Shown here: piece by piece, positions 1 through 64,000 of the stretch
Layout of the letters: every line of letters starts with the position of its first letter
How positions within the stretch are numbered: the stretch's first letter is position 1
DNA from: Bacillota bacterium
Lineage (GTDB): Bacteria; Bacillota; Bacilli; Alicyclobacillales; SLC66
Length of the DNA stretch: 64,000 nucleotides
Assembly (NCBI GenBank): GCA_026627345.1
Contig: JAPNUP010000010.1
Location: 1-64,000 of the forward strand
Reading direction: 5' to 3'
Notes under the pieces: model-generated
Told to the model about the DNA's origin: nothing
The model's database searches: none
What the model saw: only the letters and a program-made list of their open reading frames with translations
Position numbers and translations under genes: made by a program

Positions 1-2
1 AA

Positions 3-53
3 CAGTTGATTCAGCTCTATCAGTCGAATGAGAGCAGTAGCAGTAGCGACTGA
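3..53 (+). CDS. C-terminal end of an upstream gene (partial)
   Basis: One frame stays open from the left edge to a TGA at 51-53 and ends in a serine-rich tail (QLIQLYQSNESSSSSD). A good intrinsic terminator follows 25 bases later, which supports a real gene end here. Too little is visible to name the product. Confidence 0.4.
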   Translation, partial: QLIQLYQSNESSSSSD

Positions 54-77
54 CCTGTTGCAGGCAGATCAGACGTG

Positions 78-105
78 AGCGGTGAGGTCTTCCTCGCCGC
101 TTTTT
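78..105 (+). terminator. Intrinsic terminator of the upstream gene
   Basis: AGCGGTGAGG and CCTCGCCGCT form a 10-bp stem with one G-T wobble and a TCTT loop, directly followed by five T residues. Confidence 0.8.
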
Positions 106-144
106 GCCGTTTAAAGTGCTATGATACGAGACAGGAGTGAATAA

Positions 145-175
145 CGGGAAGAATAAGCAGCTACGCCGTTATTCT
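145..175 (+). repeat. Dispersed hairpin repeat, copy 1 (partial)
   Basis: This is the 3' half of the roughly 60-bp repeat found six times in the window. It contains GAATAAGCAGCTACGCCG followed by TTATT, which folds as a short hairpin. It ends one base before the GGAGG ribosome binding site of the SDR gene at 189. The 5' half seen in other copies (GGTGACATGGTGC) is not recognisable here. Confidence 0.6.
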
Positions 176-188
176 GGAGGAATTCCAA

Positions 189-980
189 TTGGACTATGGG
201 CTTCAGGGGAAAACCGTACTTGTGACAGCTTCGAGTAAAGGGTTAGGGCGCGCCACTGCACAGCTGTTCGCGGCGGAGGGCGCTCGTGTCATGCTATCGA
301 GCCGAAGTGAGGCCGCTTTGCGCCAAACGGCGCAGGAGATCAAAGCTGCGACCGGTAACCCACAAGTGTCCTACTGCCAGGCTGATGTTGGGCGGGTACA
401 GGACATTGAGCAACTCTTCAGTGCGACCGAGCGTGAGTTCGGCGGTGTCGATGTGCTGATCAATAACGCCGGCGGCCCGCATACTGGCCATTTCGACGCG
501 ATCACAGACGAACAATGGGCACAGGCTTTCTCTACAACGCTCATGAGTATGGTGCGTGCGACGCGCCGGGCGCTTGTGCATATGCGACACCAGCAGTGGG
601 GGCGGATCGTGAACTTTGCCTCCTCGTCTATCAAACAGCCACTGGATCAATTGGTGCTGTCCAATACATACCGGGCTGGAATTCTGGGCTTGGCTAAAAG
701 CTTGGCCACCGAATTGGCAGAATACGGGATTCTGGTCAATACCCTCGGACCTGGGCGAATCGACACTGACCGCGTGCGATCCTTGGATGCAGACCGTGCC
801 GCACGCATGGGCGTCTCAGTCGCAGAGGTACAAAAGCAAGCGATGAGTCTAATCCCTTTAGGGCGCTACGGGACACCGGAGGAATTCGCTGCGCTCGCCG
901 TATTTTTAGGTTCCCCTATGAACGGGTATATCACAGGTCAGGCGATTCTGGTCGATGGTGGGCTCGTCAAGAGCCTGTAA
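189..980 (+). CDS. SDR family oxidoreductase, BKR-like with incomplete active site
   Basis: Short-chain dehydrogenase/reductase of 263 residues. The N-terminal Rossmann motif (TASSKGLG) and the NNAGG motif are present. In the active-site region, around residues 145-165, the usual YxxxK is replaced by LSNTYRAG, so the catalytic lysine is missing. This is known from a subgroup of beta-ketoacyl-ACP-reductase-like SDRs with an incomplete catalytic set, so the reaction cannot be predicted. The start is TTG, chosen because GGAGG lies 8 bases upstream at 176-180. A dispersed repeat hairpin sits just before the ribosome binding site. The next gene starts 31 bases downstream on the same strand. Confidence 0.85.
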   Translation: MDYGLQGKTVLVTASSKGLGRATAQLFAAEGARVMLSSRSEAALRQTAQEIKAATGNPQVSYCQADVGRVQDIEQLFSATEREFGGVDVLINNAGGPHTGHFDAITDEQWAQAFSTTLMSMVRATRRALVHMRHQQWGRIVNFASSSIKQPLDQLVLSNTYRAGILGLAKSLATELAEYGILVNTLGPGRIDTDRVRSLDADRAARMGVSVAEVQKQAMSLIPLGRYGTPEEFAALAVFLGSPMNGYITGQAILVDGGLVKSL

Positions 981-1011
981 AGCGATCACACACGTAGAAA
1001 GGGAGCTAGAT

Positions 1012-2403
1012 ATGCAAAGACCGCGTCTCGTCATTGCGGGGGTGAGCAGCGGTGTGGGCAAGACGACCATAACGCTTGCCTTGATGGCTGCGCTCACCAA
1101 ACGCGCCATGACCGTACAAGGATTCAAAGTCGGTCCAGACTACATCGATCCGAGTTATCATAGCGCAGTGACTGGGCAACCGTCGCGCAACCTAGATAGC
1201 TGGATGATGCCGTTCGACCGGATGTGCGAGATTTTTGACCGGGCAAGCGCTGCTGCTGACCTGTCGTTGATCGAAGGGGTCATGGGTTTTTATGACGGCA
1301 AGGATCCACTGCAAAATACAGGAAGTACAGCGCACGTGAGCACCTTGCTGGCGGCGCCGGTCATTTTGATTGTGGACGTATCAAGTATGGCCCGCAGTGC
1401 AGCAGCGATTGTTCTCGGTTTTTTGCAGCTCGACCCAAATGTTCAAGTGGCAGGTGTAATCGTCAATCGTGTAGGCAGTCGTGGGCACTACGAGATGGTC
1501 AAAGCCGCGATCGAACAAGTGTGCGGTATTCCGGTCGTCGGCTATTTATTGGCCAACAGCGGCCTGTCGATTCCAGAACGCCACCTAGGCTTGATTCCAG
1601 CTCTTGAACGCGGCGAGCTACACGGCTTATTTGATCAATTGGCGGCAGCGGCTGAGGCGACTTTTGACCTTGACCGCATCATCGCCATCGCCGAGGCTGC
1701 GAAAGACTGGAAGGCTGTGGAGCCGCGGCTATTCGCAGGGCAAAAAGCCGCACCGCGCGCTACGATCGCGGTCGCAAAAGACAGCGCGTTTAACTTCTAT
1801 TACCCGGAAAATATTGAACTGCTCGAATGGTACGGTGCGCGAATCACGTACTTTAGCCCTTTGCACGGGGAGTCCATACCGGATGACGCCGATGGATTGT
1901 ACATTGGTGGCGGATTTCCGGAAGAGTTCGCCGAGGCGTTGTCGGTGAATCGTCAGGTGATGGACAGCTTTAGAAGCCGCATAGAAGCGGGTCTGCCGAC
2001 TTTTGCAGAGTGTGGCGGGTTTATGTATCTTTGTCGCTCCCTGACTGCTCGGAGCGGTGTCCGTTATCCGATGGTCGGCGTGATTCCAGCCGATGTCGCG
2101 ATGCAAGATCGACTGGCCGCGCTTGGATATCGGGAAGCGCGTGCGCTTCGTGCTTCGCTGTTTTTAAATGAAGGCGACGTGATGCGCGGACACGAGTTTC
2201 ACTACTCGGTTACTCAGTACGAGTCGCAAGATCTATCGCACGCCTATGAGGTAAGTGGGATGCGCGGGACCCGTCAGGAAGGGTACGCCACACCTACGTT
2301 GCTTGCGGGATATACGCACCTTCATTTTGCGTCGCGTCCAGAGGCATTGTCCAAGTGGCTGGATCTGTGCGCCAAACAGGAGATTGGATCGCCGACTGCC
2401 TAA
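1012..2403 (+). CDS. cobB/cbiA: Cobyrinate a,c-diamide synthase
   Basis: ATP- and glutamine-dependent amidation of the a and c side chains of cobyrinic acid in cobalamin synthesis, cytoplasmic. The 463-residue protein has the P-loop GVSSGVGKTT near the N-terminus, the typical FKVGPDYIDPSYH segment, and a C-terminal class I glutamine amidotransferase domain with the nucleophile cysteine in FAECGGFMYL. The ATG at 1012 is chosen because AAAGGGAG precedes it; a longer open frame to 955 runs into the preceding SDR gene. No other cobalamin gene is seen in the window, so the rest of the pathway must lie elsewhere or the cell uses it only for salvage (inference). Confidence 0.93.
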   Translation: MQRPRLVIAGVSSGVGKTTITLALMAALTKRAMTVQGFKVGPDYIDPSYHSAVTGQPSRNLDSWMMPFDRMCEIFDRASAAADLSLIEGVMGFYDGKDPLQNTGSTAHVSTLLAAPVILIVDVSSMARSAAAIVLGFLQLDPNVQVAGVIVNRVGSRGHYEMVKAAIEQVCGIPVVGYLLANSGLSIPERHLGLIPALERGELHGLFDQLAAAAEATFDLDRIIAIAEAAKDWKAVEPRLFAGQKAAPRATIAVAKDSAFNFYYPENIELLEWYGARITYFSPLHGESIPDDADGLYIGGGFPEEFAEALSVNRQVMDSFRSRIEAGLPTFAECGGFMYLCRSLTARSGVRYPMVGVIPADVAMQDRLAALGYREARALRASLFLNEGDVMRGHEFHYSVTQYESQDLSHAYEVSGMRGTRQEGYATPTLLAGYTHLHFASRPEALSKWLDLCAKQEIGSPTA

Positions 2404-2505
2404 GATTGAAGCATCACTCTGTGATATGTGGTATGCGTAAGGTCAACAAATTCAGGACTTCACGCTCAGAGTAGTTGAAAAGGGGGCAGAGCGCGTCTGC
2501 GCGTC

Positions 2506-3747
2506 ATGATGCCATGGGGTCTTCGCCTGCCGTCAGGCATACCGCGAAATGCGTTGCCATTTCTTCTCGTTAGTCTCATTAATGCGACTGGTAGCGCCTT
2601 CATGTGGCCGCTCATTACCATTTATGTGCATAATGTTTTACATCAAAACTATGCGGCTGCCGGATTTGTTCTGTTGCTACAGTCTAGCGCGGGCGTGATT
2701 GGGCAGATGGTAGGGGGCAGTCTATATCATAGAGTTGGACCTCGGTGGTTGATCTCCGGTTCTTTGATGATTCAAGCAGTGGCACAGTTAGGGCTAATTG
2801 TGGCTCGGACGTGGTGGCCTTATGTTTTGATGATGACTGCGAACGGATTTCTCTTTGCGATCACGATGCCAGCGGTCAACGCTTTCATCGGGTTTCGTTG
2901 GAAAGAGGAGCGCCGACGTCTTTTCACGATAGTCTACGTATTCAACAACATGGGGGTGGCGATCGGTACATCTTTAGCTGGGCTTCTGGCCAGTGTGTCA
3001 TTTAGCCTTACCTTTTTGTTTAACGGGCTTTCTACGTTTCTTTTCGCTGTGTTTTTCTTGATCTACGTAAGGCGTGTGGGTGAGCGCAGTGAATCCGATG
3101 CGGTGACCGGAGAGACCATCGCGCAAGCGCCTGCCACGACGCGAACACTACTCGGGCAGTACCGCGTGTACATTCTGATGACGATCGGCGCTTTGTTTAT
3201 CTGGTTTGCGACATCTTGTTGGAACTCTGGTATCGCGCCATACTTGAATCAACGCGGCCAAGGCGTACTCGGCTACAGCTGGTTGTGGACGATCAATGGT
3301 GTTTTAATTGTTGTCATGCAACCGCTCATCAGTTGGTTCAATCGAGCATGGGGTCAATCGCTGGTTCGCCGCTTGGTTGTGGGCACATTGCTTTATATGG
3401 TAGCTTTCGGCTGGATGTGGCGGGCGCATGGACTGTATCTGGACTTGGTGATCGGCATGGTCATTGGTACACTTGGCGAAATGCTTGTGAACCCGACAGT
3501 GCCAGCTTTGGTCACCGAGACGACAGGACGGTCTGCACCATTTTATCTCGGATTGGTCGGCGGGGTCTCTAATGCGGGACGGCTGATTGGCCCACCGTTG
3601 TTTGGCTTTTTATTTGATTCGTTTGGCGTATCGCCGATTCTTTTGATTGCCGCGCTCGCAGCCGTTATCTCCGCCATCAGTTTTCAGTGCCACGGGATGC
3701 TGAATGCTCGTGTCGCCGCAAAAGCTGGGCAAGTGACAGAAGGATAG
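2506..3747 (+). CDS. MFS transporter
   Basis: Integral membrane protein of 413 residues with about 12 hydrophobic segments in two halves separated by a charged loop near residue 200 (RRVGERSESD). The loop between segments 2 and 3 carries the MFS-type glycine/arginine signature (GGSLYHRVGPRW). It fits a proton-driven drug or metabolite exporter, but nothing shows the substrate. A purine-rich AAAAGGGGG lies unusually far (over 20 bases) upstream of the first ATG, so the exact start is uncertain. The next gene is preceded by a dispersed repeat, so co-transcription with it is open. Confidence 0.85.
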   Translation: MMPWGLRLPSGIPRNALPFLLVSLINATGSAFMWPLITIYVHNVLHQNYAAAGFVLLLQSSAGVIGQMVGGSLYHRVGPRWLISGSLMIQAVAQLGLIVARTWWPYVLMMTANGFLFAITMPAVNAFIGFRWKEERRRLFTIVYVFNNMGVAIGTSLAGLLASVSFSLTFLFNGLSTFLFAVFFLIYVRRVGERSESDAVTGETIAQAPATTRTLLGQYRVYILMTIGALFIWFATSCWNSGIAPYLNQRGQGVLGYSWLWTINGVLIVVMQPLISWFNRAWGQSLVRRLVVGTLLYMVAFGWMWRAHGLYLDLVIGMVIGTLGEMLVNPTVPALVTETTGRSAPFYLGLVGGVSNAGRLIGPPLFGFLFDSFGVSPILLIAALAAVISAISFQCHGMLNARVAAKAGQVTEG

Positions 3748-3760
3748 GACTAGGACGCCA

Positions 3761-3818
3761 TACATGGTGCTGTCACGCCGCCGTCCACGGTAAGAATAAG
3801 CGGCTTCGCCGTTATGTT
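3761..3818 (+). repeat. Dispersed hairpin repeat, copy 2
   Basis: Shows TACATGGTGCTGTCACG, then CCGTCCACGG, then GAATAAGCGGCTTCGCCG followed by TTAT. The last part can fold as ATAAGCGGC-TTC-GCCGTTAT. It lies immediately 5' of the AAGGAG of the bstA-like gene, in the sense orientation. Confidence 0.8.
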
Positions 3819-3834
3819 AAGGAGAATGATGAGT

Positions 3835-4362
3835 ATGGATGTCAAGTACCCGATTGGTCGGCCAGTTTTGCCTGAACAAGTAGATATGTCACACGTGGCC
3901 ACTTGGATCGAGGACGTGGAACAAGCCGCAACGCATCTTGCTCGTGCAGTAAAAGGATTGACTGAGGAGCAGCTTGACACACCCTATCGGCCGGAGGGCT
4001 GGACGGTGCGGCAAGTGGTACATCACCTGCCGGACAGTCACATGATGGCCTATGTGAACTTTCGCTTGGGTCTGACCCAAGATAAGCCACAGGTGCAGGC
4101 GGTTGACGTGGATGCGTGGACCGCTTTACAGGACTGCCTACATGGCCCAATCGAGCCTTCACTGACGCTTTTTGCAGGATTGCAGGCACGTTGGGCATTG
4201 CTTTTGCATAGCCTCTCAGAACCTGAATTTCACCGCACGATCATCACAGGCGGGGGCGGCGAGCGTAGTCTGTGGATGCTTCTGGCGATCTACGCTTGGC
4301 ATGGGCAGCATCACGTCGCTCATATCGCATCGCTTCGCGAGCGCATGGGATGGGGCGAATGA
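3835..4362 (+). CDS. bstA: DinB-superfamily protein, BstA/YfiT type (putative bacillithiol S-transferase)
   Basis: 175-residue four-helix-bundle protein of the DinB/YfiT family. It matches the YfiT/BstA pattern closely: an N-terminal MDVKYPIGRP, the GWTVRQVVHHLPDSHM segment and a C-terminal YAWHGQHHVAHI, which together supply the three histidines expected to bind a divalent metal. Family members conjugate bacillithiol to electrophiles, so this would be a cytoplasmic detoxification enzyme. ATG codons at 3814, 3826, 3829 and 3835 are in frame; 3835 is preferred because AAGGAG ends at 3824, 10 bases upstream, and because homologues begin there. The stop overlaps the next gene's start (ATGA). The substrate is not shown by sequence. 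Confidence 0.85.
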   Translation: MDVKYPIGRPVLPEQVDMSHVATWIEDVEQAATHLARAVKGLTEEQLDTPYRPEGWTVRQVVHHLPDSHMMAYVNFRLGLTQDKPQVQAVDVDAWTALQDCLHGPIEPSLTLFAGLQARWALLLHSLSEPEFHRTIITGGGGERSLWMLLAIYAWHGQHHVAHIASLRERMGWGE

Positions 4363-5138
4363 ATCGTCAGAACCTGACAGGAGTGCGCGCGCTGGTGACC
4401 GGAGCGACAAGTGGTCTCGGTCTGGCTATGGCACAGGGATTACTCACGGCTGGCGCGAGCGTGGTGTTAACCGCCCGCGACGCACAAAAATTGGACGAGC
4501 AGGTTTTGCGTCTGCGCCAAGCAGGTCTCGACGCGCACGGGATAACGATGGACGTACGAGAAGAGAGCGATGTAGACAAGGCTGTAGACTGGGTCCGTGC
4601 TACCTGGGGCAGGCTTGATGTGTTGGTCAACAACGCAGGGATTGGCATGCGGACCGTCAATCCGCAATTTATGGTGGCACCGCAGCCATTTTACGAAGTG
4701 TCAGTGCAAGGCTTTCGCGATGTCATCGACACGAACTTGACCGGGTACTTTCTCGTAGCACGCGCCTTTGCGCCGCTGATGGTGGCACAAGGCTACGGAA
4801 AGATGATCAACATCTCGATGAATCACGAAACGATGAAACGCAGAGGTTTCATCCCTTATGGGCCGTCTCGGGCCGGGGCCGAATCACTATCGGCGATTAT
4901 GGCGCAAGACCTACTTTCTACTGGAGTCACGGTGAACATGCTGTTGCCCGGCGGCGCGACGGAGACAGGGATGATTCCGGAAGGGTTAAAGAGCCAGCTT
5001 AAAGGAACGCTCTTACAGCCCGAGATTATGGCGGATCCCATTGTTTTTCTCGCTTCACGCGCATCTGATGGCATCACGGGCGAGCGGATTGTCGCGGCAG
5101 AATTCGAACGATGGAGAACTGATTTCTATCAGAAGTGA
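4359..5138 (+). CDS. SDR family oxidoreductase with Arg in place of catalytic Lys
   Basis: 259-residue short-chain dehydrogenase/reductase. TGATSGLG is the nucleotide-binding motif and NNAGIG the structural motif. The active-site motif reads YGPSRAG, that is YxxxR instead of YxxxK, and the usual serine region reads NISMNHET. The start ATG at 4359 overlaps the bstA-like stop by four bases (ATGA), so the two are translationally coupled; a longer frame to 4272 lies inside bstA. The coupling suggests a shared detoxification or reduction role, which is inference. The substrate is unknown. Confidence 0.85.
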   Translation: MNRQNLTGVRALVTGATSGLGLAMAQGLLTAGASVVLTARDAQKLDEQVLRLRQAGLDAHGITMDVREESDVDKAVDWVRATWGRLDVLVNNAGIGMRTVNPQFMVAPQPFYEVSVQGFRDVIDTNLTGYFLVARAFAPLMVAQGYGKMINISMNHETMKRRGFIPYGPSRAGAESLSAIMAQDLLSTGVTVNMLLPGGATETGMIPEGLKSQLKGTLLQPEIMADPIVFLASRASDGITGERIVAAEFERWRTDFYQK

Positions 5139-5218
5139 AACATTTGCGGGTTGACGTTATGGTTTCTTTATTTTTGTTTGCTACGATACACGGAGTAAAG
5201 CAAACAGGAGGGGAAACG

Positions 5219-6154
5219 ATGGACGGGCAACCCGCAATGCAGTTGCGCAATCTAACCAAGCGCGTCGGGAAAAAGACACTGGTGGATCACTTGACATTTG
5301 ACATTCCCAAAGGCGAAGTGTTCGGCTTCTTGGGCCCTAATGGTGCGGGCAAGACGACCACCATTCGGATGATGGTCGGGCTCATGTCAATCAGTGAAGG
5401 ACAAGTCTTGATTCATGGTATGGATATTGAAAAGCAGTTTACAGAGGCCATGCGGCATATCGGTTGTATCGTGGAAAATCCGGAATTGTACAAATACTTG
5501 ACTGGGTACCAAAATCTTCGTCATATGGCGCGGATGTCTAAAGGTGTAACGGAAGCTCGCATCGAGGAAGTCGTGGCATTGGTGGGCCTTCAAAACCGCA
5601 TGCACGACAAGGTCAAAACCTACTCGCTTGGTATGCGACAGCGCCTCGGCCTAGCGCAAGCCTTACTGCACAAACCGTCTATATTGATTCTCGATGAACC
5701 GACCAACGGCCTCGATCCAGCGGGGATTCGCGAACTGCGTGACCATTTGCGGAAACTCGCCAGAGAAGAAGATATGGCAGTGATTGTCTCGAGCCACTTG
5801 TTGTCTGAGATGGAACTCATGTGCGATCGCATTGCTGTTATTCAAAATGGCAAACTGATTCAAGTCGAGCGCATGGGGGATATGGGACTCAGTGGCGTAG
5901 ATGAACAAACGGTCGCCTTTGAAGTCGATGACGCGAGTCTCGCTGAGAGCGTGTTGGCCGAACACTTTCAAGTCGCCGTACAGACGAGTGTCGATGAATC
6001 TTCCCGCCTTACGCTTACGCTTTCTAGAGAACAGGTCCCAGAGGCAGTAAAACTGCTGACAGAGCGTGGCGTGCGCCTCTATGAGGTGAAAGCGCAAAGA
6101 AAGTCGCTGGAAGACACCTTCTTGGAAATGACGGGAGATGAGTCGATTGCTTAG
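5219..6154 (+). CDS. ABC transporter ATP-binding protein (BcrA/CcmA type)
   Basis: 311-residue ATPase of an ABC-2 type exporter. Walker A is GPNGAGKTT, the signature is YSLGMRQRLGLA and Walker B is LILDEPTNGLDP, followed by the switch histidine in SSHLLSE. The C-terminal 80 residues match the accessory domain of BcrA-like ATPases. The ATG at 5219 is preferred over an upstream frame because of CAGGAGGGG 6 bases before it. It overlaps the permease gene by 17 bases, and a two-component system follows, an arrangement common for antibiotic or antimicrobial-peptide resistance exporters (inference). Confidence 0.92.
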   Translation: MDGQPAMQLRNLTKRVGKKTLVDHLTFDIPKGEVFGFLGPNGAGKTTTIRMMVGLMSISEGQVLIHGMDIEKQFTEAMRHIGCIVENPELYKYLTGYQNLRHMARMSKGVTEARIEEVVALVGLQNRMHDKVKTYSLGMRQRLGLAQALLHKPSILILDEPTNGLDPAGIRELRDHLRKLAREEDMAVIVSSHLLSEMELMCDRIAVIQNGKLIQVERMGDMGLSGVDEQTVAFEVDDASLAESVLAEHFQVAVQTSVDESSRLTLTLSREQVPEAVKLLTERGVRLYEVKAQRKSLEDTFLEMTGDESIA

Positions 6155-7097
6155 TTTATTTGCGAATGAAAATATGAAGCTATATCGTCGCCCGCGCACC
6201 TGGATTCTCGTGGCTTTGATCGTGGCCATTGTACTGCTGACAGGCGTGTTGATGAAAGGGCATGAACAACCGGTCGCAGCGAACTGGAAGCAAACACTCA
6301 TCGCGCAGGACCAACAGCTAACGCATGAGGCAGGGCAACGAGCCAAGCACATCCCTGCTTTTGCGCGTAATCTCGAGGTGCAGATCAAGACGAACGAATA
6401 TGCGATCAGTCATGATCTGCCTCCGCAGGCGTCGACGGCGTGGAGTTTTTCCACTCAAGTCGAACAAGAGGCTGTCGGGGCACTGCTCACAGTCTTTGTG
6501 GCGATCATTGCAGGTGACATTGTCGCAGGTGAGTTTACAGGGGGGACGATTAAGTTGCTCCTGACTCGCGCGCAGACGCGTGGACGGATATTGCTGTCGA
6601 AATACTTGGCGGTGCTTTTGTTCTCCGTTGTCCTGATGGCCGTCACTTTCGCCGCCTCTTTGATTGTCGGTGGTGCCTTGTTCGGTTTTACAGGTGCGTC
6701 TGCACCGTATATCTACATGAACGCCTCCGGTCAGATCCAACAGATGAACGTTGTTGCGTATCTTTTGGCTAATTATGGGTTTAACAGCATATCACTGTTG
6801 ATGACCGTGACGATTGCCTTTATGATCAGTACCATCTTTCGCAGCAGCTCCATCGCGATCGCACTTTCTATTGTGCTGTTGTTTATCGGTGATACGATTG
6901 TTCAAGTTTTGGCGAGTTACGGCTGGGACAAGTACATTTTGTTTGCCAACACGAACCTTTCACAGTACTTCTTCAATGGTCCAACGATTACCGGGATGAC
7001 GCTTGGCTTCTCTATCATCGTGCTCGCGGTTTACTTCATCGTCATGAACGGCCTGTCATGGTACGTCTTTCGCAAACGTGATGTGGCTCTGACGTAA
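6138..7097 (+). CDS. ABC-2 type transporter permease
   Basis: 319-residue membrane protein with six predicted membrane segments: one near residues 22-40, a large extracytoplasmic loop to about residue 105, then five more segments to the C-terminus. The loop and the motif AGEFTGGTIKLLLTR are typical of ABC-2 permeases of the bacitracin/YhaP-like group. The gene starts inside the end of the ATPase gene, so both are co-translated and form one exporter. The substrate is not evident. Confidence 0.9.
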   Translation: MSRLLSLFANENMKLYRRPRTWILVALIVAIVLLTGVLMKGHEQPVAANWKQTLIAQDQQLTHEAGQRAKHIPAFARNLEVQIKTNEYAISHDLPPQASTAWSFSTQVEQEAVGALLTVFVAIIAGDIVAGEFTGGTIKLLLTRAQTRGRILLSKYLAVLLFSVVLMAVTFAASLIVGGALFGFTGASAPYIYMNASGQIQQMNVVAYLLANYGFNSISLLMTVTIAFMISTIFRSSSIAIALSIVLLFIGDTIVQVLASYGWDKYILFANTNLSQYFFNGPTITGMTLGFSIIVLAVYFIVMNGLSWYVFRKRDVALT

Positions 7098-7130
7098 AAG
7101 AGGTTGTCCAAAAAGGCAAGGAGAGGTCGC

Positions 7131-7823
7131 ATGCAAGCTTGCATCTTGGTGGTCGATGACGAGACGGAGATCCTTGACATGGTGAGAGATGCACTCGAAT
7201 CGCAAGGCTATCAAGTGGAGACGGCGCAATCCGGAGCCGAGGCCAAAGCGAAAGTGCGTCTTTCTCCAGACCTCATCTTGCTTGATGTGATGCTGCCAGA
7301 TTACAGTGGATTTGAGGTCTGTCAAGTCATTCGTCCGCTCGTCAACTGTCCGATCATTTTTCTTAGTGCGAGAACGTCCGAGGCGGATCGCATTCAAGGC
7401 TTGGCGGTAGGCGGCGATGATTATCTCATTAAGCCGTTTGGCCTGAGTGAGCTTCGCGCGCGCGTCCATGCGCACTTGCGTAGAGAGGAACGTCCGCGTA
7501 GCGACCGCCGCGCAACCTTGCGGTTTGGCGATCTGAGTCTAGATGTAGAAGGGCACACGGTCCGCGTGCAAGGCGACAATTTGCCGCTTACACCCCGTGA
7601 GTTTGATATTCTTTGTCTATTAGCCTTGCACCCGGGCCAGGTGTTTTCGAAAGATCAGATCTACGATCAAGTGTGGGGCCTGGATGCGTCTGGAGACGCC
7701 AGCACAGTTACCGAGCACATCAAGAAGATTCGTAGCAAATTGACGATTTTGGACCCTGAACGGAGTTATATCGCGACGATGTGGGGTGTGGGGTACAAAT
7801 GGGACGTCGCCCGTCAGGAGTAG
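7131..7823 (+). CDS. OmpR/PhoB family response regulator
   Basis: 230 residues. The receiver domain (about 1-120) has acidic residues in VVDDE, the phospho-acceptor aspartate in LILLDVMLPD and the conserved lysine in LIKPFG. A winged-helix DNA-binding domain follows (about 130-228) with LTPREFDILCLLA and the recognition region TVTEHIKKIRSKL. The start at 7131 follows AAGGAGAGG. The histidine kinase gene overlaps its 3' end. It probably controls the adjacent ABC exporter, as in BceRS-like modules; this is inference from position. Confidence 0.93.
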   Translation: MQACILVVDDETEILDMVRDALESQGYQVETAQSGAEAKAKVRLSPDLILLDVMLPDYSGFEVCQVIRPLVNCPIIFLSARTSEADRIQGLAVGGDDYLIKPFGLSELRARVHAHLRREERPRSDRRATLRFGDLSLDVEGHTVRVQGDNLPLTPREFDILCLLALHPGQVFSKDQIYDQVWGLDASGDASTVTEHIKKIRSKLTILDPERSYIATMWGVGYKWDVARQE

Positions 7824-9241
7824 CGCGTTCGATTAAAAGCCAAGTCATTTTAGGCGTCGTACGGATCGCAGTTTTAAGCGTCATCAGTACCTTGATGACG
7901 TTTTTTGTGTTGTCCCGAGTGATCTTTGCAGGTCCGAATGGTGATCTGTATGCCAAACACACAGCGCAATACGTACAACGGGTTGGACCGGCGATCTTGT
8001 CGACGACGCATCGAGTTGTGCTGGACCGCCTGTTGCCGCCCGTTTGGGGGACGTACCAAGTGATGAATGCGCAGGGAACGCCCCTGTATGGCACCGTGAC
8101 CCATAAGCTCTACGCTTCGCGAACCGCCGTGTATGCGCATCTAAACGTCGTTCAGTTCGGCGCACAGCCTTCTTTGCGCGGGGCTGTGTCCGCACAGTTG
8201 CTCCCTGTCTTTTCAGCCAAAGGTCTGCTTGTCGGCGCAGTCTATATGCAGTGGAAAACGCACAGTGGCACACTCGCGCAGCAGCCGATGTGGGTCATGG
8301 ATTTGCTGTTGCTATTGTTAATGGGTATCCCGTTTTTGTACATAGGGTTATTTACGTACCTATTCGCGCGCCGGTTTAGTAGGCGGATCAACCGCCCAAT
8401 TGGGCTCTTGGTGCAAGCCGCGAAAAAGATGCAGATGCGCGACCTCGATTTCACAATCGACTATCACGAAGCCAACGAGATCGGTCAGCTGCTCGCTGCT
8501 TTCGAGGAAATGCGCCTGGAGCTGCGAGAGGCGCTCGTTCGCCAGTGGGGGCTCGAAGATGAGCGCAGAGAGATGCTCGCTGCGATCTCGCATGATCTGC
8601 GTACTCCGGTGACCATCGTGCAAGGTCATGCGGAATTGCTTGCCGAAATGCCGGATCTTTCAGAGATCGCGCACAGGCACATCGGCGCGATCGTGCGAAG
8701 CGGTCAGCGAATTGCCAGACTGCTTCACGATTTTCAGACGGTCACCGCGATTGGTAGCCCAGCCTTTACGCTTTGCGCAGTGGAAGTTGATCTACCCGCA
8801 TTTTTGACAGCGCGCCTAGCTGAGTTTGAAGTGATGGCACAAGACGGGGTACGGGTCGAACATGTGCTGACTGATAAGCGGCCGTATCCGACTCCTGTAT
8901 CTATTGATCCGGATCGTTTGGCGCAAATCATGGACAACATCTGGTCCAATGCCTTGCATCATACGCCTCATCCGGGGCTCATCGTGTGGCATATGACAGT
9001 GCGGGCGCAGTCACTGACAGTACGAGTGCACGATTCAGGACCTGGCTTTAAGCAAGCCGATTTGCATCGGGTGTTGGATCCATTTTATCGGTCAGATCCG
9101 GGTCGCGCCGGTGATCATGCGGGTCTCGGCCTCTACATCGTACGAGAATTATCCCGTCGCCACGGCGGCGACGTTCGCGTGTGGAATCACGACGAAGGTG
9201 GAGCTGTAGTGGAGTTTTGGCTTGACTTTTTGACAAAGTGA
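7799..9241 (+). CDS. Sensor histidine kinase
   Basis: About 480 residues. One membrane segment lies near residues 10-35 and a second near 165-190, flanking an extracytoplasmic sensor region; a HAMP domain follows, then HisKA with the phospho-accepting histidine in AISHDLRTPV, then HATPase_c with the N-box NALHHT, DSGPGF and GLGLYIV. It overlaps the response regulator gene. A GTG at 7781 and ATG at 7799 are both possible; neither has a strong ribosome binding site, so translational coupling is likely. The extracytoplasmic domain of roughly 130 residues is larger than in BceS-type kinases, so it may sense its ligand directly. Confidence 0.9.
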   Translation: MGRRPSGVARSIKSQVILGVVRIAVLSVISTLMTFFVLSRVIFAGPNGDLYAKHTAQYVQRVGPAILSTTHRVVLDRLLPPVWGTYQVMNAQGTPLYGTVTHKLYASRTAVYAHLNVVQFGAQPSLRGAVSAQLLPVFSAKGLLVGAVYMQWKTHSGTLAQQPMWVMDLLLLLLMGIPFLYIGLFTYLFARRFSRRINRPIGLLVQAAKKMQMRDLDFTIDYHEANEIGQLLAAFEEMRLELREALVRQWGLEDERREMLAAISHDLRTPVTIVQGHAELLAEMPDLSEIAHRHIGAIVRSGQRIARLLHDFQTVTAIGSPAFTLCAVEVDLPAFLTARLAEFEVMAQDGVRVEHVLTDKRPYPTPVSIDPDRLAQIMDNIWSNALHHTPHPGLIVWHMTVRAQSLTVRVHDSGPGFKQADLHRVLDPFYRSDPGRAGDHAGLGLYIVRELSRRHGGDVRVWNHDEGGAVVEFWLDFLTK

Positions 9242-9254
9242 ACGCGTCTTACTT

Positions 9255-9776
9255 TTACTTGATGCGTACAAATGCTTCTCTTTCGATGTACGCATCGAGA
9301 TCATCATCGTGCCTGAGGTCGCGAATGGTATGCCGCTGACTGCGGTATAAGGAAATCAGTTCCCATTTTTGCTCGATCACCTCAGGGGCGAGCTTCTTGT
9401 CCCCACGGGAGAACATATATAAGTGATCCTGTACCAAGGCGTCTACAATGCGCGCGATCGCGCGGTGTTGCGGATGTCCATATTCGCCTTTGAAACCATG
9501 CGTGACCACACGTTTATAGGTTGCTTTGGCCAGTTCTTGCGCAAGGCTCTCCTTGAGACCTTCACGGTCAAAGTGCGTGGAGTACGTGTCGCGAAAGGAC
9601 CAGATCTCACACTCCGCCCCGACTGTATCCATCACCGTCAAAAATTCATTAGCGCGCCGCTCGCGATTACCATTCGTGACACAAATCACTTTCCAGTCCT
9701 CTTGTTGAAGCAAGTGCGCCCCGCCGAAGATCACCTCATCGTCAGGATGAGCGACGATCATCAGTTTATTTGCCAT
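9255..9776 (-). CDS. PIG-L/LmbE family deacetylase
   Basis: 173-residue member of the LmbE-like N-acetylglucosaminyl deacetylase family. The zinc-binding AHPDDE motif lies at residues 9-14 and a later HPQH supplies a third ligand. These zinc enzymes remove acetyl groups from GlcNAc-type substrates, for example in bacillithiol synthesis (BshB) or glycan processing. It is about 50 residues shorter than typical BshB proteins and its N-terminus lacks the BshB1 GAHADD pattern, so BshB is only one possibility. A GGGGG run precedes the ATG. It converges with the histidine kinase gene with 13 bases between them and no obvious terminator. Confidence 0.85.
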   Translation of the reverse strand: MANKLMIVAHPDDEVIFGGAHLLQQEDWKVICVTNGNRERRANEFLTVMDTVGAECEIWSFRDTYSTHFDREGLKESLAQELAKATYKRVVTHGFKGEYGHPQHRAIARIVDALVQDHLYMFSRGDKKLAPEVIEQKWELISLYRSQRHTIRDLRHDDDLDAYIEREAFVRIK

Positions 9777-9908
9777 TTCAATCCCCCCAGTTACTAGCCA
9801 TATGCGAGGGTGTTGACTAACGACAAAGGGCCAGCAGCCCAGTCAAGCTGTCGGGTCTGATCATAGTGTGAAAGACGTGGCCACTTGGCGCAAAAGGGAG
9901 TGGCAGGT

Positions 9909-11069
9909 ATGAAGGTGTTGATGATCGTCACCAGTCCTGAACTCGGCGGCACAGAGACACATGTGCTCTATCTGGCGCGAGAGTTGATGCGTCGTGGCGT
10001 CCAAGTGGGCGTTGCGACCGCTGGCGGGCCATTTGCGCCTTATTTTGCAGATGCGAACCTGGCGGTGCACGCAGTGTCTTGCCTAGAGAAAGACCGGATG
10101 GAGAAGTCGGCGTCTAAAATTGAGACCTTAGTGCAGGCATATGGATACGACATCGTGCATGTGCACGATAGCGAGTCATTGGCACTACTCCCTTTGCTCA
10201 AACAGCGTATGCCTACACTCGGCCTTGTGATGACCGTTCACGGCAAGTATGTTTCTGCGTCTGCAGTAAAGCGCTCTCATGCCGTGGCAGACCGCATTTT
10301 AGCTGTATCACCGGCACTTTTAAACTGGGTCCATGAGATAGGGGCGGCACCTGGCAAAGCACTGTGGGTGCCAAACGGAATTGACACGGAAACATTTTCC
10401 CCTGTGGCGCGATCGAAACCTTTTCGGCGGGCGATCCATGTGCCAGAAAGTGGTCTTGTCGGCTTATACGTGGGTCGCTTTCAATCCGACAAAATCGCGA
10501 TTGCGCAAACCTGCATCGAAGCCGCGGAGCGTGTGGCGAAGCGTCGTTTGGCGTTTACCATGCTACTCATCGGTTTTGGCGACTATAGACGGCGTTTGCA
10601 GAGAAAGGCGCGACAGGCTAATGAACGCTTGCGTAGAGAGGCAATCATTGTTCGGGAAGCCACGCTCAATATCGCCCCTTTTTACCAAGCGTCGAGTTTT
10701 GTCATCGGCACGGGACGTGTGGCGCTAGAAGCGATGGCGTGCGCCAAGCCAGTGATTGCGACAGGCTATGCCGGCTATGACGGCATCGTGACGGAGTCTG
10801 AACTACCAAGGCTGTTGGCAGGTAACTTTGGCGATCACGGAGCCAAAGCACATCTCCACGCATCACGTCTAGCCACAGATATGCAAACCTTGTTGCACAG
10901 TCCGATCTACCGGCGTTCACTTGGCGCGATTGGCCGTCGTGTCGTGGTCGAGCAATTTTCGATCGAACGCTCGGCAACGCTCACATTGGCAGCGTATCGC
11001 GAGGTTGTGACACAAAAGAGCGATCTGTTGGTGCGACAAGAAAAAGAAGGGGGAGAGGATGGTGATTAG
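9909..11069 (+). CDS. Glycosyltransferase family 4 protein
   Basis: 386-residue GT-B fold glycosyltransferase. The N-terminal half has TSPELGGTETHVLYLARELM, the acceptor-side signature; the C-terminal half has VPNGIDTETF, the YVGRF hinge segment and the retaining-GT E-x7-E-like region AALEAMACAKPVIATGYAGY read here as VALEAMACAKPV. It would transfer a sugar from a nucleotide donor to a surface glycan or lipid. The ATG at 9909 follows AAGGGAGTGGCAGG. It overlaps the HipA-like kinase gene by 11 bases, so the two are co-translated. Confidence 0.9.
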   Translation: MKVLMIVTSPELGGTETHVLYLARELMRRGVQVGVATAGGPFAPYFADANLAVHAVSCLEKDRMEKSASKIETLVQAYGYDIVHVHDSESLALLPLLKQRMPTLGLVMTVHGKYVSASAVKRSHAVADRILAVSPALLNWVHEIGAAPGKALWVPNGIDTETFSPVARSKPFRRAIHVPESGLVGLYVGRFQSDKIAIAQTCIEAAERVAKRRLAFTMLLIGFGDYRRRLQRKARQANERLRREAIIVREATLNIAPFYQASSFVIGTGRVALEAMACAKPVIATGYAGYDGIVTESELPRLLAGNFGDHGAKAHLHASRLATDMQTLLHSPIYRRSLGAIGRRVVVEQFSIERSATLTLAAYREVVTQKSDLLVRQEKEGGEDGD

Positions 11070-11829
11070 TTCGTCTCGCTGGCGTGTGGTGAAATCGTAT
11101 AAAGGTGGCTTCGTATCCGTTTATTTGGTGAAGCGCGAAGTCGCTGGCGAGACGCAAACAGGTTATTTCAAGTATGCGTCTCCTGCTACACAAGAAAAAC
11201 ACTTGGGCCCGCTAATTGCCAATGAACTTTTGGGATACAGATTCGGTTGTTTACTTGATCTGCCGATGGCACAGACAGAAATCGCGACGGTCCGTGGGCG
11301 TCTGGGTGTGGTCTCGGTTCAAGGGGAAGGGAATGGACTGCGCACGTGGGCGGATGTAGCAAAAGACGTGCGCAAAGAAATAGAGCGGCGGCTCGTGGAG
11401 CCGGAGCGGCTGCTAAAGACGTTTGTGTTCGACACATGGATCTGCAACATTGACCGCAGTGGCAAGAATATTATTGTCTATGAGAAAGACAATGGCGTTC
11501 TCGATTACTACTTGATCGATCATGAGTTAGCCCTGCTTGGGGCCTTGCGGTTTGAAAACAAGACTTATGATGCTCATCACTGGGACAACATCAGACGGTA
11601 CACGCGCGGCTATCATCCGGCGCTTCTACCCTACGCGACAGATTATCAGCGGCTGCAGCCATTCGTCGAGGAGATCCAAAGTCTGGATGTATCGACGATA
11701 CGCGCTGTCCTCGATGATTGTCCCACTCAAGTTTGGACCCGTAAGGATCGCGTGCTGGTTGAAAAGCTGCTCGTACGCAGGCAGCGAAAACTAGGGAAGA
11801 TCGTCAAACGCTGCGTGGAGGAGAGATGA
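11059..11829 (+). CDS. HipA-like kinase-fold protein (HipA_2 type)
   Basis: 256 residues. The middle holds FDTWICNIDRSGKNI, the catalytic-loop pattern of HipA-like kinases (D-x-W-x-x-N-x-D-R), and about 30 residues later YLIDHELAL, the metal-binding aspartate. The N-terminal part (KGGFVSVYLVK, then GYFKYASP) looks like a shortened ATP-binding lobe. There is no HipB-type antitoxin next to it; its partner is the glycosyltransferase it overlaps by 11 bases, so a toxin-antitoxin role is unlikely. The ATG at 11059 follows GGGGGAGAGG. The substrate is unknown. Confidence 0.75.
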   Translation: MVISSSRWRVVKSYKGGFVSVYLVKREVAGETQTGYFKYASPATQEKHLGPLIANELLGYRFGCLLDLPMAQTEIATVRGRLGVVSVQGEGNGLRTWADVAKDVRKEIERRLVEPERLLKTFVFDTWICNIDRSGKNIIVYEKDNGVLDYYLIDHELALLGALRFENKTYDAHHWDNIRRYTRGYHPALLPYATDYQRLQPFVEEIQSLDVSTIRAVLDDCPTQVWTRKDRVLVEKLLVRRQRKLGKIVKRCVEER

Positions 11830-11866
11830 CGGCGCGCCGATGATCAGCATTGGGCGCGCGTCACGG

Positions 11867-12457
11867 TCAAATGGCAGGCGTGGAGGCGTTTGTGCCGTCG
11901 ACGACCACTTCCAACGCGCCGGTCAATGGATCGATTACGAGACCATGGACTGGAATGCCTGTGCCTGAGAGAAAAGGGTGCTCGCGGACAAGGGAGACGG
12001 TACTGCGAACGCTGTCGTAGAGGTTGTCAAAGCGTTCGAGAAACCGTCCGATATCGACACCTGCATGTTCCACTGTGCGAATGGTGTCTGCCGGCACTCC
12101 ATTGTCCATCATGGCTTTGACAAACACGTCTTTATCTACTTTGCGCATGCCGCAGTCGTGATGTCCCACAATCATGATTTCACGCGCCTGTAGCATGTGA
12201 ACGGCAATGAGGATAGAGTGCATCGCAGAACCGAACGGGTGGCGCACTTGCGCCCCTGCAACCTTGACGATTTTGGCGTCTCCTTGTGTAATACCCATGG
12301 CATCTTCGAGTAAGCCCACTAAACGCGTATCCATGCATGTCACGATGACGAGACGTCTTTCAGGAATGCTATCTGTTGCGGCACCAGCGTGGGTGCCGGT
12401 GGCGAGAAAGTGACGATTCGCTTGCAGAACCTGCGGGAGATTGCTTGCCTGATCCAA
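11867..12457 (-). CDS. Beta-class carbonic anhydrase
   Basis: 196-residue zinc enzyme that interconverts CO2 and bicarbonate in the cytoplasm. The zinc ligands are visible in CMDTR (residue 40 region) and GHHDCGM (near residue 98), with the catalytic Asp/Arg dyad in CMDTR. It resembles the short YbcF/YtiB-like beta enzymes of Firmicutes. The start is TTG, with AAAGG 10 bases upstream. The membrane-protein gene at 12494 lies 36 bases upstream on the same strand, so they may be co-transcribed. Confidence 0.9.
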   Translation of the reverse strand: MDQASNLPQVLQANRHFLATGTHAGAATDSIPERRLVIVTCMDTRLVGLLEDAMGITQGDAKIVKVAGAQVRHPFGSAMHSILIAVHMLQAREIMIVGHHDCGMRKVDKDVFVKAMMDNGVPADTIRTVEHAGVDIGRFLERFDNLYDSVRSTVSLVREHPFLSGTGIPVHGLVIDPLTGALEVVVDGTNASTPAI

Positions 12458-12493
12458 AGGTCACACTGCCTTTCTTTGTCATAGAGGATCTGT

Positions 12494-13108
12494 TTATCGA
12501 AATTGTCGCGTGTGCCTCCTGTTGGCGACCCCTGCGGCAAACGCCAAAAGGAGGTAGACCAGTGCGGCTACAAGAGCGGGAATGCGCACAAAGTGAACGG
12601 ACGTCTTGAATTCGACTGCGACGAAAAGAGCCCCCAAAAACCATATGCTGTATAATACCGACATCTTGCGCGTGGTGCGTGAAAGCCGCAGCGACCAGTA
12701 CAGTCCGAGCAGATAGAATAGACATAAGGCAATCACCTTAAGCGTAGTCATCAGATAGTGCTGTGGGTTAGCCAGAGAGGTCAAGGAGAGATCGTAGACG
12801 AGAAAGGCAATAGCGATGACGCTGACTAAGGAGCCAAACCATGCACCTTTGACGAGTCCTTGACGTCTTTCTTCATTAGGCTCATTCACCCGTATATCCA
12901 GACGCTCAATCGTAATCATTTCGCCCGTCTCCGGATCCATCTCGACCGCGACCTGTACCCCGTCAATTCGCCACGAAAACGAATAGACACCGCCTGCGCG
13001 GGAGGCGCGAAGCAACTGTGGGCGTCCCTGCTTGCCTTTGCCTCGGATGTAACCAAGGAACAAAATGGCCTCATCAAGCGATCGCTGCTTCGCAGATTCA
13101 AAGTCCAA
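12494..13108 (-). CDS. Membrane protein of unknown function
   Basis: 204 residues. The first 85 form a soluble, charged region with a beta-rich stretch (GGVYSFSWRIDGVQVAVEMDP and an invariant-looking DPETGE turn) that resembles a small PepSY-like or YcgL-like module, but the match is weak. Four hydrophobic segments follow to the C-terminus, which ends in RRHTRQFR. The start is TTG, chosen because AGGAGG lies 7 bases upstream. I do not recognise the family. Confidence 0.7.
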   Translation of the reverse strand: MDFESAKQRSLDEAILFLGYIRGKGKQGRPQLLRASRAGGVYSFSWRIDGVQVAVEMDPETGEMITIERLDIRVNEPNEERRQGLVKGAWFGSLVSVIAIAFLVYDLSLTSLANPQHYLMTTLKVIALCLFYLLGLYWSLRLSRTTRKMSVLYSIWFLGALFVAVEFKTSVHFVRIPALVAALVYLLLAFAAGVANRRHTRQFR

Positions 13109-13284
13109 TGTCTTTCCTCCTGACTACGCGTCATCTCTTCGATCATATCACATGTTGCCACCTGAATTGCAGGGAGCAGCAACACTCTTTTACGCCGAGG
13201 ACCGGAATACCGATTGCTACAGGGAAGGCTCATAAGTGGGGCAAACGTGGTACACTGAGTGAAAAACCTCGAGGAGACGAATCT

Positions 13285-16200
13285 GTGCGCACTGTCGTAT
13301 TTTGTGATCCATCCTTTCCTATTGAAGGTAGCCTTCCTAACGAAAAACAGCTTGCAGTGCATTGGCCTAGTGCCACAGTATGCACGGCTCAGGCACTACG
13401 GGAAACCCTCCTGTGCGAAGATGTATCCTGTCTGGTCACTTTGCATGGCCCTTATTTCCCCAAGGATGCGTGGCCTGCGATTCTCGCATTTTTGCAGCGC
13501 GGTGGCGGTTGGGTGCACGTAGGCGGCGCACCGTTCAAGATCCCCGTCACAGGAGAGCCTGGGCACTGGTCACATAGTGGAGAAGAAACGGCTTATCATC
13601 AGCAACTGTACATACACGAAGCGCTGGCGGCATCCGTACAAGAAGTGGTTTCGCTGGCTGTCAACGAAGATCTTCCTATCGGCGTTGGTTGGGAGGAAGT
13701 CATGCCTGTAGCGCCCACTTATGGGTTGATTCTAACGCCTGCGCAACGACCGGATCATCCGGAGCAGATGGGTTCGGCGAGCACGATGGACACGCGCATC
13801 TATCCGCTGATTCGCGGCCTTTGTGCGCAGGGGCGTCATCGGACTTCTCCTGCGGTGCTCTTGGAGCACTACCGCGGGGCGTTCGCAGGGGGGCGCTGGG
13901 TGCTTGTCAATCAAGCGATGGACCATCGTTTCGACACGGAAACGGGTATTTTACTTCTAGCGAAAACGGCAGCGTATTGTCAGCGCGGGGTCACAGAAGT
14001 ATGGATCAAGCCTCAATACGCGACGTACCTACCAGGTGAACAGGCCAGCTTGACTTTTCAATGGGAAAAGATCGCGCGAAACGGTGATGGTTCGTGGCAG
14101 ACAGAAGATGAGCGTCAAACCTACACGTGGTCTGTCCACATGGCAGTCTCGCGCGTCGGACAAACCGTCTGGGAGCAGTCGATGCGCGTAACCGCCGAAG
14201 ACTATCTGCAGGTGCAAACCTTTCAGGTGCCAGTCGCAGTACAACCCGGGCTGTATGAGGTGACTTGTACAATCGCGGCCGGTACGCTTGACAAGCGCAC
14301 GCTGCGCCAAGGGTATTGGGGTCGCGACGAATCCTTGCTTGTGAAAGGAGATTACCTCCGTGCGGAGCGTGATTACTTCATGCGCGGGGACAAGCCTATG
14401 CCAGTGGTCGGGATGACCTATATGACGTCTGACGTGGGTAGAAAATTTCTCACCTTGCCAAACGTTCATGTGTGGCATGAAGATATGGCGCAACTTCAGG
14501 CAGCGGGGGTTAACTTGATACGCACGGGCATGTGGACGGCGTGGCGGCATCTGATGCTCGAAGACGGTCACGCTTCCGAAACGGTTTTGCGAGCGATCGA
14601 CGCTTTTATCCTCACCGCGCGCGCACATGGCCTGGAAGTCACTTTCACATTCTTTTCGTTCACGCCTGAGGCTTGGGAAGGCGCTAACCCGTACCTCGAT
14701 CCGCGCAGTGTACAGGCGCAAAAGCGTTTTATCGCGTCCATTGTGTCGCGCTTTGCCGGTGCGAAAGGCATCCATTGGGACCTGATCAACGAACCGTCAC
14801 TGTTTGATCCGAAACGTCCATTTGCGGGCCCTCGCTCGTTGGGTGATGTTCATGAGCGGGCGGCTTGGGTGAAGTGGCTGCAGGAGCGACATCCCTCGCT
14901 TTCGGCGTTGCAGCATCACTGGAATATGACGCCAGCCGAGCTACCAAGCTATGAGGCGGCTGCTTTGCCCGTTCACGAAGACATCAACTCTGATGTGGAA
15001 GACCTGAGTGTCTTGAAGCGGGGAACGCGTTGGCTGGATTACACACGTTTTACCATGGACATGCACAATCAGTGGGTGCGGGCGCTGTCTGCCGTGATAC
15101 ACGCGCTTGCCCCGCATCAACTGATTACAGTAGGACAAGATGAAGCGCTCGGACTTGGCCCGCGTCCGTCTCCGTTTTTTTACGCGTCAGCTGTCGACTA
15201 CACAACGGTGCATACCTGGTGGCTGAATGATCAACTGGTGTGGGATGGCGTGTTTGGAAAAGCACTAGATAGGCCTAATTTGATTCAAGAGACCGGCATT
15301 ATGTATCTGGAAACACCAGATAATCGCGCCAAGCGTACAGAAGAGGAACTGCGCAATATCCTCGAGCGCAAGTACGCCTATGCTTTTGCCACAGGTGGGG
15401 CAGGCGCCGTGCAGTGGATCTGGAACACGAATTACTTTATGGCGAGTGTGAATGAATCCAATATCGGAGCGCTGCGCGCTGATGGCTCGCAGAAACCAGA
15501 AGCGCAGGTCAGTTATGACTTTGGCCGCTTTATACAGGAAGTGCAAGACCTATTTCGCGAGCGGCAACGCGAAGAAGTGGCGATCGTGTTTCCGTATTCG
15601 AACGATTTTTCTAATCGCCGGTTCGCAGTCGACGCGACCGCACGTGCGGTGCGCGTCTTGTCATACGACCAGAAAACGCCCGTACGCGGACTGAGTGAGT
15701 ATCACTTGGAAGAGGCGCTGACAGAACAGATGCGACCAAAAGTTGTGATCATACCTAGCGCACACAATTTCTCCGATGAAGCAAGACGCCAACTGCTTGC
15801 CTACGTAGAAGACGGAGGCACGCTGCTGTGGACGGGTCCGCTGGCGCAGGACGCTTATTGGCGCGAATCTGATGCGGGGACGGCTTTTTTCGGGCCGGTT
15901 CGTTTGGCCAATGTGGCGCGAGAGGAGTCGCTTGTCGTCGGCGGTGTTCCCTATGCGGTATCATTTGGGGCGCGGCGCATCGCCCAAGTGAACAAGGAAA
16001 TGCTGGACGCATCTGATGAAAGTGGTATCACACATCTCCACGAACGAGGCATAGGGAAGGGGCGGCTGTACTGGTGCCCTTTGCCGATCGAGTTGGCTGA
16101 GCAAACAGCGGTATCGGCAGCGGTCTATGCCTACGTGATGAGGCAGGTAGGGGTCACACCATGGATACAGTGGTGCAAAGGGCAGGAGCATCGCGGCGTT

Positions 16201-16407
16201 TACGGGGGGAAGTTGCCTTTTGCCCACGGTGCGCTGTATGTGTTCGTCTCTGAGCAATCGGCGCCCGTCGACGTGGAGATCAAAGATACTGTCACTGGTC
16301 GGCAGTATGCTTTTACGCTTGCATCCCAGCGCTCTGTACTGTTTGCAGTGCAAGAAGACGGGAAGGTGCTCGCATCCTACAGGCAGGTGCCGATCACTGT
16401 CTCTTGA
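13285..16407 (+). CDS. Large clan GH-A glycoside hydrolase (GH42/beta-galactosidase-like)
   Basis: 1040 residues without signal peptide. An N-terminal region of about 370 residues contains a beta-rich, GATase-like part; a TIM-barrel follows, with the likely acid/base glutamate in WDLINEPS (about residue 503) and the likely nucleophile in LIQETG (about residue 669). The C-terminal 300 residues contain another Rossmann-like segment (KVVIIPSAHNFSDEARRQLL) similar to beta-galactosidase trimerisation domains. The spacing of the two glutamates fits clan GH-A. The GTG at 13285 follows GAGGAGA by 7 bases; the open frame upstream to 13018 runs antisense through the neighbouring gene. Substrate is not evident; plant or exopolysaccharide oligomers are possible. 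Confidence 0.8.
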   Translation: MRTVVFCDPSFPIEGSLPNEKQLAVHWPSATVCTAQALRETLLCEDVSCLVTLHGPYFPKDAWPAILAFLQRGGGWVHVGGAPFKIPVTGEPGHWSHSGEETAYHQQLYIHEALAASVQEVVSLAVNEDLPIGVGWEEVMPVAPTYGLILTPAQRPDHPEQMGSASTMDTRIYPLIRGLCAQGRHRTSPAVLLEHYRGAFAGGRWVLVNQAMDHRFDTETGILLLAKTAAYCQRGVTEVWIKPQYATYLPGEQASLTFQWEKIARNGDGSWQTEDERQTYTWSVHMAVSRVGQTVWEQSMRVTAEDYLQVQTFQVPVAVQPGLYEVTCTIAAGTLDKRTLRQGYWGRDESLLVKGDYLRAERDYFMRGDKPMPVVGMTYMTSDVGRKFLTLPNVHVWHEDMAQLQAAGVNLIRTGMWTAWRHLMLEDGHASETVLRAIDAFILTARAHGLEVTFTFFSFTPEAWEGANPYLDPRSVQAQKRFIASIVSRFAGAKGIHWDLINEPSLFDPKRPFAGPRSLGDVHERAAWVKWLQERHPSLSALQHHWNMTPAELPSYEAAALPVHEDINSDVEDLSVLKRGTRWLDYTRFTMDMHNQWVRALSAVIHALAPHQLITVGQDEALGLGPRPSPFFYASAVDYTTVHTWWLNDQLVWDGVFGKALDRPNLIQETGIMYLETPDNRAKRTEEELRNILERKYAYAFATGGAGAVQWIWNTNYFMASVNESNIGALRADGSQKPEAQVSYDFGRFIQEVQDLFRERQREEVAIVFPYSNDFSNRRFAVDATARAVRVLSYDQKTPVRGLSEYHLEEALTEQMRPKVVIIPSAHNFSDEARRQLLAYVEDGGTLLWTGPLAQDAYWRESDAGTAFFGPVRLANVAREESLVVGGVPYAVSFGARRIAQVNKEMLDASDESGITHLHERGIGKGRLYWCPLPIELAEQTAVSAAVYAYVMRQVGVTPWIQWCKGQEHRGVYGGKLPFAHGALYVFVSEQSAPVDVEIKDTVTGRQYAFTLASQRSVLFAVQEDGKVLASYRQVPITVS

Positions 16408-16420
16408 TCGCTGTATCGCG

Positions 16421-16463
16421 CCAAGAAGCCCTGTCACGAAGATTCTGTGACAGGGCTTCTTGG
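16421..16463. terminator. Bidirectional terminator-like inverted repeat
   Basis: A perfect 17-bp inverted repeat, CCAAGAAGCCCTGTCAC and its complement, flanks a 9-base loop between two convergent genes. It lacks a clear T-run on either side but its position fits a shared transcription end. Confidence 0.65.
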
Positions 16464-16471
16464 CTCCTCGC

Positions 16472-18118
16472 TTACTCCTTGCCAGTCAGTCGCTGAAAAC
16501 GCGCTTTGGCAAACTCGCTGGCGTCTGGGGAGTCGAAACTTCGCACCGCCTCAACGGCAACGGGAATCGCTACAACCGCAGGCCCTGCGTCGGACGTTGT
16601 AGCTGGGGCAAACGCCGAGGTCACTTGACGTGAGAAGTCGGCGACGTTTTGCACAAGACGCGTGTTTTCATCCTTGACCTTGGTGTATTGGGCCAGTAAT
16701 TCATTGTTGCGCACCATCGCATCCCAAACTTCCTTAAACAAGGTCGCTGTCTGCCGCTCGCTTTCCGAACGAAAGTGTCCGTACTCCTCAACAATTTTGC
16801 GATGCTTGTCTTGCAAGATCTGCAACTCGTTGCGCGTGCTCTCATACGTCTCGCGCAGTTGGGTCAGAGCGATATCGTGTGCCCGTTTGGTTACTTCGGC
16901 TTCCTGCTCAAGCTCCTGCAAACGCAGGGTGAGCGCCGCCCGTTCGCCGGTATCTTTCGCGCGACTCGCTGTGTACTCTTCCATCACTTGGGTGTATTCA
17001 TCGCGTGCATCTTGAAGCTTGTGCCGCAGTCCTTCCACGGTGATACTTTGCTCAGCGTAACGTTCGCGCAGTTCCTCGAGTGAGGTGACCAACTGTCGTG
17101 TACCCAACTGCGCCTCTTGCAAGCGTTTGTCGGCGTGATGCTCAACTTGTGCCGCACTGGCGGCCAGCGCGCCTCGTTCGGTGGCAAACTCCTGTTGCAA
17201 GAGTGCGATCTGCTTGAGGTGCTCTTCTCGGCTTGAAAACAGCTCATCTTGCAGGCGTTTGATCTCCTCTTGATCGAGCGCGAACCGTTCAGCCCATTCT
17301 TCATGCTCGCTTTGGTGACGGCTCGCAAGGCGAACAAGCTCTGCGCGAAGTGCAGAGGTCTCTGCATGCGCGGTTTCGACTTCTTCTTTGTAACCAACCA
17401 CGCGTTCGTTGTACTTGATCTGAGCACTAGAAAGGGCAGCTTGCAGCGCCTGTGTTTCGGCTTCTGCTTGTCGTTGCAACGTCTCGTACGACTCAAGGCT
17501 CGTTTCATAGCGGTCTGTCATCTCTGTCAAACGCGTGAAAAGGTCTTGTATCTTGCATGCAGAGTCTTCACGTTCTGTAGCCAATTGCCCCTCTAGGGTG
17601 CGGCATGTATCATCAAGCGCGTACAGGCGGGCATTCAGGTCTTCCATAGTGTGTTCGCGCTCGGCAAGGCGCTCAGCCAGACTGGCGCGCTCCTGCTCAA
17701 GGATGCCGCTATTGCGATTGGCCACATCGAGCGCTGACCGCAGTTCCTGAAGGTTCAAGTCGTTCTTCTTGTTCGCGTCGACAAGCGCTAGGACATTCTC
17801 CAGCAACTGATCGGTTGCATGACCGCCGTGCTCTTCGGGTACACTTGACTCGGCGAACACTGCGCGTTCAGGCATCGCCGGCCGCCGGGTCGCACGCATC
17901 GCCAATTGCCGGGAATGAGCCAGCTCCGATTTACACGCTTTGGCGAGTTTCGTCTGCCAACGCCAGTAACTGGCGAACGGGCTGTGTGCCCCTTCTAGGT
18001 CCAAAGAAAACTGTAGACATGCCTCCTTGACAGTGCCTCCGCGAGATACGCGCTGCAGGATCAGACTCTTTAAAAGGCGGTCTTCTTCGCTCGACCAACC
18101 TGCTAATAAACGCAACAT
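16472..18118 (-). CDS. RsfA-like (Myb/SANT-type N-terminus) long coiled-coil protein
   Basis: 548 residues. Residues 1-60 (AGWSSEEDRLLKSLILQRV, RGGTVKEACLQFSLDL, SYWRWQ) match the Myb/SANT-like N-terminal domain of RsfA-type prespore regulators. From about residue 100 to 500 the chain is a nearly continuous coiled coil rich in Glu, Leu, Gln and Arg. RsfA itself is under 300 residues, so this has an unusually long coiled coil. The ATG at 18118 is chosen because AAGGAG lies 9 bases upstream. A sporulation role is inference from the N-terminal similarity. Confidence 0.7.
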   Translation of the reverse strand: MLRLLAGWSSEEDRLLKSLILQRVSRGGTVKEACLQFSLDLEGAHSPFASYWRWQTKLAKACKSELAHSRQLAMRATRRPAMPERAVFAESSVPEEHGGHATDQLLENVLALVDANKKNDLNLQELRSALDVANRNSGILEQERASLAERLAEREHTMEDLNARLYALDDTCRTLEGQLATEREDSACKIQDLFTRLTEMTDRYETSLESYETLQRQAEAETQALQAALSSAQIKYNERVVGYKEEVETAHAETSALRAELVRLASRHQSEHEEWAERFALDQEEIKRLQDELFSSREEHLKQIALLQQEFATERGALAASAAQVEHHADKRLQEAQLGTRQLVTSLEELRERYAEQSITVEGLRHKLQDARDEYTQVMEEYTASRAKDTGERAALTLRLQELEQEAEVTKRAHDIALTQLRETYESTRNELQILQDKHRKIVEEYGHFRSESERQTATLFKEVWDAMVRNNELLAQYTKVKDENTRLVQNVADFSRQVTSAFAPATTSDAGPAVVAIPVAVEAVRSFDSPDASEFAKARFQRLTGKE

Positions 18119-18310
18119 GTATAGACGCTCCTTATAAATGCGTATGCCTGTACAGTACCATATTTTCGACAAGTTTCAAGCCGCGGGGACATGTTTCGCT
18201 ACGATTGACGATGCGCACCCTGCGGTCTTATTTTATTGTAAACACCTACGCGATGCTGATTCGTGTTATGATACAGGTAAGCGATAGAGAGAACAGGATG
18301 AGCGTGAGTA

Positions 18311-19015
18311 ATGAAGCACAAGCGACGCCAGAGAATGAGGCCCGCTACACAGCGTCCCAAGATCAGTTGGGCAGTGGCACTATTTTTGTGTTTGGCAGTA
18401 GGTACTGGCGCCTTGCTTGCTCGGTTGACGATTCATCAGAATACGCCTACGCGTTCCGACCTGCTTCCACCTCTTGCGTTTCTCCCGGTGTATGTGCGTG
18501 CTGCGCAGATGTACCATGTTCCGTGGGCGTTTCTGGCCACTATTAATGAAATTGAGACGAATTATGACCGCGTGCACCCGATGATTTCGTCAGCTGGCGC
18601 AGTTGGGCCGATGCAGTTTATGCCAAGCACGTGGCGAGAGTATGGCGCCAATGTCTTGCATCCGGCGCGCGAAGGCGATCCGATGGATCTTCTGGATGCT
18701 GTCTTTGCCTGTGCGAAGCTTCTGCATGTATGGGGGATGACCCCGAAGTTGACGAATGCATACTGGATCGCTCGTTTTGCAGGCGCTTATGATGCAGGTC
18801 CTGGTCGTTGGAACAATGATAGTGTGGAGACTGTGCATTATCGACAGACTGCCGTACGCCTTTATCACATGATCCGCCGCGACGTGATCATCCCGCAAAG
18901 TGTGGTCACGTACTGGGACCAACTGTCGTTACAACAGATTGCAGACATTGCGGCTGGGCGAAAGGACGTATCGGCTGGGCTTCGCGCACACGTGAGAGAG
19001 GATGCTTCTGGGTGA
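18311..19015 (+). CDS. Lytic transglycosylase, SLT domain, membrane-anchored
   Basis: 234 residues with a basic N-terminus and one membrane segment (about residues 20-37), then an SLT goose-type lysozyme fold outside the cell. The catalytic glutamate lies in TINEIETNYDR, followed by SAGAVGPMQFMPSTW, which is characteristic, and FAGAYDAGPGRW later. It would cut the MurNAc-GlcNAc bond of peptidoglycan. It resembles transglycosylases used in spore or division remodelling, but no linked partner is visible. Start ATG at 18311 has a weak AGG-type site upstream. Confidence 0.88.
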   Translation: MKHKRRQRMRPATQRPKISWAVALFLCLAVGTGALLARLTIHQNTPTRSDLLPPLAFLPVYVRAAQMYHVPWAFLATINEIETNYDRVHPMISSAGAVGPMQFMPSTWREYGANVLHPAREGDPMDLLDAVFACAKLLHVWGMTPKLTNAYWIARFAGAYDAGPGRWNNDSVETVHYRQTAVRLYHMIRRDVIIPQSVVTYWDQLSLQQIADIAAGRKDVSAGLRAHVREDASG

Positions 19016-19147
19016 CCCGGATATCTGTCACGATAAATATTTATTTTCTCACGGCAACAGGGTACGTGTAGCAACATACCGAATATAATAGTAGGATGTA
19101 GGACCCCGCGAATCGAAGTTCAAGGTTGCGGAGAGAGGGAGTATGAG

Positions 19148-20188
19148 ATGACGAAGCAAGAGGCGACAAGTGGTTGGAAGGCAGATGTAGCCCCGTACGA
19201 GAAAGCAAGCACGCGTCGTAGTATAGGGCAGCTATTGAACACTATCCTACCCTTTCTCGCACTATGGATTGTGGCTTACCTATCCCTTTCCATTTCTTAT
19301 TGGTTAGCACTACCTATAGACGTCATCGCTGCGCTTTTTCTTGTACGGATCTTTATCTTGTTCCACGACTGTACGCATCATTCGTTTTTCAAAAATCGAC
19401 TGGCTAATGAAATTACAGGTATCGTGACCGGTTTTCTCGCTTCTTTTCCCTATGAACAGTGGAAGCACGAGCATGCCATACACCATGCCACTAGTAGCAA
19501 TCTCAGTCGCCGCGGTACAGGGGATATCTGGACACTCACGATTGATGAGTATGTGGTATTGCCGCTGGTTTCGCGTATCACTTATCGCGTGTACCGCAAT
19601 CCGTTCGTGATGTTTGGGATTGGGCCCGTGTATATGTTGCTGGTGGCTTATCGCTATAATCGCAAGAGCGCAGGGCGCAAGGAACGTTTGAATACGCACT
19701 TGACGAGCGCTGCGTTGATCGTCTTTTTCGGCGCTCTGGCTTGGCTTCTCGGCTGGCGTCAGATGCTTATGGTAGAAGGTCCCATTTTGTATCTATCAGC
19801 GATGGTTGGAATCTGGCTATTTTATGTACAACACCAGTTTGAGGACACGTATTTTGAGCATGCGGCGCAGTGGAGCTACGTCCGCGCCGCGCTCGAAGGC
19901 AGTTCCTACTATCAGTTACCGCGTATCCTTCAGTGGATGGTAGGGAATATCGGGTATCATCACATCCACCACTTGAGCCCGCGAGTCCCTAATTATTCTT
20001 TACGACAGGTTCACGAGGGCAGTCCTGCTATGCAGCAAGCGACCGCCATCGGGTGGAGGACGAGTTTGAAGTCGCTGAAGTATCGATTATGGGATGAGAA
20101 AAACAAACGATTTGTCGGGTTTTCGCATGGTGCCGTCTTGCAAAAGAAACGAAGGCTTCAGCGAGTAAGGATACCTGGCAGTGCGTAA
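19148..20188 (+). CDS. Fatty acid desaturase
   Basis: 346-residue membrane di-iron enzyme. Three histidine boxes are visible: HDCTHH (about residue 76), HEHAIHH (about 112) and HHIHH (about 277), in the spacing of acyl-lipid desaturases. Hydrophobic segments flank them. It introduces a double bond into membrane fatty acids and so tunes fluidity. Start ATG at 19148 follows GAGAGAGGGAG. A strong terminator lies just downstream, so the gene is monocistronic. Confidence 0.92.
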   Translation: MTKQEATSGWKADVAPYEKASTRRSIGQLLNTILPFLALWIVAYLSLSISYWLALPIDVIAALFLVRIFILFHDCTHHSFFKNRLANEITGIVTGFLASFPYEQWKHEHAIHHATSSNLSRRGTGDIWTLTIDEYVVLPLVSRITYRVYRNPFVMFGIGPVYMLLVAYRYNRKSAGRKERLNTHLTSAALIVFFGALAWLLGWRQMLMVEGPILYLSAMVGIWLFYVQHQFEDTYFEHAAQWSYVRAALEGSSYYQLPRILQWMVGNIGYHHIHHLSPRVPNYSLRQVHEGSPAMQQATAIGWRTSLKSLKYRLWDEKNKRFVGFSHGAVLQKKRRLQRVRIPGSA

Positions 20189-20205
20189 TCCATAGGATAA
20201 TTGTG

Positions 20206-20236
20206 GGACCATAGGGGCTTGCCCTATGGTCCTTTC
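20206..20236 (+). terminator. Intrinsic terminator of the desaturase gene
   Basis: GGACCATAGGG and its exact complement form an 11-bp stem with a 5-base loop, followed by TTTCT. It probably also ends the convergent gene on the other strand. Confidence 0.8.
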
Positions 20237-20277
20237 TCATTGCGGAGAACTCCTATCCGCTGCCTGTATTCGCTCAC

Positions 20278-21234
20278 TCACTCCAAAGGCTTCAGGTTGG
20301 CGATGATCTGTGCGCGGGAAGACTCGAGAAATGGGGGAAGTACCACAGTTGACCCCAAGGTTTCAAACGGTTCGTCGACACCAAAGCCCGGCTCATCAGT
20401 GGCGATTTCGAACAAGATGCCGTTTGGTTCACGAAAGTATAGACTGCGAAACCAGTAGCGATCGATCTCACCGCTGTTGGGAATCCGGAATTCCTTGAGC
20501 CGTTGTGTCCAGTGATGATACTCGTCAAAGGTCGGCGTGCGAAAGGCGACGTGATGAACGGCGCCAGCCCCTTGACGCGCGACGGGAAGATCAGGTTGAA
20601 CGGCGACGTGCAGTTCGGCGTGCGCACCTCCTTTTCCCATCTCGTAGACGTGTACCGTATCGCACGGCTGTTCGGGGTGTGAATAGTTACGTACTGGCCG
20701 CATATTCAGCACTTTGGTGAGTACAAGGTCGGTATGGTGCAACGCAGGTATGCTCATCATGATCGGCCCTTGTCCGCGAATTTGATACTGGGCTGGTACA
20801 GGGCTTTGTTCCCATGGTTCGTGCGCGTCGCCCGCGCCTTGATCCTCCACAAGGGCTAAGCGCTGGCCTTCCGGGTCGTCAAAAAATAGGGTCTGTCGTC
20901 CGTCGATCTCGCTGATACCGCTGTGAGACACGCCTTGTTCGTGCAGCCACTGCGACCAAAAGGCCAGCGCTTCTGCTCCATGCACGCGCAGATACGTGCG
21001 TGTGATGCTGTGTGTGCCGCGTTGTTCCGGCGGGGCATCCCAATCAAAAAATGTGAGGTCATTTCCAGGTGCACCTTTTCGATCCCCACTGTAAAACAGG
21101 TGATAAGCGCTGACATCGTCTTGATTGACACTGCGTTTGACGAGTCGCAATCCCATAACATGTGTGTAAAAACGGTAATTGTCACGGATGCGTGAAGAGA
21201 CTGCCGTGAGATGATGAATACCGGTGAGTTGCAA
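20278..21234 (-). CDS. VOC family ring-cleaving dioxygenase (MhqO-like)
   Basis: 318 residues with two vicinal-oxygen-chelate modules. Expected Fe(II) ligands appear in GIHHLTAV (first module), VHHVAFRT (second module) and FEIATDEPGF near the C-terminus. The sequence resembles MhqO/MhqA-type extradiol dioxygenases that open hydroquinone or catechol rings. The start is TTG with AAGGAGG 8 bases upstream. It is divergent from a MhqD-like hydrolase, as in quinone-stress regulons. No MhqR-type regulator is seen in the window. Confidence 0.85.
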   Translation of the reverse strand: MQLTGIHHLTAVSSRIRDNYRFYTHVMGLRLVKRSVNQDDVSAYHLFYSGDRKGAPGNDLTFFDWDAPPEQRGTHSITRTYLRVHGAEALAFWSQWLHEQGVSHSGISEIDGRQTLFFDDPEGQRLALVEDQGAGDAHEPWEQSPVPAQYQIRGQGPIMMSIPALHHTDLVLTKVLNMRPVRNYSHPEQPCDTVHVYEMGKGGAHAELHVAVQPDLPVARQGAGAVHHVAFRTPTFDEYHHWTQRLKEFRIPNSGEIDRYWFRSLYFREPNGILFEIATDEPGFGVDEPFETLGSTVVLPPFLESSRAQIIANLKPLE

Positions 21235-21272
21235 CGCGGTGCCTCCTTTTGTTGATCCAAGTGGACGACTAG

Positions 21273-21300
21273 CTTATGATAACATAGTCAATGACATAAG
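21273..21300. promoter_or_regulatory. Possible operator between the MhqO- and MhqD-like genes
   Basis: CTTATG and CATAAG form an inverted repeat separated by 16 bases in the 117-base divergent intergenic region. It could be a regulator site for both genes. It does not match a motif I can name with certainty. Confidence 0.3.
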
Positions 21301-21351
21301 ATAAGTGAGCGGTAGAGCGACGGATACGCTTCACCAGAAAGGATGGACGCG

Positions 21352-21984
21352 ATGAGTGTGGAACCGTTAACGTTTATGCATGTATATAAGCCGCCTGTAG
21401 AGGACAGACAGACGACGCTGGTCTTGTTGCACGGGACAGGGGGAGATGAGGCAGATCTGCTGGAGCTAGGTGAGCAGTTGGCGCCAGGTTGTGGCATGCT
21501 TGGCATTCGTGGCAAAGTATCGGAAAATGGGGCGAATCGGTTTTTTAGGCGTCTGTCAGAAGGGGTCTTTGATGAGGCGGATTTACGTTTTCGTACGTTG
21601 GAATTGGCCACGTTTTTGCAGCAGGCCGTGACCACGTATAGGTTGGCGCCAAAGGCGCTGCTGGCGGTGGGGTACTCCAATGGCGCCAATATCGCCGCAA
21701 GTTCCTTGCTTCTTAGTCCAGATGTCTTTGCAGGCGCTGTTTTGTTTCGCGCCATGCTGCCTCTGACGCCTGATATACTTCCGGTCCTTGGGAACAAACC
21801 TGTTTTGATCGAAGCGGGAGACCACGATCCGATTGTCCCCCGCGAGCGTGTGGAAGGTTTGACGGTACTTTTGCAGCGAGCCGGCGCTGATTGCGATGTG
21901 CAGTGGAATCATGCGAGTCACGCTTTGACTCGCGGGGAATTGGCCTATGCGCAGAAATGGGTGCGGGAGAAAGGATTTGCTTGA
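21352..21984 (+). CDS. Alpha/beta hydrolase, MhqD-like carboxylesterase/phospholipase
   Basis: 210-residue alpha/beta hydrolase. The oxyanion segment LLHGTGGDEAD, the nucleophile elbow GYSNGAN, the aspartate in GDHDPIVP and the histidine in HASHALTRGE form the catalytic set. It fits the YodD/MhqD group, which is induced by quinones alongside MhqO. An in-frame ATG lies at 21343; 21352 is preferred because AGAAAGGA ends about 10 bases upstream. The xylanase gene follows 37 bases later. Confidence 0.85.
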   Translation: MSVEPLTFMHVYKPPVEDRQTTLVLLHGTGGDEADLLELGEQLAPGCGMLGIRGKVSENGANRFFRRLSEGVFDEADLRFRTLELATFLQQAVTTYRLAPKALLAVGYSNGANIAASSLLLSPDVFAGAVLFRAMLPLTPDILPVLGNKPVLIEAGDHDPIVPRERVEGLTVLLQRAGADCDVQWNHASHALTRGELAYAQKWVREKGFA

Positions 21985-22021
21985 TGTTCATCGTCTCACC
22001 AAGCTGTCTGTACAGAAGGGA

Positions 22022-23050
22022 ATGAATAGGATGGATAGGGAAGCGAAACCTGTACCTTCATTGTGTCAGGTGTATCAAGATCACTTTTTGATTGGCGCTG
22101 CAGTCAATGCGCGTACGATATTGACGCACGAGTCGCTGTTGACTCAGCACTTTAGCAGTATCACGGCTGAAAATGAGATGAAGTTCGAGGAATTACACCC
22201 GGCGCTCGATCGGTACGATTTTCAGCGCGCCGATGCCTTGGTGAATTTTGCAGAACAACACGGGATGAAGGTGCGCGGACATACACTGGTGTGGCACAAT
22301 CAGACCCCGTCTTTTGTGTTTTCGCACTCAGATGGCACCGCTCGTACGCGAGAACAGGTGCTGGCCATCTTGCGCGAGCATATGACCACGGTAATGGGTA
22401 GATATAAAGGGCGCGTGTACGCTTGGGATGTCGTTAACGAGGCGGTGTCAGATGCGGACGATCGGGAACTGCGTGACACCCCGTGGTTGCGACAGGTAGG
22501 GGAAGACTATCTATCTTTGGCATTTGAGATGGCGCACGAGATCGATCCGAACGCACAGCTTTTTTATAACGATTACAATGAAACGCATCCGGGTAAGCGT
22601 GAACGTATTTATCGTATGGTGAAATCTTTACTTTCGCGAGGGGTGCCGATTCACGGCATCGGCTTGCAAGGTCACTATCGCTTGGGTCAACCGCCGCGAG
22701 ACGAGATCCGTGATGCGATTGAGCGGTATGCGTCACTCGGCGTGAAACTGCAAGTGACTGAACTGGATGTGTCGACGTATGCGTGGAATGATCAGTCACG
22801 CGAGGTACAGGTACAGGTACAAGATGCGCGCTCACAGGAGCGGCAAGCACAGCGGTATGAAGAACTCTTTTCTTTGTTTCGCGCCTACAAGGATGTACTG
22901 ACGGGTGTCACGCTTTGGGGGATTGCTGATGATGCGACATGGCTTGATAACTTTCCGGTAAGAGGCCGCAAGGATTGGCCTTTGTTGTTCACTGAAGACC
23001 ATGTACCCAAACCTGCTTTTTGGGTGGTGGTGGATGAAGCCACGAGATAG
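22022..23050 (+). CDS. GH10 endo-1,4-beta-xylanase, no signal peptide
   Basis: 342-residue TIM-barrel glycoside hydrolase. Hallmarks are AENEMKFEELHP near the N-terminus, HTLVWHNQTP, the acid/base glutamate in WDVVNEAVSD and the nucleophile in LQVTELDVS. There is no secretion signal, so it is probably cytoplasmic and cleaves imported xylo-oligosaccharides, as known for intracellular GH10 enzymes. Start at 22022 follows AGAAGGGA; an ATG at 22031 is an alternative. Confidence 0.93.
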   Translation: MNRMDREAKPVPSLCQVYQDHFLIGAAVNARTILTHESLLTQHFSSITAENEMKFEELHPALDRYDFQRADALVNFAEQHGMKVRGHTLVWHNQTPSFVFSHSDGTARTREQVLAILREHMTTVMGRYKGRVYAWDVVNEAVSDADDRELRDTPWLRQVGEDYLSLAFEMAHEIDPNAQLFYNDYNETHPGKRERIYRMVKSLLSRGVPIHGIGLQGHYRLGQPPRDEIRDAIERYASLGVKLQVTELDVSTYAWNDQSREVQVQVQDARSQERQAQRYEELFSLFRAYKDVLTGVTLWGIADDATWLDNFPVRGRKDWPLLFTEDHVPKPAFWVVVDEATR

Positions 23051-23126
23051 CATGATGAGCGACGGTCATAAAATGACTGAATAGATCGAATCCTCTTAAT
23101 ATGTCTCTGGAGGAGGGAAAGGAAAA

Positions 23127-23510
23127 ATGGACAACTCCATGTTCCAATCGACCAACAAGACAGAGGGTGGATCTGCCCAAGAGGAATCACGACAGTCTGT
23201 GCCTCAAGTCATTATTGTGCACGATGGGCGAGACGGACAGTCTCGGCATACCGGTCGGTGGTGGCTTCTCGCTATTGCGGTGGTGTGCGTGGTGGCAGTC
23301 GCGATATGGATGAGTAGCATTGGCGCAACGGTATCTCATGTGCAATCGACCGTGACGCAAAACAGCAACATGCTGGCCGCACAACAGGCGCATCTCAGTG
23401 CTATGACGCAAATGCTGACAGGGATCTCACAGTCTCTTTCGCGGTTGAGTAGTGAAATGTCCAATTTCTTCGCGACGGTGATTTCACTTCTCAGTAAGCA
23501 TCTTCAGTAA
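23127..23510 (+). CDS. Small single-pass membrane protein of unknown function
   Basis: 127 residues. A polar N-terminal region of about 48 residues is followed by one membrane segment (WWLLAIAVVCVVAVAIWM) and a roughly 60-residue region rich in Ser, Gln, Thr and Met that could form an amphipathic coiled coil outside the membrane. GGAGGAGGGAAAGG precedes the ATG, so it is well translated. A terminator follows directly. No family recognised. Confidence 0.75.
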   Translation: MDNSMFQSTNKTEGGSAQEESRQSVPQVIIVHDGRDGQSRHTGRWWLLAIAVVCVVAVAIWMSSIGATVSHVQSTVTQNSNMLAAQQAHLSAMTQMLTGISQSLSRLSSEMSNFFATVISLLSKHLQ

Positions 23511-23530
23511 ACGAATGAGCTTTCATTAAC

Positions 23531-23565
23531 AAGAAGCCTCTGCGTGTGCAGGGGCTTCTTTGTTG
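23531..23565 (+). terminator. Intrinsic terminator
   Basis: AAGAAGCCTCTGC and GCAGGGGCTTCTT pair over 13 bases with one wobble and a GTGT loop, followed by a T-rich TGTTGT. Confidence 0.75.
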
Positions 23566-23638
23566 TACACTTCTGGGGGTAGCGTATTACCGCTAGCAAA
23601 CTATATGTATTAGTGTATACTAACTAACGGGGGTGTTG

Positions 23639-24895
23639 ATGACGACGGAGTACATAGATGAATGGCCTGCGAAACCTCGTTCGCGCTTTCGTTTGTTGTG
23701 GCTGTTTGCTGCAGTGGGTCCTGGCCTGATGGTGATGCTGGCAGATACGGATGCTGGAAGTGTCATTACGGCAGCGCAGTCCGGGGCTCAGTGGGGCTAC
23801 CGAATGATTCTACCTCAGGTTATCTTGATCCCAATCCTTTATATGATTCAGGAGATCACAGTTCGGCTTGGGACGGTCACAGGAAAAGGTCACGGTCAGT
23901 TGATCCGTGAGTGTTTTGGCATGAAATGGGCATTGTTATCTGTCGGTACCCTGTTTGTCTCGGCGATCGGGGCACTGATCACGGAGTTCAGTGGGATTGC
24001 TGGTGTCGGTCAGTTGTTTGGTATCCCTAGTTATGAGTCGGTCGGCGCAGCGACCGTGCTATTGATCGGATTAGGTTTGACAGGTAGTTATCGACGTGTG
24101 GAGAGAATCGGGATTGCGGTTGGGCTGTTTGAAGTCCTCTTTGTCGTGGCGGCTTTTCTCGTTCACCCGTCTTTGCATGCAGTCGCAAAAGGGCTGGTAT
24201 CGATTCCGTGGCATCAATCAAATTACATCTTTCTTCTCGCTGCTAACGTTGGAGCCGTCATTATGCCATGGATGGTTTTTTATCAGCAAGGGGCTGTCAT
24301 TGATAAGCGCTTGTCGACCAAACAGATGCGAGGCGCGCGTTTGGATACGCTCGGTGGTGCAGTGGCCACACAGGTGTTGATGATCGCTGTGGTGGTCATC
24401 ACAGCGGCGACCATTGGTAGTGCTGGCTTGGGTCGCCCTTTGACGGATGTGGCGCAAATTGCGAGTGCATTGACCCCGGCTCTTGGCGCGCAAGCTGCAA
24501 AGTGGGTCTTTGGATTAGGAATGCTCGGCGCGAGTTTGATCGCGGCTCTCGTCGTGTCGATCGCAGGGGCGTGGGGTGTCGGCGAAGCGCTTGGATTTAA
24601 GCATAGTCTCAATGACCGGCCGCGGGAGGCTAAGCGCTTCTATGCCATTTATTCGTTGGCTCACATCGCCGGTGCGTTGCTGGTCATCTTTAGTATGAAC
24701 GTGGTTGCCTTGTCTGTCGATGTGGAAGTCTTGAATGCCATTTTGTTGCCGATCGTGTTGACGTTTTTGCTGCTGTTGGAGGCAAAGGCGCTGCCTGCAG
24801 CTTGGCGCATGAAAGGCTTGTATAAGTATCTGGTATGGACGGTGTCAGGGATCGTGATGGTGTTTGGCGTCTATATGATGTTTGCCACGCTCTGA
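23639..24895 (+). CDS. NRAMP-like metal ion transporter with altered binding-site motif
   Basis: 418-residue membrane protein with about 11 segments. Segment 1 (GPGLMVMLADTDAGSV) aligns with the NRAMP GPGF...DPGN motif, but reads DAGS. Segment 6 (GAVIMPWMVFYQQ) aligns with the NRAMP MPH motif, but has MPW. The metal-coordinating Asp and Met are thus kept while the Asn and His are replaced, so selectivity may differ from classic Mn/Fe transporters. The ATG at 23639 is chosen because GGGGGTG lies just upstream; GTG at 23633 is in frame. The gene before it ends in a terminator. Confidence 0.82.
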   Translation: MTTEYIDEWPAKPRSRFRLLWLFAAVGPGLMVMLADTDAGSVITAAQSGAQWGYRMILPQVILIPILYMIQEITVRLGTVTGKGHGQLIRECFGMKWALLSVGTLFVSAIGALITEFSGIAGVGQLFGIPSYESVGAATVLLIGLGLTGSYRRVERIGIAVGLFEVLFVVAAFLVHPSLHAVAKGLVSIPWHQSNYIFLLAANVGAVIMPWMVFYQQGAVIDKRLSTKQMRGARLDTLGGAVATQVLMIAVVVITAATIGSAGLGRPLTDVAQIASALTPALGAQAAKWVFGLGMLGASLIAALVVSIAGAWGVGEALGFKHSLNDRPREAKRFYAIYSLAHIAGALLVIFSMNVVALSVDVEVLNAILLPIVLTFLLLLEAKALPAAWRMKGLYKYLVWTVSGIVMVFGVYMMFATL

Positions 24896-24923
24896 CGTAT
24901 CACAACGTGATGCCGCGTGTGTA

Positions 24924-25595
24924 TCAGGTGATGGCACGAATGCAATCGGCGGTGTCGTTTTGCCAGCGATTGACGAGCGTCGAGACGCGGTAGATTTCAA
25001 GCTGATCAGCCGGGTAAGGCTGCAAAAGGGAAAGGGCGTCAGACGGTTTTGTCTGCGGCATAAGCCAGGTCTGAAGTTGACTGCGTTTCAAGATGGCAGG
25101 CATGCGGTCGTGCGGGATCTGCTGCATGGCTTCGTTGCCTGCTGTAGTGATGATCGTAAAAGTGTGCATAGGTTGCTCAGTTTTGGGATGGCGCCGGATA
25201 CTATGCAGGCCAGCCATGGCAAATAGACGGTGGTCGCGAAGGCGTACATAGTAGGGCTGCTTCTCCTTAGGCGACGTTCCTTTGGCCCACTCATAGTAAC
25301 CGTCGGCGATGATGAGACAGCGCATATTCTCGACGAGTGATCGATAAGTTGGGCGCTGTAAGAGGGACTCGGAGCGCGCGTTGATCGTGGCATAGGCTGA
25401 ATCCGGCAGAAGTCCCCAACGCATCGGCGCGATCTGCGGACGGTCAGCTTCCATGTCCCAGTACAGAGCCGGGACTTCTTGCGTGGGTGCGATATTGTAC
25501 CGCGGCGCAGGCGCCACAAAGCGTGCGTCGCCCAGCCCGTAGATGTCAGTGAGAATGTCCCAGTCTTCGTGCGTGACGCTGAATCGTCCACACAT
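24924..25595 (-). CDS. SOS response-associated peptidase (SRAP, YedK/HMCES family)
   Basis: 223-residue SRAP protein that cross-links to abasic sites in single-stranded DNA. The catalytic cysteine is residue 2 (MCGRFSV), supported by the start at 25595 that has AGGAGG 9 bases upstream; an upstream in-frame Met at 25637 would bury this cysteine. Other hallmarks are APRYNIAPTQ, WGLLP, NARSESL, YYEW and FTIITTAGN. It lies directly downstream of the dnaE2-like gene on the same strand, fitting a DNA-damage module. Confidence 0.95.
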   Translation of the reverse strand: MCGRFSVTHEDWDILTDIYGLGDARFVAPAPRYNIAPTQEVPALYWDMEADRPQIAPMRWGLLPDSAYATINARSESLLQRPTYRSLVENMRCLIIADGYYEWAKGTSPKEKQPYYVRLRDHRLFAMAGLHSIRRHPKTEQPMHTFTIITTAGNEAMQQIPHDRMPAILKRSQLQTWLMPQTKPSDALSLLQPYPADQLEIYRVSTLVNRWQNDTADCIRAIT

Positions 25596-25670
25596 GCGCA
25601 ACCGCCTCCTGATTGTTCTTATGCCTTGTATCATCATAGCAAACTCGGCCAGCGATAGCAGAACAGGTTG

Positions 25671-28600
25671 TTAGGCCAGTGACCATACCTGCTCGACGAT
25701 GATCTGTGGACGTTGCCCGCCACGCCGATCTACGCGGCCTGTGACGCCAACCAAGCGGCCACGAGGCGTAAAGAGGACGGCCCCTGACTCCTGATAGACG
25801 TGTTCGAACATCGTACAATCGGCAAATCCTGTTTCATCTTCGATGGTAAAAAAAACAGTGACCAAACCGGAACGCGTAGGTGGGCGATGTGGACGAATCG
25901 TCAGTCCTGCTAAAGAAACGGTGACTCCGTCTACAAGCGCATCGATCGCCTGCGTCGTCGTATACCCTTGCTCGTTTAGAGAGGCGCGGTACAAGCGTAG
26001 CCAATGACCAGAGACACCTACGCCTAAGAGGCTGTACTCGTCGCGCAGTTTCTCTGCGAGAGAAAAGTCCGACACCTCTGCCTCTATCGTTTCTTGACTA
26101 CTCCACTTACCTGCCGTGTCCCCCCACAGGCTCGTCGCCAAAGAGTCGCGCGCCGCAAGCCATACGGGTAGTTGCCAAAGGGCTAATCGTCTACCGCGCG
26201 GCTCGATCGAATCGAGCGCGCCACAGCGAATAAACCGCTCTGCCAGCAGTGGATCTATGCTGGGAACGCGCTGTAACAGTGCGGGGATAGAGTGAAAGGG
26301 CCCAGCCTCGCGCGCCAGCTGTAACTGTTCAGCCAACTCTTTTCGCATACCTTTGATGAGACGAAAGCCTAAGCGTATCTTTCCTTCCTCAACCGTGCAG
26401 GCATAATCGCTGGCATTGCAGTCTACACCGAGCAGTGCGACCCCACGTCGCTGTGCCTCCGCGCACACTACGTGGATGGGGTAATAGCCCATCGGATGGT
26501 TATTGAGAATAGCCGCATAGAATTCCGCAGGGTAATGTCGCACGAGATACGCGGTCTTGTAGGCGGTCGTGGCAAAAGCGGCAGCATGTGCTTCGCAAAA
26601 CCCATAACTCGCGTACCCTTTCATCATCGCAAAAACCTGACTGGCTGTATGTGTATCAACGCCTGCTTGAACAGCTTTGGCGATAAACTGCGCACCGATG
26701 TGGTCCATGTGTTCGGCTGAGCGCGCATGAGACATGACGCGCCGCAATTGGTCTGCTTCGCCAGGCGTAAATTGTGCAAGTGACGTAGCGATCGCGATGA
26801 CTTGCTCCTGGTACAAGATGACTCCGTATGTTTTGCCTAGAATGGGCTCGAGTTTGGGATGCAGATACTGGATTTCCTCGACGCCTCGTCGGCGTGAGAC
26901 AAACGGATCGACCATGTTGCCTTTTACAGGGCCTGGACGAATCAACGCGACTGAAGCGACGATGTCTTCTAACTGATCTGCACCCAGGCGGGCTTGTAAC
27001 GCGCGTTGGGCAGGTGACTCCAACTGAAAGACACCGATCGTCTCCCCGCGATTGATCATCTCGAAAGTGGCCTGGTCGTCGAGGGCAATCGCATCGTAGT
27101 CCAGTGGCTGCTGCTGTTGTGCACGCAAGGTAATCGTGTCGGAAATCGCAGACATGGTTCGTAATGAAAGAATGTCTAGCTTGACGAGCCCCACCATCTC
27201 TACGTCCTCTTTATCCCACGGGATGATCAGATCTCCTTTAGCAGACGGTTGAAGGGTAGTCAACGATAGAATCGGCTTGCGACTGATCACGACTCCACCG
27301 ACGTGCATGCCGAAGTGACGGGGGAAACCAGTGATCTGCGCGCTCAGTTGCCAAAGCCACTTCAGACGGTCTTGATAAGACTTGTAAGGTGCAAGCTCTG
27401 GTACATGATCCAGAGCTTGCTCGATATCTTGTGCTCCCACGTAGTAAGGGAGTCGCTTGGCCAAAGTATCGATCAACGACGACGGAAGCGCCAATGCAGC
27501 GCCGACTTCGCGGATCGCAGAGCGACCTCGAAATGTCTGGTAGGTAGCGACGCGCGCCACGTGCTGCGCGCCGTACTTGTCGTAGATATAAGCGATCACC
27601 TCGTCTCGGCGCCTTGCGTCAAAATCGATATCGATGTCTGGACGCTCAGAGCGTTCGATGGACATGAAGCGTTCGAATAATAAGCCACGCCCTGCTGCAT
27701 CGACATCTGTAATGTACAGACAGTAGGCGGCAGCGCTGTCAGCAGCTGATCCGCGCCCTGCACAGCGAATACCTCGCCTGCGCGCGAAGCGAACGATGTC
27801 CCAAACTACGAGAAAATACTCCGCATAACCGAGTTGCGTGATAATCTGAAGCTCATGGTCAATCCGCGCGCGCAGTGCGTGATCCACACGTGGATAACGC
27901 TGTACGGCGCCTTCGTATACCAGATGGCGCAGATAAGCGGCAGCATCGGTTTCGTCAGACGGTAGGTCAAAAGCAGGGAACAGGGCCTCGTGTAGCCGCA
28001 GCACTACTTCGCAAGACGTGGCGATGCGAAAGGTGTTGGCGACCGCTTCAGGATAACGGGCAAATCTACGCGCTGCTTCTCGCTCATCATGCAACCAGGC
28101 AGCTGCGTTTAACGGACGCTCGCCATGCGGTGTGCGAATGTCACAATCGGTGGCAATACAGCGCAAGGTGTCGTGAACAGGCAATAAGGCTGGTGTGTGA
28201 TAGTGTACATTAGCGCTTGCCACCAGAGGTAGGCCAAGCGCCTCGCCAAGATCCGCCAGATCTGCGTTGATGCGTTCGGTATGCGGCCAGTCATCCCCAA
28301 GGAGTTCGATATAGTAACGACCTGCGAAGGCTTGTGCGTAAAACGTAGCGATGCGCTTGGCTTCTGCGTATCGGCGCTGGATGATCTGCTTGGTGAGCTG
28401 CCCTCGTCTGCAGCCAGATAAGGCAATCAGGCCTTCCGTATACGGGAGTAGATCAGGTACGCGCACGATTCGCTCGCGCCGCCAGGCTTCTGTCGCATAA
28501 GCTGCAGTCAGCAAGCGGCATAGATTCTCATAGCCTGTAGGCGTTTTGGCGAGTACGGTCAGGTGAGAACCATCGTGCAAGGTGAGTTCAGCGCCTGAGA

Positions 28601-28781
28601 TCGGCTTGATCCCGTAGACTGCGCACCAGTGATGAAGTTGCGCTAATCCGGCTACTGTGTTGTGATCAGTCAAAGCGAGCGCAGGCATGCCGTGCGCGGC
28701 AGCTTGCGCCACCAGAGATTCTACAGAAGAAGCTCCGTCTAGCATCGAAAAATAGCTGTGAACGTGCAGATGCACAAACAC
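25671..28781 (-). CDS. dnaE2: DNA polymerase III alpha subunit, DnaE2/ImuC-like
   Basis: 1036 residues. The PHP domain begins at once (HLHVHSYFSMLDGA, ALTDHN). The polymerase core has the catalytic aspartates in PDIDIDFD and the HAAAFATTAYKTAYL segment. A C-terminal OB-type region follows (VTVFFTIEDETGFADC). Length and gene neighbourhood fit the error-prone ImuC/DnaE2 group rather than the replicative DnaE. Start GTG at 28781, six bases after the stop of the DUF6504-like gene. An SOS-controlled operon with the imuB-like gene is likely, because a perfect LexA palindrome precedes the first gene. Confidence 0.9.
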   Translation of the reverse strand: MFVHLHVHSYFSMLDGASSVESLVAQAAAHGMPALALTDHNTVAGLAQLHHWCAVYGIKPISGAELTLHDGSHLTVLAKTPTGYENLCRLLTAAYATEAWRRERIVRVPDLLPYTEGLIALSGCRRGQLTKQIIQRRYAEAKRIATFYAQAFAGRYYIELLGDDWPHTERINADLADLGEALGLPLVASANVHYHTPALLPVHDTLRCIATDCDIRTPHGERPLNAAAWLHDEREAARRFARYPEAVANTFRIATSCEVVLRLHEALFPAFDLPSDETDAAAYLRHLVYEGAVQRYPRVDHALRARIDHELQIITQLGYAEYFLVVWDIVRFARRRGIRCAGRGSAADSAAAYCLYITDVDAAGRGLLFERFMSIERSERPDIDIDFDARRRDEVIAYIYDKYGAQHVARVATYQTFRGRSAIREVGAALALPSSLIDTLAKRLPYYVGAQDIEQALDHVPELAPYKSYQDRLKWLWQLSAQITGFPRHFGMHVGGVVISRKPILSLTTLQPSAKGDLIIPWDKEDVEMVGLVKLDILSLRTMSAISDTITLRAQQQQPLDYDAIALDDQATFEMINRGETIGVFQLESPAQRALQARLGADQLEDIVASVALIRPGPVKGNMVDPFVSRRRGVEEIQYLHPKLEPILGKTYGVILYQEQVIAIATSLAQFTPGEADQLRRVMSHARSAEHMDHIGAQFIAKAVQAGVDTHTASQVFAMMKGYASYGFCEAHAAAFATTAYKTAYLVRHYPAEFYAAILNNHPMGYYPIHVVCAEAQRRGVALLGVDCNASDYACTVEEGKIRLGFRLIKGMRKELAEQLQLAREAGPFHSIPALLQRVPSIDPLLAERFIRCGALDSIEPRGRRLALWQLPVWLAARDSLATSLWGDTAGKWSSQETIEAEVSDFSLAEKLRDEYSLLGVGVSGHWLRLYRASLNEQGYTTTQAIDALVDGVTVSLAGLTIRPHRPPTRSGLVTVFFTIEDETGFADCTMFEHVYQESGAVLFTPRGRLVGVTGRVDRRGGQRPQIIVEQVWSLA

Positions 28782-28787
28782 TCTTCA

Positions 28788-29033
28788 TCAATCCCATACT
28801 CGATAGATAAACCACTGGTTTTGTGTACGTTCGAGATCGGCGACTACGCCGTCTCGTGTGGCGATGCGATAGATGATACGTTCCCCTTCACCTGCCCACC
28901 AGTCACCGGACTCACTCCAGCGATCGATCCATTCTTCAACGGTGTGCAAGGTGCCGTCAGCGTCTTGATAGCGTAGCGGGGCTTCGTCTCGCCATGCGCA
29001 AATGTGGATGAGCCGCTTAACCAAGCGGCTCAC
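28788..29033 (-). CDS. Small DUF6504-like protein in the imuB-dnaE2 operon
   Basis: 81-residue tryptophan-rich protein. The central WWAGEGERIIYRIATRDG and the ending NQWFIYRVWD fit the small DUF6504 family, which occurs next to or fused to Y-family polymerases. GTG start, overlapping the imuB-like stop by four bases (GTGA), so translation is coupled. A 9-bp perfect hairpin lies in its first codons (29010-29031). Function is unknown; a mutasome adaptor is a guess from context. Confidence 0.75.
   Translation of the reverse strand: MSRLVKRLIHICAWRDEAPLRYQDADGTLHTVEEWIDRWSESGDWWAGEGERIIYRIATRDGVVADLERTQNQWFIYRVWD
29010..29031 (-). promoter_or_regulatory. Hairpin at the start of the DUF6504-like gene
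   Basis: GAGCCGCTT-loop-AAGCGGCTC is a 9-bp perfect stem with a 4-base loop. In the mRNA it covers the second to ninth codons and touches the GTG start, at the coupled junction with the imuB-like gene. It may make translation depend on ribosomes arriving from upstream. Confidence 0.4.
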
Positions 29034-30241
29034 GCCGATCCATCTACTGTCAGCTGATGGCGCAGTTCTCGGTAGGAAGGGATCATACCCAGTGCCAATC
29101 CACCAGGAATCTTGCGATTGACTTGAAGCAGTGCGCGAGTCAGCGTGTCCTGCTTTTGTGAAGCGGGCGGTCCAGGCGCGTGCTCTGCGAGGTCGAATGA
29201 AAGTTGCTCTGTGGCTAAAGGTCGAATCTCATCTAAGCGAATGGACAGTTCTGTCACAGGTCTGGCGATCTGCGCACAGGCAGGAAGTAACTGGGTGAAC
29301 ATAAAATCGGCGTGCACGATCGGATGCTTCGCTGCACGAATGTACTGGCCTTGTACACCGTCAGCGGTAAGCCAGTAAAGGGTGACTTGCTTAGCCCCTA
29401 CGCCTTCTCTCGTCATCTGTTCAGATAACTCTTGTGTCATGCTGTCTAGTAGATGCGGAATCTGCGTAGTCGCGAGCGCTTCTGCTTGCTCTGCACAAAA
29501 AGAGGCCGTGCGCTGTTCTGGAGGATAATTGCTAGTCAAACGATCCGACTGCCTGGTCAAAGACTGTAACCACACCAAAGCGTCTTTACCAAAACGACGG
29601 CGCAGCAACGTCGCAGGTAGTGCAAGCAGGTCTGCCACTGTGTAGATGCCAAGAGAAAGTAACTGCTCCTTGGCTTTAGTAGGGAGAATCCACAAAGGCG
29701 AAAGAGGCATCGCTGCCAGCCAGTCGCGCTGCCCTTTGGCAAGAGCTGGCGAGACGATCACTTGTTGGCGTCCGAAGCGGCGATAGACGGCGCCTGGGAT
29801 GCGACCACAGCGACTCCACTCCACCAATGCGCGAGCGAGAAAAGGATTCTCTGCAAAGCCGATGCGAAAGCGTTGTTCCACGTTTAACATGTGATCAAGT
29901 GCCTGAACGATCTCGCGCAGCTCCGCAAAAGGTGCGGTAGGTCCTGTGATTTGTAGATAGAAAGCATCCCAGCCTGCTGTCTGAAGCCACGGAGAGAACT
30001 GATACAGGCGTTCCCATACACGTGAAACAGGGCGGGTGGCCTCGTCTTTCTCCTCGATCAAAAGTAGGTTTGGTATGAGCGATAAGGCGGTCTTGACTGG
30101 AAGGGGCGGCTGTACAGCGAGTTTTCTCGCCGATAAGGAGGCGTCTGTGATCCATCCTGCTTGTTGACTCGCCCACAAAGAAGCGTCTGTCTGTGCCCGA
30201 ACGCCTTCTCCGATGCCATAGAGTGTGTAACGCAACAGCAC
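29030..30241 (-). CDS. imuB: ImuB-like inactive Y-family polymerase
   Basis: 403 residues that align with Y-family polymerases from the palm to the little-finger domain. The N-terminal catalytic DxD region is missing or altered (the protein starts RYTLYGIGEG), and the SxDEA motif reads GWDAFYLQITG, so at least two of the three carboxylates are absent. A helix-hairpin-helix region is visible (LLSLGIYTVADLLALPATLLRRRFG split around the hairpin). This is typical of ImuB, which scaffolds ImuC onto the sliding clamp; a clamp-binding peptide is suggested by QLSFDL. GTG at 30241 or TTG two codons later is the start. First gene of the SOS operon. Confidence 0.83.
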   Translation of the reverse strand: MLLRYTLYGIGEGVRAQTDASLWASQQAGWITDASLSARKLAVQPPLPVKTALSLIPNLLLIEEKDEATRPVSRVWERLYQFSPWLQTAGWDAFYLQITGPTAPFAELREIVQALDHMLNVEQRFRIGFAENPFLARALVEWSRCGRIPGAVYRRFGRQQVIVSPALAKGQRDWLAAMPLSPLWILPTKAKEQLLSLGIYTVADLLALPATLLRRRFGKDALVWLQSLTRQSDRLTSNYPPEQRTASFCAEQAEALATTQIPHLLDSMTQELSEQMTREGVGAKQVTLYWLTADGVQGQYIRAAKHPIVHADFMFTQLLPACAQIARPVTELSIRLDEIRPLATEQLSFDLAEHAPGPPASQKQDTLTRALLQVNRKIPGGLALGMIPSYRELRHQLTVDGSA

Positions 30242-30254
30242 CGCCCCCTTTTAT

Positions 30255-30266
30255 GAACATATGTTC
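30255..30266. promoter_or_regulatory. LexA (DinR) SOS box
   Basis: GAACATATGTTC is a perfect palindrome and fits the Bacillus SOS consensus CGAACRNRYGTTYC in its core. It lies between the promoter and the imuB-like start, so LexA bound here would block the imuB-DUF6504-dnaE2 operon. Confidence 0.85.
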
Positions 30267-30277
30267 TTATGCGTGTT

Positions 30278-30306
30278 AGTATACATCGTCAGCGCACAAT
30301 GTGCAA
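30278..30306 (-). promoter_or_regulatory. Sigma-A-type promoter of the imuB-dnaE2 operon
   Basis: On the minus strand TTGCAC (30306-30301) and TATACT (30283-30278) are separated by 17 bases. The LexA palindrome follows 11 bases downstream of the -10 element, over the expected transcription start. Confidence 0.7.
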
Positions 30307-30410
30307 ACAGGTGTTCGGTTTTAGGTATTTACGGTTGGGCTCTTTTCCTGTAAAATTTTCATGGGGATAAAGCCGTTTGGTAGCGGATACCCAGAGAAAG
30401 GGCGTTAGCA

Positions 30411-31424
30411 GTGGCGATCTTGGTGACAGGCGGCGGAGGTTATATTGGCAGTCATACGTGCGTGGAGTTGCTACAAGCGGGAAATGAAGTCATCATTGTC
30501 GATAATTTGGCGAACAGTAAACAGAAGATTGTACAACGGATAGAGGAGATCACGGGAAAGACGTGTACCTTTTACAAGCAAGATCTGTTAGATCGGGCAG
30601 GCCTCGAAATGATATTTGCGCGACATGAGATCGATGTGGTCATTCACTTTGCCGGCCTGAAAGCGGTCGGTGAATCTGTCGCGAAGCCACTGCTTTACTA
30701 TCACAATAACGTAACGGGAACGCTCATTCTCTGTGAAGTCATGCAAGCCTACGGAGTCAAGAAGATCGTTTTCAGCTCTTCTGCGACCGTCTATGGTGCG
30801 CAAGAGCAGGTGCCGTTCACAGAGGATATGCCTTTGTCGCCGATTAACCCGTATGGTCACAGCAAACACATGATTGAGCAGATTCTCCGTGATGTCAGTC
30901 ACTCTGACGAAGCGTGGAGTGTGGCGCTGCTGCGGTATTTCAACCCTGTTGGCGCGCACAAAAGTGGACGCATCGGAGAGGACCCCAGTGGCATCCCGAA
31001 TAATTTGATGCCTTATATCTCACAAGTGGCCGTGGGCAAGCGTGAGCAACTATTCATTTTTGGCGCTGACTATAAGACGATAGACGGTACCGGGGTGCGC
31101 GACTATATTCACGTCGTGGATTTGGCGCTTGGGCATTTGCAGGCGGTGAAATGGGTGCGGCAACAAAAGGGGGTAGAGGCGTTCAACCTCGGGACAGGGC
31201 AAGGGTATAGTGTGCTTGAGATCGTACGTGCATTTGAACAGGCCTCTGGGGTTGCCATTCCTTATACGATTACAGCCCGCCGCAGTGGGGATACCGCTGT
31301 CAGTTACGCGGATCCCACCAAGGCGAAGCGTGAACTCGATTGGATCGCCACACATACGCTCCATGAGATGTGCGCAGATACATGGCGCTGGCAATCAGCC
31401 AATCCCGATGGCTACGGAGCGTGA
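30411..31424 (+). CDS. galE: UDP-glucose 4-epimerase
   Basis: 337-residue extended SDR that interconverts UDP-glucose and UDP-galactose, supplying precursors for surface glycans. The NAD-binding GGGGYIGSH is at residues 7-15, the substrate-region FSSSATVYG and the catalytic YGHSK follow, and FNLGTGQGYSV is near the C-terminus. GTG start with GAAAGGG about 8 bases upstream. Its 5' region is shared with the divergent SOS operon, but the LexA site is over 140 bases away. Confidence 0.96.
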   Translation: MAILVTGGGGYIGSHTCVELLQAGNEVIIVDNLANSKQKIVQRIEEITGKTCTFYKQDLLDRAGLEMIFARHEIDVVIHFAGLKAVGESVAKPLLYYHNNVTGTLILCEVMQAYGVKKIVFSSSATVYGAQEQVPFTEDMPLSPINPYGHSKHMIEQILRDVSHSDEAWSVALLRYFNPVGAHKSGRIGEDPSGIPNNLMPYISQVAVGKREQLFIFGADYKTIDGTGVRDYIHVVDLALGHLQAVKWVRQQKGVEAFNLGTGQGYSVLEIVRAFEQASGVAIPYTITARRSGDTAVSYADPTKAKRELDWIATHTLHEMCADTWRWQSANPDGYGA

Positions 31425-31429
31425 AAGCG

Positions 31430-32272
31430 TCAGCTGCCGGACGTGACAGGACCGCTTTTGAGTACGTGAATGATTTGTTGCACCGTCATACCAGACGTAA
31501 AGGTATAGGTTCCAGCCTGTACATCGCTGTTTAGCCCGTCTTGCTTCATCGTCATGTCAAATCCCATGGCACTTGGCACCAGCTTTTTGTCAGCCAAAAA
31601 CTGCGCCAGATTATACAACGGCATACCTAGACCCAGTGTAAACGTATAGCTGCTCTTTTGCGGCGGTGCCACGGTTACCTTTGGCGCGACCTGACGGCTA
31701 TGCAGTGATGGTCGCGCATGTTGGGCGGCCGTGACTGTAGTGGTTTTGGCTATTGCTGGTGCCTGTGTGATTTGGCTGGCTGCCGTTTGCACAGGCTTGG
31801 CGACTAGCGAATGAGCGGACAGTCCGTGACTGGCAAAGCCAATGGCGGCTGCCGCGACGATGACTGCCGCCGTCGTCGTACGCGATAACCAGCGGGCTTC
31901 GAACAGAGGACGGTGATACACGGATACGACGCGATCCACGCTCCACTGATCGTGTTCGCACAAAAGGCGCACCACGATGCCCATGCCACCTTGGCCTCCG
32001 CGTACATAAAAGACGGGCACATCCTCTTGCACTTGCGCAGCGATAATTTCTCCATGCCAGATCGAGCGCCAGAGTTTCACCAAAGAGTCGTGGTCGTCTG
32101 GGAAACGGCCATCGAGTCCAGTGAGTGCGCGACTGACTTCCATCACAAATACCTGTGTAGGGAGAGGCGGAAGTCCGATCTGTCTAGCAGCGCGGTGTAA
32201 CGAGTGGTGCACGACTTCAGATACAAAAGAGCGCATCAGTGTATTGGGTTCTACGGACGCTACCTGTTGCAA
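31430..32272 (-). CDS. Membrane protein with an MltG/YceG-like N-terminal-type domain, no catalytic domain
   Basis: 280 residues. An N-terminal region of about 125 residues looks cytoplasmic and is not recognised. One membrane segment follows (TTAAVIVAAAAIGFASHGL, about 128-146), then a linker rich in Ala, Thr, Gln and Pro. The last 70 residues, from about 205, match the small LysM-like domain of MltG (LYNLAQFLADKKLVP, QAGTYTFTSGMTVQQIIHVL); the transglycosylase part of MltG is absent. TTG start with GAGGG 7 bases upstream. It follows the MreB-like gene by 23 bases, so it is in the c-di-AMP-riboswitch operon. Likely extracytoplasmic binding of cell wall (inference). Confidence 0.7.
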   Translation of the reverse strand: MQQVASVEPNTLMRSFVSEVVHHSLHRAARQIGLPPLPTQVFVMEVSRALTGLDGRFPDDHDSLVKLWRSIWHGEIIAAQVQEDVPVFYVRGGQGGMGIVVRLLCEHDQWSVDRVVSVYHRPLFEARWLSRTTTAAVIVAAAAIGFASHGLSAHSLVAKPVQTAASQITQAPAIAKTTTVTAAQHARPSLHSRQVAPKVTVAPPQKSSYTFTLGLGMPLYNLAQFLADKKLVPSAMGFDMTMKQDGLNSDVQAGTYTFTSGMTVQQIIHVLKSGPVTSGS

Positions 32273-32295
32273 GGAATATCCCTCTTTCTTGTTAC

Positions 32296-33390
32296 TCAGT
32301 CTTCAGGCTGAGTTGACTGCGTGTGCGTTTTTTTGCCAAACAGTTGTTGAACACTTTGGGCGACCTGCTCCGATAGCGCCGCCATAGGTGTTCTGGCGTT
32401 GTGAGACTTTAGCTGGGCCGACTTCTCGATCAGGCCGCGAATCACACAACTCTCCGGTTCTTTTGCCACTGTGGTTGGCACGCCGACTCTTTGTTCAATT
32501 TTACTTACCAACAGTGCGATGCGGGCCAGTCCGCCTGTCAACACAATGCCTCGCTCAGAGATGTCACCCGCGAGTTCAGGCTCGCACGTCGATATCGTCT
32601 GCGCAATCAGATCGATAACCGACGCGGCATAAGCGGTGAGCAACTCATCGACAATCGCACGCTTTACAAAGACTGTACCAGGCAATCCTGTGCGCAGATT
32701 GCGACCGCGCACGTTTTGCCCAGCGAGTTCTGGTTGCATAGACAATTCTCGTTTCATGTTTTCAGCCGTTTGTTCACCGATCAAGAAGAAATACTCTTTG
32801 CGCACGCGTTCCGCAATCAACCGGTCCATCTCCTGACCGCCATTCGGCAGGCGTCGGCTTTCCACCACTTCACCCATCGAGAGGACCGATGCTTCCGTCA
32901 CGCCGCCCCCGAGGTGTACGAGCAGACAGCCCGTGGCCGTATGCATCGGCAAAGAGGCGCCGAGACCTGCGGCAACCGAGGCTGGTACAAGCTCGATACG
33001 TTGTGCGCCGGCGAGTCGGCCTGCCTCTTGCAAAGAGCGACTCTGGATGTGTGTGAGATTAGATGGAACGGCGATGGTCAGGGAAACTTTAGAACGGAAG
33101 CGACGTGGTGAGAATTGCTCAATGCACGACCGCATAATGGCAGCGGTCGCTTCAAGATCGACGATAACACCTTCTTGCACGGGATGTACGATCTGCACAC
33201 GTTCAGGGCTACGACCGATCATCCGCTTAGCCTGCGTACCGATCAGAGGTGTTTTGGTTTTCGCGTGAGCGACCACACAAGGTTCTTGGATAACTTGTCC
33301 TTTGCCAGTTGCTGCGCGGTAGTGCGTTGTGCCAACATCCATCATCAGATGCACTGCGTCCACATTCCTTTTGTACACAGATACACCCAT
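32296..33390 (-). CDS. MreB-like actin ATPase (divergent paralogue)
   Basis: 364 residues matching MreB/Mbl over the full length: phosphate-1 loop MDVGTTHYRAA (DLGTAN in MreB), GTQAKRMIGRSPE, VHPVQEGVIVDLEAT, VPSNLTHIQSRSLQEAGRLAGA, HLGGGVTEASV, NGGQEMDRLI, IGEQTAENMK and VLTGGLARI. The nucleotide-binding motifs are relaxed compared with MreB, so it is a divergent paralogue. The ATG at 33390 follows AGGGGA; the long upstream open frame is only the leader read through. It sits behind a c-di-AMP riboswitch and a terminator, with the MltG-like-domain protein downstream. A role in wall synthesis under osmotic control is inferred. Confidence 0.82.
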   Translation of the reverse strand: MGVSVYKRNVDAVHLMMDVGTTHYRAATGKGQVIQEPCVVAHAKTKTPLIGTQAKRMIGRSPERVQIVHPVQEGVIVDLEATAAIMRSCIEQFSPRRFRSKVSLTIAVPSNLTHIQSRSLQEAGRLAGAQRIELVPASVAAGLGASLPMHTATGCLLVHLGGGVTEASVLSMGEVVESRRLPNGGQEMDRLIAERVRKEYFFLIGEQTAENMKRELSMQPELAGQNVRGRNLRTGLPGTVFVKRAIVDELLTAYAASVIDLIAQTISTCEPELAGDISERGIVLTGGLARIALLVSKIEQRVGVPTTVAKEPESCVIRGLIEKSAQLKSHNARTPMAALSEQVAQSVQQLFGKKTHTQSTQPED

Positions 33391-33409
33391 AAATCCCCTG
33401 GTTTTACAC

Positions 33410-33442
33410 AAAAAACTCCCCGTAGTCAATCCCACGGAGAGT
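33410..33442 (-). terminator. Leader terminator (attenuator) of the mreB-like operon
   Basis: On the minus strand ACTCTCCGT and ACGGGGAGT form a 9-bp stem with one wobble, followed by six T residues. It lies 20 bases before the MreB-like ATG and downstream of the c-di-AMP aptamer, so ligand-controlled premature termination is the likely mechanism. Confidence 0.75.
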
Positions 33443-33450
33443 GTCTCTAT

Positions 33451-33505
33451 CTCTGAATAACGGCGGCAGCTGCTTATTCTTCCCGCAGACGGTGGTGGAA
33501 AACAG
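33451..33505 (-). repeat. Dispersed hairpin repeat, copy 3, inside the riboswitch leader
   Basis: Read on the minus strand: CCACCGTCTGCGGGAAGAAT, then AAGCAGCTGCCGCCG and TTATTCAGAGA. It sits between the c-di-AMP aptamer and the terminator, in the same orientation relative to its gene as copies 1, 2, 4 and 6. Confidence 0.8.
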
Positions 33506-33589
33506 TTCTGTTGCCCGCCTATGGGAGTTTCATGTGCAAGTCTCGGCACAAAAGCCATCCTCGCACTCGCGCACTCGTCTATACATATT

Positions 33590-33740
33590 CATGTACAGAT
33601 TAGTCGAGGCGCTCTCCATGGACGCTTGCGAAGTTAGCTGACGGACTCGGGCAGGAGATCGCCCTACTGGTTATGGCCAGATTCGCCCCAAAAGCCTGGT
33701 TCCTCCGCTTCCTTTCGGAATTCAGCGTAAAATCGTATCT
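33590..33740 (-). ncRNA. c-di-AMP riboswitch (ydaO/yuaA class)
   Basis: The minus strand carries the conserved pieces of the ydaO/yuaA aptamer in order: GGAGGAACC (33706-33698), GGGGCGAAT (33689-33681), GCCCGAGTCCGTCAGCTAAC (33652-33633) and CTTCGCAAGCGTC (33633-33621). These riboswitches turn genes off when c-di-AMP is bound and typically control wall hydrolases and osmolyte or potassium transport. Here the downstream operon is the MreB-like plus MltG-like-domain pair. Exact edges are approximate. Confidence 0.88.
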
Positions 33741-33826
33741 GGTTGTACAAGTATTATAGATGACAAGACGGCGAAACGTCAAGATTCGACAATCGCGCCG
33801 TCGGATACAATGGACAGGCTTGCCGA

Positions 33827-35941
33827 TCACGCCTGAGGCAAATGATCGTGGATATAGCCAAAGATGGCGTTCAAACGTTCGATGCGTAGCTTAGGCTTGC
33901 CGTTTCGCGATAGCCCGTGGCTGGCATTCGGAATGCGCACCAGTTCGACTTCGCCGCCGAAGCGCTTGATATTGACATAAAACTGCTCGGCTTGCTCCAT
34001 CGGACAGCGTAAATCATTCTCTGAGTGAATCAGCAGCAGCGGCGTTTTCACGTTTTGCGCATAGGCCAGTGGAGACATTTCCCATAGACGTTCGCGGTTG
34101 GTGAAGATGTCGCCGCCGAGTTGAGACTCGACGAACAGCGGACCGACGTCCGAGACTCCGTAGAACGACAGCCAGTTGGAGATCGAGCGTTGCGATGCGG
34201 CCGCAAAGAAGCGATCAGTGTGCCCGACCAGCCAGTTGGTCATAAAGCCACCATAGCTACCGCCTGTCACGGCGACGCGACTGCTGTCGAGAAACTCGAA
34301 AGTAGCCAGCGCGGCATCCAGTCCATTTTGCACATCTGCAGCATCGCCATCGCCATAGTGAAGGCGAACGGCGTTGACGAACGCTTGCCCGTAACTCATG
34401 CCGCCGCGCGGGTTGGTCAGCACGACCGCGTAGCCTTGCGCTGCAAACCACTGCATCTCGTGAAACATCGCATACCCGTAGTTCAATTGCGGGCCGCCGT
34501 GAATCTCGAGAATCACAGGGTATTTCTTGCCGGCCTCATAATGGGCAGGTTTCATCACCCAACCTTGTACACGCCAGTCGTCTTGCGAGGTGTAGTAGAA
34601 AGCCTCCGGTTCGACGACTGTCAACTCTTCGAGCAAACGGATATTGCTATCGTCCAAACGCAGCTCTTCGGCGGGGAAAAAAGCGACCTTTTGCTCGTGC
34701 ATCGCTTCTGTAACGCCGCGAAAAGTGCGTGGGCGTGCCGTTTCATGAGCCACGCTCACCGCCGCCATTTGACAAGGATTCGTCTGCGTGGCGTAGGAGA
34801 TGACAAACAGGCTGTCGCCGTCGTACGAGAAGCCGAAGACATCCCGATCGCCGCCGATTACCACACCTGCTTCGAAGGTGCCGCTCGCTATGTCAAACCG
34901 CACAACCTCTGAGCGGCCTTCGCGCGTGCTGAGCTCATACAGGTACTTGCCATCTTGTGACCACGTTGGGCGCACACCACGTGCATTGCCGCGCATGTCC
35001 GTCAGATTCGTGCAACCGATCTGATCAGGGAATTGCGCAGTCACGTGCGTCACCGCGCCGCCTTCTGCCGGTAACAAGAACAGGTGCGTGTGCGCCGCCG
35101 ACCAATAGGTAAACAGTTCTTCTCCGTGTCCAGCTACAGCGAGCGTATGACCGTCTGGTGAGTAGCTCAGCGTCTGCGCGGACAAGGTATCGCATAAAAG
35201 CTCTAGATCGCCCCCTGCTACAGGTACGCGATAGATATTCGACTTCCACCACTCGATGTCTGGGTTCGGTGTGCGATTGGAGCAAAAAGCGATGTACTTT
35301 CCATCGGGTGAAACAGCAGGGGAGCCCACGTTGTAGGGGCCAAACGTCAACTGCCGAAAATCGCCTGTGGCCACGTCAACTGCCACAAGTTGTCGGTGTA
35401 GCCCTCTGTGAAAGCCCTCGCCGTCCCCTTTGTACGTCAGGCGCGTGATGCGCTTCGGGCCGTTGGCAAAATCTTTCTTTTCTTTCTCGCGTTCTTCCTT
35501 AATCTCTTTGTCCGAAAGTTCGGGTGCGTAGACTGCGATCTCCTCGTCTGCTCGCACAGGCACAAGGCCAAACAAAGTCTTGCCATCCGCAGAAAACTGC
35601 AATCCGCTCATGCCATGGCGAAAGCGCGTCAATTGGCGAGCTTCGCCACCATTCATCGGGAGAACCCATACTTGTGAGCCGCAGGCGCGGTCAGAGACGA
35701 AGGCAATGACTGTGCCGTCAGGCGACCACTGCGCTCCGGAATTGTTGGTGCCGCTACTCGTTAACGCGCGTATTTGCCGACCTTCTGTGTCGCTGATCAC
35801 CAGTTGGGTGGTGTAACCGTCTTCTTTGACGTCAGGCACCGTTTTCTCCCATACAACTAGTCGACCATCTGGGGACAAGACAGGGTTGGCGACCAACTCA
35901 AAGCGCTGCACATCTTCGGCAGTAATCAGGCGTTTGGACAA
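33827..35941 (-). CDS. S9 family prolyl/acylaminoacyl peptidase (S9C type)
   Basis: 704-residue serine peptidase. The first 430 residues form a WD40/TolB-like propeller with repeated SPDG motifs (SPDGRLVVW, SPDGTVIAF, SPDGKYIAF, SPDGHTLAV). The C-terminal alpha/beta hydrolase has the nucleophile in TGGSYGGFMTN, the aspartate region HSENDLRCP and the histidine in NASHGLSR. It cleaves short peptides in the cytoplasm. The TTG at 35941 is preferred over GTG at 35950 because AAGGAG lies 8 bases before the TTG but touches the GTG. A repeat copy precedes it. Confidence 0.92.
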   Translation of the reverse strand: MSKRLITAEDVQRFELVANPVLSPDGRLVVWEKTVPDVKEDGYTTQLVISDTEGRQIRALTSSGTNNSGAQWSPDGTVIAFVSDRACGSQVWVLPMNGGEARQLTRFRHGMSGLQFSADGKTLFGLVPVRADEEIAVYAPELSDKEIKEEREKEKKDFANGPKRITRLTYKGDGEGFHRGLHRQLVAVDVATGDFRQLTFGPYNVGSPAVSPDGKYIAFCSNRTPNPDIEWWKSNIYRVPVAGGDLELLCDTLSAQTLSYSPDGHTLAVAGHGEELFTYWSAAHTHLFLLPAEGGAVTHVTAQFPDQIGCTNLTDMRGNARGVRPTWSQDGKYLYELSTREGRSEVVRFDIASGTFEAGVVIGGDRDVFGFSYDGDSLFVISYATQTNPCQMAAVSVAHETARPRTFRGVTEAMHEQKVAFFPAEELRLDDSNIRLLEELTVVEPEAFYYTSQDDWRVQGWVMKPAHYEAGKKYPVILEIHGGPQLNYGYAMFHEMQWFAAQGYAVVLTNPRGGMSYGQAFVNAVRLHYGDGDAADVQNGLDAALATFEFLDSSRVAVTGGSYGGFMTNWLVGHTDRFFAAASQRSISNWLSFYGVSDVGPLFVESQLGGDIFTNRERLWEMSPLAYAQNVKTPLLLIHSENDLRCPMEQAEQFYVNIKRFGGEVELVRIPNASHGLSRNGKPKLRIERLNAIFGYIHDHLPQA

Positions 35942-36008
35942 GGGATGCACTCCTTCGTAACTCGTATGTTTCTATTTTCTTCGGAATGCGTAGAATTTGC
36001 AAGTCTCT

Positions 36009-36075
36009 CTCTGAATAATGACGCTAGCCGCTTATTTTCCCCGCAGACGCTAGCGCGACAGCACCATGTTACCGT
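36009..36075 (-). repeat. Dispersed hairpin repeat, copy 4
   Basis: Minus-strand reading: GGTAACATGGTGCTGTCGCG, then CTAGCGTCTGCGGGGAAAAT, then AAGCGGCTAGCGTCATTATT. This is one of the most complete copies. It lies about 68 bases before the S9 peptidase start, in the sense orientation. Confidence 0.85.
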
Positions 36076-36194
36076 CTGGTTTCGTGCTGTCGCATCGGCT
36101 ATTCAGTTGCGAATGGTCTTCGTTACCCTGTATCTTGGATGCAGGCGCGCGAATGGTGCGCGTGAGGAAGTCTACGCGAAGAGGTGTTTTACAG

Positions 36195-36956
36195 ATGAAG
36201 CCAAGTGGCAATACGATTCTCATCACGGGCGGCGCCGCAGGCATAGGATTTGCCTTTGCGGAGCGCTTTTTGGCTGCTGGCAATGAAGTGATTATCTGCG
36301 GGCGGCGGGCGGATGCATTGGCACAAGCGGTTCAGAAGCATCCGTCTTTACATACACGTGTCTGTGATGTGGCAGATCCAGCCGCACGCACTGCGCTTGT
36401 TAAGTGGGTATTGGAAGCGTTCCCGTCTCTCAATATCCTTGTCAACAACGCTGGAATGCAGCAGCGGTTTCATGTTCTAAAGGCCAAAGAGGCGTGGGAA
36501 GCTTATCATCAGGAGATAGCGGCAAACTTTGACGCCCCGATTCATCTCACGCTTTTGCTTGCGGAGCACTTGGCCCGCCAAGCATCCTCTGCGATTATCA
36601 ATGTCACGTCTGGGCTTGCGCTGACGCCTGCCGCATTTGCTCCTGTGTACAGCGCGACAAAAGCTGGACTGCGCTCGTTCACGTTGTCCTTGCGCCATCA
36701 GCTTGAAAAATCAGGTGTCGAGGTCATCGAAGTCTTGCCGCCTGCAGTCAACACGAATCTAGGCGGGCCTGGCCTGCATACGACGGGGGAACCGCTAGAC
36801 GCGTTTGCAGATGGCGTGTTTGCCGGATTGGCACGCCAAGAAAAAGAGATCGGATACGGAAGCTCGCAGGCGCGCCTGCGAGCGTCGCGCGATGAACTGG
36901 ATAACGGGACGGCGCAGATCTGGGCGGGATTTATGAAAGGTAATCCGAATTTTTAG
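36195..36956 (+). CDS. SDR family oxidoreductase (DltE-like)
   Basis: 253 residues. The cofactor motif ITGGAAGIG, the NNAGMQQ segment and the active site Ser in NVTSGLAL plus YSATKAG (YxxxK) make a complete classical SDR. The N-terminus and the QQRFHVLKA region resemble DltE-type proteins. The ATG at 36195 is chosen because GAAGAGGTG precedes it; the frame upstream to 36066 would start inside repeat copy 4. Substrate unknown; the D-alanylation-operon association of DltE is not seen here. Confidence 0.9.
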   Translation: MKPSGNTILITGGAAGIGFAFAERFLAAGNEVIICGRRADALAQAVQKHPSLHTRVCDVADPAARTALVKWVLEAFPSLNILVNNAGMQQRFHVLKAKEAWEAYHQEIAANFDAPIHLTLLLAEHLARQASSAIINVTSGLALTPAAFAPVYSATKAGLRSFTLSLRHQLEKSGVEVIEVLPPAVNTNLGGPGLHTTGEPLDAFADGVFAGLARQEKEIGYGSSQARLRASRDELDNGTAQIWAGFMKGNPNF

Positions 36957-37040
36957 ACCTCAGTGGATGGATTATCTAGCAGAAGCGTTCGGCGATATGC
37001 GATAATGCCTGCGAAGGTAATTTGAGTAGGAGGTTCTAGT

Positions 37041-37979
37041 ATGGACAAGACATTGATCTTCGGACACAAGAATCCGGATACGGATGCGATCTGCTCAGCG
37101 ATTGCGTATGCCGCCTTGAAAACAGCGGTTGGACAAACGGTAGAAGCGGTAAGACTAGGCGAGATCAGTGGCGAGACACAGTATGCGCTGACACAATTTG
37201 AAGTCCCAGCGCCGAGACTGGTGGAGCAGGTCGCGACACAGGCCAGTCAAGTGATCCTTGTCGATCACAATGAGCGTCAGCAAAGTGCGAGTGACATCGA
37301 TCAGGTGCGCGTCATCGAAGTGATCGATCATCACCGCATCGCCAACTTCGAAACTGCGCATCCGCTATACTACCGGGCTGAGCCGGTCGGGTGCACCGCG
37401 ACCATTTTGCTGAAGATGTATAAAGAGCAGGGCGTGACTGTGCAAAAGTCGATTGCCGGTCTGATGTTGTCCGCGATCGTATCGGACACACTGTTGCTAA
37501 AATCCCCTACGTGCACCGAGCAAGATGTCGCGGCCGCGCATGAACTCGCAAATCTTGCAGGAGTGGATCTGGCGGAGTATGGATTGGCTATGCTAAAGGC
37601 AGGCGCGGATCTCGGTGATAAAACGATCGAGCAACTCATCTCGATAGATGCCAAAGAGTTTCAGATGGGTGCTTACAAAGTGGAGATCGCGCAAGTCAAC
37701 GCAGTGGATACTCAAGATGTGCTGGTTCGCCAACCTGAGATTGAAGAGGCGCTCGGTCGGTTAATGGCGAGAAAAGGACTGGACTTGTTCATGTTCGTCG
37801 TGACAGATATTTTGCAAAACGATTCAGTTGCGCTGGTGCTTGGACGAGCGGCAGGTGCGGTCGAAAAAGCGTATCACGCTTCGCTCACTGACAACCGTGT
37901 CGTTCTCAAAGGCGTCGTCTCGCGCAAGCAACAGATTGTCCCAGTACTGACGGAGACGTTAGCAACGTTTGCGTGTTGA
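37041..37979 (+). CDS. ppaC: Manganese-dependent inorganic pyrophosphatase (family II)
   Basis: 312-residue DHH-family enzyme that hydrolyses pyrophosphate to phosphate. [17 protein letters not shown] (residues 8-24), VDHNE and the VIDHHRIAN motif supply the Mn ligands, and SRKQQIVP near the C-terminus is the substrate-binding SRKKQ. No CBS regulatory domains. TAGGAGG precedes the ATG. A strong terminator follows. Confidence 0.96.
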
Positions 37980-37982
37980 TCA

Positions 37983-38028
37983 TTAAAGCGGAGTGCCAGA
38001 AATCGGCACTCCGCTTTAAAAGTTTTTG
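37983..38028. terminator. Bidirectional intrinsic terminator
   Basis: TTAAAGCGGAGTGCC and its exact complement make a 15-bp stem with a 7-base loop, followed by AAGTTTTT. It separates ppaC from a convergent S9 peptidase gene. Confidence 0.85.
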
Positions 38029-38040
38029 GGACGCTGTTAG

Positions 38041-40086
38041 CTAGGCGTCGATTCCGATATGGCTGAGCATAAATGCATAAATGCCGGCCATTTCTTTTAG
38101 GTGGCTAAGCCGGCCCGAGGCCCCGAAGTGACCCGCGCCCATGTTGGTTTTCAGCAGTAGCGTATTGTCGTCGGTCTTTAATTCGCGCAGTCGCGCCACC
38201 CACTTCGCAGGCTCCCAATACGCAACACGCGGGTCGTTCAAACCAGTCGTCACCAACATATGAGGGTACGCCTTCTTTTCTACGTTGTCATATGGGCTGT
38301 ATGACTTCATGTAGGCATAGAACGCCGGATCCTCCGGGTTGCCCCATTCATCCCATTCCAGGCTTGTCAGCGGGATGGTCGCGTCGAGCATCGTTGTGAC
38401 GACGTCGACAAAGGGGACGTTCGCAACAACTGCTCCAAACAACTCGCCGGCCATATTGACCACGCCGCCCATCAACAACCCTCCGGCACTGCCTCCACGA
38501 ATGGCGAGTTTCTTCGTCGTGGTATAACCGCGCCTAATCAGATCTTGCGCACAAGCGATGAAATCAGTGAATGTGTTGCGTTTGTTCAGCAACTTGCCGT
38601 CTTCATACCAGCTGCGTCCCATCTCCGAGCCGCCTCGAATCTGTGCCACAGCATAGATGATTCCACGATCGAGCAACGACAGACGCATCGGGTCAAAATG
38701 GGGATCGCTGTTGGCGCCGTATGAGCCATATGCGTACAGGATCAGCGGAGATGGGCCGTCGACACGCGCGTCCTTTCTCGAGACGATGAGCATCGGAACG
38801 TCCTTGCCGTCTGGCGCTTTGGCAAAGAGACGCTCTTGCGTATAGTCGTCCGGGTTGTAGGGGCCGGAGACAGGCGCCACTTGCAGACAGGTGCGCGCAA
38901 GCGTCCTGCTGTCGATGGCATATGTGGTGCGCGGTGTAAGCAGTGACTCGAACGACACAAGCAGCTCCGCTGTATCATAGCTGCGATTGCCGTGAGCAGA
39001 CACTGTATAAAGAGATTCTTCCCACGGCAGTACGCGCAGATCGCCATCCTTATACATCCAAAGTTCGGTGAATCCATTTTGCCGTCCTGCTAGCAATAAG
39101 AAGCTGGCAAACGGATAGACGGCTTGCAGGTACTTGCTGTCGTCATAGGGGAACAAGTCGGTGCGCGCCGTTAGATCTTCCGTTGGGCAGCGCATCAGAC
39201 GGAAATTTTGCGCTCCTTCATTGGTCAAAATGAGAAAATCATCGCCCCAATGTTCGAGGTCATATTCGATGCCAGAGCGACGGGATGCAAAAATGCGCGG
39301 CGTCTCTCGTGGAGCGGTTGCGTCTATGTAACGGACTTCGCTGGTCGTCTTGCTTTCCGAGTTGATCCAGAGGAATCGCCCACTGCGTGACTTGCCCAGT
39401 CGCACTGAAAAAGTGATATCCGTCTCCTCGTAGAGTAGCGTATCTTCACCTGTGTCTCCCATCCGATGGCGCCAGACGCGATAGGGTCGTTGACTGTCAT
39501 CGATGGTGACATAAAAGAGATGGTCGCCTGCAGCATCCCACTCTAGGCTCGCCCCGATAAATACACCTTCGATACGATCGGGAAGCAGCGTACCTGTGCC
39601 AAGGTCTTTCACAAACGCCGTGAACTCATCAGTGCCATCACGGTTCTCCAGATAAGCCAGACGGGTGTGATCGGGACTCATGCGCTGTACGGTCACACTC
39701 AAGTATCCGCCTTCCACAGCCAGTGCATTGAGATCCAAAATAACTTCCTCAGAAGCGGTGGCTAGGTCCTCGCGAGTCACTGCACGCTTACGGGCATAGA
39801 CCGGATACTGCAGTTCTTTCTCCATGCGATGGTAATAAAAATAAGGACCGTCTTGCACAGGCACGTTCATTTCCTGCCCTGGAATACGCGCGACCATCTC
39901 CTCGTACAAATGATCGGTGAAAGGTGCCAGAGGCAGCATGGTCTCCTCGTAGTAGCGGTTTTCTGCTTCCAGATACTGCACCACTTCTGGTTGCTCACGA
40001 TTGCGTAGCCAGTAGTAATCGTCCGGACGCGAGTCGCCATGCAGTTCGTGAGGATGCGAAATACGTTTCGTCTTAGGTGGTTGCAA
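38041..40086 (-). CDS. S9A oligopeptidase (oligopeptidase B/prolyl oligopeptidase)
   Basis: About 681 residues. A seven-bladed propeller region fills the first two thirds (YYWLRNREQPEVVQYLEAEN is the typical start), then an alpha/beta hydrolase with nucleophile in IRGGSAGGLLMG, the aspartate in GLNDPRV and the histidine in GAGHFGASG. RGGSEMGRSWYEDGKLLNK is a strong S9A signature. It cleaves short peptides, in oligopeptidase B after basic residues. GGAGGAG lies 6 bases before a TTG at 40086, so that is chosen; an ATG at 40101 is in frame but would contain that site. It is divergent from the Gfo/Idh gene. Confidence 0.92.
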   Translation of the reverse strand: MQPPKTKRISHPHELHGDSRPDDYYWLRNREQPEVVQYLEAENRYYEETMLPLAPFTDHLYEEMVARIPGQEMNVPVQDGPYFYYHRMEKELQYPVYARKRAVTREDLATASEEVILDLNALAVEGGYLSVTVQRMSPDHTRLAYLENRDGTDEFTAFVKDLGTGTLLPDRIEGVFIGASLEWDAAGDHLFYVTIDDSQRPYRVWRHRMGDTGEDTLLYEETDITFSVRLGKSRSGRFLWINSESKTTSEVRYIDATAPRETPRIFASRRSGIEYDLEHWGDDFLILTNEGAQNFRLMRCPTEDLTARTDLFPYDDSKYLQAVYPFASFLLLAGRQNGFTELWMYKDGDLRVLPWEESLYTVSAHGNRSYDTAELLVSFESLLTPRTTYAIDSRTLARTCLQVAPVSGPYNPDDYTQERLFAKAPDGKDVPMLIVSRKDARVDGPSPLILYAYGSYGANSDPHFDPMRLSLLDRGIIYAVAQIRGGSEMGRSWYEDGKLLNKRNTFTDFIACAQDLIRRGYTTTKKLAIRGGSAGGLLMGGVVNMAGELFGAVVANVPFVDVVTTMLDATIPLTSLEWDEWGNPEDPAFYAYMKSYSPYDNVEKKAYPHMLVTTGLNDPRVAYWEPAKWVARLRELKTDDNTLLLKTNMGAGHFGASGRLSHLKEMAGIYAFMLSHIGIDA

Positions 40087-40241
40087 TTGGATCTCCTCCA
40101 TATTTACCCGGGTGTATGCTGACCTTATATCATTTCGCCTCTCGGAGCAAGATTCCTGCTGTTTCCCCTCGGGCAATCCACCCGGCCGCTCAAAACTTTG
40201 CTATCATACGAGATGAGTACAAAGTTTGGGGGAGTCGGAAA

Positions 40242-41243
40242 GTGGCGAATGAGAAACTTCGGTGGGGTGTGTTAGGATGCGCAGGCATTGCTATGCGGTC
40301 AGTGATTCCTGGGATTTTGCGTTCACAGCGCGGGACTTTGGCGGCGATTGCTAGCCGCGATCTCGTGCGTGCGAAGGAGTGTGCAGCGCAGGTTGGCGCG
40401 GCTAAAGCCTATGGCAGTTATGAAGCGTTACTTGCAGACCCTGAGATCGACGCAGTGTACATCCCGCTGCCAAATCATCTGCATCAACCTTGGACGATCC
40501 GGGCGGCACAGGCTGGAAAGCACATTTTATGTGAAAAGCCGCTTGCTTTGAATGCTACGCAAGCACAGGAAATGGTCGATGCTTGTGCAAAAGCAGGGGT
40601 GCATCTCGCAGAGGCTTTTATGTATCGCCATCATCCGCGCTACGCGCAGATCAAGGCGATCATCGCTTCCGGCGAGATCGGGGACGTGCGCGGCGTTCAC
40701 GCCACCTTCACCTTCAATAGCTCCGCCGTGACTGGACAATTCCGTCAAAATGTCGACATGGGCGGCGGCGCTTTATACGATATTGGCGTCTATCCGATTA
40801 GCGTTGCACGTTTGTTGCTGGACGCTGAACCAGAGGCAGCGACGGTGCATGCCCTTTTTTCCGAACGCCACGGAGGCGTGGACATGATGGCATCTGGCTT
40901 GCTTGAATTCACAGGCGGTGTTGGTCTGACGTTTGACTGCGCGATGTGGGCGGCCTGGCGCAATACTTTGGAGGTATTGGGCACGGACGGGCGCATTGAA
41001 GTGCCATCCGCTTTTGTCTGCGATGTGGATCAGCCGAGTTCTTTTTATGTGGTCGGTGCGAGTGGACGACGCGAAGAAGTTTGCGAAGCAGTCGATCAGT
41101 TTGCGCTTGAAGTAGACGATATGGCGCGCGTGGTGCAAGACGGTGCTGCTCCGGCTTTTTCAGCGCAAGACGGCGTGGAAAACATGCGCGTACTGGATGC
41201 GTGCTTGACTTCTGCACGCACGCGCACACGCGTGCAGATTTGA
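40242..41243 (+). CDS. Gfo/Idh/MocA family oxidoreductase
   Basis: 333 residues. The N-terminal Rossmann domain has GVLGCAGIAMR and the segment IPLPNHLHQPWTIRAAQAGK, followed by the catalytic-region EKPLALNATQA, all classic for the family. These enzymes oxidise or reduce sugars and polyols with NAD(P). The GTG at 40242 follows GGGGGAG by 6 bases. The aldo/keto reductase gene lies 33 bases downstream, so they probably form a carbohydrate-related operon; the substrate is not evident. Confidence 0.93.
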   Translation: MANEKLRWGVLGCAGIAMRSVIPGILRSQRGTLAAIASRDLVRAKECAAQVGAAKAYGSYEALLADPEIDAVYIPLPNHLHQPWTIRAAQAGKHILCEKPLALNATQAQEMVDACAKAGVHLAEAFMYRHHPRYAQIKAIIASGEIGDVRGVHATFTFNSSAVTGQFRQNVDMGGGALYDIGVYPISVARLLLDAEPEAATVHALFSERHGGVDMMASGLLEFTGGVGLTFDCAMWAAWRNTLEVLGTDGRIEVPSAFVCDVDQPSSFYVVGASGRREEVCEAVDQFALEVDDMARVVQDGAAPAFSAQDGVENMRVLDACLTSARTRTRVQI

Positions 41244-41276
41244 ATCTCATTTTAAAGAAAACGGGGCGGTGCTGAG

Positions 41277-42203
41277 ATGGAGTACATTACAATTGCAGGG
41301 CTCGACAAGAGTGTGTCACGGCTGATTATGGGCTCGGACTATTTTACACCGGATATTATGGACCGTATAAAAGACATCCTCGACGCCTACCTTGAGATCG
41401 GCGGCAACGCCATTGATACGGCGCACATCTACGCAGGCGGTCAAAGTGAAGTGGCCATCGGTCAGTGGTTGACCGGCCGCAACCGTGACGACATCGTTCT
41501 TTTCACTAAAGGTGCACATCATGACGCCTCGGGCCCTAGGGTCAACAAAGCGGCAATCGATCACGACCTCTCGTGCAGTCTGGAGCGTCTGAAGACAGAC
41601 TACGTAGATTTATACGCTCTGCATCGGGACGATCCGAGTGTTGCGGTCGGCGAGATCGTCGAAGCGTTAAACGCACACATCGAAGCTGGACGGATTCGGG
41701 CGATCGGGGGTTCCAACTGGACACATGAACGCCTGCAAGAAGCCAATGACTATGCACTGGCGCACGGACTTCAAGGGTTTACTTTTAGCAGTCCCAACTT
41801 GAGCCTAGCGAAAGCCAATGAGCCTTACTGGGCCGGCTGTGTCTCAGCCGATGAAAAGACCTGCGCCTGGCATCGGGCACACGCATTCCCGCTTCTGTCG
41901 TGGTCTTCTCAGGCGCGTGGCTTTTTCACCGGGCGCTACCGTCCTGAGGACCGCAGCGATGCAGATACTGTGCGCGTATTTTACAGCGACGCTAACTGGG
42001 AGCGCTTGTGGCGCGCAGAGAAACTTGCCAAGGAGCGCGGCGTGACTACGATTCAGATTGCGCTCGCTTACGTGTTGCAGCAACCTTTCCCTACCTGCGC
42101 GCTGATCGGCCCGCAAAACCGAGCTGAGATGCTGTCGTGCGGCGATGCGACGGAGATTCGTCTGACCCAGGCGGAACTGGATTGGTTGGACTTAACTGCC
42201 TGA
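41277..42203 (+). CDS. Aldo/keto reductase
   Basis: 308-residue TIM-barrel NADPH reductase. The catalytic set is visible as D-x4-Y in AIDTAHIYAGGQSE, the lysine in VLFTKGAHH and the histidine in YALHRDDP. The C-terminal cofactor region reads ALIGPQNRAEM. It reduces aldehydes or ketones, probably of sugars. The start ATG has only a weak upstream site, suggesting coupling with the Gfo/Idh gene. Confidence 0.93.
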   Translation: MEYITIAGLDKSVSRLIMGSDYFTPDIMDRIKDILDAYLEIGGNAIDTAHIYAGGQSEVAIGQWLTGRNRDDIVLFTKGAHHDASGPRVNKAAIDHDLSCSLERLKTDYVDLYALHRDDPSVAVGEIVEALNAHIEAGRIRAIGGSNWTHERLQEANDYALAHGLQGFTFSSPNLSLAKANEPYWAGCVSADEKTCAWHRAHAFPLLSWSSQARGFFTGRYRPEDRSDADTVRVFYSDANWERLWRAEKLAKERGVTTIQIALAYVLQQPFPTCALIGPQNRAEMLSCGDATEIRLTQAELDWLDLTA

Positions 42204-42291
42204 TCAGGGGTTCCAAACGCATGGATCATGGCACACCCTCACGGCCATGTAAATTTCGGGTTTGTACCTAGGGCGTGAGACAGGACTCCCG

Positions 42292-42318
42292 CATACCCTG
42301 TACAAAACGCGCAGGGTA
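42292..42318 (+). promoter_or_regulatory. Leader hairpin before the small membrane protein
   Basis: TACCCTG and CAGGGTA form a 7-bp stem with an 11-base loop. It lies immediately 5' of the GGGGGG ribosome binding site of the gene at 42331 and could limit its access. Confidence 0.35.
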
Positions 42319-42330
42319 GGGGGGCTGTGT

Positions 42331-42630
42331 ATGATTTCTAAAGCGGACCTGGCACGCTTTACTAAGGAACTCGGAGATTTCGACGCACGTCATGGAGCGG
42401 CTGTATTTCTCATCTTATTTGCACTCATCGGTCTGGATATCATGTCGATCAAGGACCCGAAAGCGCAGATGGCAGCTACGGCAGCCTGGTTGCCATGGGG
42501 GATCGTTTTCATCCTCGTGGGATTTTTCTTGGTAGGGCCGGAGCAAGATGCGTTGGCCATCGCTCGCTTTCAGGTCGCTGGCCAAGCGGGCAAATCCGGC
42601 GTACATGGATGCAGTCGTAATCCGGCGTAA
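42331..42630 (+). CDS. Small two-helix membrane protein of unknown function
   Basis: 99 residues with two hydrophobic segments (about residues 24-40 and 52-68), a short polar N-terminus and a basic C-terminus. TAGGGGGG lies 9 bases before the ATG. I do not recognise the family. It stands alone between an aldo/keto reductase and the convergent mrfB gene, 13 bases away. Confidence 0.6.
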   Translation: MISKADLARFTKELGDFDARHGAAVFLILFALIGLDIMSIKDPKAQMAATAAWLPWGIVFILVGFFLVGPEQDALAIARFQVAGQAGKSGVHGCSRNPA

Positions 42631-42643
42631 GTTGCTCACAGGG

Positions 42644-43942
42644 CTACATCTTCTCTGTGAGCCGACGGGCCAGGCGTTCGATACGCCGCGTGTGCGCGTG
42701 CAGATCAAAACGCGGCGATCTGCGTGTAAGGCGGCTGCGCTCACTGCACGCGGCAAGCGCAGCTTTTGCGTAGTGCATCGCTTTATCGTAGTCTTTGATC
42801 TGATGCTCGTACAGTTTTGCGAGTTCCACATAGACGTCGATAGAGACAGGATGCTCTACGTCCGCGGCGCAGGCCTCCAACGCAACAATGGCACGGCGCC
42901 AGTCGCGCCTGCGCTTGGCGATCATACCGAGTGCCTGCGTAGCGCGCTGGCGCAAAGCGTGGGTGCTCTGTGCGATCGAATCGTAGCGAGCGGCGGCCGC
43001 TTCATCATCGCCGAGCGCCTCATACCACCGCGCGATGGCGAAGTGTTCTTCGTAGGTACCTGGCTGCGCGCCAAGCAGCAAGGTGGACAGGTGAATGTAT
43101 AGGGTAATGAGCGATAGTACGTCGATCTCGTTATGTGTCAATACGCCGGCGATCGCGCTTGGATCACCGCTGTGCAAGTAGTCAAAGTATAAAATCGGAG
43201 CCATGTACCCTGGCACATCGTGTTCGCGCGAGACGCCAAGCTTCTCGGGTTCGATCAACGAGAGGCGACAAGACTCTAGGTCTTCGCGCCATAGCCGGCG
43301 TGCACCGTGAAGCAAGTCGAAGTGGCCGAGTGCTGGAAGGGCTGGGACTGCACCTCGCAAAAGCGTGTGCCGTGTGCGCACCTGTGGCCAGTCGAACGAC
43401 TTTCCATTATAGGTGACCAAGTGCGTAATCGGCGCGAGGTCTCTGGCAAACGAGTGATATAGCGCGGTCTCGGCGTCAGGTGAGGGTAAAAAGTGTTGGC
43501 GCATCACCACGCCGTCTTGCGTGACGCGGGTGGTGCCAAGCAAAAAGATGGCATTGCCGACGCCGCCTTGTAGTCCTGTGGTTTCAGTGTCGAAGAAAAG
43601 CAGGTCCTCCGTCGCGAGACCATCTGCAGACAGAGGGTGAGCGATCCCCGCGTCTTGCCACCGAGCAATGGCCTCGTACAGTTGTCCGAATCGATAGTGC
43701 CCATGTTGATGCGTCAGCGGGTATATCCGCTCGCGTACGAAGACGGATTCTCCGGCAAATGCGTACGGCTGTGCGCCGAGCGCTTCCCACTGCCGATCGT
43801 GCGCAGATAAAGCAGTAGGGTCGGTGTGCGCTACAGAAGCCACTGTTTGCGATGCTCGTTCCACTTCTAGCTCGTCTCGCCGCTCTGTCTGCTCTAGGCT
43901 CATATGCGTGCGCATACGCGTCAATTTGTCCTTAAGCGACAT
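42644..43942 (-). CDS. mrfB: MrfB/YprB-like DEDDh exonuclease with TPR-like C-terminus
   Basis: 432 residues. The ribonuclease-H-like domain lies at about 90-290, with the catalytic DxE in FFDTETTGL, the aspartate in YNGKSFDWPQ and later HNEIDVLSL. The C-terminal 120 residues are helical repeats similar to TPRs (ARWYEALGDDEAAAARYDSI). In B. subtilis YprB (MrfB) works with the helicase MrfA in mitomycin-damage repair. The ATG at 43942 has AAGGAGGG 8 bases upstream and overlaps the mrfA-like gene by 11 bases. Confidence 0.88.
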   Translation of the reverse strand: MSLKDKLTRMRTHMSLEQTERRDELEVERASQTVASVAHTDPTALSAHDRQWEALGAQPYAFAGESVFVRERIYPLTHQHGHYRFGQLYEAIARWQDAGIAHPLSADGLATEDLLFFDTETTGLQGGVGNAIFLLGTTRVTQDGVVMRQHFLPSPDAETALYHSFARDLAPITHLVTYNGKSFDWPQVRTRHTLLRGAVPALPALGHFDLLHGARRLWREDLESCRLSLIEPEKLGVSREHDVPGYMAPILYFDYLHSGDPSAIAGVLTHNEIDVLSLITLYIHLSTLLLGAQPGTYEEHFAIARWYEALGDDEAAAARYDSIAQSTHALRQRATQALGMIAKRRRDWRRAIVALEACAADVEHPVSIDVYVELAKLYEHQIKDYDKAMHYAKAALAACSERSRLTRRSPRFDLHAHTRRIERLARRLTEKM

Positions 43943-46214
43943 GCCGTGGCCCTCCTTGAGCCAGACGAGCCAAGGAGGCCGCGAGTGCTTTGTCACCTGC
44001 TCCGGAGACGCCAATGCAGGCGGGACACCCGGCCTCACAGGGACAAGCTGCGATCAGTGTTTCTGCCTGCACGAGCAAGGTGTGCATCTCGCGAAAGACC
44101 TGATCACTCAGGCCTACGCCGCCCGGGTAGCGATCATAGAGAAAGATGGTGGGTTCGCCTGAGTGAACGGCTTTTCGTTGCGGTACGACATGCAAGTCGG
44201 CCGGATCGCACATGACAAAGAGCGGGGCCACGTGTTGCAAGACATGCGCGAGTCCGATGAGCCCGCGCTCCACGTCTTCTGGGCCAAGCGAGGCGAGCAG
44301 TGGCTCGGAGAAGCTGATCCAGGCCGCGCTTGTGTGCAGTTCCTCCTCAGGCAAGTGAATCGGCCCCGACCCGATATTCTCATGTGTTTCAAACTTGATC
44401 TTCTTGAAGATCGTCGCCATAGCGTGTACAGAGACCTCGCCGAAAGCCCACCGGGTCTCGTCTTGCGCACGGGATTCGTCCTCTGTCAGTACCTTCAGTT
44501 GTACCGCAAGATTGGCGTCTGTGTAGTAGTCGACTTGGACTTCTCTGACATACGCCTTCTTCTCCTCATAGTCGAGCTTCTCGACTTGAAACTGAGCCCC
44601 TTGATGCAAGTATATGGCTTCTTCATGTAACAGCGTGAGGGAACTGAATCGATCCATCTCACCGAGTACGCGTTCCTGTCCGCGCTCGCTGATGTCCACG
44701 ATCACAACGTTTTCTTGCGACGCGGAGCGCAGACTGATGTTGTGAGCGGGAAATGAATCATTCATCCAAAACCACTTGCCTCGCACATGATGCAATACTT
44801 GCTCGTCGGTCAGGTATTCAAGAATTTCCTGCACCTGCGCATGGCCGAACAGGTCTCCTTGAGCGAAAGGAAGTTCATAAGCGGCACACTTCAAGTGGTC
44901 GACCAAGATGATCAGGTTGTCCGGGTTGATCCGCGCCGATTCCGGGCTACGGTCAAAGAAATACTCCGGGTGTTGCATAACGTACTGATCCATCGGGGTC
45001 GAACTGCCGACAAGCACGACGACCGACTCGCCTTGCCTGCGCCCGGCGCGCCCTGCTTGCTGCCACGTGCTTGCGATCGAACCTGGATAACCGGTGACGA
45101 CGCAGGCTTGTAGTTGTCCGATGTCAACGCCGAGTTCGAGTGCGTTTGTGCTGACGACGCCGAGAATGTCTCCTTGGCGAAGCCCCCGTTCGATCTCTCG
45201 ACGCTCACTCGGCAAATACCCGCCGCGATAGCCGCGAATAGAGCGTGGACCGAGTCGGCGCCGAATCAGTTCTTGTAAATAGGTGAGGATGATCTCCACA
45301 CGTACGCGACTGCGCGCGAAGATGATTGTCTGAATACCGTTTGCCAAGAAGGTAGACGCGATGTCTCGCGCTTCAAGCGTGGCGCTGCGGCGAATGTTCA
45401 ACTGTTCGTTGACCACCGGCGGATTGTAAAACACGAAGTGCTTCCTGCCCGTAGGCGCCCCGCTTTGATCGATCAAGACCATCTGCTCTTCTGTGAGGTG
45501 TTGCGCCAGTTCCTGTGGATTAGCGATCGTAGCAGACGTGCAGATAAATTGTGGATGACTGCCGTAAAAAGCGCAGATGCGTTTGAGGCGGCGAATCACG
45601 TTGGCCACATGGCTACCGAAAACGCCGCGATAGGTATGTAACTCGTCGATCACGACGAAACGCAGATGCTCAAAAAAGGACACCCACTTCGTGTGGTGAG
45701 GCAAAATGGCACTGTGTAGCATGTCTGGATTGGTGATCACGATATGGCCAGCCTGGCGGACGAGCTGACGCACGGCCGAAGGCGTGTCCCCGTCATACGT
45801 CTCTGACTTGACGGAGAGCCCAGTGGCCCTGATCAGATCGTGCAACTCGGTCTTCTGATCCTGCGCCAAAGCTTTCGTAGGAAACAGGTAGAGCGAACGC
45901 GCTTGTGGATCTTCCGATAGTGTCTGCAGGATAGGTAGGTGATAGCACAGGCTCTTGCCAGAGGCAGTCGGCGTGACAGCGACGATGTTTCGTCCACCTC
46001 TGACGTGATCGAATGCTTTAGCCTGGTGGGTGTATAAAGAGGGAATACCGCGCGCTGTCAATGCGTCTGTGATGCGACCATCGAGAGCAGGTGGAAATGG
46101 CACTGTCTGCGCCGAGCGTGGCTCAATCGTGCGCCAGTGCGACAGATTGCCCTTCCACCGCTCGGCTGTGCGAAAATCGTCCAAAACTTGTGCGAGAGAT
46201 CGTTTACCCAGCAT
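43932..46214 (-). CDS. mrfA: MrfA/YprA-like DEAD/DEAH-box helicase
   Basis: 760 residues. RecA-like domain 1 has Walker A TASGKS in VTPTASGKSLCYHL and Walker B VIDELHTYRG. Domain 2 has VSTNALELGVDIG and QQAGRAGRRQG. The C-terminal DUF1998 region ends with four cysteines in ACPCEAGCPACIG, expected to bind zinc. B. subtilis MrfA is a 3'-5' helicase that recognises DNA adducts. The ATG at 46214 follows GGAAGGTGAG. A promoter with a LexA-like box in its spacer lies directly upstream; msrB is 60 bases upstream. Confidence 0.93.
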   Translation of the reverse strand: MLGKRSLAQVLDDFRTAERWKGNLSHWRTIEPRSAQTVPFPPALDGRITDALTARGIPSLYTHQAKAFDHVRGGRNIVAVTPTASGKSLCYHLPILQTLSEDPQARSLYLFPTKALAQDQKTELHDLIRATGLSVKSETYDGDTPSAVRQLVRQAGHIVITNPDMLHSAILPHHTKWVSFFEHLRFVVIDELHTYRGVFGSHVANVIRRLKRICAFYGSHPQFICTSATIANPQELAQHLTEEQMVLIDQSGAPTGRKHFVFYNPPVVNEQLNIRRSATLEARDIASTFLANGIQTIIFARSRVRVEIILTYLQELIRRRLGPRSIRGYRGGYLPSERREIERGLRQGDILGVVSTNALELGVDIGQLQACVVTGYPGSIASTWQQAGRAGRRQGESVVVLVGSSTPMDQYVMQHPEYFFDRSPESARINPDNLIILVDHLKCAAYELPFAQGDLFGHAQVQEILEYLTDEQVLHHVRGKWFWMNDSFPAHNISLRSASQENVVIVDISERGQERVLGEMDRFSSLTLLHEEAIYLHQGAQFQVEKLDYEEKKAYVREVQVDYYTDANLAVQLKVLTEDESRAQDETRWAFGEVSVHAMATIFKKIKFETHENIGSGPIHLPEEELHTSAAWISFSEPLLASLGPEDVERGLIGLAHVLQHVAPLFVMCDPADLHVVPQRKAVHSGEPTIFLYDRYPGGVGLSDQVFREMHTLLVQAETLIAACPCEAGCPACIGVSGAGDKALAASLARLAQGGPRHVA

Positions 46215-46233
46215 GCGCTCACCTTCCCAACCC

Positions 46234-46262
46234 ATTATACGAATGGATGTTCGGAAAGTAAA
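46234..46262 (-). promoter_or_regulatory. Promoter of mrfAB with a LexA-like box in the spacer
   Basis: On the minus strand TTTACT (46262-46257) and a perfect TATAAT (46239-46234) are 17 bases apart. The spacer contains CGAACATCCATTCG (46253-46240), one mismatch from the symmetric CGAAC-N4-GTTCG SOS core. The placement suggests repression by LexA, but this is unproven. Confidence 0.55.
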
Positions 46263-46274
46263 TGCTAGATTCGT

Positions 46275-46721
46275 CTACTTCGCAAACAGCGCTAGGTACT
46301 CGCCGTACCCCTCGCGCTCCAGATCTTCCTTCGCGACAAAGCGCAGGGCAGCTGAGTTGATGCAGTATCGGAGCCCACCGAGTTCCTGCGGGCCGTCGTC
46401 GAATACGTGTCCGAGATGTGAGTCGGCTGTCTGACTGCGCACCTCTGTACGTACCATGCCGTGAGTGAAATCACCTTTTTCGATCACCTCATCCGCTGCA
46501 AGTGGCTTGGCAAAACTCGGCCAGCCACACCCGGAGTCGAATTTATCGAGAGAGGAAAACAGGGGTTTGCCTGATACGATGTCCACGTATAGTCCTTCGC
46601 CGTGATGATCCCAGAACTCATTGCGAAATGGCGGCTCTGTAGCGCTGTTTTGCGTCACTTCGTACTGCATCGGCGTCAATCGGTTCTTCAGATCTTCCTG
46701 TGTCATCTCTGTCAACTCCAT
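46275..46721 (-). CDS. msrB: Peptide-methionine (R)-S-oxide reductase
   Basis: 148-residue selenodomain-fold enzyme that reduces methionine-R-sulfoxide. The [10 protein letters not shown] motif (resolving cysteine), the [13 protein letters not shown] segment and the catalytic cysteine in [11 protein letters not shown] are all present. The CxxC zinc site of some MsrBs is absent. It starts one base after the stop of the TIM-barrel isomerase gene. The partner MsrA gene is elsewhere in the window at 55845. Confidence 0.95.
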
Positions 46722-46722
46722 T

Positions 46723-47556
46723 TTACAAGATTGTACGCTTCACGACCGCTTTCACTCGCTCAATCCCGGCCCACTCGTCTCCGGGACCGTCGTATACGAT
46801 TGTGACAGGCCCATCAAAGCGAGCTTCTACTAACAAGTCGAGACAACTGCGAAGTTCTTTCTCATCCGGCATGCCGAAAGCGTCATAGTAACCTTTGGCA
46901 TGCACCTCGATCGCCCGTGGCAGGATACGCGCCAATTCAGTCATCTTCACGGGATTGGGAAAGTTGCCAAAATCGGCGATGAGCCCGAGCTCCCCATTGC
47001 ACGCATCCAAGAGATACAGGCAATTGTCAGCTGTAGACGCGAGTGATCGAAAATTCTCCGTGACCACGCCCACACCGCGCGCATCCGCATAATCAATCAG
47101 ATGCTTCAAAGCGTCCGCGCTGCGCGCCAGGGCTGCGTGGTCATCAGCCGCCGCTTCTCCTGCGACCACGCGAACACGTTTGGCGCCGACACGCGCCGCG
47201 ACGTCAATCCACTCTTCGATAAATGCCACATCGGCCGTGCGTCGCCCTGCGTCACGATGGCTGATATCCCCATAATCGATAAGCAACGTGTCAAAGGATA
47301 CTTTTGCTTCGCGAAACTTTTGCTTCAAGGTATTCAAATATTCGGGAGCCGTCGCGGGAAAGTGAAAGTGGCAAATGTCGAGGCTCTCGATCTCATGGCT
47401 AGAGGCAAGACTCGGCAAGTCGGTCAAGTCGTGCAGGCTCGGCTGAGTGACCGTTTCGGTGAAGATGGACTCGGTGTCAGCATCCCACTTGGTGAGCCGC
47501 AGTGGTCCCAAACTACGATGCAGACTCCAGCTGGTCAATGATATAGATGGTGACAT
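46723..47556 (-). CDS. Sugar phosphate isomerase/epimerase family TIM barrel
   Basis: 277 residues of the xylose-isomerase-like TIM barrel (AP endonuclease 2 superfamily). Metal-binding patterns include [28 protein letters not shown] and VHAKGYY. Product specificity cannot be told. The ATG at 47556 is preferred because homologues begin near [11 protein letters not shown]; the upstream open frame to 47664 merely translates repeat copy 5. That repeat itself supplies the start codon region (CACCATG on the minus strand), with no strong ribosome binding site. It is the first gene before msrB. Confidence 0.82.
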
Positions 47557-47612
47557 GGTGCTCTCGCACCACCGTCTACGGGAAGAATAAGCGGCTGTCG
47601 CCGGTATTCCGA
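47549..47612 (+). repeat. Dispersed hairpin repeat, copy 5
   Basis: GGTGACATGGTGCTCTCGCA, then CCACCGTCTACGGGAAGAAT, then AAGCGGCTGTCGCCGGTATT. The first hairpin can form GGTGC-TCTC-GCACC. It is the only copy lying antisense to the nearest gene, overlapping the isomerase start; in the sense direction the nfeD-like gene begins about 180 bases on. Confidence 0.85.
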
Positions 47613-47795
47613 GATAGGACAACGGATATCGCCTCCTGAGGATCCTGTGACCTGAGATCGTCATGGAACTATAGTAGCATACCGCGGCGTTGGCACCGAC
47701 GCCAAGTGTTGCTTTCCAATTTATTGTTGCTTTCGTAGAGACCAGCCCATATGATAGAAGGAGAAGGTTCTACTTTCCTTCGGGGGGTGTACAAG

Positions 47796-48251
47796 GTGAG
47801 CCCTTGGATCTGGTTTGGGTTGGCTTTGGTGCTCGGTATCATCGAACTCATGAGCACGACCTTTATTTTATTATGGGTAGCCATCGCTGCAGTTGTCACG
47901 GGGTTACTCAGTTTCCCCATGCATTTTTTTGACTGGCAGCTGATCGTCTTTGTCGTCCTGTCGGTTGTTCTTCTTATGATGACCCGACCTCTCGTCAAAC
48001 GTTGGCGAAGTGCGGGTTCTTCGACGTACCGCTCTAGTGTACAGGATTTGGAGGGCAAGGAAGGCGTCGTGATGGCGCGCATCGCGAATGGGCAGGCAGG
48101 GATGGTTCGCATCGAAGGACAGGTCTGGAGTGCGCGCGCCCATCATCCAGAGCAAGTGTTTGAACGAGGCGAGACAGTATGCGTTCGCGAGGCTGACGGC
48201 GTTTATCTGCAAGTCGAGCGCATGCACAGACAAGACGAGAACGGGAATTAA
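47796..48251 (+). CDS. NfeD-like membrane protein
   Basis: 151 residues. Two to three membrane segments lie in the first 70 (PWIWFGLALVLGIIELMST, then ALLSF... and WQLIVFVVLSVVLLMM), followed by a soluble OB-fold domain (GKEGVVMARIANGQAGMVRIE). This is the short NfeD type that partners SPFH proteins. The GTG at 47796 is preferred because CGGGGGG lies about 10 bases upstream; an ATG at 47751 is in frame. The SPFH gene follows 32 bases downstream. Confidence 0.85.
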   Translation: MSPWIWFGLALVLGIIELMSTTFILLWVAIAAVVTGLLSFPMHFFDWQLIVFVVLSVVLLMMTRPLVKRWRSAGSSTYRSSVQDLEGKEGVVMARIANGQAGMVRIEGQVWSARAHHPEQVFERGETVCVREADGVYLQVERMHRQDENGN

Positions 48252-48283
48252 AAGTCAGTCATCTTATTCACGGGGGTGTTCCT

Positions 48284-49246
48284 ATGTCTGGATCAGGCAT
48301 CACGGGTCTTATTATCCTGATCATTGTCGTGCTCATCATTTTACTGGTGGTTGCGCGCTCAGTAAAAATTGTAGGGCAGCAGACGATTGCGATCGTCGAA
48401 CGATTTGGTCGCTTTCATAAAGCGCTAAATCCAGGGCTGAACATCATCTTTCCATTTATCGATCGCGTGAAACGCACGATCGATTTACGCACACAACAGG
48501 TCACCGTTCCGAAGCAAGAAGTGATCACGCGCGACAACGTGAACATCAATATTGAAACCGTCTTCTTTTACACCGTCATTGATCCGAAACAAGCCACTTA
48601 TAACATTCAGAACTTCGTGCAAGGGATACAGAATATTACCGCGTCGAATATTCGCCAAGTTGTCGGTCACATGGAACTTGACGAAACCCTGTCTGGACGC
48701 GATCGCATCAGTCTAGAGCTACGGCAGTCCTTGGACGAAGTCACAGAGACGTGGGGCGTACGTATCGATCGGGTAGAAGTCATTGACATTCACCCGCCGA
48801 CAGAGATTCAAGCTTCCATGGAAAAGCAGATGAAAGCGGAGCGGGAGAAACGCGCCAACATCCTGCAGGCAGAAGGCGAGCGTCAAGCCGCCATCTTGCG
48901 AGCAGAAGGTGAGAAACAGGCCACGATCTTGCGTGCTGAGGCGGAAAAGGAAGCGAACATTCGGCGCGCGGAAGGTGTACAACAAGCGATCGTTCTCGAG
49001 GCCAACGGTCGTGCAGAAGGTATTCGTCTAGTGGCGGTGGGTGAGCGTAACCGCATCGAAATGCTGGCAGCTGCGGGATTGGATGAAAAGGTCCTAGCTT
49101 TCCAATCCTTTGAAGCCTTATCGAACATGGCGCAAGGACCTGCGAGCACCATCTTTATTCCATCGGGCGCGGTCAATACGCTGGCTAGTCTAGGCGCGAT
49201 CAGCAAAGTCTTTCAGGCAGCGCAAGAGGGTGGAGATCAACTGTAG
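48284..49246 (+). CDS. SPFH domain protein (stomatin/slipin, QmcA-like)
   Basis: 320 residues. An N-terminal membrane hairpin (about 6-26) is followed by the SPFH/PHB domain (QQTIAIVERFGRFHKALNPG) and a helical region of near-identical repeats around residues 195-245 (ILRAEGEKQA, ILRAEAEKEA, IRRAEGVQQA). Such proteins form membrane-bound ring assemblies and work with NfeD. It is directly downstream of the nfeD-like gene. Confidence 0.93.
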   Translation: MSGSGITGLIILIIVVLIILLVVARSVKIVGQQTIAIVERFGRFHKALNPGLNIIFPFIDRVKRTIDLRTQQVTVPKQEVITRDNVNINIETVFFYTVIDPKQATYNIQNFVQGIQNITASNIRQVVGHMELDETLSGRDRISLELRQSLDEVTETWGVRIDRVEVIDIHPPTEIQASMEKQMKAEREKRANILQAEGERQAAILRAEGEKQATILRAEAEKEANIRRAEGVQQAIVLEANGRAEGIRLVAVGERNRIEMLAAAGLDEKVLAFQSFEALSNMAQGPASTIFIPSGAVNTLASLGAISKVFQAAQEGGDQL

Positions 49247-49311
49247 TCCCAGATTGTCTGCGGATGACCCATCATGATTTCAGACAGCACGAGAAACAGG
49301 AGGGAGACTAG

Positions 49312-50219
49312 GTGAAACTCGGTGTCAGTACGTACAGTCTTTTGCCTGCCATTGAGCGTGGGCAGATGACCGTGTTGGAGGTGGTGGAATGGATCGCCGC
49401 CCATGGAGGGACACATGTAGAGGTGGTGCCTTTCGGTTTTCGCTTAACTGATAACCCCGGTCTCACCGATGAATCAGAGAGACTGCCAAGCGCGTAGGCA
49501 TTGACGTGTCCAATTATGCTGTCTTGTCGAACTTTACGCAGTCCGACACCGAGGCGTATGAGCAAGAAATTTCCCGGGTGATGAAGGAGGTCGATGTTGC
49601 GTACCGACTGGGTGCTAAACGCATGCGCCATGATGTCGCTTGGCGTAAGCGTAGCGCTGAAGAAGAAGGGGGCGCAGCCGGTGCCCTGTGGACGGAAGAC
49701 TCTATTACGATCGCTCGTTTCGAGGCGGTCTTACCACAGATGGCACGCGCTTGCCAGCGTATTGCGGACTATGCGGCGCAGTTCGGGATCATCACCAGTG
49801 TGGAAAACCACCTATTTCTGGTGCAGGCCTCTGATCGCGTGCAACGTCTGATACAGGCGGTGGATCGACCCAATTACAAGACCACGCTCGATACCGGGAA
49901 TTTTGTTTGTGTCGATGAGAGTCCAGTGGTAGGCGTTCGTAAGAATCTGCCGTATGCGAGTATGGTTCATTTGAAGGATTTTCATATTCGCCAGGCTGCA
50001 CACGATCCTGGGGAAGGATGGTTTCGCTCCGCCTACGGCACTTACTTGCGTGGTTCCATCTTTGGACATGGAGATATCGATGTATGGGCCATTTTACGAC
50101 ATATGAAGGCGTGTGGTTATGACGGCTACGCTACGATCGAGTTTGAAGGGATCGAAGACTGCGAGATGGGGACGCGCATTAGTTTAGAGAATGCGCGTCG
50201 GATATGGAGCGAAGTCTAA
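49312..50219 (+). pseudogene. Sugar phosphate isomerase/epimerase, frameshifted
   Basis: The first 58 codons (GTG start at 49312 after AGGAGGGA) encode a TIM-barrel start (KLGVSTYSLLPAIERG). Around 49487 the frame is lost: the sequence reads AGACTGCCAAGCGC, where one extra G would give R-L-A-K-R and continue as VGIDVSNYAVLSNFTQ in the downstream frame. The remainder to 50219 is intact (TTLDTGNFVCVDE, VHLKDFHIR, HGDIDVWAILRHM). This is a single-base deletion in the genome or in the assembly. If the sequence is right, the protein is split and probably inactive. Confidence 0.85.
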
Positions 50220-50227
50220 AGTCTAGG

Positions 50228-51019
50228 TCACGTAGGGATGCGGTGCGGCGTGCGAGCACGCATACGCTGATAGATCGTCTGATCAGGCAACTGCAGGAAC
50301 AGTTTTTGACTCGGGCTACCGAATCGATCATTGGTGTTGACTTCAAATACCCAGAGTTTTCCTTTGCGGCCGAGTCCGAGATCGACCCCGATTTCTTCGA
50401 AGTCCTGGTAGCGATCTAACGAGTGCGCAATGGCAAGACCAGCTTGTTCGGCGCTGATGGGCACTTGTTTGCGTATGGCAGGTGAGCGCAACACGATTTT
50501 GGTGACATCGGCAAGCGGCAAGACTTTTCCTTCGGTTGCTCCGACGTTTGACACAATCGATTGCGTGCCACTCACCCGGACGAGGATACCGGCGCACACC
50601 CACGACCGGTCAGGTTCCCGTTGCATATGCACTCGGATATCAAAAGGACGGCCTTTGATGCTGAGCACAGGCGCCGCTTGTTGCACGATGCTATGCCTAG
50701 GAAGATAGACGCGCAAAATGCGCGCGCGCACAGCAGCCAAGGTATAGGCTGGACTGGCCTTCAGGCGCCCTTGTCTGCGCCAGCGCCAGGTATCAGAGCC
50801 AGCGACGCGATCGATGCGACTGATCTGTTTTCCGCCCCACGTTCCGAGTGGCTTCACATAAACGGATCGGTACCGCTTGAGCATCCGGGTGAGTGATTGG
50901 GCACTCAGTAACTCTGTAGCCAGGAGCTTTGCAGGAGCGGTCGATTCTTGAGACAGCAAGCGGTGCATCTCCCATTTGTCATAAAACTCGCGTATAGGAT
51001 CAAACACCGGAATGGCCAT
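50228..51019 (-). CDS. YheC/YheD-family ATP-grasp protein
   Basis: 263 residues. Residues 65-260 match the YheC/D ATP-grasp type: YVKPLGTWGGKQISRI, GRPFDIRVHMQ, VGATEGKVLPL, EIGVDLGLGRKGKLWVFEVNT. Relatives occur in endospore formers and are associated with the spore coat. The ATG at 51019 has AAAGGAGGG upstream. It is divergent from the lactonase gene with about 90 bases between starts. The ligand of the ATP-grasp reaction is unknown. Confidence 0.87.
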   Translation of the reverse strand: MAIPVFDPIREFYDKWEMHRLLSQESTAPAKLLATELLSAQSLTRMLKRYRSVYVKPLGTWGGKQISRIDRVAGSDTWRWRRQGRLKASPAYTLAAVRARILRVYLPRHSIVQQAAPVLSIKGRPFDIRVHMQREPDRSWVCAGILVRVSGTQSIVSNVGATEGKVLPLADVTKIVLRSPAIRKQVPISAEQAGLAIAHSLDRYQDFEEIGVDLGLGRKGKLWVFEVNTNDRFGSPSQKLFLQLPDQTIYQRMRARTPHRIPT

Positions 51020-51110
51020 ACGACGCCCTCCTTTCTGGTCGCAGTGTATGCGACAGCCGGCATGCTCGTATGGGCGAGGTCTGGACAATAATCGATCAGG
51101 ATGTGAAAAA

Positions 51111-52175
51111 GTGACTGACAGCAACCGATTTCAGTGGATTTTTGTAGGGACCTACGGGCCCGAAAGTACAGAGGCGATTGAGGTTCTGCTTTTCGACGCT
51201 AGTGAAGGAACGCTTACGCGACAAAGTGGAATCTCGGGTATCGCGAACCCCTCCTTTCTTGCGGTGGCGTCACTCGGTCACCTTCTGTACGCGGTGAGCG
51301 AGACGGAACAAGGGGCAGTGGCAGCGTACCGGATTGATGCCACCACGGGGTCGCTCACCGTTTGCGATCGTCAAATGACAGCAGGTGGATCGCCTTGCTA
51401 TGTCAGTCTCGATCCACATCGATCGTACTTGTCTGTTACCAACTACACAGGGGCGAACATCACCTGGTTGGCACTTTCTTCTGACGGTAAGTTCGCTCGA
51501 CCGGGACAGATCACGACACACACTGGTCATAGCGTGCATCCTCGCCAAGCATCACCGCATCCGCACAGCGTCGTTCCCGATCCTTACAGCAACTTTCGCC
51601 TTGTCTGCGATCTAGGGCTTGATAAAGTGATCGTGTATCGCTTCGATGATACGGCCAAGGAATGGGTCTGGCATCACGAGGTGGAGACCAATGCGGGATC
51701 TGGCCCTCGTCACCTCGCCTTTCACCCGCATCTCGCCATAGTTTACGTCGCGCAAGAGCTCGATTCTACGGTAGCTGTGTACCATTTCGATCGCTTAGAA
51801 GGGCGACTGCAGTGGGTGCAGACGGTCAGTACGTTGCCGCAAACGTACACAGGAGAAAGTACTGCTGCTGATCTGCACGTGTCTTCGGACGGTAGATACC
51901 TTTATGCGTCCAATCGCGGACATGACAGTTTGGTGACTTTTGGCATCGATGATACTGGAGGCCTCGTCGTCCTGGCACACACAAACGCAGGAGGACGCAC
52001 GCCACGCAACTTTCTACTTACACCAGATGGACGGCACATACTCGTAGCCAATCAGGACTCTGATTCGATCGTCGTGATGTGCCTCGATCACACGGGGATT
52101 CCGTCGCCCACGGGATACACATATACAGTAGCGCAACCAGTCTGTCTGCAGGCTTTACCTACAGAAAGGCAGTGA
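51111..52175 (+). CDS. Lactonase family beta-propeller (6-phosphogluconolactonase type)
   Basis: 354 residues forming a seven-bladed propeller of the YkgB/Pgl type: FVGTYGP near the N-terminus, the conserved GGSPCYVSLDP, HPHSVVPDPYSNF, GSGPRHLAFHP and YLYASNRGHDSLVTF. It probably hydrolyses 6-phosphogluconolactone in the pentose phosphate pathway, though related lactones are possible. The GTG at 51111 follows CAGGATGTG. Confidence 0.88.
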   Translation: MTDSNRFQWIFVGTYGPESTEAIEVLLFDASEGTLTRQSGISGIANPSFLAVASLGHLLYAVSETEQGAVAAYRIDATTGSLTVCDRQMTAGGSPCYVSLDPHRSYLSVTNYTGANITWLALSSDGKFARPGQITTHTGHSVHPRQASPHPHSVVPDPYSNFRLVCDLGLDKVIVYRFDDTAKEWVWHHEVETNAGSGPRHLAFHPHLAIVYVAQELDSTVAVYHFDRLEGRLQWVQTVSTLPQTYTGESTAADLHVSSDGRYLYASNRGHDSLVTFGIDDTGGLVVLAHTNAGGRTPRNFLLTPDGRHILVANQDSDSIVVMCLDHTGIPSPTGYTYTVAQPVCLQALPTERQ

Positions 52176-52241
52176 ACTCGTATACAGATGCTTCCAACTG
52201 GTGATGATGAACATCATCATGAACGACGTGGAGGCATCAGC

Positions 52242-53771
52242 GTGCACGAGCGAGCATCCAATCCAAGGCCAAGCTGTCCCCAATCCGCTTGGCTCAATAG
52301 CGCAAGTCTCCCTGCCTTTCCTACCCTACAAGCGAATGTTGAAGTCGACGTAGTCATTGTCGGTGGCGGTATCACTGGTGTGACTGCAGCCTATCTGCTA
52401 TCGCAAGCTGGCCAACGTGTCGCTCTGCTAGAGGCCAGTCGCGTTTTGCATGGTGCGACCGGACACACTACCGCCAAGGTCACAGCGCAGCACAACCTGA
52501 TCTATGACGAGCTCATTCGCCATATGGGTGTACAGCAGGCGAAACGCTACTACGAGGCCAATGCGCAAGCCCTCTCTTTCATACGCAAGACCGTGAAAAA
52601 ACACGCCATAGCGTGTCAATTTGAAGATCAGGATGCCTACGTTTATGCGGTCACAGACGAGGAAGCGAGAAAGCTCGATAAAGAGTGGCGCGCCTACCAA
52701 ACTTTATCGATCGATGGAGATTTGGTGGGGGAGATTCCGTTCGCCTTACCGGTGAAGCAGGCGCTCGTCATGAAACGCCAAGCGCAGTTTCATCCCGTGC
52801 AGTATTTGCGGCGACTTGTGCAAGCCACCGTCGATTACGGGGGCCAGATCTATGAAGGTACGACTGCCACTGGGATTGAAGAAGCAGAGCAGCCTAGTGT
52901 CGTGACCAGCGACGGTTTTCGTGTCCGCGGTCGAAAAGTCCTTGCGTGTACACACTTTCCTTTTTACGACGGTGCAGGTTTCTATTTTTCACGGTTGCAC
53001 GCAGAGCGAGGGTACATCATCGTGGGCAGGACCCAGAAGCCGTTTCCCGGTGGCATGTATATCAGTGCTGACAGTCCTTCGCGGTCCATGCGATCGATCA
53101 CCATCGCTGGGGAGCCCCTCACGCTGATCAGCGGCGAAGCTCACAAGGCAGGCCAAGGTGAAGATACAGTGAAGCACTATGAAGCGCTCGAGGCGTTTGC
53201 CAAAGAGGTGCTTGGACTGACGGAAATCTTGTACCGCTGGTCTAATCAAGATCTGTTTACACTCGACAAAGTGCCATACATCGGACCACTTTCCAGTGGA
53301 CATAAAGATGTACTCGTCGCAACCGGGTATATGAAGTGGGGAATGACAACAGGCACCGCAGCGGCTCGTATCCTGTGCGACCTGGTGCTCGAACGCGAAA
53401 ATCCAGCGGCCGGACTCTTTGCACCGAGTCGCTTTTACGTCGATCCCAGTCTCAAGAACTTTCTTTCGCAAAACGTCAATGTCACGGCGCATTTGATCGA
53501 AGGTAAATTCGAAGCGCCCACGAGGCAAGTAGAGGACCTGTCCGATGACGAAGGCGCTGTCGTCAATTTTCACGGACGCCGTGCGGGGGCTTATCGAGAT
53601 GCAGGTGGCCAACTGTTCGTGGTAGACACAACCTGTACGCATATGTATTGCGAAGTCAACTGGAATCATGGGGATCGCACGTGGGATTGTCCGTGTCATG
53701 GCTCGCGCTTCTCGTGTCGTGGAGAAGTTGTGGAGGGTCCTGCCAAAGAGCCGTTGGAGAGACTGTATTAG
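52242..53771 (+). CDS. FAD-dependent oxidoreductase with C-terminal Rieske domain
   Basis: 509 residues. A DadA-like FAD domain begins at VDVVIVGGGITGVTAAYLL and shows the G-x-G-x-x-G pattern. The last 95 residues form a Rieske [2Fe-2S] domain with CTHMYCEVNW and CPCHGSRFS supplying two Cys and two His. This fusion occurs in Bacillus YhfW; its substrate is not known. The GTG at 52242 is preferred because GTGGAGG lies upstream; ATG at 52188 is in frame. A terminator follows. Confidence 0.9.
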   Translation: MHERASNPRPSCPQSAWLNSASLPAFPTLQANVEVDVVIVGGGITGVTAAYLLSQAGQRVALLEASRVLHGATGHTTAKVTAQHNLIYDELIRHMGVQQAKRYYEANAQALSFIRKTVKKHAIACQFEDQDAYVYAVTDEEARKLDKEWRAYQTLSIDGDLVGEIPFALPVKQALVMKRQAQFHPVQYLRRLVQATVDYGGQIYEGTTATGIEEAEQPSVVTSDGFRVRGRKVLACTHFPFYDGAGFYFSRLHAERGYIIVGRTQKPFPGGMYISADSPSRSMRSITIAGEPLTLISGEAHKAGQGEDTVKHYEALEAFAKEVLGLTEILYRWSNQDLFTLDKVPYIGPLSSGHKDVLVATGYMKWGMTTGTAAARILCDLVLERENPAAGLFAPSRFYVDPSLKNFLSQNVNVTAHLIEGKFEAPTRQVEDLSDDEGAVVNFHGRRAGAYRDAGGQLFVVDTTCTHMYCEVNWNHGDRTWDCPCHGSRFSCRGEVVEGPAKEPLERLY

Positions 53772-53787
53772 TTTCTTCATAAGAGTA

Positions 53788-53820
53788 AGGAGCCGTGCCC
53801 GATTCCGGTTCGGCTCCTAA
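53788..53820. terminator. Terminator between the Rieske oxidoreductase and tatC genes
   Basis: AGGAGCCG and CGGCTCCT form an 8-bp stem around a 15-base loop in the gap between two convergent genes. T-runs are weak on both sides. Confidence 0.55.
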
Positions 53821-53837
53821 ATGAGTGGGAGGCTTGC

Positions 53838-54602
53838 CTAAGCGCCCATCTTGCCGCTCGACTTGTCTTCCTCATGCGCAAGTGTCCGTGCTTCGGCGCG
53901 TGCATTTCGTTTCACCTGCACCCTACAAAGCAAGATGCTGATTTCGTACAGCGCCATCATCGGCGTGGCGACACTCAGGTGAGAGATCAATTCTGGCGGA
54001 CTGATCAAAGACGCTGCGATGACGATGATCAAGTACGCATTCTTACGCATCTTCGACAGGAAAGCAGGGCTGACCACTCCGATTTGTGTTAGAAACAACA
54101 GTGCAATCGGCATTTCAAAAATCAGGCCAAAAGGTAACGTTAGGTTTGTCAGAAAGGAAAAGTAATTTTCTGCGGTTATCACGATCTGAAACTGCAATGC
54201 AGCGAGCGTGAGCAAGAAATGGAGCAAAATCGGGAAAATCACAAAGTATGAAAAGAGCACGCCGCCCACAAACATCAGAGCGATAAAAGGCAGTAAAGAT
54301 AGCGCCATACGGCTCTCTCGAGGCGATAAAGCGGGTTTTACAAATAGCCAGATTTGAAACAAGATAAAGGGTAATGAAATCCCGAACGCGGTCAGGCCTG
54401 CCAGCATGAAGTAAATTTGAATCACATCGCCTGGGCCTAGCACCGCCAGATGCACGTGACCGAGCGGGAGGGTAAGCACATGCAAAATGCGTGTGATAAA
54501 GGCAAGTGCTGCGGCAAAAGCGGCGACAAAGAAGATCAGGCTGTAAACCAGGCGTTTTCTCAGGTCAGTCAGATGTTCGACTACCGTCCACTCACTTTCC
54601 AT
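53838..54602 (-). CDS. tatC: Twin-arginine translocase subunit TatC
   Basis: 254 residues with six membrane segments. Conserved features include the N-terminal EHLTDLRKRLVYSL, the FVKPALSPRESR loop and the FEMPIALLFLTQIGVV segment. It binds the twin-arginine signal of exported folded proteins. The ATG at 54602 follows AAGGTGTGAAGG; it lies 5 bases after the tatA stop. The adjacent ferritin-like proteins carry twin-arginine signals and are the obvious substrates. The other tatA copy has no tatC next to it. Confidence 0.96.
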   Translation of the reverse strand: MESEWTVVEHLTDLRKRLVYSLIFFVAAFAAALAFITRILHVLTLPLGHVHLAVLGPGDVIQIYFMLAGLTAFGISLPFILFQIWLFVKPALSPRESRMALSLLPFIALMFVGGVLFSYFVIFPILLHFLLTLAALQFQIVITAENYFSFLTNLTLPFGLIFEMPIALLFLTQIGVVSPAFLSKMRKNAYLIIVIAASLISPPELISHLSVATPMMALYEISILLCRVQVKRNARAEARTLAHEEDKSSGKMGA

Positions 54603-54607
54603 GACCT

Positions 54608-54874
54608 TCACACCTTATCCGACGAAGTTTCTGCTGAAGCGATGCTTACACTTGCTGCCAACGTGTCAGAGGAAGCGGCAGAGGTAGCTGTATCACTGAC
54701 AGGTACGACGATCGATGGTTCGTCATCGCCCATGATGCCTTTGGTGGCAGATTTGAATTCACGTAGCGTTTTGCCCATCGACTTACCGAGTTCAGGCAGT
54801 CGCTTCGGGCCAAATACGATGAGGGCAAAGAGAATAATCAGTATTACACCAGGCATTCCTATGTTCGATAGCAT
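54608..54874 (-). CDS. tatA: Twin-arginine translocase subunit TatA, copy 1
   Basis: 88 residues: one N-terminal membrane helix ([14 protein letters not shown]), the [14 protein letters not shown] hinge and an amphipathic helix, then an acidic and Ser/Thr-rich tail. It forms the Tat pore with TatC encoded just downstream. AGGAG-type site upstream. Identical in protein sequence to the copy at 56715. Confidence 0.95.
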
Positions 54875-54948
54875 GTGGGTCGCTCCTTTTGTGAGTTAGG
54901 ATAGAGCCGACACAGCAAAGATATCGGCTCCAGGATTTGTGAGTGCAC

Positions 54949-55677
54949 TTAGTTGTTCGGATTGCGCACGCCTGCGACTGCGCTAAGGATCTGTTGATCA
55001 GTCGGCAGTGCATAAGGGCCATCTGTATTCGTACCTTTAGATAGGAAAGGCACGAGAGCCGTGGCCACACTGGCAACTGTCGAACCACTTGGTGGCGCTT
55101 GTTCGAGCGACAGATTGTTGGGCACGCTCTTGTTGAGAATGACCCGGCCAAGTACTCGGTGTTCGGCTTCGATGCCCATGATCTGTCCAGCGAGTACGGC
55201 AAGGTCGTTTCGTCCGTTTGTCGCAAACTGATAGATGCCAGCGAGGTACGCTTCGATGAACGCGGTTTCTAAAGCTTCGAGGACGGCGACGAATGTAGAG
55301 TCGTTGGCAAATGTGCCGCTCGGGAAGTAAAAATTCGGGTTGGTTCCAGCTACCGAGACGGCGCCTGCATTGGACAGCAGTGTTGCGTGGTAGTATTCTT
55401 CATCCAAGGCTGCGCGAACGTACGGCTGGTTGTCCTGATTATTTGTCATCGGCAGCGTACTACCGTTTTGCAAGGCAGTATAGTAAAACGTCGTGGCGAG
55501 TTGCTCTGCCGTCAATGCGTAGTTGATGATCTCTGTCGTGGATTCCCCGGTTGCTGCAAATGCCGGAACGACGCCCATGACGGGTTCCGCGAGTCCTCCA
55601 AGTGTTACAGCAGCGCCTACAATGCCTGCCTTTTTAAGAAATTCTCTGCGGTTGGTCGTGTTCGTTGCCACCCTCAT
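54949..55677 (-). CDS. Tat-exported ferritin-like protein, copy 1
   Basis: 242 residues. The N-terminus has a twin-arginine signal (TNRREFLKKAG, a hydrophobic stretch and an AFA-A cleavage region near residue 45). The mature part is a ferritin-like four-helix bundle with candidate di-iron ligands in LTAEQLATTFYY, LDEEYYHATLL, ALETAFIEAY and GIEAEHRVLG. It would act outside the cytoplasmic membrane. It is the first gene of the ferritin-tatA-tatC operon, so the exporter is built with its cargo. Starts near 55677 with AGGGGTG close by; a GTG two codons later is possible. Confidence 0.9.
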   Translation of the reverse strand: MRVATNTTNRREFLKKAGIVGAAVTLGGLAEPVMGVVPAFAATGESTTEIINYALTAEQLATTFYYTALQNGSTLPMTNNQDNQPYVRAALDEEYYHATLLSNAGAVSVAGTNPNFYFPSGTFANDSTFVAVLEALETAFIEAYLAGIYQFATNGRNDLAVLAGQIMGIEAEHRVLGRVILNKSVPNNLSLEQAPPSGSTVASVATALVPFLSKGTNTDGPYALPTDQQILSAVAGVRNPNN

Positions 55678-55762
55678 CACCCCTGATCTGAAATGTGTTA
55701 CGTTAGGTGATACGATGGGCATAAGCGTGTGGATCACTGTCTACGATATTTTTTTAATAAAC

Positions 55763-55826
55763 GGTGACATGGTGCTTACGCACCACCGTCTACGGGGAAA
55801 ATAAGCGGCTACGCCGTTATTTAGAG
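55763..55826 (+). repeat. Dispersed hairpin repeat, copy 6
   Basis: GGTGACATGGTGCTTACGCA, then CCACCGTCTACGGGGAAAAT, then AAGCGGCTACGCCGTTATTT. The hairpins GGTGC-TTAC-GCACC and ATAAGCGGC-TAC-GCCGTTAT are clear. It ends just before the GGTGGAGG ribosome binding site of msrA and begins next to the edge of duplicated segment 1. Confidence 0.88.
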
Positions 55827-55844
55827 AAAGGTGGAGGAATGCTT

Positions 55845-56378
55845 GTGACAGACAGATCTTCGACTGAAGAAGTCGCGACTCTGGCCGGTGGCTGCTTTTG
55901 GTGTATGGTCAAACCGTTCGAGCAGTGGCCGGGCATTGTGAGCGTGGTGTCCGGGTATACAGGTGGGCATACCGTGAATCCGACGTATGAAGAGGTGTGT
56001 TCGGAAACGACTGGCCATTGCGAGGCGGTGCAGATTACCTTTAATCCGGCCCTTTTTCCCTATGAGAAATTGCTGGAGGTGTTTTGGCAGCAAATTGATC
56101 CGACAGATGCCGGAGGGCAATTTTACGATCGCGGTTCGTCTTATCGCACAGCCATTTTTTATCACAGTGAAGATCAGCGGGTCAAAGCCGAGGCTTCCAA
56201 GGCGGCGCTTGCTGCGAGTGGACGCTTTGACAAGCCCATTGTGACAGAGATCGTGCCGTCTGCTCCGTTTTATGCGGCTGAAACGTATCATCAGGAGTAC
56301 CACAAGAAAAATCCGCTACACTATCAGCAGTACCGCCGCGGCTCGGGTCGCGAAACATTTATTCAAAAACACTGGTAA
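55845..56378 (+). CDS. msrA: Peptide-methionine (S)-S-oxide reductase
   Basis: 177-residue MsrA. The catalytic GGCFWC is at residues 15-20, with [25 protein letters not shown] and HQEYHKKNP. It repairs methionine-S-sulfoxide in the cytoplasm. GTG at 55845 is preferred over ATG at 55839 because GGAGG lies 7 bases before the GTG but only 1 base before the ATG; the long frame to 55764 translates the repeat. It is the only plus-strand gene between the two tatA-ferritin copies. Confidence 0.93.
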
Positions 56379-56391
56379 CGGGAGGTCTTCT

Positions 56392-56708
56392 CATTTGATC
56401 TTTTCGATGCCGTGGACATGACCAAACACACGGTCGAGAATCTCTCTGACCGTGACTAGCGTTCTCTCATGAATGGAATTTGACTCCCAATCTAACTGTG
56501 GCGCCATTCTTTCCCCCCCCATTTGCCTGCGTATGCAAGGTCGGTTGGGGGGCAGGGCTCCTGACTCAGTGAAAATGCGGCAACCAGCCTCCGTGTGCCT
56601 CGATCAAGTCGTCGCAAAGCCCTGTGATCTCCTCGGGCGTCAGTTCGGCGCTGGTATAAGGATCGAGATAGGCAGATTGGTGATGAGGCCCGTGTTCATC
56701 ACGTTCCC
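56392..56708 (-). pseudogene. Decayed fragment of the GH4 locus
   Basis: This stretch is a degenerate copy of 59845-60330. On the minus strand it holds remnants of the GH4 C-terminus, the gap between genes and the N-terminus of the 59635-59952 gene. Shared pieces include TTTTCGATGCCGTGGACATG, ATGAATGGAATTTGACTCCC and GGCTCCTGACTCAGTGAAAA. Inside, about 170 bases of the GH4 sequence are missing. It joins tatA copy 2 at 56709. No intact reading frame of either gene survives. Confidence 0.85.
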
Positions 56709-56714
56709 ATGACC

Positions 56715-56981
56715 TTACACCTTATCTGACGAAGTCTCGGCTGAAGCTATGCTTACACTTGCTGCCAACGTGTCAGAGGAAGCGGCAGAGGTAGCTGTAT
56801 CACTGACAGGTACGACGATCGATGGTTCGTCATCGCCCATGATGCCTTTGGTGGCAGATTTGAATTCACGTAGCGTTTTGCCCATTGACTTGCCGAGTTC
56901 AGGCAGTCGCTTCGGGCCAAATACGATGAGGGCAAAGAGAATAATCAGTATTACACCAGGCATTCCTATGTTCGATAGCAT
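56715..56981 (-). CDS. tatA: Twin-arginine translocase subunit TatA, copy 2
   Basis: 88 residues, identical to copy 1 although the DNA differs at six positions, all synonymous. This suggests that the copy is under selection or was recently homogenised. No tatC follows: the downstream neighbour is a decayed GH4 fragment, so it must work with the TatC encoded at 53838. It follows the second ferritin-like gene by about 75 bases. Confidence 0.93.
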
Positions 56982-57055
56982 GTGAGTCGCTCCTTTTGTG
57001 AGTTAGGCTGGAGCCGACACAGCAAAGATATCGGCTCCAGGATTTGTGAATGCAC

Positions 57056-57784
57056 TTAGTTGTTCGGAGTGCGCACGCCTGCGACTGCGCTAACGATCTG
57101 TTGATCAGTCGGCAGTGCATAAGGGCCATCTGTATGCTTACCTTTAGATAGGAAAGGCACGAGAGCCTTGGCCACACTGGCAACTGTCGAACCACTCGGG
57201 GGCGCTTGTTCGAGCGATAGATTGTTGGGCACGCTCTTGTTGAGAATGACCCGGCCGAGTACTCGGTGTTCGGCTTCGATGCCCATGATCTGTCCAGCGA
57301 GTACGGCAAGGTCGTTTCGTCCGTTTGTCGCAAACTGATAGATGCCAGCCAGGTACGCTTCGATGAACGCGGTCTCTAAAGCTTCGAGGACGGCGACGAA
57401 TGTAGAGTCGTTGGCAAATGTGCCGTTCGGGAAGTAAAACTTCGGGTGGATTCCAGCTACCGAGACGGCGCCTGCATTGGAGAGCAGTGTTGCGTGGTAG
57501 AATTCTTCATCCAAGGCTGCGCGAATGTACGGCTGGTTGTCCTGATTATTCGTCATCGGTAGCGTCCTACCGTGGTGCAAGGCAGTATAGTAAAACGTCG
57601 TGGCGAGTTGCTCTGCCGTCAATGCGTAGTTGATGATCTCCGTCGTGGGTTCCCCGGTTGCCGCAAATGCCGGAACGACGCCCATGACGGGTTCTGCGAG
57701 TCCTCCGAGTGTTACAGCAGCGCCTACAATGCCTGCCTTTTTAAGAAATTCTCTGCGGTTGGTCGTGTTCGTCGCCACCCTCAT
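57056..57784 (-). CDS. Tat-exported ferritin-like protein, copy 2
   Basis: 242 residues, a close paralogue of the protein at 54949 with the same twin-arginine signal (TNRREFLKKAG) and the same candidate di-iron ligands (EEFYH in place of EEYYH, LETAFIEAY, EAEH). About 14 residues differ, clustered in ALHHGRT versus ALQNGST, GIHPKFYFPN versus GTNPNFYFPS, and GKHTD versus GTNTD. Changes favour basic residues and histidine, so the two may have begun to diverge in function. Confidence 0.9.
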   Translation of the reverse strand: MRVATNTTNRREFLKKAGIVGAAVTLGGLAEPVMGVVPAFAATGEPTTEIINYALTAEQLATTFYYTALHHGRTLPMTNNQDNQPYIRAALDEEFYHATLLSNAGAVSVAGIHPKFYFPNGTFANDSTFVAVLEALETAFIEAYLAGIYQFATNGRNDLAVLAGQIMGIEAEHRVLGRVILNKSVPNNLSLEQAPPSGSTVASVAKALVPFLSKGKHTDGPYALPTDQQIVSAVAGVRTPNN

Positions 57785-57895
57785 CACTCCTGATCTGAAA
57801 TGTGTTACGTTAGGTCATACGATGGGCATGAGCGTGTGGATCACTGTCTACGACATTTTTTCGCTCTGTTCCGATGAAATGTTGTTTTCTAAGCA

Positions 57896-57927
57896 GGGGA
57901 TACCGCGTTTTTAGGTATCCCCTTTTT
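57896..57927 (+). terminator. Orphan intrinsic terminator
   Basis: GGGGATACC and GGTATCCCC form a 9-bp perfect stem around GCGTTTTTA, followed by five T residues, on the plus strand. No plus-strand gene lies upstream nearer than msrA, 1.5 kb away, so it may act within a leader of the gene at 58090 or on an unannotated transcript. Confidence 0.7.
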
Positions 57928-57944
57928 GCTGGGCTCACGCGGTT

Positions 57945-58000
57945 TGTGGTGCCGGGAGGGAGAAGGTTGAGACCTTGCGCAAGGTCCCGGAAAGAAAAAC
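57945..58000 (+). promoter_or_regulatory. Structured leader upstream of the secreted low-complexity gene
   Basis: CCGGGA and TCCCGG can pair around a perfect 16-base palindrome, GACCTTGCGCAAGGTC, giving a nested stem-loop about 90-140 bases before the start at 58090. I do not recognise a known riboswitch. The rest of the 57785-58089 gap holds the orphan terminator and the edge of duplicated segment 2. Confidence 0.35.
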
Positions 58001-58089
58001 TTTTCGCATAGACGGTCACAAACGTGGGGAAGCAGCCGAACGTCTTAGGTGTCTCACCAATCCACACGGTTGAAAGGGGAAAACGTTGT

Positions 58090-58623
58090 ATGAAACGTCA
58101 TATGATTCGTACTGCAGGAGCTCTCGCCGCCTTGACACTGGTTCTTGCTGCACCGGTTGCAGCCATGGCTGACACGACCACAGGTACGCAGGCCAATACG
58201 TCTGCCAGCGCCTCTTCGTCGGCTCAAACGGACAGTTGGCTCGGACTGATTTCAAGGACGAACAACTCGGTCAACACTGCCGAAGTGTCGAACGTCTGGT
58301 CGAATGATCAGATGAACACCGGGGGTATGGTCAACACTTATGGACAGACGAATGAGAATCTCTCTTTGGGACTCGGCGCAAGCGCACAAGGCTACACCAA
58401 CACACAAGGCGGTACATGGAATAACGCCGATACTTGGCAGACGGGATCTGACTACGGCTTAATGTCAGGATTGATGACCAATTTGTCGCTTGGGCTGGGA
58501 CTTGGTCTTGGTACCAGCGTGAATGGGAATAGCTCATCTAATGCCTCGTCAGGAAGCTCTACCCAAGCAAACGCCAATGTGGGCGCGAACCTCGGAATCA
58601 ATCTCGGCATTTTACTGGGTTAA
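58090..58623 (+). CDS. Secreted low-complexity Gly/Ser/Asn-rich protein
   Basis: 177 residues. A Sec signal peptide with cleavage near AMA-DT (about residue 27) is followed by a chain rich in Gly, Ser, Asn and Thr with few charged residues. NLSLGLG occurs twice, the second extended to GLGLGLG, and NLGINLGILLG closes the protein. No cysteine is present. It looks like a surface or matrix protein, possibly beta-repeat forming, but no family is recognised. AAAGGGGA lies upstream of the ATG; a terminator follows. Confidence 0.75.
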   Translation: MKRHMIRTAGALAALTLVLAAPVAAMADTTTGTQANTSASASSSAQTDSWLGLISRTNNSVNTAEVSNVWSNDQMNTGGMVNTYGQTNENLSLGLGASAQGYTNTQGGTWNNADTWQTGSDYGLMSGLMTNLSLGLGLGLGTSVNGNSSSNASSGSSTQANANVGANLGINLGILLG

Positions 58624-58639
58624 TCGCCACAACCGGAGA

Positions 58640-58677
58640 GCTCAGAGCATCTGTATAGATGCTCTGAGCCTGATTTT
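58640..58677 (+). terminator. Intrinsic terminator
   Basis: GCTCAGAGCATCT and its exact complement make a 13-bp stem with a GTAT loop, followed by CTGATTTT. Confidence 0.82.
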
Positions 58678-58706
58678 CATAGCGACAGAAAGGGGAGGGT
58701 GATCAC

Positions 58707-59624
58707 ATGAAAAAGTGGCAAGCATTTTTAGGAGCTGCGGCCATTTCCGCACTGGGGTTGCAAGGATTTCTAGGGAGCGTTCCAGCGCATGCGGCACAGC
58801 TACACAAGCCGCCTTCAGCGCAAAGTCAAGCGGTTGCCAGCATTGCTCGTATGCTTCGCAGCAACGCGGACGTCTCTTATCGACGGCCGGAGACCATAAC
58901 CGCTCCGATGCGGGATGTAGCGGGGCCTGCTGCTATCACGCAGTCGGCGATCGATCGTTTTAACTTGCGCAATAAGGTGACAACGCAACTCGTACACCTT
59001 CAGATCGACTCGGTTCCCGTCTGGCACAACGCAGATGACTACATGATTTACGCCAACTTGACGTACAATGAGCGCCTTGCCAAAACCCACCGCTTACTTC
59101 GTGATGTACGTTGGGACTATCTGTTTGTCACTCGCAAAGAACCAAGTGCCGGCTTTCGCGTAACGGATGTGATGCCGGTCACGGTCATTCGCTACCAATC
59201 CATGGATCCACGTTTTGACTATGCGCCAGTCGTCGACTACCCAAGTATGTCCAGCGCATTTCGCGGGGCATTGATCCAGTCGCAAAAGCAGGCCCACTAT
59301 GCATCGTCGCGGCTGACCCTGACGATGTTCGGGTATGACAATGTTCGTGCCCATCATGCGTTGCAGGTGTTTTTATTTGCGCACAATGGACTGTCCGTGC
59401 CTCTTTATGCAGTTTCCGGTCAACTGACAGCGAGATTGCACGGTGTGCGTTTGTTTCGCGGTGACTTCACGCTATCGGAGAAATCGTTCGGCATTTTGTT
59501 TCCTGGTCAGACACGGTTCACAGTCGTGACCTTGCCCGAGAGCGACATCGCCCATATGAAAGATTTGCAAGCTTATAGCCTTGCTACGACATTTTCTACA
59601 CAGTTTACTTATCGCCCACTGTAA
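58707..59624 (+). CDS. Secreted protein of unknown function
   Basis: 305 residues with a Sec signal peptide (KKWQAFLGAAAISALGLQG, cleavage near AHA-A, about residue 29). Two parts are visible: a region to about residue 190 with mixed alpha/beta character (VPVWHNADDYMIYANLTYN) and a C-terminal beta-rich region from about 205 (VPLYAVSGQLTARLHGVRLF, FPGQTRFTVVTLPE) that looks like an immunoglobulin-like or SLAP-like surface domain. No cysteine and no catalytic motif seen. GGGGAGGG precedes the ATG. It follows the low-complexity secreted gene on the same strand, after a terminator. Confidence 0.75.
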   Translation: MKKWQAFLGAAAISALGLQGFLGSVPAHAAQLHKPPSAQSQAVASIARMLRSNADVSYRRPETITAPMRDVAGPAAITQSAIDRFNLRNKVTTQLVHLQIDSVPVWHNADDYMIYANLTYNERLAKTHRLLRDVRWDYLFVTRKEPSAGFRVTDVMPVTVIRYQSMDPRFDYAPVVDYPSMSSAFRGALIQSQKQAHYASSRLTLTMFGYDNVRAHHALQVFLFAHNGLSVPLYAVSGQLTARLHGVRLFRGDFTLSEKSFGILFPGQTRFTVVTLPESDIAHMKDLQAYSLATTFSTQFTYRPL

Positions 59625-59634
59625 GGCAGTCCTC

Positions 59635-59952
59635 TCAGTTGCGCGGGCTCCCTCGGCGAGTGGTACGCTTCTTGCCGGTGGGCCTTGTGCGGCGGCTCAC
59701 GGCGGTCGCAGGGCGGTCTTTGAGTGCCAGGTCAACCAGTTGTCGCAGATTGCGCAGCTCCGCTTCGAGCTCTTCGGCACTGGCGTCACAAATGCGTTTC
59801 TCGACTTTCGGATAGAGAAGCTGTATGCCTTGCGTGACTACGACCTTTTCGATGCCGTGGACATGACCGAAAACACGGTCTAGAATCTGTCTGACCGCGA
59901 CGAGCGTTCGCTCATGAATGGAATTTGACTCCCAATCTGACTGTGGCGCCAT
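59635..59952 (-). CDS. Small basic-tailed helical protein of unknown function
   Basis: 105 residues. The middle (SAEELEAELRNLRQLVDLAL) is a strong helix with coiled-coil character, and the last 25 residues are very basic (SRRTRPTGKKRTTRR), which would suit nucleic acid or phosphate binding. GGGGGGAAG precedes the ATG. It follows the GH4 gene by about 60 bases on the same strand. A broken copy of its N-terminal part exists at 56392-56480. No family recognised. Confidence 0.6.
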   Translation of the reverse strand: MAPQSDWESNSIHERTLVAVRQILDRVFGHVHGIEKVVVTQGIQLLYPKVEKRICDASAEELEAELRNLRQLVDLALKDRPATAVSRRTRPTGKKRTTRRGSPRN

Positions 59953-60013
59953 CTTCTTCCCCCCAACTGCCAGCGTATGCGAGAGCAGATGGGGGGTGTG
60001 CCGGGCTCCTGAC

Positions 60014-61309
60014 TCAGTGAAAACGCGGCAACCAATCGCCGTGTGCCTCGATCAGGTCGTCGCAAAGCGCCGTGATCTCATCGAGCGTCAACTCTGCGCT
60101 GGTATGCGGATCGAGATAGGCGGCGTGGTAGATGTGCTCGCGCTTGCCTGTAAAAGCCGCCTCGAGCGTGAGTAACTGCGTGTTGATGTTGGTGCGATCG
60201 AGGGCCGCTAACTGCGGAGGCAGTGCCCCTACATAACAGGGGTGGATGCCCGTGCGATCGACCATGCACGGCACCTCTACACAAGCCTCTGTCGGCAGAT
60301 TCGTGATCAGACCTGTATTCATCACGTTCCCAGCGATGCTAAACGGTTGCCCAGTCTCCATCGCTTCAAAGATATAGGATGCATACTCGTGAGAGCGATG
60401 ATGCTCAATCTGGCGGCTATGCACGACTTCGTCACGCATCTGTTCCCAGCCTTCGATCTGTCGCACACAGCGGCGAAGGTACTCGTCGATGGGAATGTTG
60501 AAGCGCTCAATCAATTCCGGATGAGTCGATTTGATGAAATATGGAAGGTACTCGGCATTGTGCTCAGAAGACTCCGTCACGTAGTAACCGAATCGATTCA
60601 ACATCTCAAGTCGTACCATATCGCCGTGCTTTTCCTGCTGTAAAAGCGCCGCGCGGCGCTTGATTTCTGGATAGAGATCTTCTCCATCACGGGTTACTTC
60701 AAGCAACCAGGCCATATGATTGATCCCCGCGATCTTCCACTGTATGTCCGTCGCATCCATTTCCAACTGTTTAAATAAGTGTGGTACGCACGCCTGAACA
60801 CTGTGGCATAGGCCTACAGTTTTGACGCCTTCGCGGATGAGCGTTGCCGTGAGTACGGCCATGGGATTGGTATAGTTGAGAAACCATGCGTCCGGGCAGA
60901 CTTCGCGGATGTCTGCGGCGAATGCTCGAATCACCGGGATCGTGCGCAAAGCGCGAAACAAGCCGCCGATGCCGATTGTGTCTGCGATCGTCTGTTTCAA
61001 ACCGTATTTTTTGGGGATCTCAAAGTCCGTGATCGTACAAGGGTCGTAGCCGCCGACTTGAATCGCGTTGACAATGTAGCGGGCGCCGCGCAGTGCCTCT
61101 TTGCGATCCGTATAGGCGTGAATGGTCACGGTACTGCCAACGCTTTCTTTAAGATTGGTCAGCATCAGGTACGACTCTTGCAGACGCTTCTCATCGATGT
61201 CGTACAAGGCAAATTCAAATGTCTGCAGGCTTGGGGTCAGCATGCAGTCTCCCAACACATTTTTTGCAAATACGGTACTACCCGCACCTAAAAAGGTAAT
61301 TTTCTTCAT
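60014..61309 (-). CDS. GH4 family alpha-glycosidase (alpha-glucosidase/galactosidase type)
   Basis: 431 residues. GH4 enzymes use NAD+ and Mn2+ for an oxidation-elimination mechanism in the cytoplasm. The NAD motif FLGAGSTVF is at residues 5-13, the metal and substrate residues lie in NYTNPMAVLT, CHSVQ and GINHMAWLLE, and RYIVNAIQVGG is the typical middle motif. It resembles MelA-type alpha-galactosidases, but the sugar is not certain. The ATG at 61309 has AAGGAGG 8 bases upstream. The divergent AraC-type regulator probably controls it. Confidence 0.92.
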   Translation of the reverse strand: MKKITFLGAGSTVFAKNVLGDCMLTPSLQTFEFALYDIDEKRLQESYLMLTNLKESVGSTVTIHAYTDRKEALRGARYIVNAIQVGGYDPCTITDFEIPKKYGLKQTIADTIGIGGLFRALRTIPVIRAFAADIREVCPDAWFLNYTNPMAVLTATLIREGVKTVGLCHSVQACVPHLFKQLEMDATDIQWKIAGINHMAWLLEVTRDGEDLYPEIKRRAALLQQEKHGDMVRLEMLNRFGYYVTESSEHNAEYLPYFIKSTHPELIERFNIPIDEYLRRCVRQIEGWEQMRDEVVHSRQIEHHRSHEYASYIFEAMETGQPFSIAGNVMNTGLITNLPTEACVEVPCMVDRTGIHPCYVGALPPQLAALDRTNINTQLLTLEAAFTGKREHIYHAAYLDPHTSAELTLDEITALCDDLIEAHGDWLPRFH

Positions 61310-61516
61310 GAACGGCGCCTCCTTGGTCTCTCGGACGTCACGACATGACCGTCTATCCTTTCCTAGCGTAGCGTCCGAGTCTATTGCACACAAGGGTAAA
61401 TTTCGCAGTGCATAGGTAAAAAGTTGCCGTGAGATAGATTGAAGGATTTTACGCAAATCAGTGCTACAATGGGGGCGAGATCATTGCTAGGGTAAAATCA
61501 TGCTGGTGCATGAAAG

Positions 61517-62395
61517 GTGGTGTACGCGACGGCCGATCGTTCGATCACACAGTTTCACTTCTTGGCAGAAGGAGCGCGCGATTTGCCGGCTGTACTACTT
61601 GCCGGTCATGAATGGCGCACCGCACAAGACCGCTATGACTGGGATTGTCGAAGGCGCGAAGACTCTCATCTCATTTTTCAGTACACCGTGTCTGGTTGTG
61701 GGGAACTTGAGGTGGGAGGGCAATGGGTTTCTTTGCCTGCGGGCACGGCCTTTCTGATCGAAGTGCCTGGGCCTTTTCATTATCGTTTGCCTGCAATGAG
61801 CGCGCATTGGGAACTGCAGTTCGTATCTCTGTCCCAAGCCTGTCTCCCATGGTGGGTCCATATTGTCACAGGACTTGGACGTACGATCGAGCTTACGCCG
61901 GAACACGATCTGGTGCAACAGCTCCAAAACCTCAGTTCGATGTCCCAGCAGGGTAAGGTAGATGCCTTTGCCAACTCGGCTCGGGCGTATGCCTTTTTGA
62001 TGGGACTGTATAGGCATCTACATGCCCTACCAAGCGCTAGCCATCTCCCCCTACCGGTGCAAAAGGCGCTTGCGTGTATCGAACGCGATGCCCATTGTCC
62101 GATCGGACTCGACGACATTGCGCTCGCGGCAGGGGTATCCAAGTTTCATCTTATTCGCCTGTTTCGGCAGCACGTAGGCGATTCCCCAACGCGCAGACTC
62201 ACGAAAGAGAGAATCTCCAGTGCCGCGCGCATGCTTGTGGAGACGACCTTGACAGTCGAACAGATCGCTGAGCAGTGCGGCTTTCAAAGCGGTAACTACT
62301 TCGCGAAAGCGTTTCGCAAATGGATGAACACGTCTCCGTCTGAATTTCGGCGAGAATCAGGTATTCGGGGTGTCAATCGCCTGGAGATCACCTAG
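61517..62395 (+). CDS. AraC family transcriptional regulator
   Basis: 292 residues. An N-terminal cupin-like sensor domain (VSGCGELEVGGQWVSLPAGTAFLI) is followed by two AraC helix-turn-helix motifs in the last 100 residues (LDDIALAAGVSKFHLIRLFRQ split by the first helix, then TVEQIAEQCGFQSGNYFAKAF). GTG start with GAAAGG close by; a second GTG follows in the next codon. It is divergent from the GH4 gene with about 207 bases between starts, so it probably activates it in response to the sugar. Confidence 0.92.
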   Translation: MVYATADRSITQFHFLAEGARDLPAVLLAGHEWRTAQDRYDWDCRRREDSHLIFQYTVSGCGELEVGGQWVSLPAGTAFLIEVPGPFHYRLPAMSAHWELQFVSLSQACLPWWVHIVTGLGRTIELTPEHDLVQQLQNLSSMSQQGKVDAFANSARAYAFLMGLYRHLHALPSASHLPLPVQKALACIERDAHCPIGLDDIALAAGVSKFHLIRLFRQHVGDSPTRRLTKERISSAARMLVETTLTVEQIAEQCGFQSGNYFAKAFRKWMNTSPSEFRRESGIRGVNRLEIT

Positions 62396-62417
62396 CGGCT
62401 CGCTGCGGCGGCTCGCT

Positions 62418-64000
62418 TTAGGTAGCGATTGGGAATCGTACATGTATGGAGGTACCGCCCGCACCTGTATCTAGGTGGATCGTGGCATAGTGGTTACGAG
62501 CAATGGCGTAGCAGACAGCCAGGCCAAGCCCAGTTCCGTTTTCTTTCGTCGTCACGAATGGTGTGCCAAGCTTCTCCATCACGTGATCTGGGATCCCACC
62601 CCCGCTGTCCTGTATCAGCAATCTGACATGGTCACCTTCTGCATATGTGCCGATAGTGACCGTGCCGCCTTCGCTCATCGCCTCGAGCCCATTGCGAAGA
62701 AAGTTTAGTAACATCTGACGGATCTGTCCGCTGTCGAGCAGGAGATCTGGAACCGGACTCAGACTCAGTTGCACTTGCTTGTTGCCGATGGTGGCGTCTG
62801 CCTGAACAAGCGGGTAGAGGCTCTCGATCAATTCGTTGATATTTTGGTGCTTCGGGTTAAATATGGACTGCTTGGCCAACGAAAGATACTCTGTAATGAT
62901 CGCGTTGGCACGGTCGATCTCAGAAATCATAATGCGGTAGTGTGCTTTGCTACGGTCATCTGCACGCTGTTCCATCAGTTGCAAGAGTCCACGAACGGTC
63001 GTCAGTGGATTGCGGACTTCGTGTCCGATGCCTGCAGCCATTTCTCCGACGAGATTGAGCTTGTCGAGACGCATCATCTCAGTGGCAAATTGTGCTTCTT
63101 GGCGTGCAATCGACTCGAGGTGGGCTGCCGCTTCGCGTTCGCGCGCAGCCAGTGCAGCGTTCAGTTGGGCGCGATCGAGTGAGCGCGCAATCTGCTCGGC
63201 GATCATGCGCACAAGATAGATCTGCTCTCCTGTCAATGTAGGCTTGGTCCGCGATCCGAAAGCGACCGTACCAATGAGCTGACCGTGCGCCAATAAGGGT
63301 TCACAAATCAAGGACTGCAACCCTAGTGCATGAAGGTGGGTAAGCGGGTCTGGTGTAGAGACTAGCATGTGTTCTGCTATGTGCTCAGTACGCTCTTTCG
63401 CGACGACACCAGCGACTTGCGCGCCTAGAGGTACCCACGTAAAAGTGTCATCCTCGGCGATGGCTGTCAAGCCGTGCGCGTCCATGAGACGCAAGTGTCC
63501 GGTTTCCTCATGGAAAATGCGTGTGACCGCGACATCGAACCCGAGTTGCTCCGCGAGTGTGCCGATAAAGCGGCCGAACTGCCCGGCGTGAACAATGCTG
63601 CTTGTGACTTGCTGCGCGGCGTCGATCAGGAAAGCAAAATGATTATAGTTTTCATCGATAAGTTCTTTTATATGATCGTGTTGGCTCACATCGTGTAGGA
63701 GAATCGCTAGACCACCTGAAAACATATAAAGGTGCGTATGCCACCAGGTGCCATGTCCGACTTTGGCTCGAAAGGAGACTGCGGCACCACATTGCAAAGC
63801 GCGTTCTACGTTTTGACGAAAAAGCGGCTCGACCGACTCCGGTACCATTTCCCAAAAAGACTTGCCTGACAATGCAATCGATCGCAACCCGAGGAATGTC
63901 TCGCAGGCCGGGTTAGCGTAACGGATTCGCCAGTCTAGATCGAGCGCAATAAAGCCATCCGTCAGCTGTTCGAGTAACACGTCTGCGGACCAGTTGAATT
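62418..64000 (-). CDS. PAS/GAF sensor histidine kinase, 5' end outside the window
   Basis: At least 520 residues. A PAS domain (DGFIALDLDWRIRYANPACE) starts near 63960, then a GAF-like region (about residues 120-270), HisKA with the phospho-histidine in GHEVRNPLTTVRGLLQL, and HATPase_c with DSGGGIPDH and GTGLGLAVCYAI. No membrane segment is visible, so it is cytosolic in the part seen. The frame stays open from 63980 (GTG) to the right edge, so the gene may continue beyond the window. The HEVRNPLTTVRG motif is typical of sporulation-initiation kinases (inference). Confidence 0.92.
   Translation of the reverse strand, partial: FNWSADVLLEQLTDGFIALDLDWRIRYANPACETFLGLRSIALSGKSFWEMVPESVEPLFRQNVERALQCGAAVSFRAKVGHGTWWHTHLYMFSGGLAILLHDVSQHDHIKELIDENYNHFAFLIDAAQQVTSSIVHAGQFGRFIGTLAEQLGFDVAVTRIFHEETGHLRLMDAHGLTAIAEDDTFTWVPLGAQVAGVVAKERTEHIAEHMLVSTPDPLTHLHALGLQSLICEPLLAHGQLIGTVAFGSRTKPTLTGEQIYLVRMIAEQIARSLDRAQLNAALAAREREAAAHLESIARQEAQFATEMMRLDKLNLVGEMAAGIGHEVRNPLTTVRGLLQLMEQRADDRSKAHYRIMISEIDRANAIITEYLSLAKQSIFNPKHQNINELIESLYPLVQADATIGNKQVQLSLSPVPDLLLDSGQIRQMLLNFLRNGLEAMSEGGTVTIGTYAEGDHVRLLIQDSGGGIPDHVMEKLGTPFVTTKENGTGLGLAVCYAIARNHYATIHLDTGAGGTSIHVRFPIAT

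Follow-up and report, generated by a model that had tools for sequence, protein, structure and literature searches.

A c-di-AMP riboswitch with an attenuator ahead of an operon for an active-site-degenerate MreB-family protein and an MltG-domain membrane protein in a Bacillota bacterium

Riboswitches of the ydaO/yuaA class (RF00379) are OFF switches found upstream of cell wall remodelling genes (PMC7266159, PMC9960051), and a review of the genes behind them names K+ and amino acid transporters as well as wall remodelling or osmotic genes (PMC7266159). The locus described here shares with this class a full aptamer, the conserved core and a downstream transcription terminator, whereas its target differs from the known ones, being an MreB-family gene together with a membrane protein that has only a domain of MltG. 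Text searches returned no description of an MreB-family riboswitch target, with an earlier listing in the surveys Block 2010 or Nelson 2013 being possible; what is novel is this target, a clade of MreB proteins with a degenerate active site whose genes recur behind c-di-AMP riboswitches together with those of wall proteins. The nearest functional precedent is MreBH of B. subtilis, likewise an MreB paralogue with a connection to a wall hydrolase, LytE, which it directs (PMC3817527), but MreBH belongs to another clade, retains the catalytic Glu and, in the two loci scanned, lies behind no riboswitch. Spiroplasma MreB3, in which phosphate release is slow (PMC9597168), is also an MreB-family protein without the E...T-X-[D/E] motif; it differs in its wall-less host and its role in motility. 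Proteins of the MltG/YceG family (e.g. Lmo1499, PDB 4iiw) resemble the membrane protein in having a membrane span followed by a LysM-like subdomain, whereas the protein of this locus is without the catalytic domain and has an additional conserved N-terminal region of about 120 residues. The likeness to RodZ is one of layout only (a cytoplasmic domain, a single span, an outer domain and an adjacent MreB-family gene), as RodZ has a helix-turn-helix domain that binds MreB and the membrane protein has no such match.

In the window, meaning the whole 64,000-nucleotide stretch of DNA that was analysed, RF00379 is the sole Rfam family with a match at gathering score. The match covers model positions 1–134 of 134 with 106.8 bits (gathering score 38, E 1.9e-24), confirming at full length the ydaO/yuaA riboswitch proposed in a first-pass annotation of the sequence. 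The features of the leader and the operon are collected in Table 1. The terminator hairpin, ACTCTCCGTGGGATTGACTACGGGGAGT, is 28 nt long and has an outer stem of 9 bp including one G-U pair, with 11 bp and −17.9 kcal/mol predicted for the hairpin as a whole and a T run behind it. It ends about 20 nt upstream of the ATG of the MreB-like gene at position 33390, in agreement with the 9-bp terminator 20 bases before the start codon that had been noted in the same annotation. Another start in the same frame, at 33558, would place the terminator inside the coding region; it was discarded because homology begins only after 33390 and the start at 33390 has a ribosome site. The RNA element and the operon as described here are near certain. 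Two diadenylate cyclase domains are encoded in the source genome (G000), so the ligand c-di-AMP is probably made by the host. Seven RF00379 riboswitches are present in this genome in total, and of the six besides the one described here, three precede genes for wall hydrolases (NlpC/P60 in two cases and LysM plus Hydrolase_2 in one; L092, L094, and L097). Most genomes of the order have 2–8 RF00379 matches, the sets of G047 (20) and G034 (18) being exceptionally large. Elsewhere in the window, at 25671–30241 on the minus strand, genes for a DNA polymerase III alpha (PHP, DnaE2-like) and a Y-family IMS-domain (ImuB-like) protein lie in a row with a small gene between them, an arrangement that resembles an ImuB-DnaE2 mutasome cassette.

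Table 1. Features of the riboswitch leader and the two-gene operon, in order of transcription
Feature	Position	Strand	Basis
Sigma-A-like promoter TTGACG-N18-TATAAT	33753..33782	(-)	Direct sequence; just upstream of aptamer
c-di-AMP (ydaO/yuaA) riboswitch aptamer, full length	33607..33737	(-)	Rfam RF00379
Aptamer 3' tail CCAUGGAGAG, predicted antiterminator strand pairing with 33441-33432	33612..33621	(-)	Duplex energy and shuffles
Intrinsic terminator, hairpin 33442-33415 plus U tract	33409..33442	(-)	Fold energy and T run
Ribosome-binding site AGGGGA	33394..33399	(-)	Direct sequence; precedes start codon 33390
MreB-like gene, 364 aa	32296..33390	(-)	Pfam MreB_Mbl; residue comparison; NCBIfam
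Bitopic membrane protein, 280 aa	31430..32272	(-)	Pfam, profile search, hydrophobicity, direct sequence

An expression platform that could switch, comprising a terminator and an alternative pairing, is found both in the window and in G014, a genome of the same genus. The 3' tail of the window aptamer and the 5' arm of the terminator, CUCUCCGUGG, form ten pairs, one of them G-U, and the duplex of the segments holding tail and arm has an energy of −24.3 kcal/mol, which is equalled by 0.05% of shuffled tails. The equivalent terminator hairpin of G014 lies in the same place with a different sequence, and its tail, UUCAGAGAG, and arm, CUCUCUGAG, are both altered with the pairing retained (−15.9 kcal/mol, equalled by 0.7% of shuffled tails). 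The tail-terminator pairing is unclear in G217 and only partial in G011 and G012. Pairing between tail and arm fits an attenuator in which bound ligand favours the terminator, like the prototype OFF switch of B. subtilis (PMC9960051), and by analogy with the known riboswitch class the window riboswitch would also act in the OFF direction. The minimum-energy fold of the whole leader without ligand already includes the terminator, which means that switching would have to be either kinetic, like that of many attenuators, or leaky; we infer that the choice between terminator and antiterminator is made during transcription. The first start codon in G023, G035, and G037 follows the aptamer by 2–7 nt and the ribosome site is located within the tail, so the switches there look translational, a mode reported for nlpC of Corynebacterium glutamicum (PMC9960051).

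The first gene of the operon encodes a protein with a full-length Pfam MreB_Mbl match (E 1.2e-79, 268 bits versus 27), and the PDB entries closest to it in sequence are solved structures of MreB. Its NCBIfam scores are below the MreB cut-offs (258.4 and 237.6 bits against 293 and 365.75) and below the MreBH cut-off (218.4 bits against 515), and the six further clade members tested likewise fall under the MreB and MreBH cut-offs. Its initial description as a divergent MreB-like actin behind the leader stands. The clade of MreB-like paralogues comprises 25 members, 23 of them from the 59 genomes of the order and two, G147 and G217, from other families in a class-wide draw of 400. A related-locus search with the MreB-like protein gave only canonical-level matches in distant phyla (L045–L047), which were set aside. 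A quick maximum-likelihood tree places these 25 paralogues on one side of a branch with an SH-aLRT of 100, opposite 41 MreB, Mbl, and MreBH sequences, with the inner order of the clade left unsure by its long end branches. The clade, which is new in this analysis, is separate from MreB, Mbl, and MreBH.

For hydrolysis in other MreBs the catalytic Glu, the Mg-site Asp and the catalytic Thr are of importance, the Glu being required for normal ATPase activity, and the E...T-X-[D/E] ATP hydrolysis motif has been defined in the same work (PMC9195046, PMC9597168). In the window protein the catalytic Glu is changed to Ala, the Mg-site Asp to His and the catalytic Thr to Val, the motif positions reading A, V, and E, so neither the motif nor the Mg-site Asp is retained. 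The site of the catalytic Glu (E140 of CcMreB, E134 of ScMreB5) is occupied by Ala, Ser, or Thr in 25/25 paralogues and by Glu in 41/41 canonical sequences, and the Mg-coordinating Asp (D156 of ScMreB5) and the catalytic Thr (T161) are replaced in 21 and 22 of the 25 paralogues, respectively. Two further positions are specific to the clade, Arg25 (24/25 paralogues, with Leu in all canonical sequences) and Leu320 (25/25, with Thr in all canonical sequences), and such nearly fixed residues indicate that the nucleotide site has been remodelled and not simply decayed. Loss of ATPase activity in the MreB-like clade is predicted from these replacements. The full-length MreB_Mbl match and the phosphate-1 Asp, conserved in 25/25 paralogues, would also be expected of an ordinary ATP-cycling MreB isoform, with the operon adding elongation capacity, but the universal absence of the Glu, the losses at the Asp and Thr sites, the NCBIfam scores of the window protein and six other members and the separate position of the clade make this explanation highly improbable. 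A subgroup of four genomes (G025, G031, G024, and G021; L085, L086, L087, and L089) keeps the Mg-site Asp but not the catalytic Glu and is without a riboswitch, and its neighbouring genes look, by eye, like phosphotransferase-system genes.

The second gene starts 23 nt past the stop codon of the MreB-like gene and has the ribosome site AGAGGGA. Its product consists of a conserved N-terminal domain (~120 residues), a hydrophobic span at about 131–150, a variable linker and a C-terminal LysM-like domain of the YceG/MltG type. The YceG match of the latter (E 2.5e-6, under the family cut-off) covers profile positions 6–64 of 275 and ends where the gene stops, so that the catalytic YceG domain is absent from the protein; nor does such a domain follow, since the gene stops before a convergent galE-like gene. 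The protein had been described beforehand as having an MltG-like LysM-type domain and no catalytic domain, and this description stands. All ten members of the membrane-protein family match YceG, the window protein with a score under the Pfam cut-off, and the family profile matches residues 27–103 of PDB 4iiw (E 5.8e-8). An AlphaFold model made without an alignment is poor (mean pLDDT 51.9), and the order of its LysM-like elements weakly supports the assignment. The N-terminus gave no Pfam match in the ten family members, and no helix-turn-helix or RodZ match. At E 1e-5, homologues of the membrane protein, including a few weak or partial ones, are found in 30 of the 59 genomes, and they mostly lie apart from the MreB-like gene. 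In the genus g8 genomes G011, G012, and G013 (L100, L101, and L102) a c-di-AMP riboswitch is located directly before the homologue, with a terminator close behind it in at least G011 and with no MreB-like gene, indicating that each gene of the operon is tied to the riboswitch independently.

A riboswitch heads the operon containing the MreB-like gene in 9 of the 25 genomes (G000, G014, G018, G023, G034, G035, G037, G147, and G217), which belong to families f1, f2, f36, and f44. A different leader in close relatives had been named beforehand as an argument against the proposal, and in G014, the closest relative, the leader is the same (107.6 bits) and precedes an MreB-like gene 55% identical to that of the window, followed by a homologue of the second gene that overlaps it by 4 nt and whose frame runs off the contig end. 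A search of relatives for the gene pair had also been proposed; the exact pair is limited to two genomes, G000 and G014, and it is the riboswitch link of each single gene that extends more widely. The MreB-like gene stands alone behind the riboswitch in G018, with a ROK-type regulator as the following gene, and in G147, which has no adjacent wall gene, and it is followed in G034 by a Peptidase_S11 D-Ala-D-Ala carboxypeptidase-like gene. In G023 and G217 the MreB-like gene with its riboswitch is divergent from an NlpC/P60 gene and a LysM protein gene, respectively, each of which bears a riboswitch of its own. The order in G035 and G037 is riboswitch, SLT transglycosylase gene, MreB-like gene. 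This arrangement, in which the transglycosylase gene immediately follows the riboswitch, and the lost catalytic site are compatible with the MreB-like gene being a decaying passenger and the riboswitch serving the neighbouring wall gene. Such a passenger is improbable, as the MreB-like gene is first behind the riboswitch in seven genomes, its riboswitch is separate from that of the divergent wall gene in G023 and G217, and it has conserved residues of its own at Arg25 and Leu320, where canonical proteins are fixed for others, a pattern unlike decay. At L071:4622–5015 and L132:473–951, in genomes from two taxonomic orders, two c-di-AMP riboswitches lie back to back in opposite orientations, the first serving a wall protein gene and the second the MreB-like gene.

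The canonical MreB, Mbl, and MreBH loci, scanned with flanks of ~1.5 kb using a model built from the clade-locus aptamers, had a riboswitch in 0 of 41 cases; the same model re-found every paralogue-locus aptamer, most of these being in its own training set. The comparison of 9/25 with 0/41 gives a Fisher p of 5.5e-5, and a binomial calculation based on an assumed 10 riboswitches per 3000 genes yields 1e-16, both values being uncorrected for relatedness, and parsimony on the tree needs seven riboswitch gains or losses. The riboswitch is missing at the locus in 16 of the 25 clade genomes, so its link with the MreB-like gene is recurrent and not universal; G033 has none though its two-gene operon is otherwise like that of G034, and in G015 (same family) the paralogue is present with no riboswitch even at a lax threshold.

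The recurrence of the riboswitch before this MreB-like family, with cell wall enzymes and in several families, suggests a wall-remodelling module run by c-di-AMP. Our main reading, to which we give a probability of about 0.6, is that a transcriptional riboswitch, turned OFF by c-di-AMP, governs a two-gene operon for wall remodelling with a non-cycling actin scaffold, and its computed basis is the aptamer, the terminator, the tail pairing, the operon layout, the residue losses and the recurrence with wall genes. At low c-di-AMP the aptamer tail would pair with the terminator's 5' arm, letting transcription proceed; with c-di-AMP bound, the folded aptamer would withhold the tail, the terminator would form and the operon would be off. 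The MreB-like product would most likely bind nucleotide without cycling and serve either as a stable membrane-proximal scaffold or as a partner of ordinary MreB/Mbl filaments. The membrane protein would span the membrane with its MltG-type LysM-like domain on the wall side, joining the scaffold to peptidoglycan, and in relatives other wall enzymes would fill its place. The model further supposes that the MreB-like protein behaves as a filament or scaffold, that the two proteins touch and that the wall is affected. The first-pass annotation had tied the second messenger to the elongation machinery; the link to c-di-AMP is supported, but "elongation" is too simple a term in view of the catalytic residue losses, which had been missed, and of the partner genes, which indicate wall remodelling.

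Both G000 and G014 carry two canonical copies in addition to the MreB-like gene, and an active site lost while the actin fold is kept would also suit a non-polymerising modulator that caps, blocks or co-assembles with MreB/Mbl filaments, through which c-di-AMP would tune elongation indirectly. A Spiroplasma MreB isoform has been reported to regulate how a partner isoform polymerises (PMC12337190). We consider such a modulator rather unlikely, because the partners in relatives are wall enzymes and not elongation factors (MreC/MreD, RodZ). Returning to the c-di-AMP-repressed operon with its scaffold, a broader version can be put forward tentatively, as a generalization we would not yet favour: that the clade represents non-hydrolysing actins with a rewritten nucleotide pocket, forming static scaffolds that place varied wall-remodelling proteins, with recurrent c-di-AMP riboswitches switching the whole system separately from the MreB/Mbl elongation machinery.

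The residue changes and the clean split in the tree define a protein group that general models label merely MreB-like. Effects of c-di-AMP on wall integrity and osmotic balance are established, and its link to the cytoskeleton has so far been open. The present analysis provides such a link at the genome level, in that an MreB-family clade predicted to be non-hydrolysing by the known route is found under predicted c-di-AMP control in several families together with wall enzymes, and it raises the questions of whether c-di-AMP controls an actin-like scaffold and what role an MreB may have without ATP turnover.
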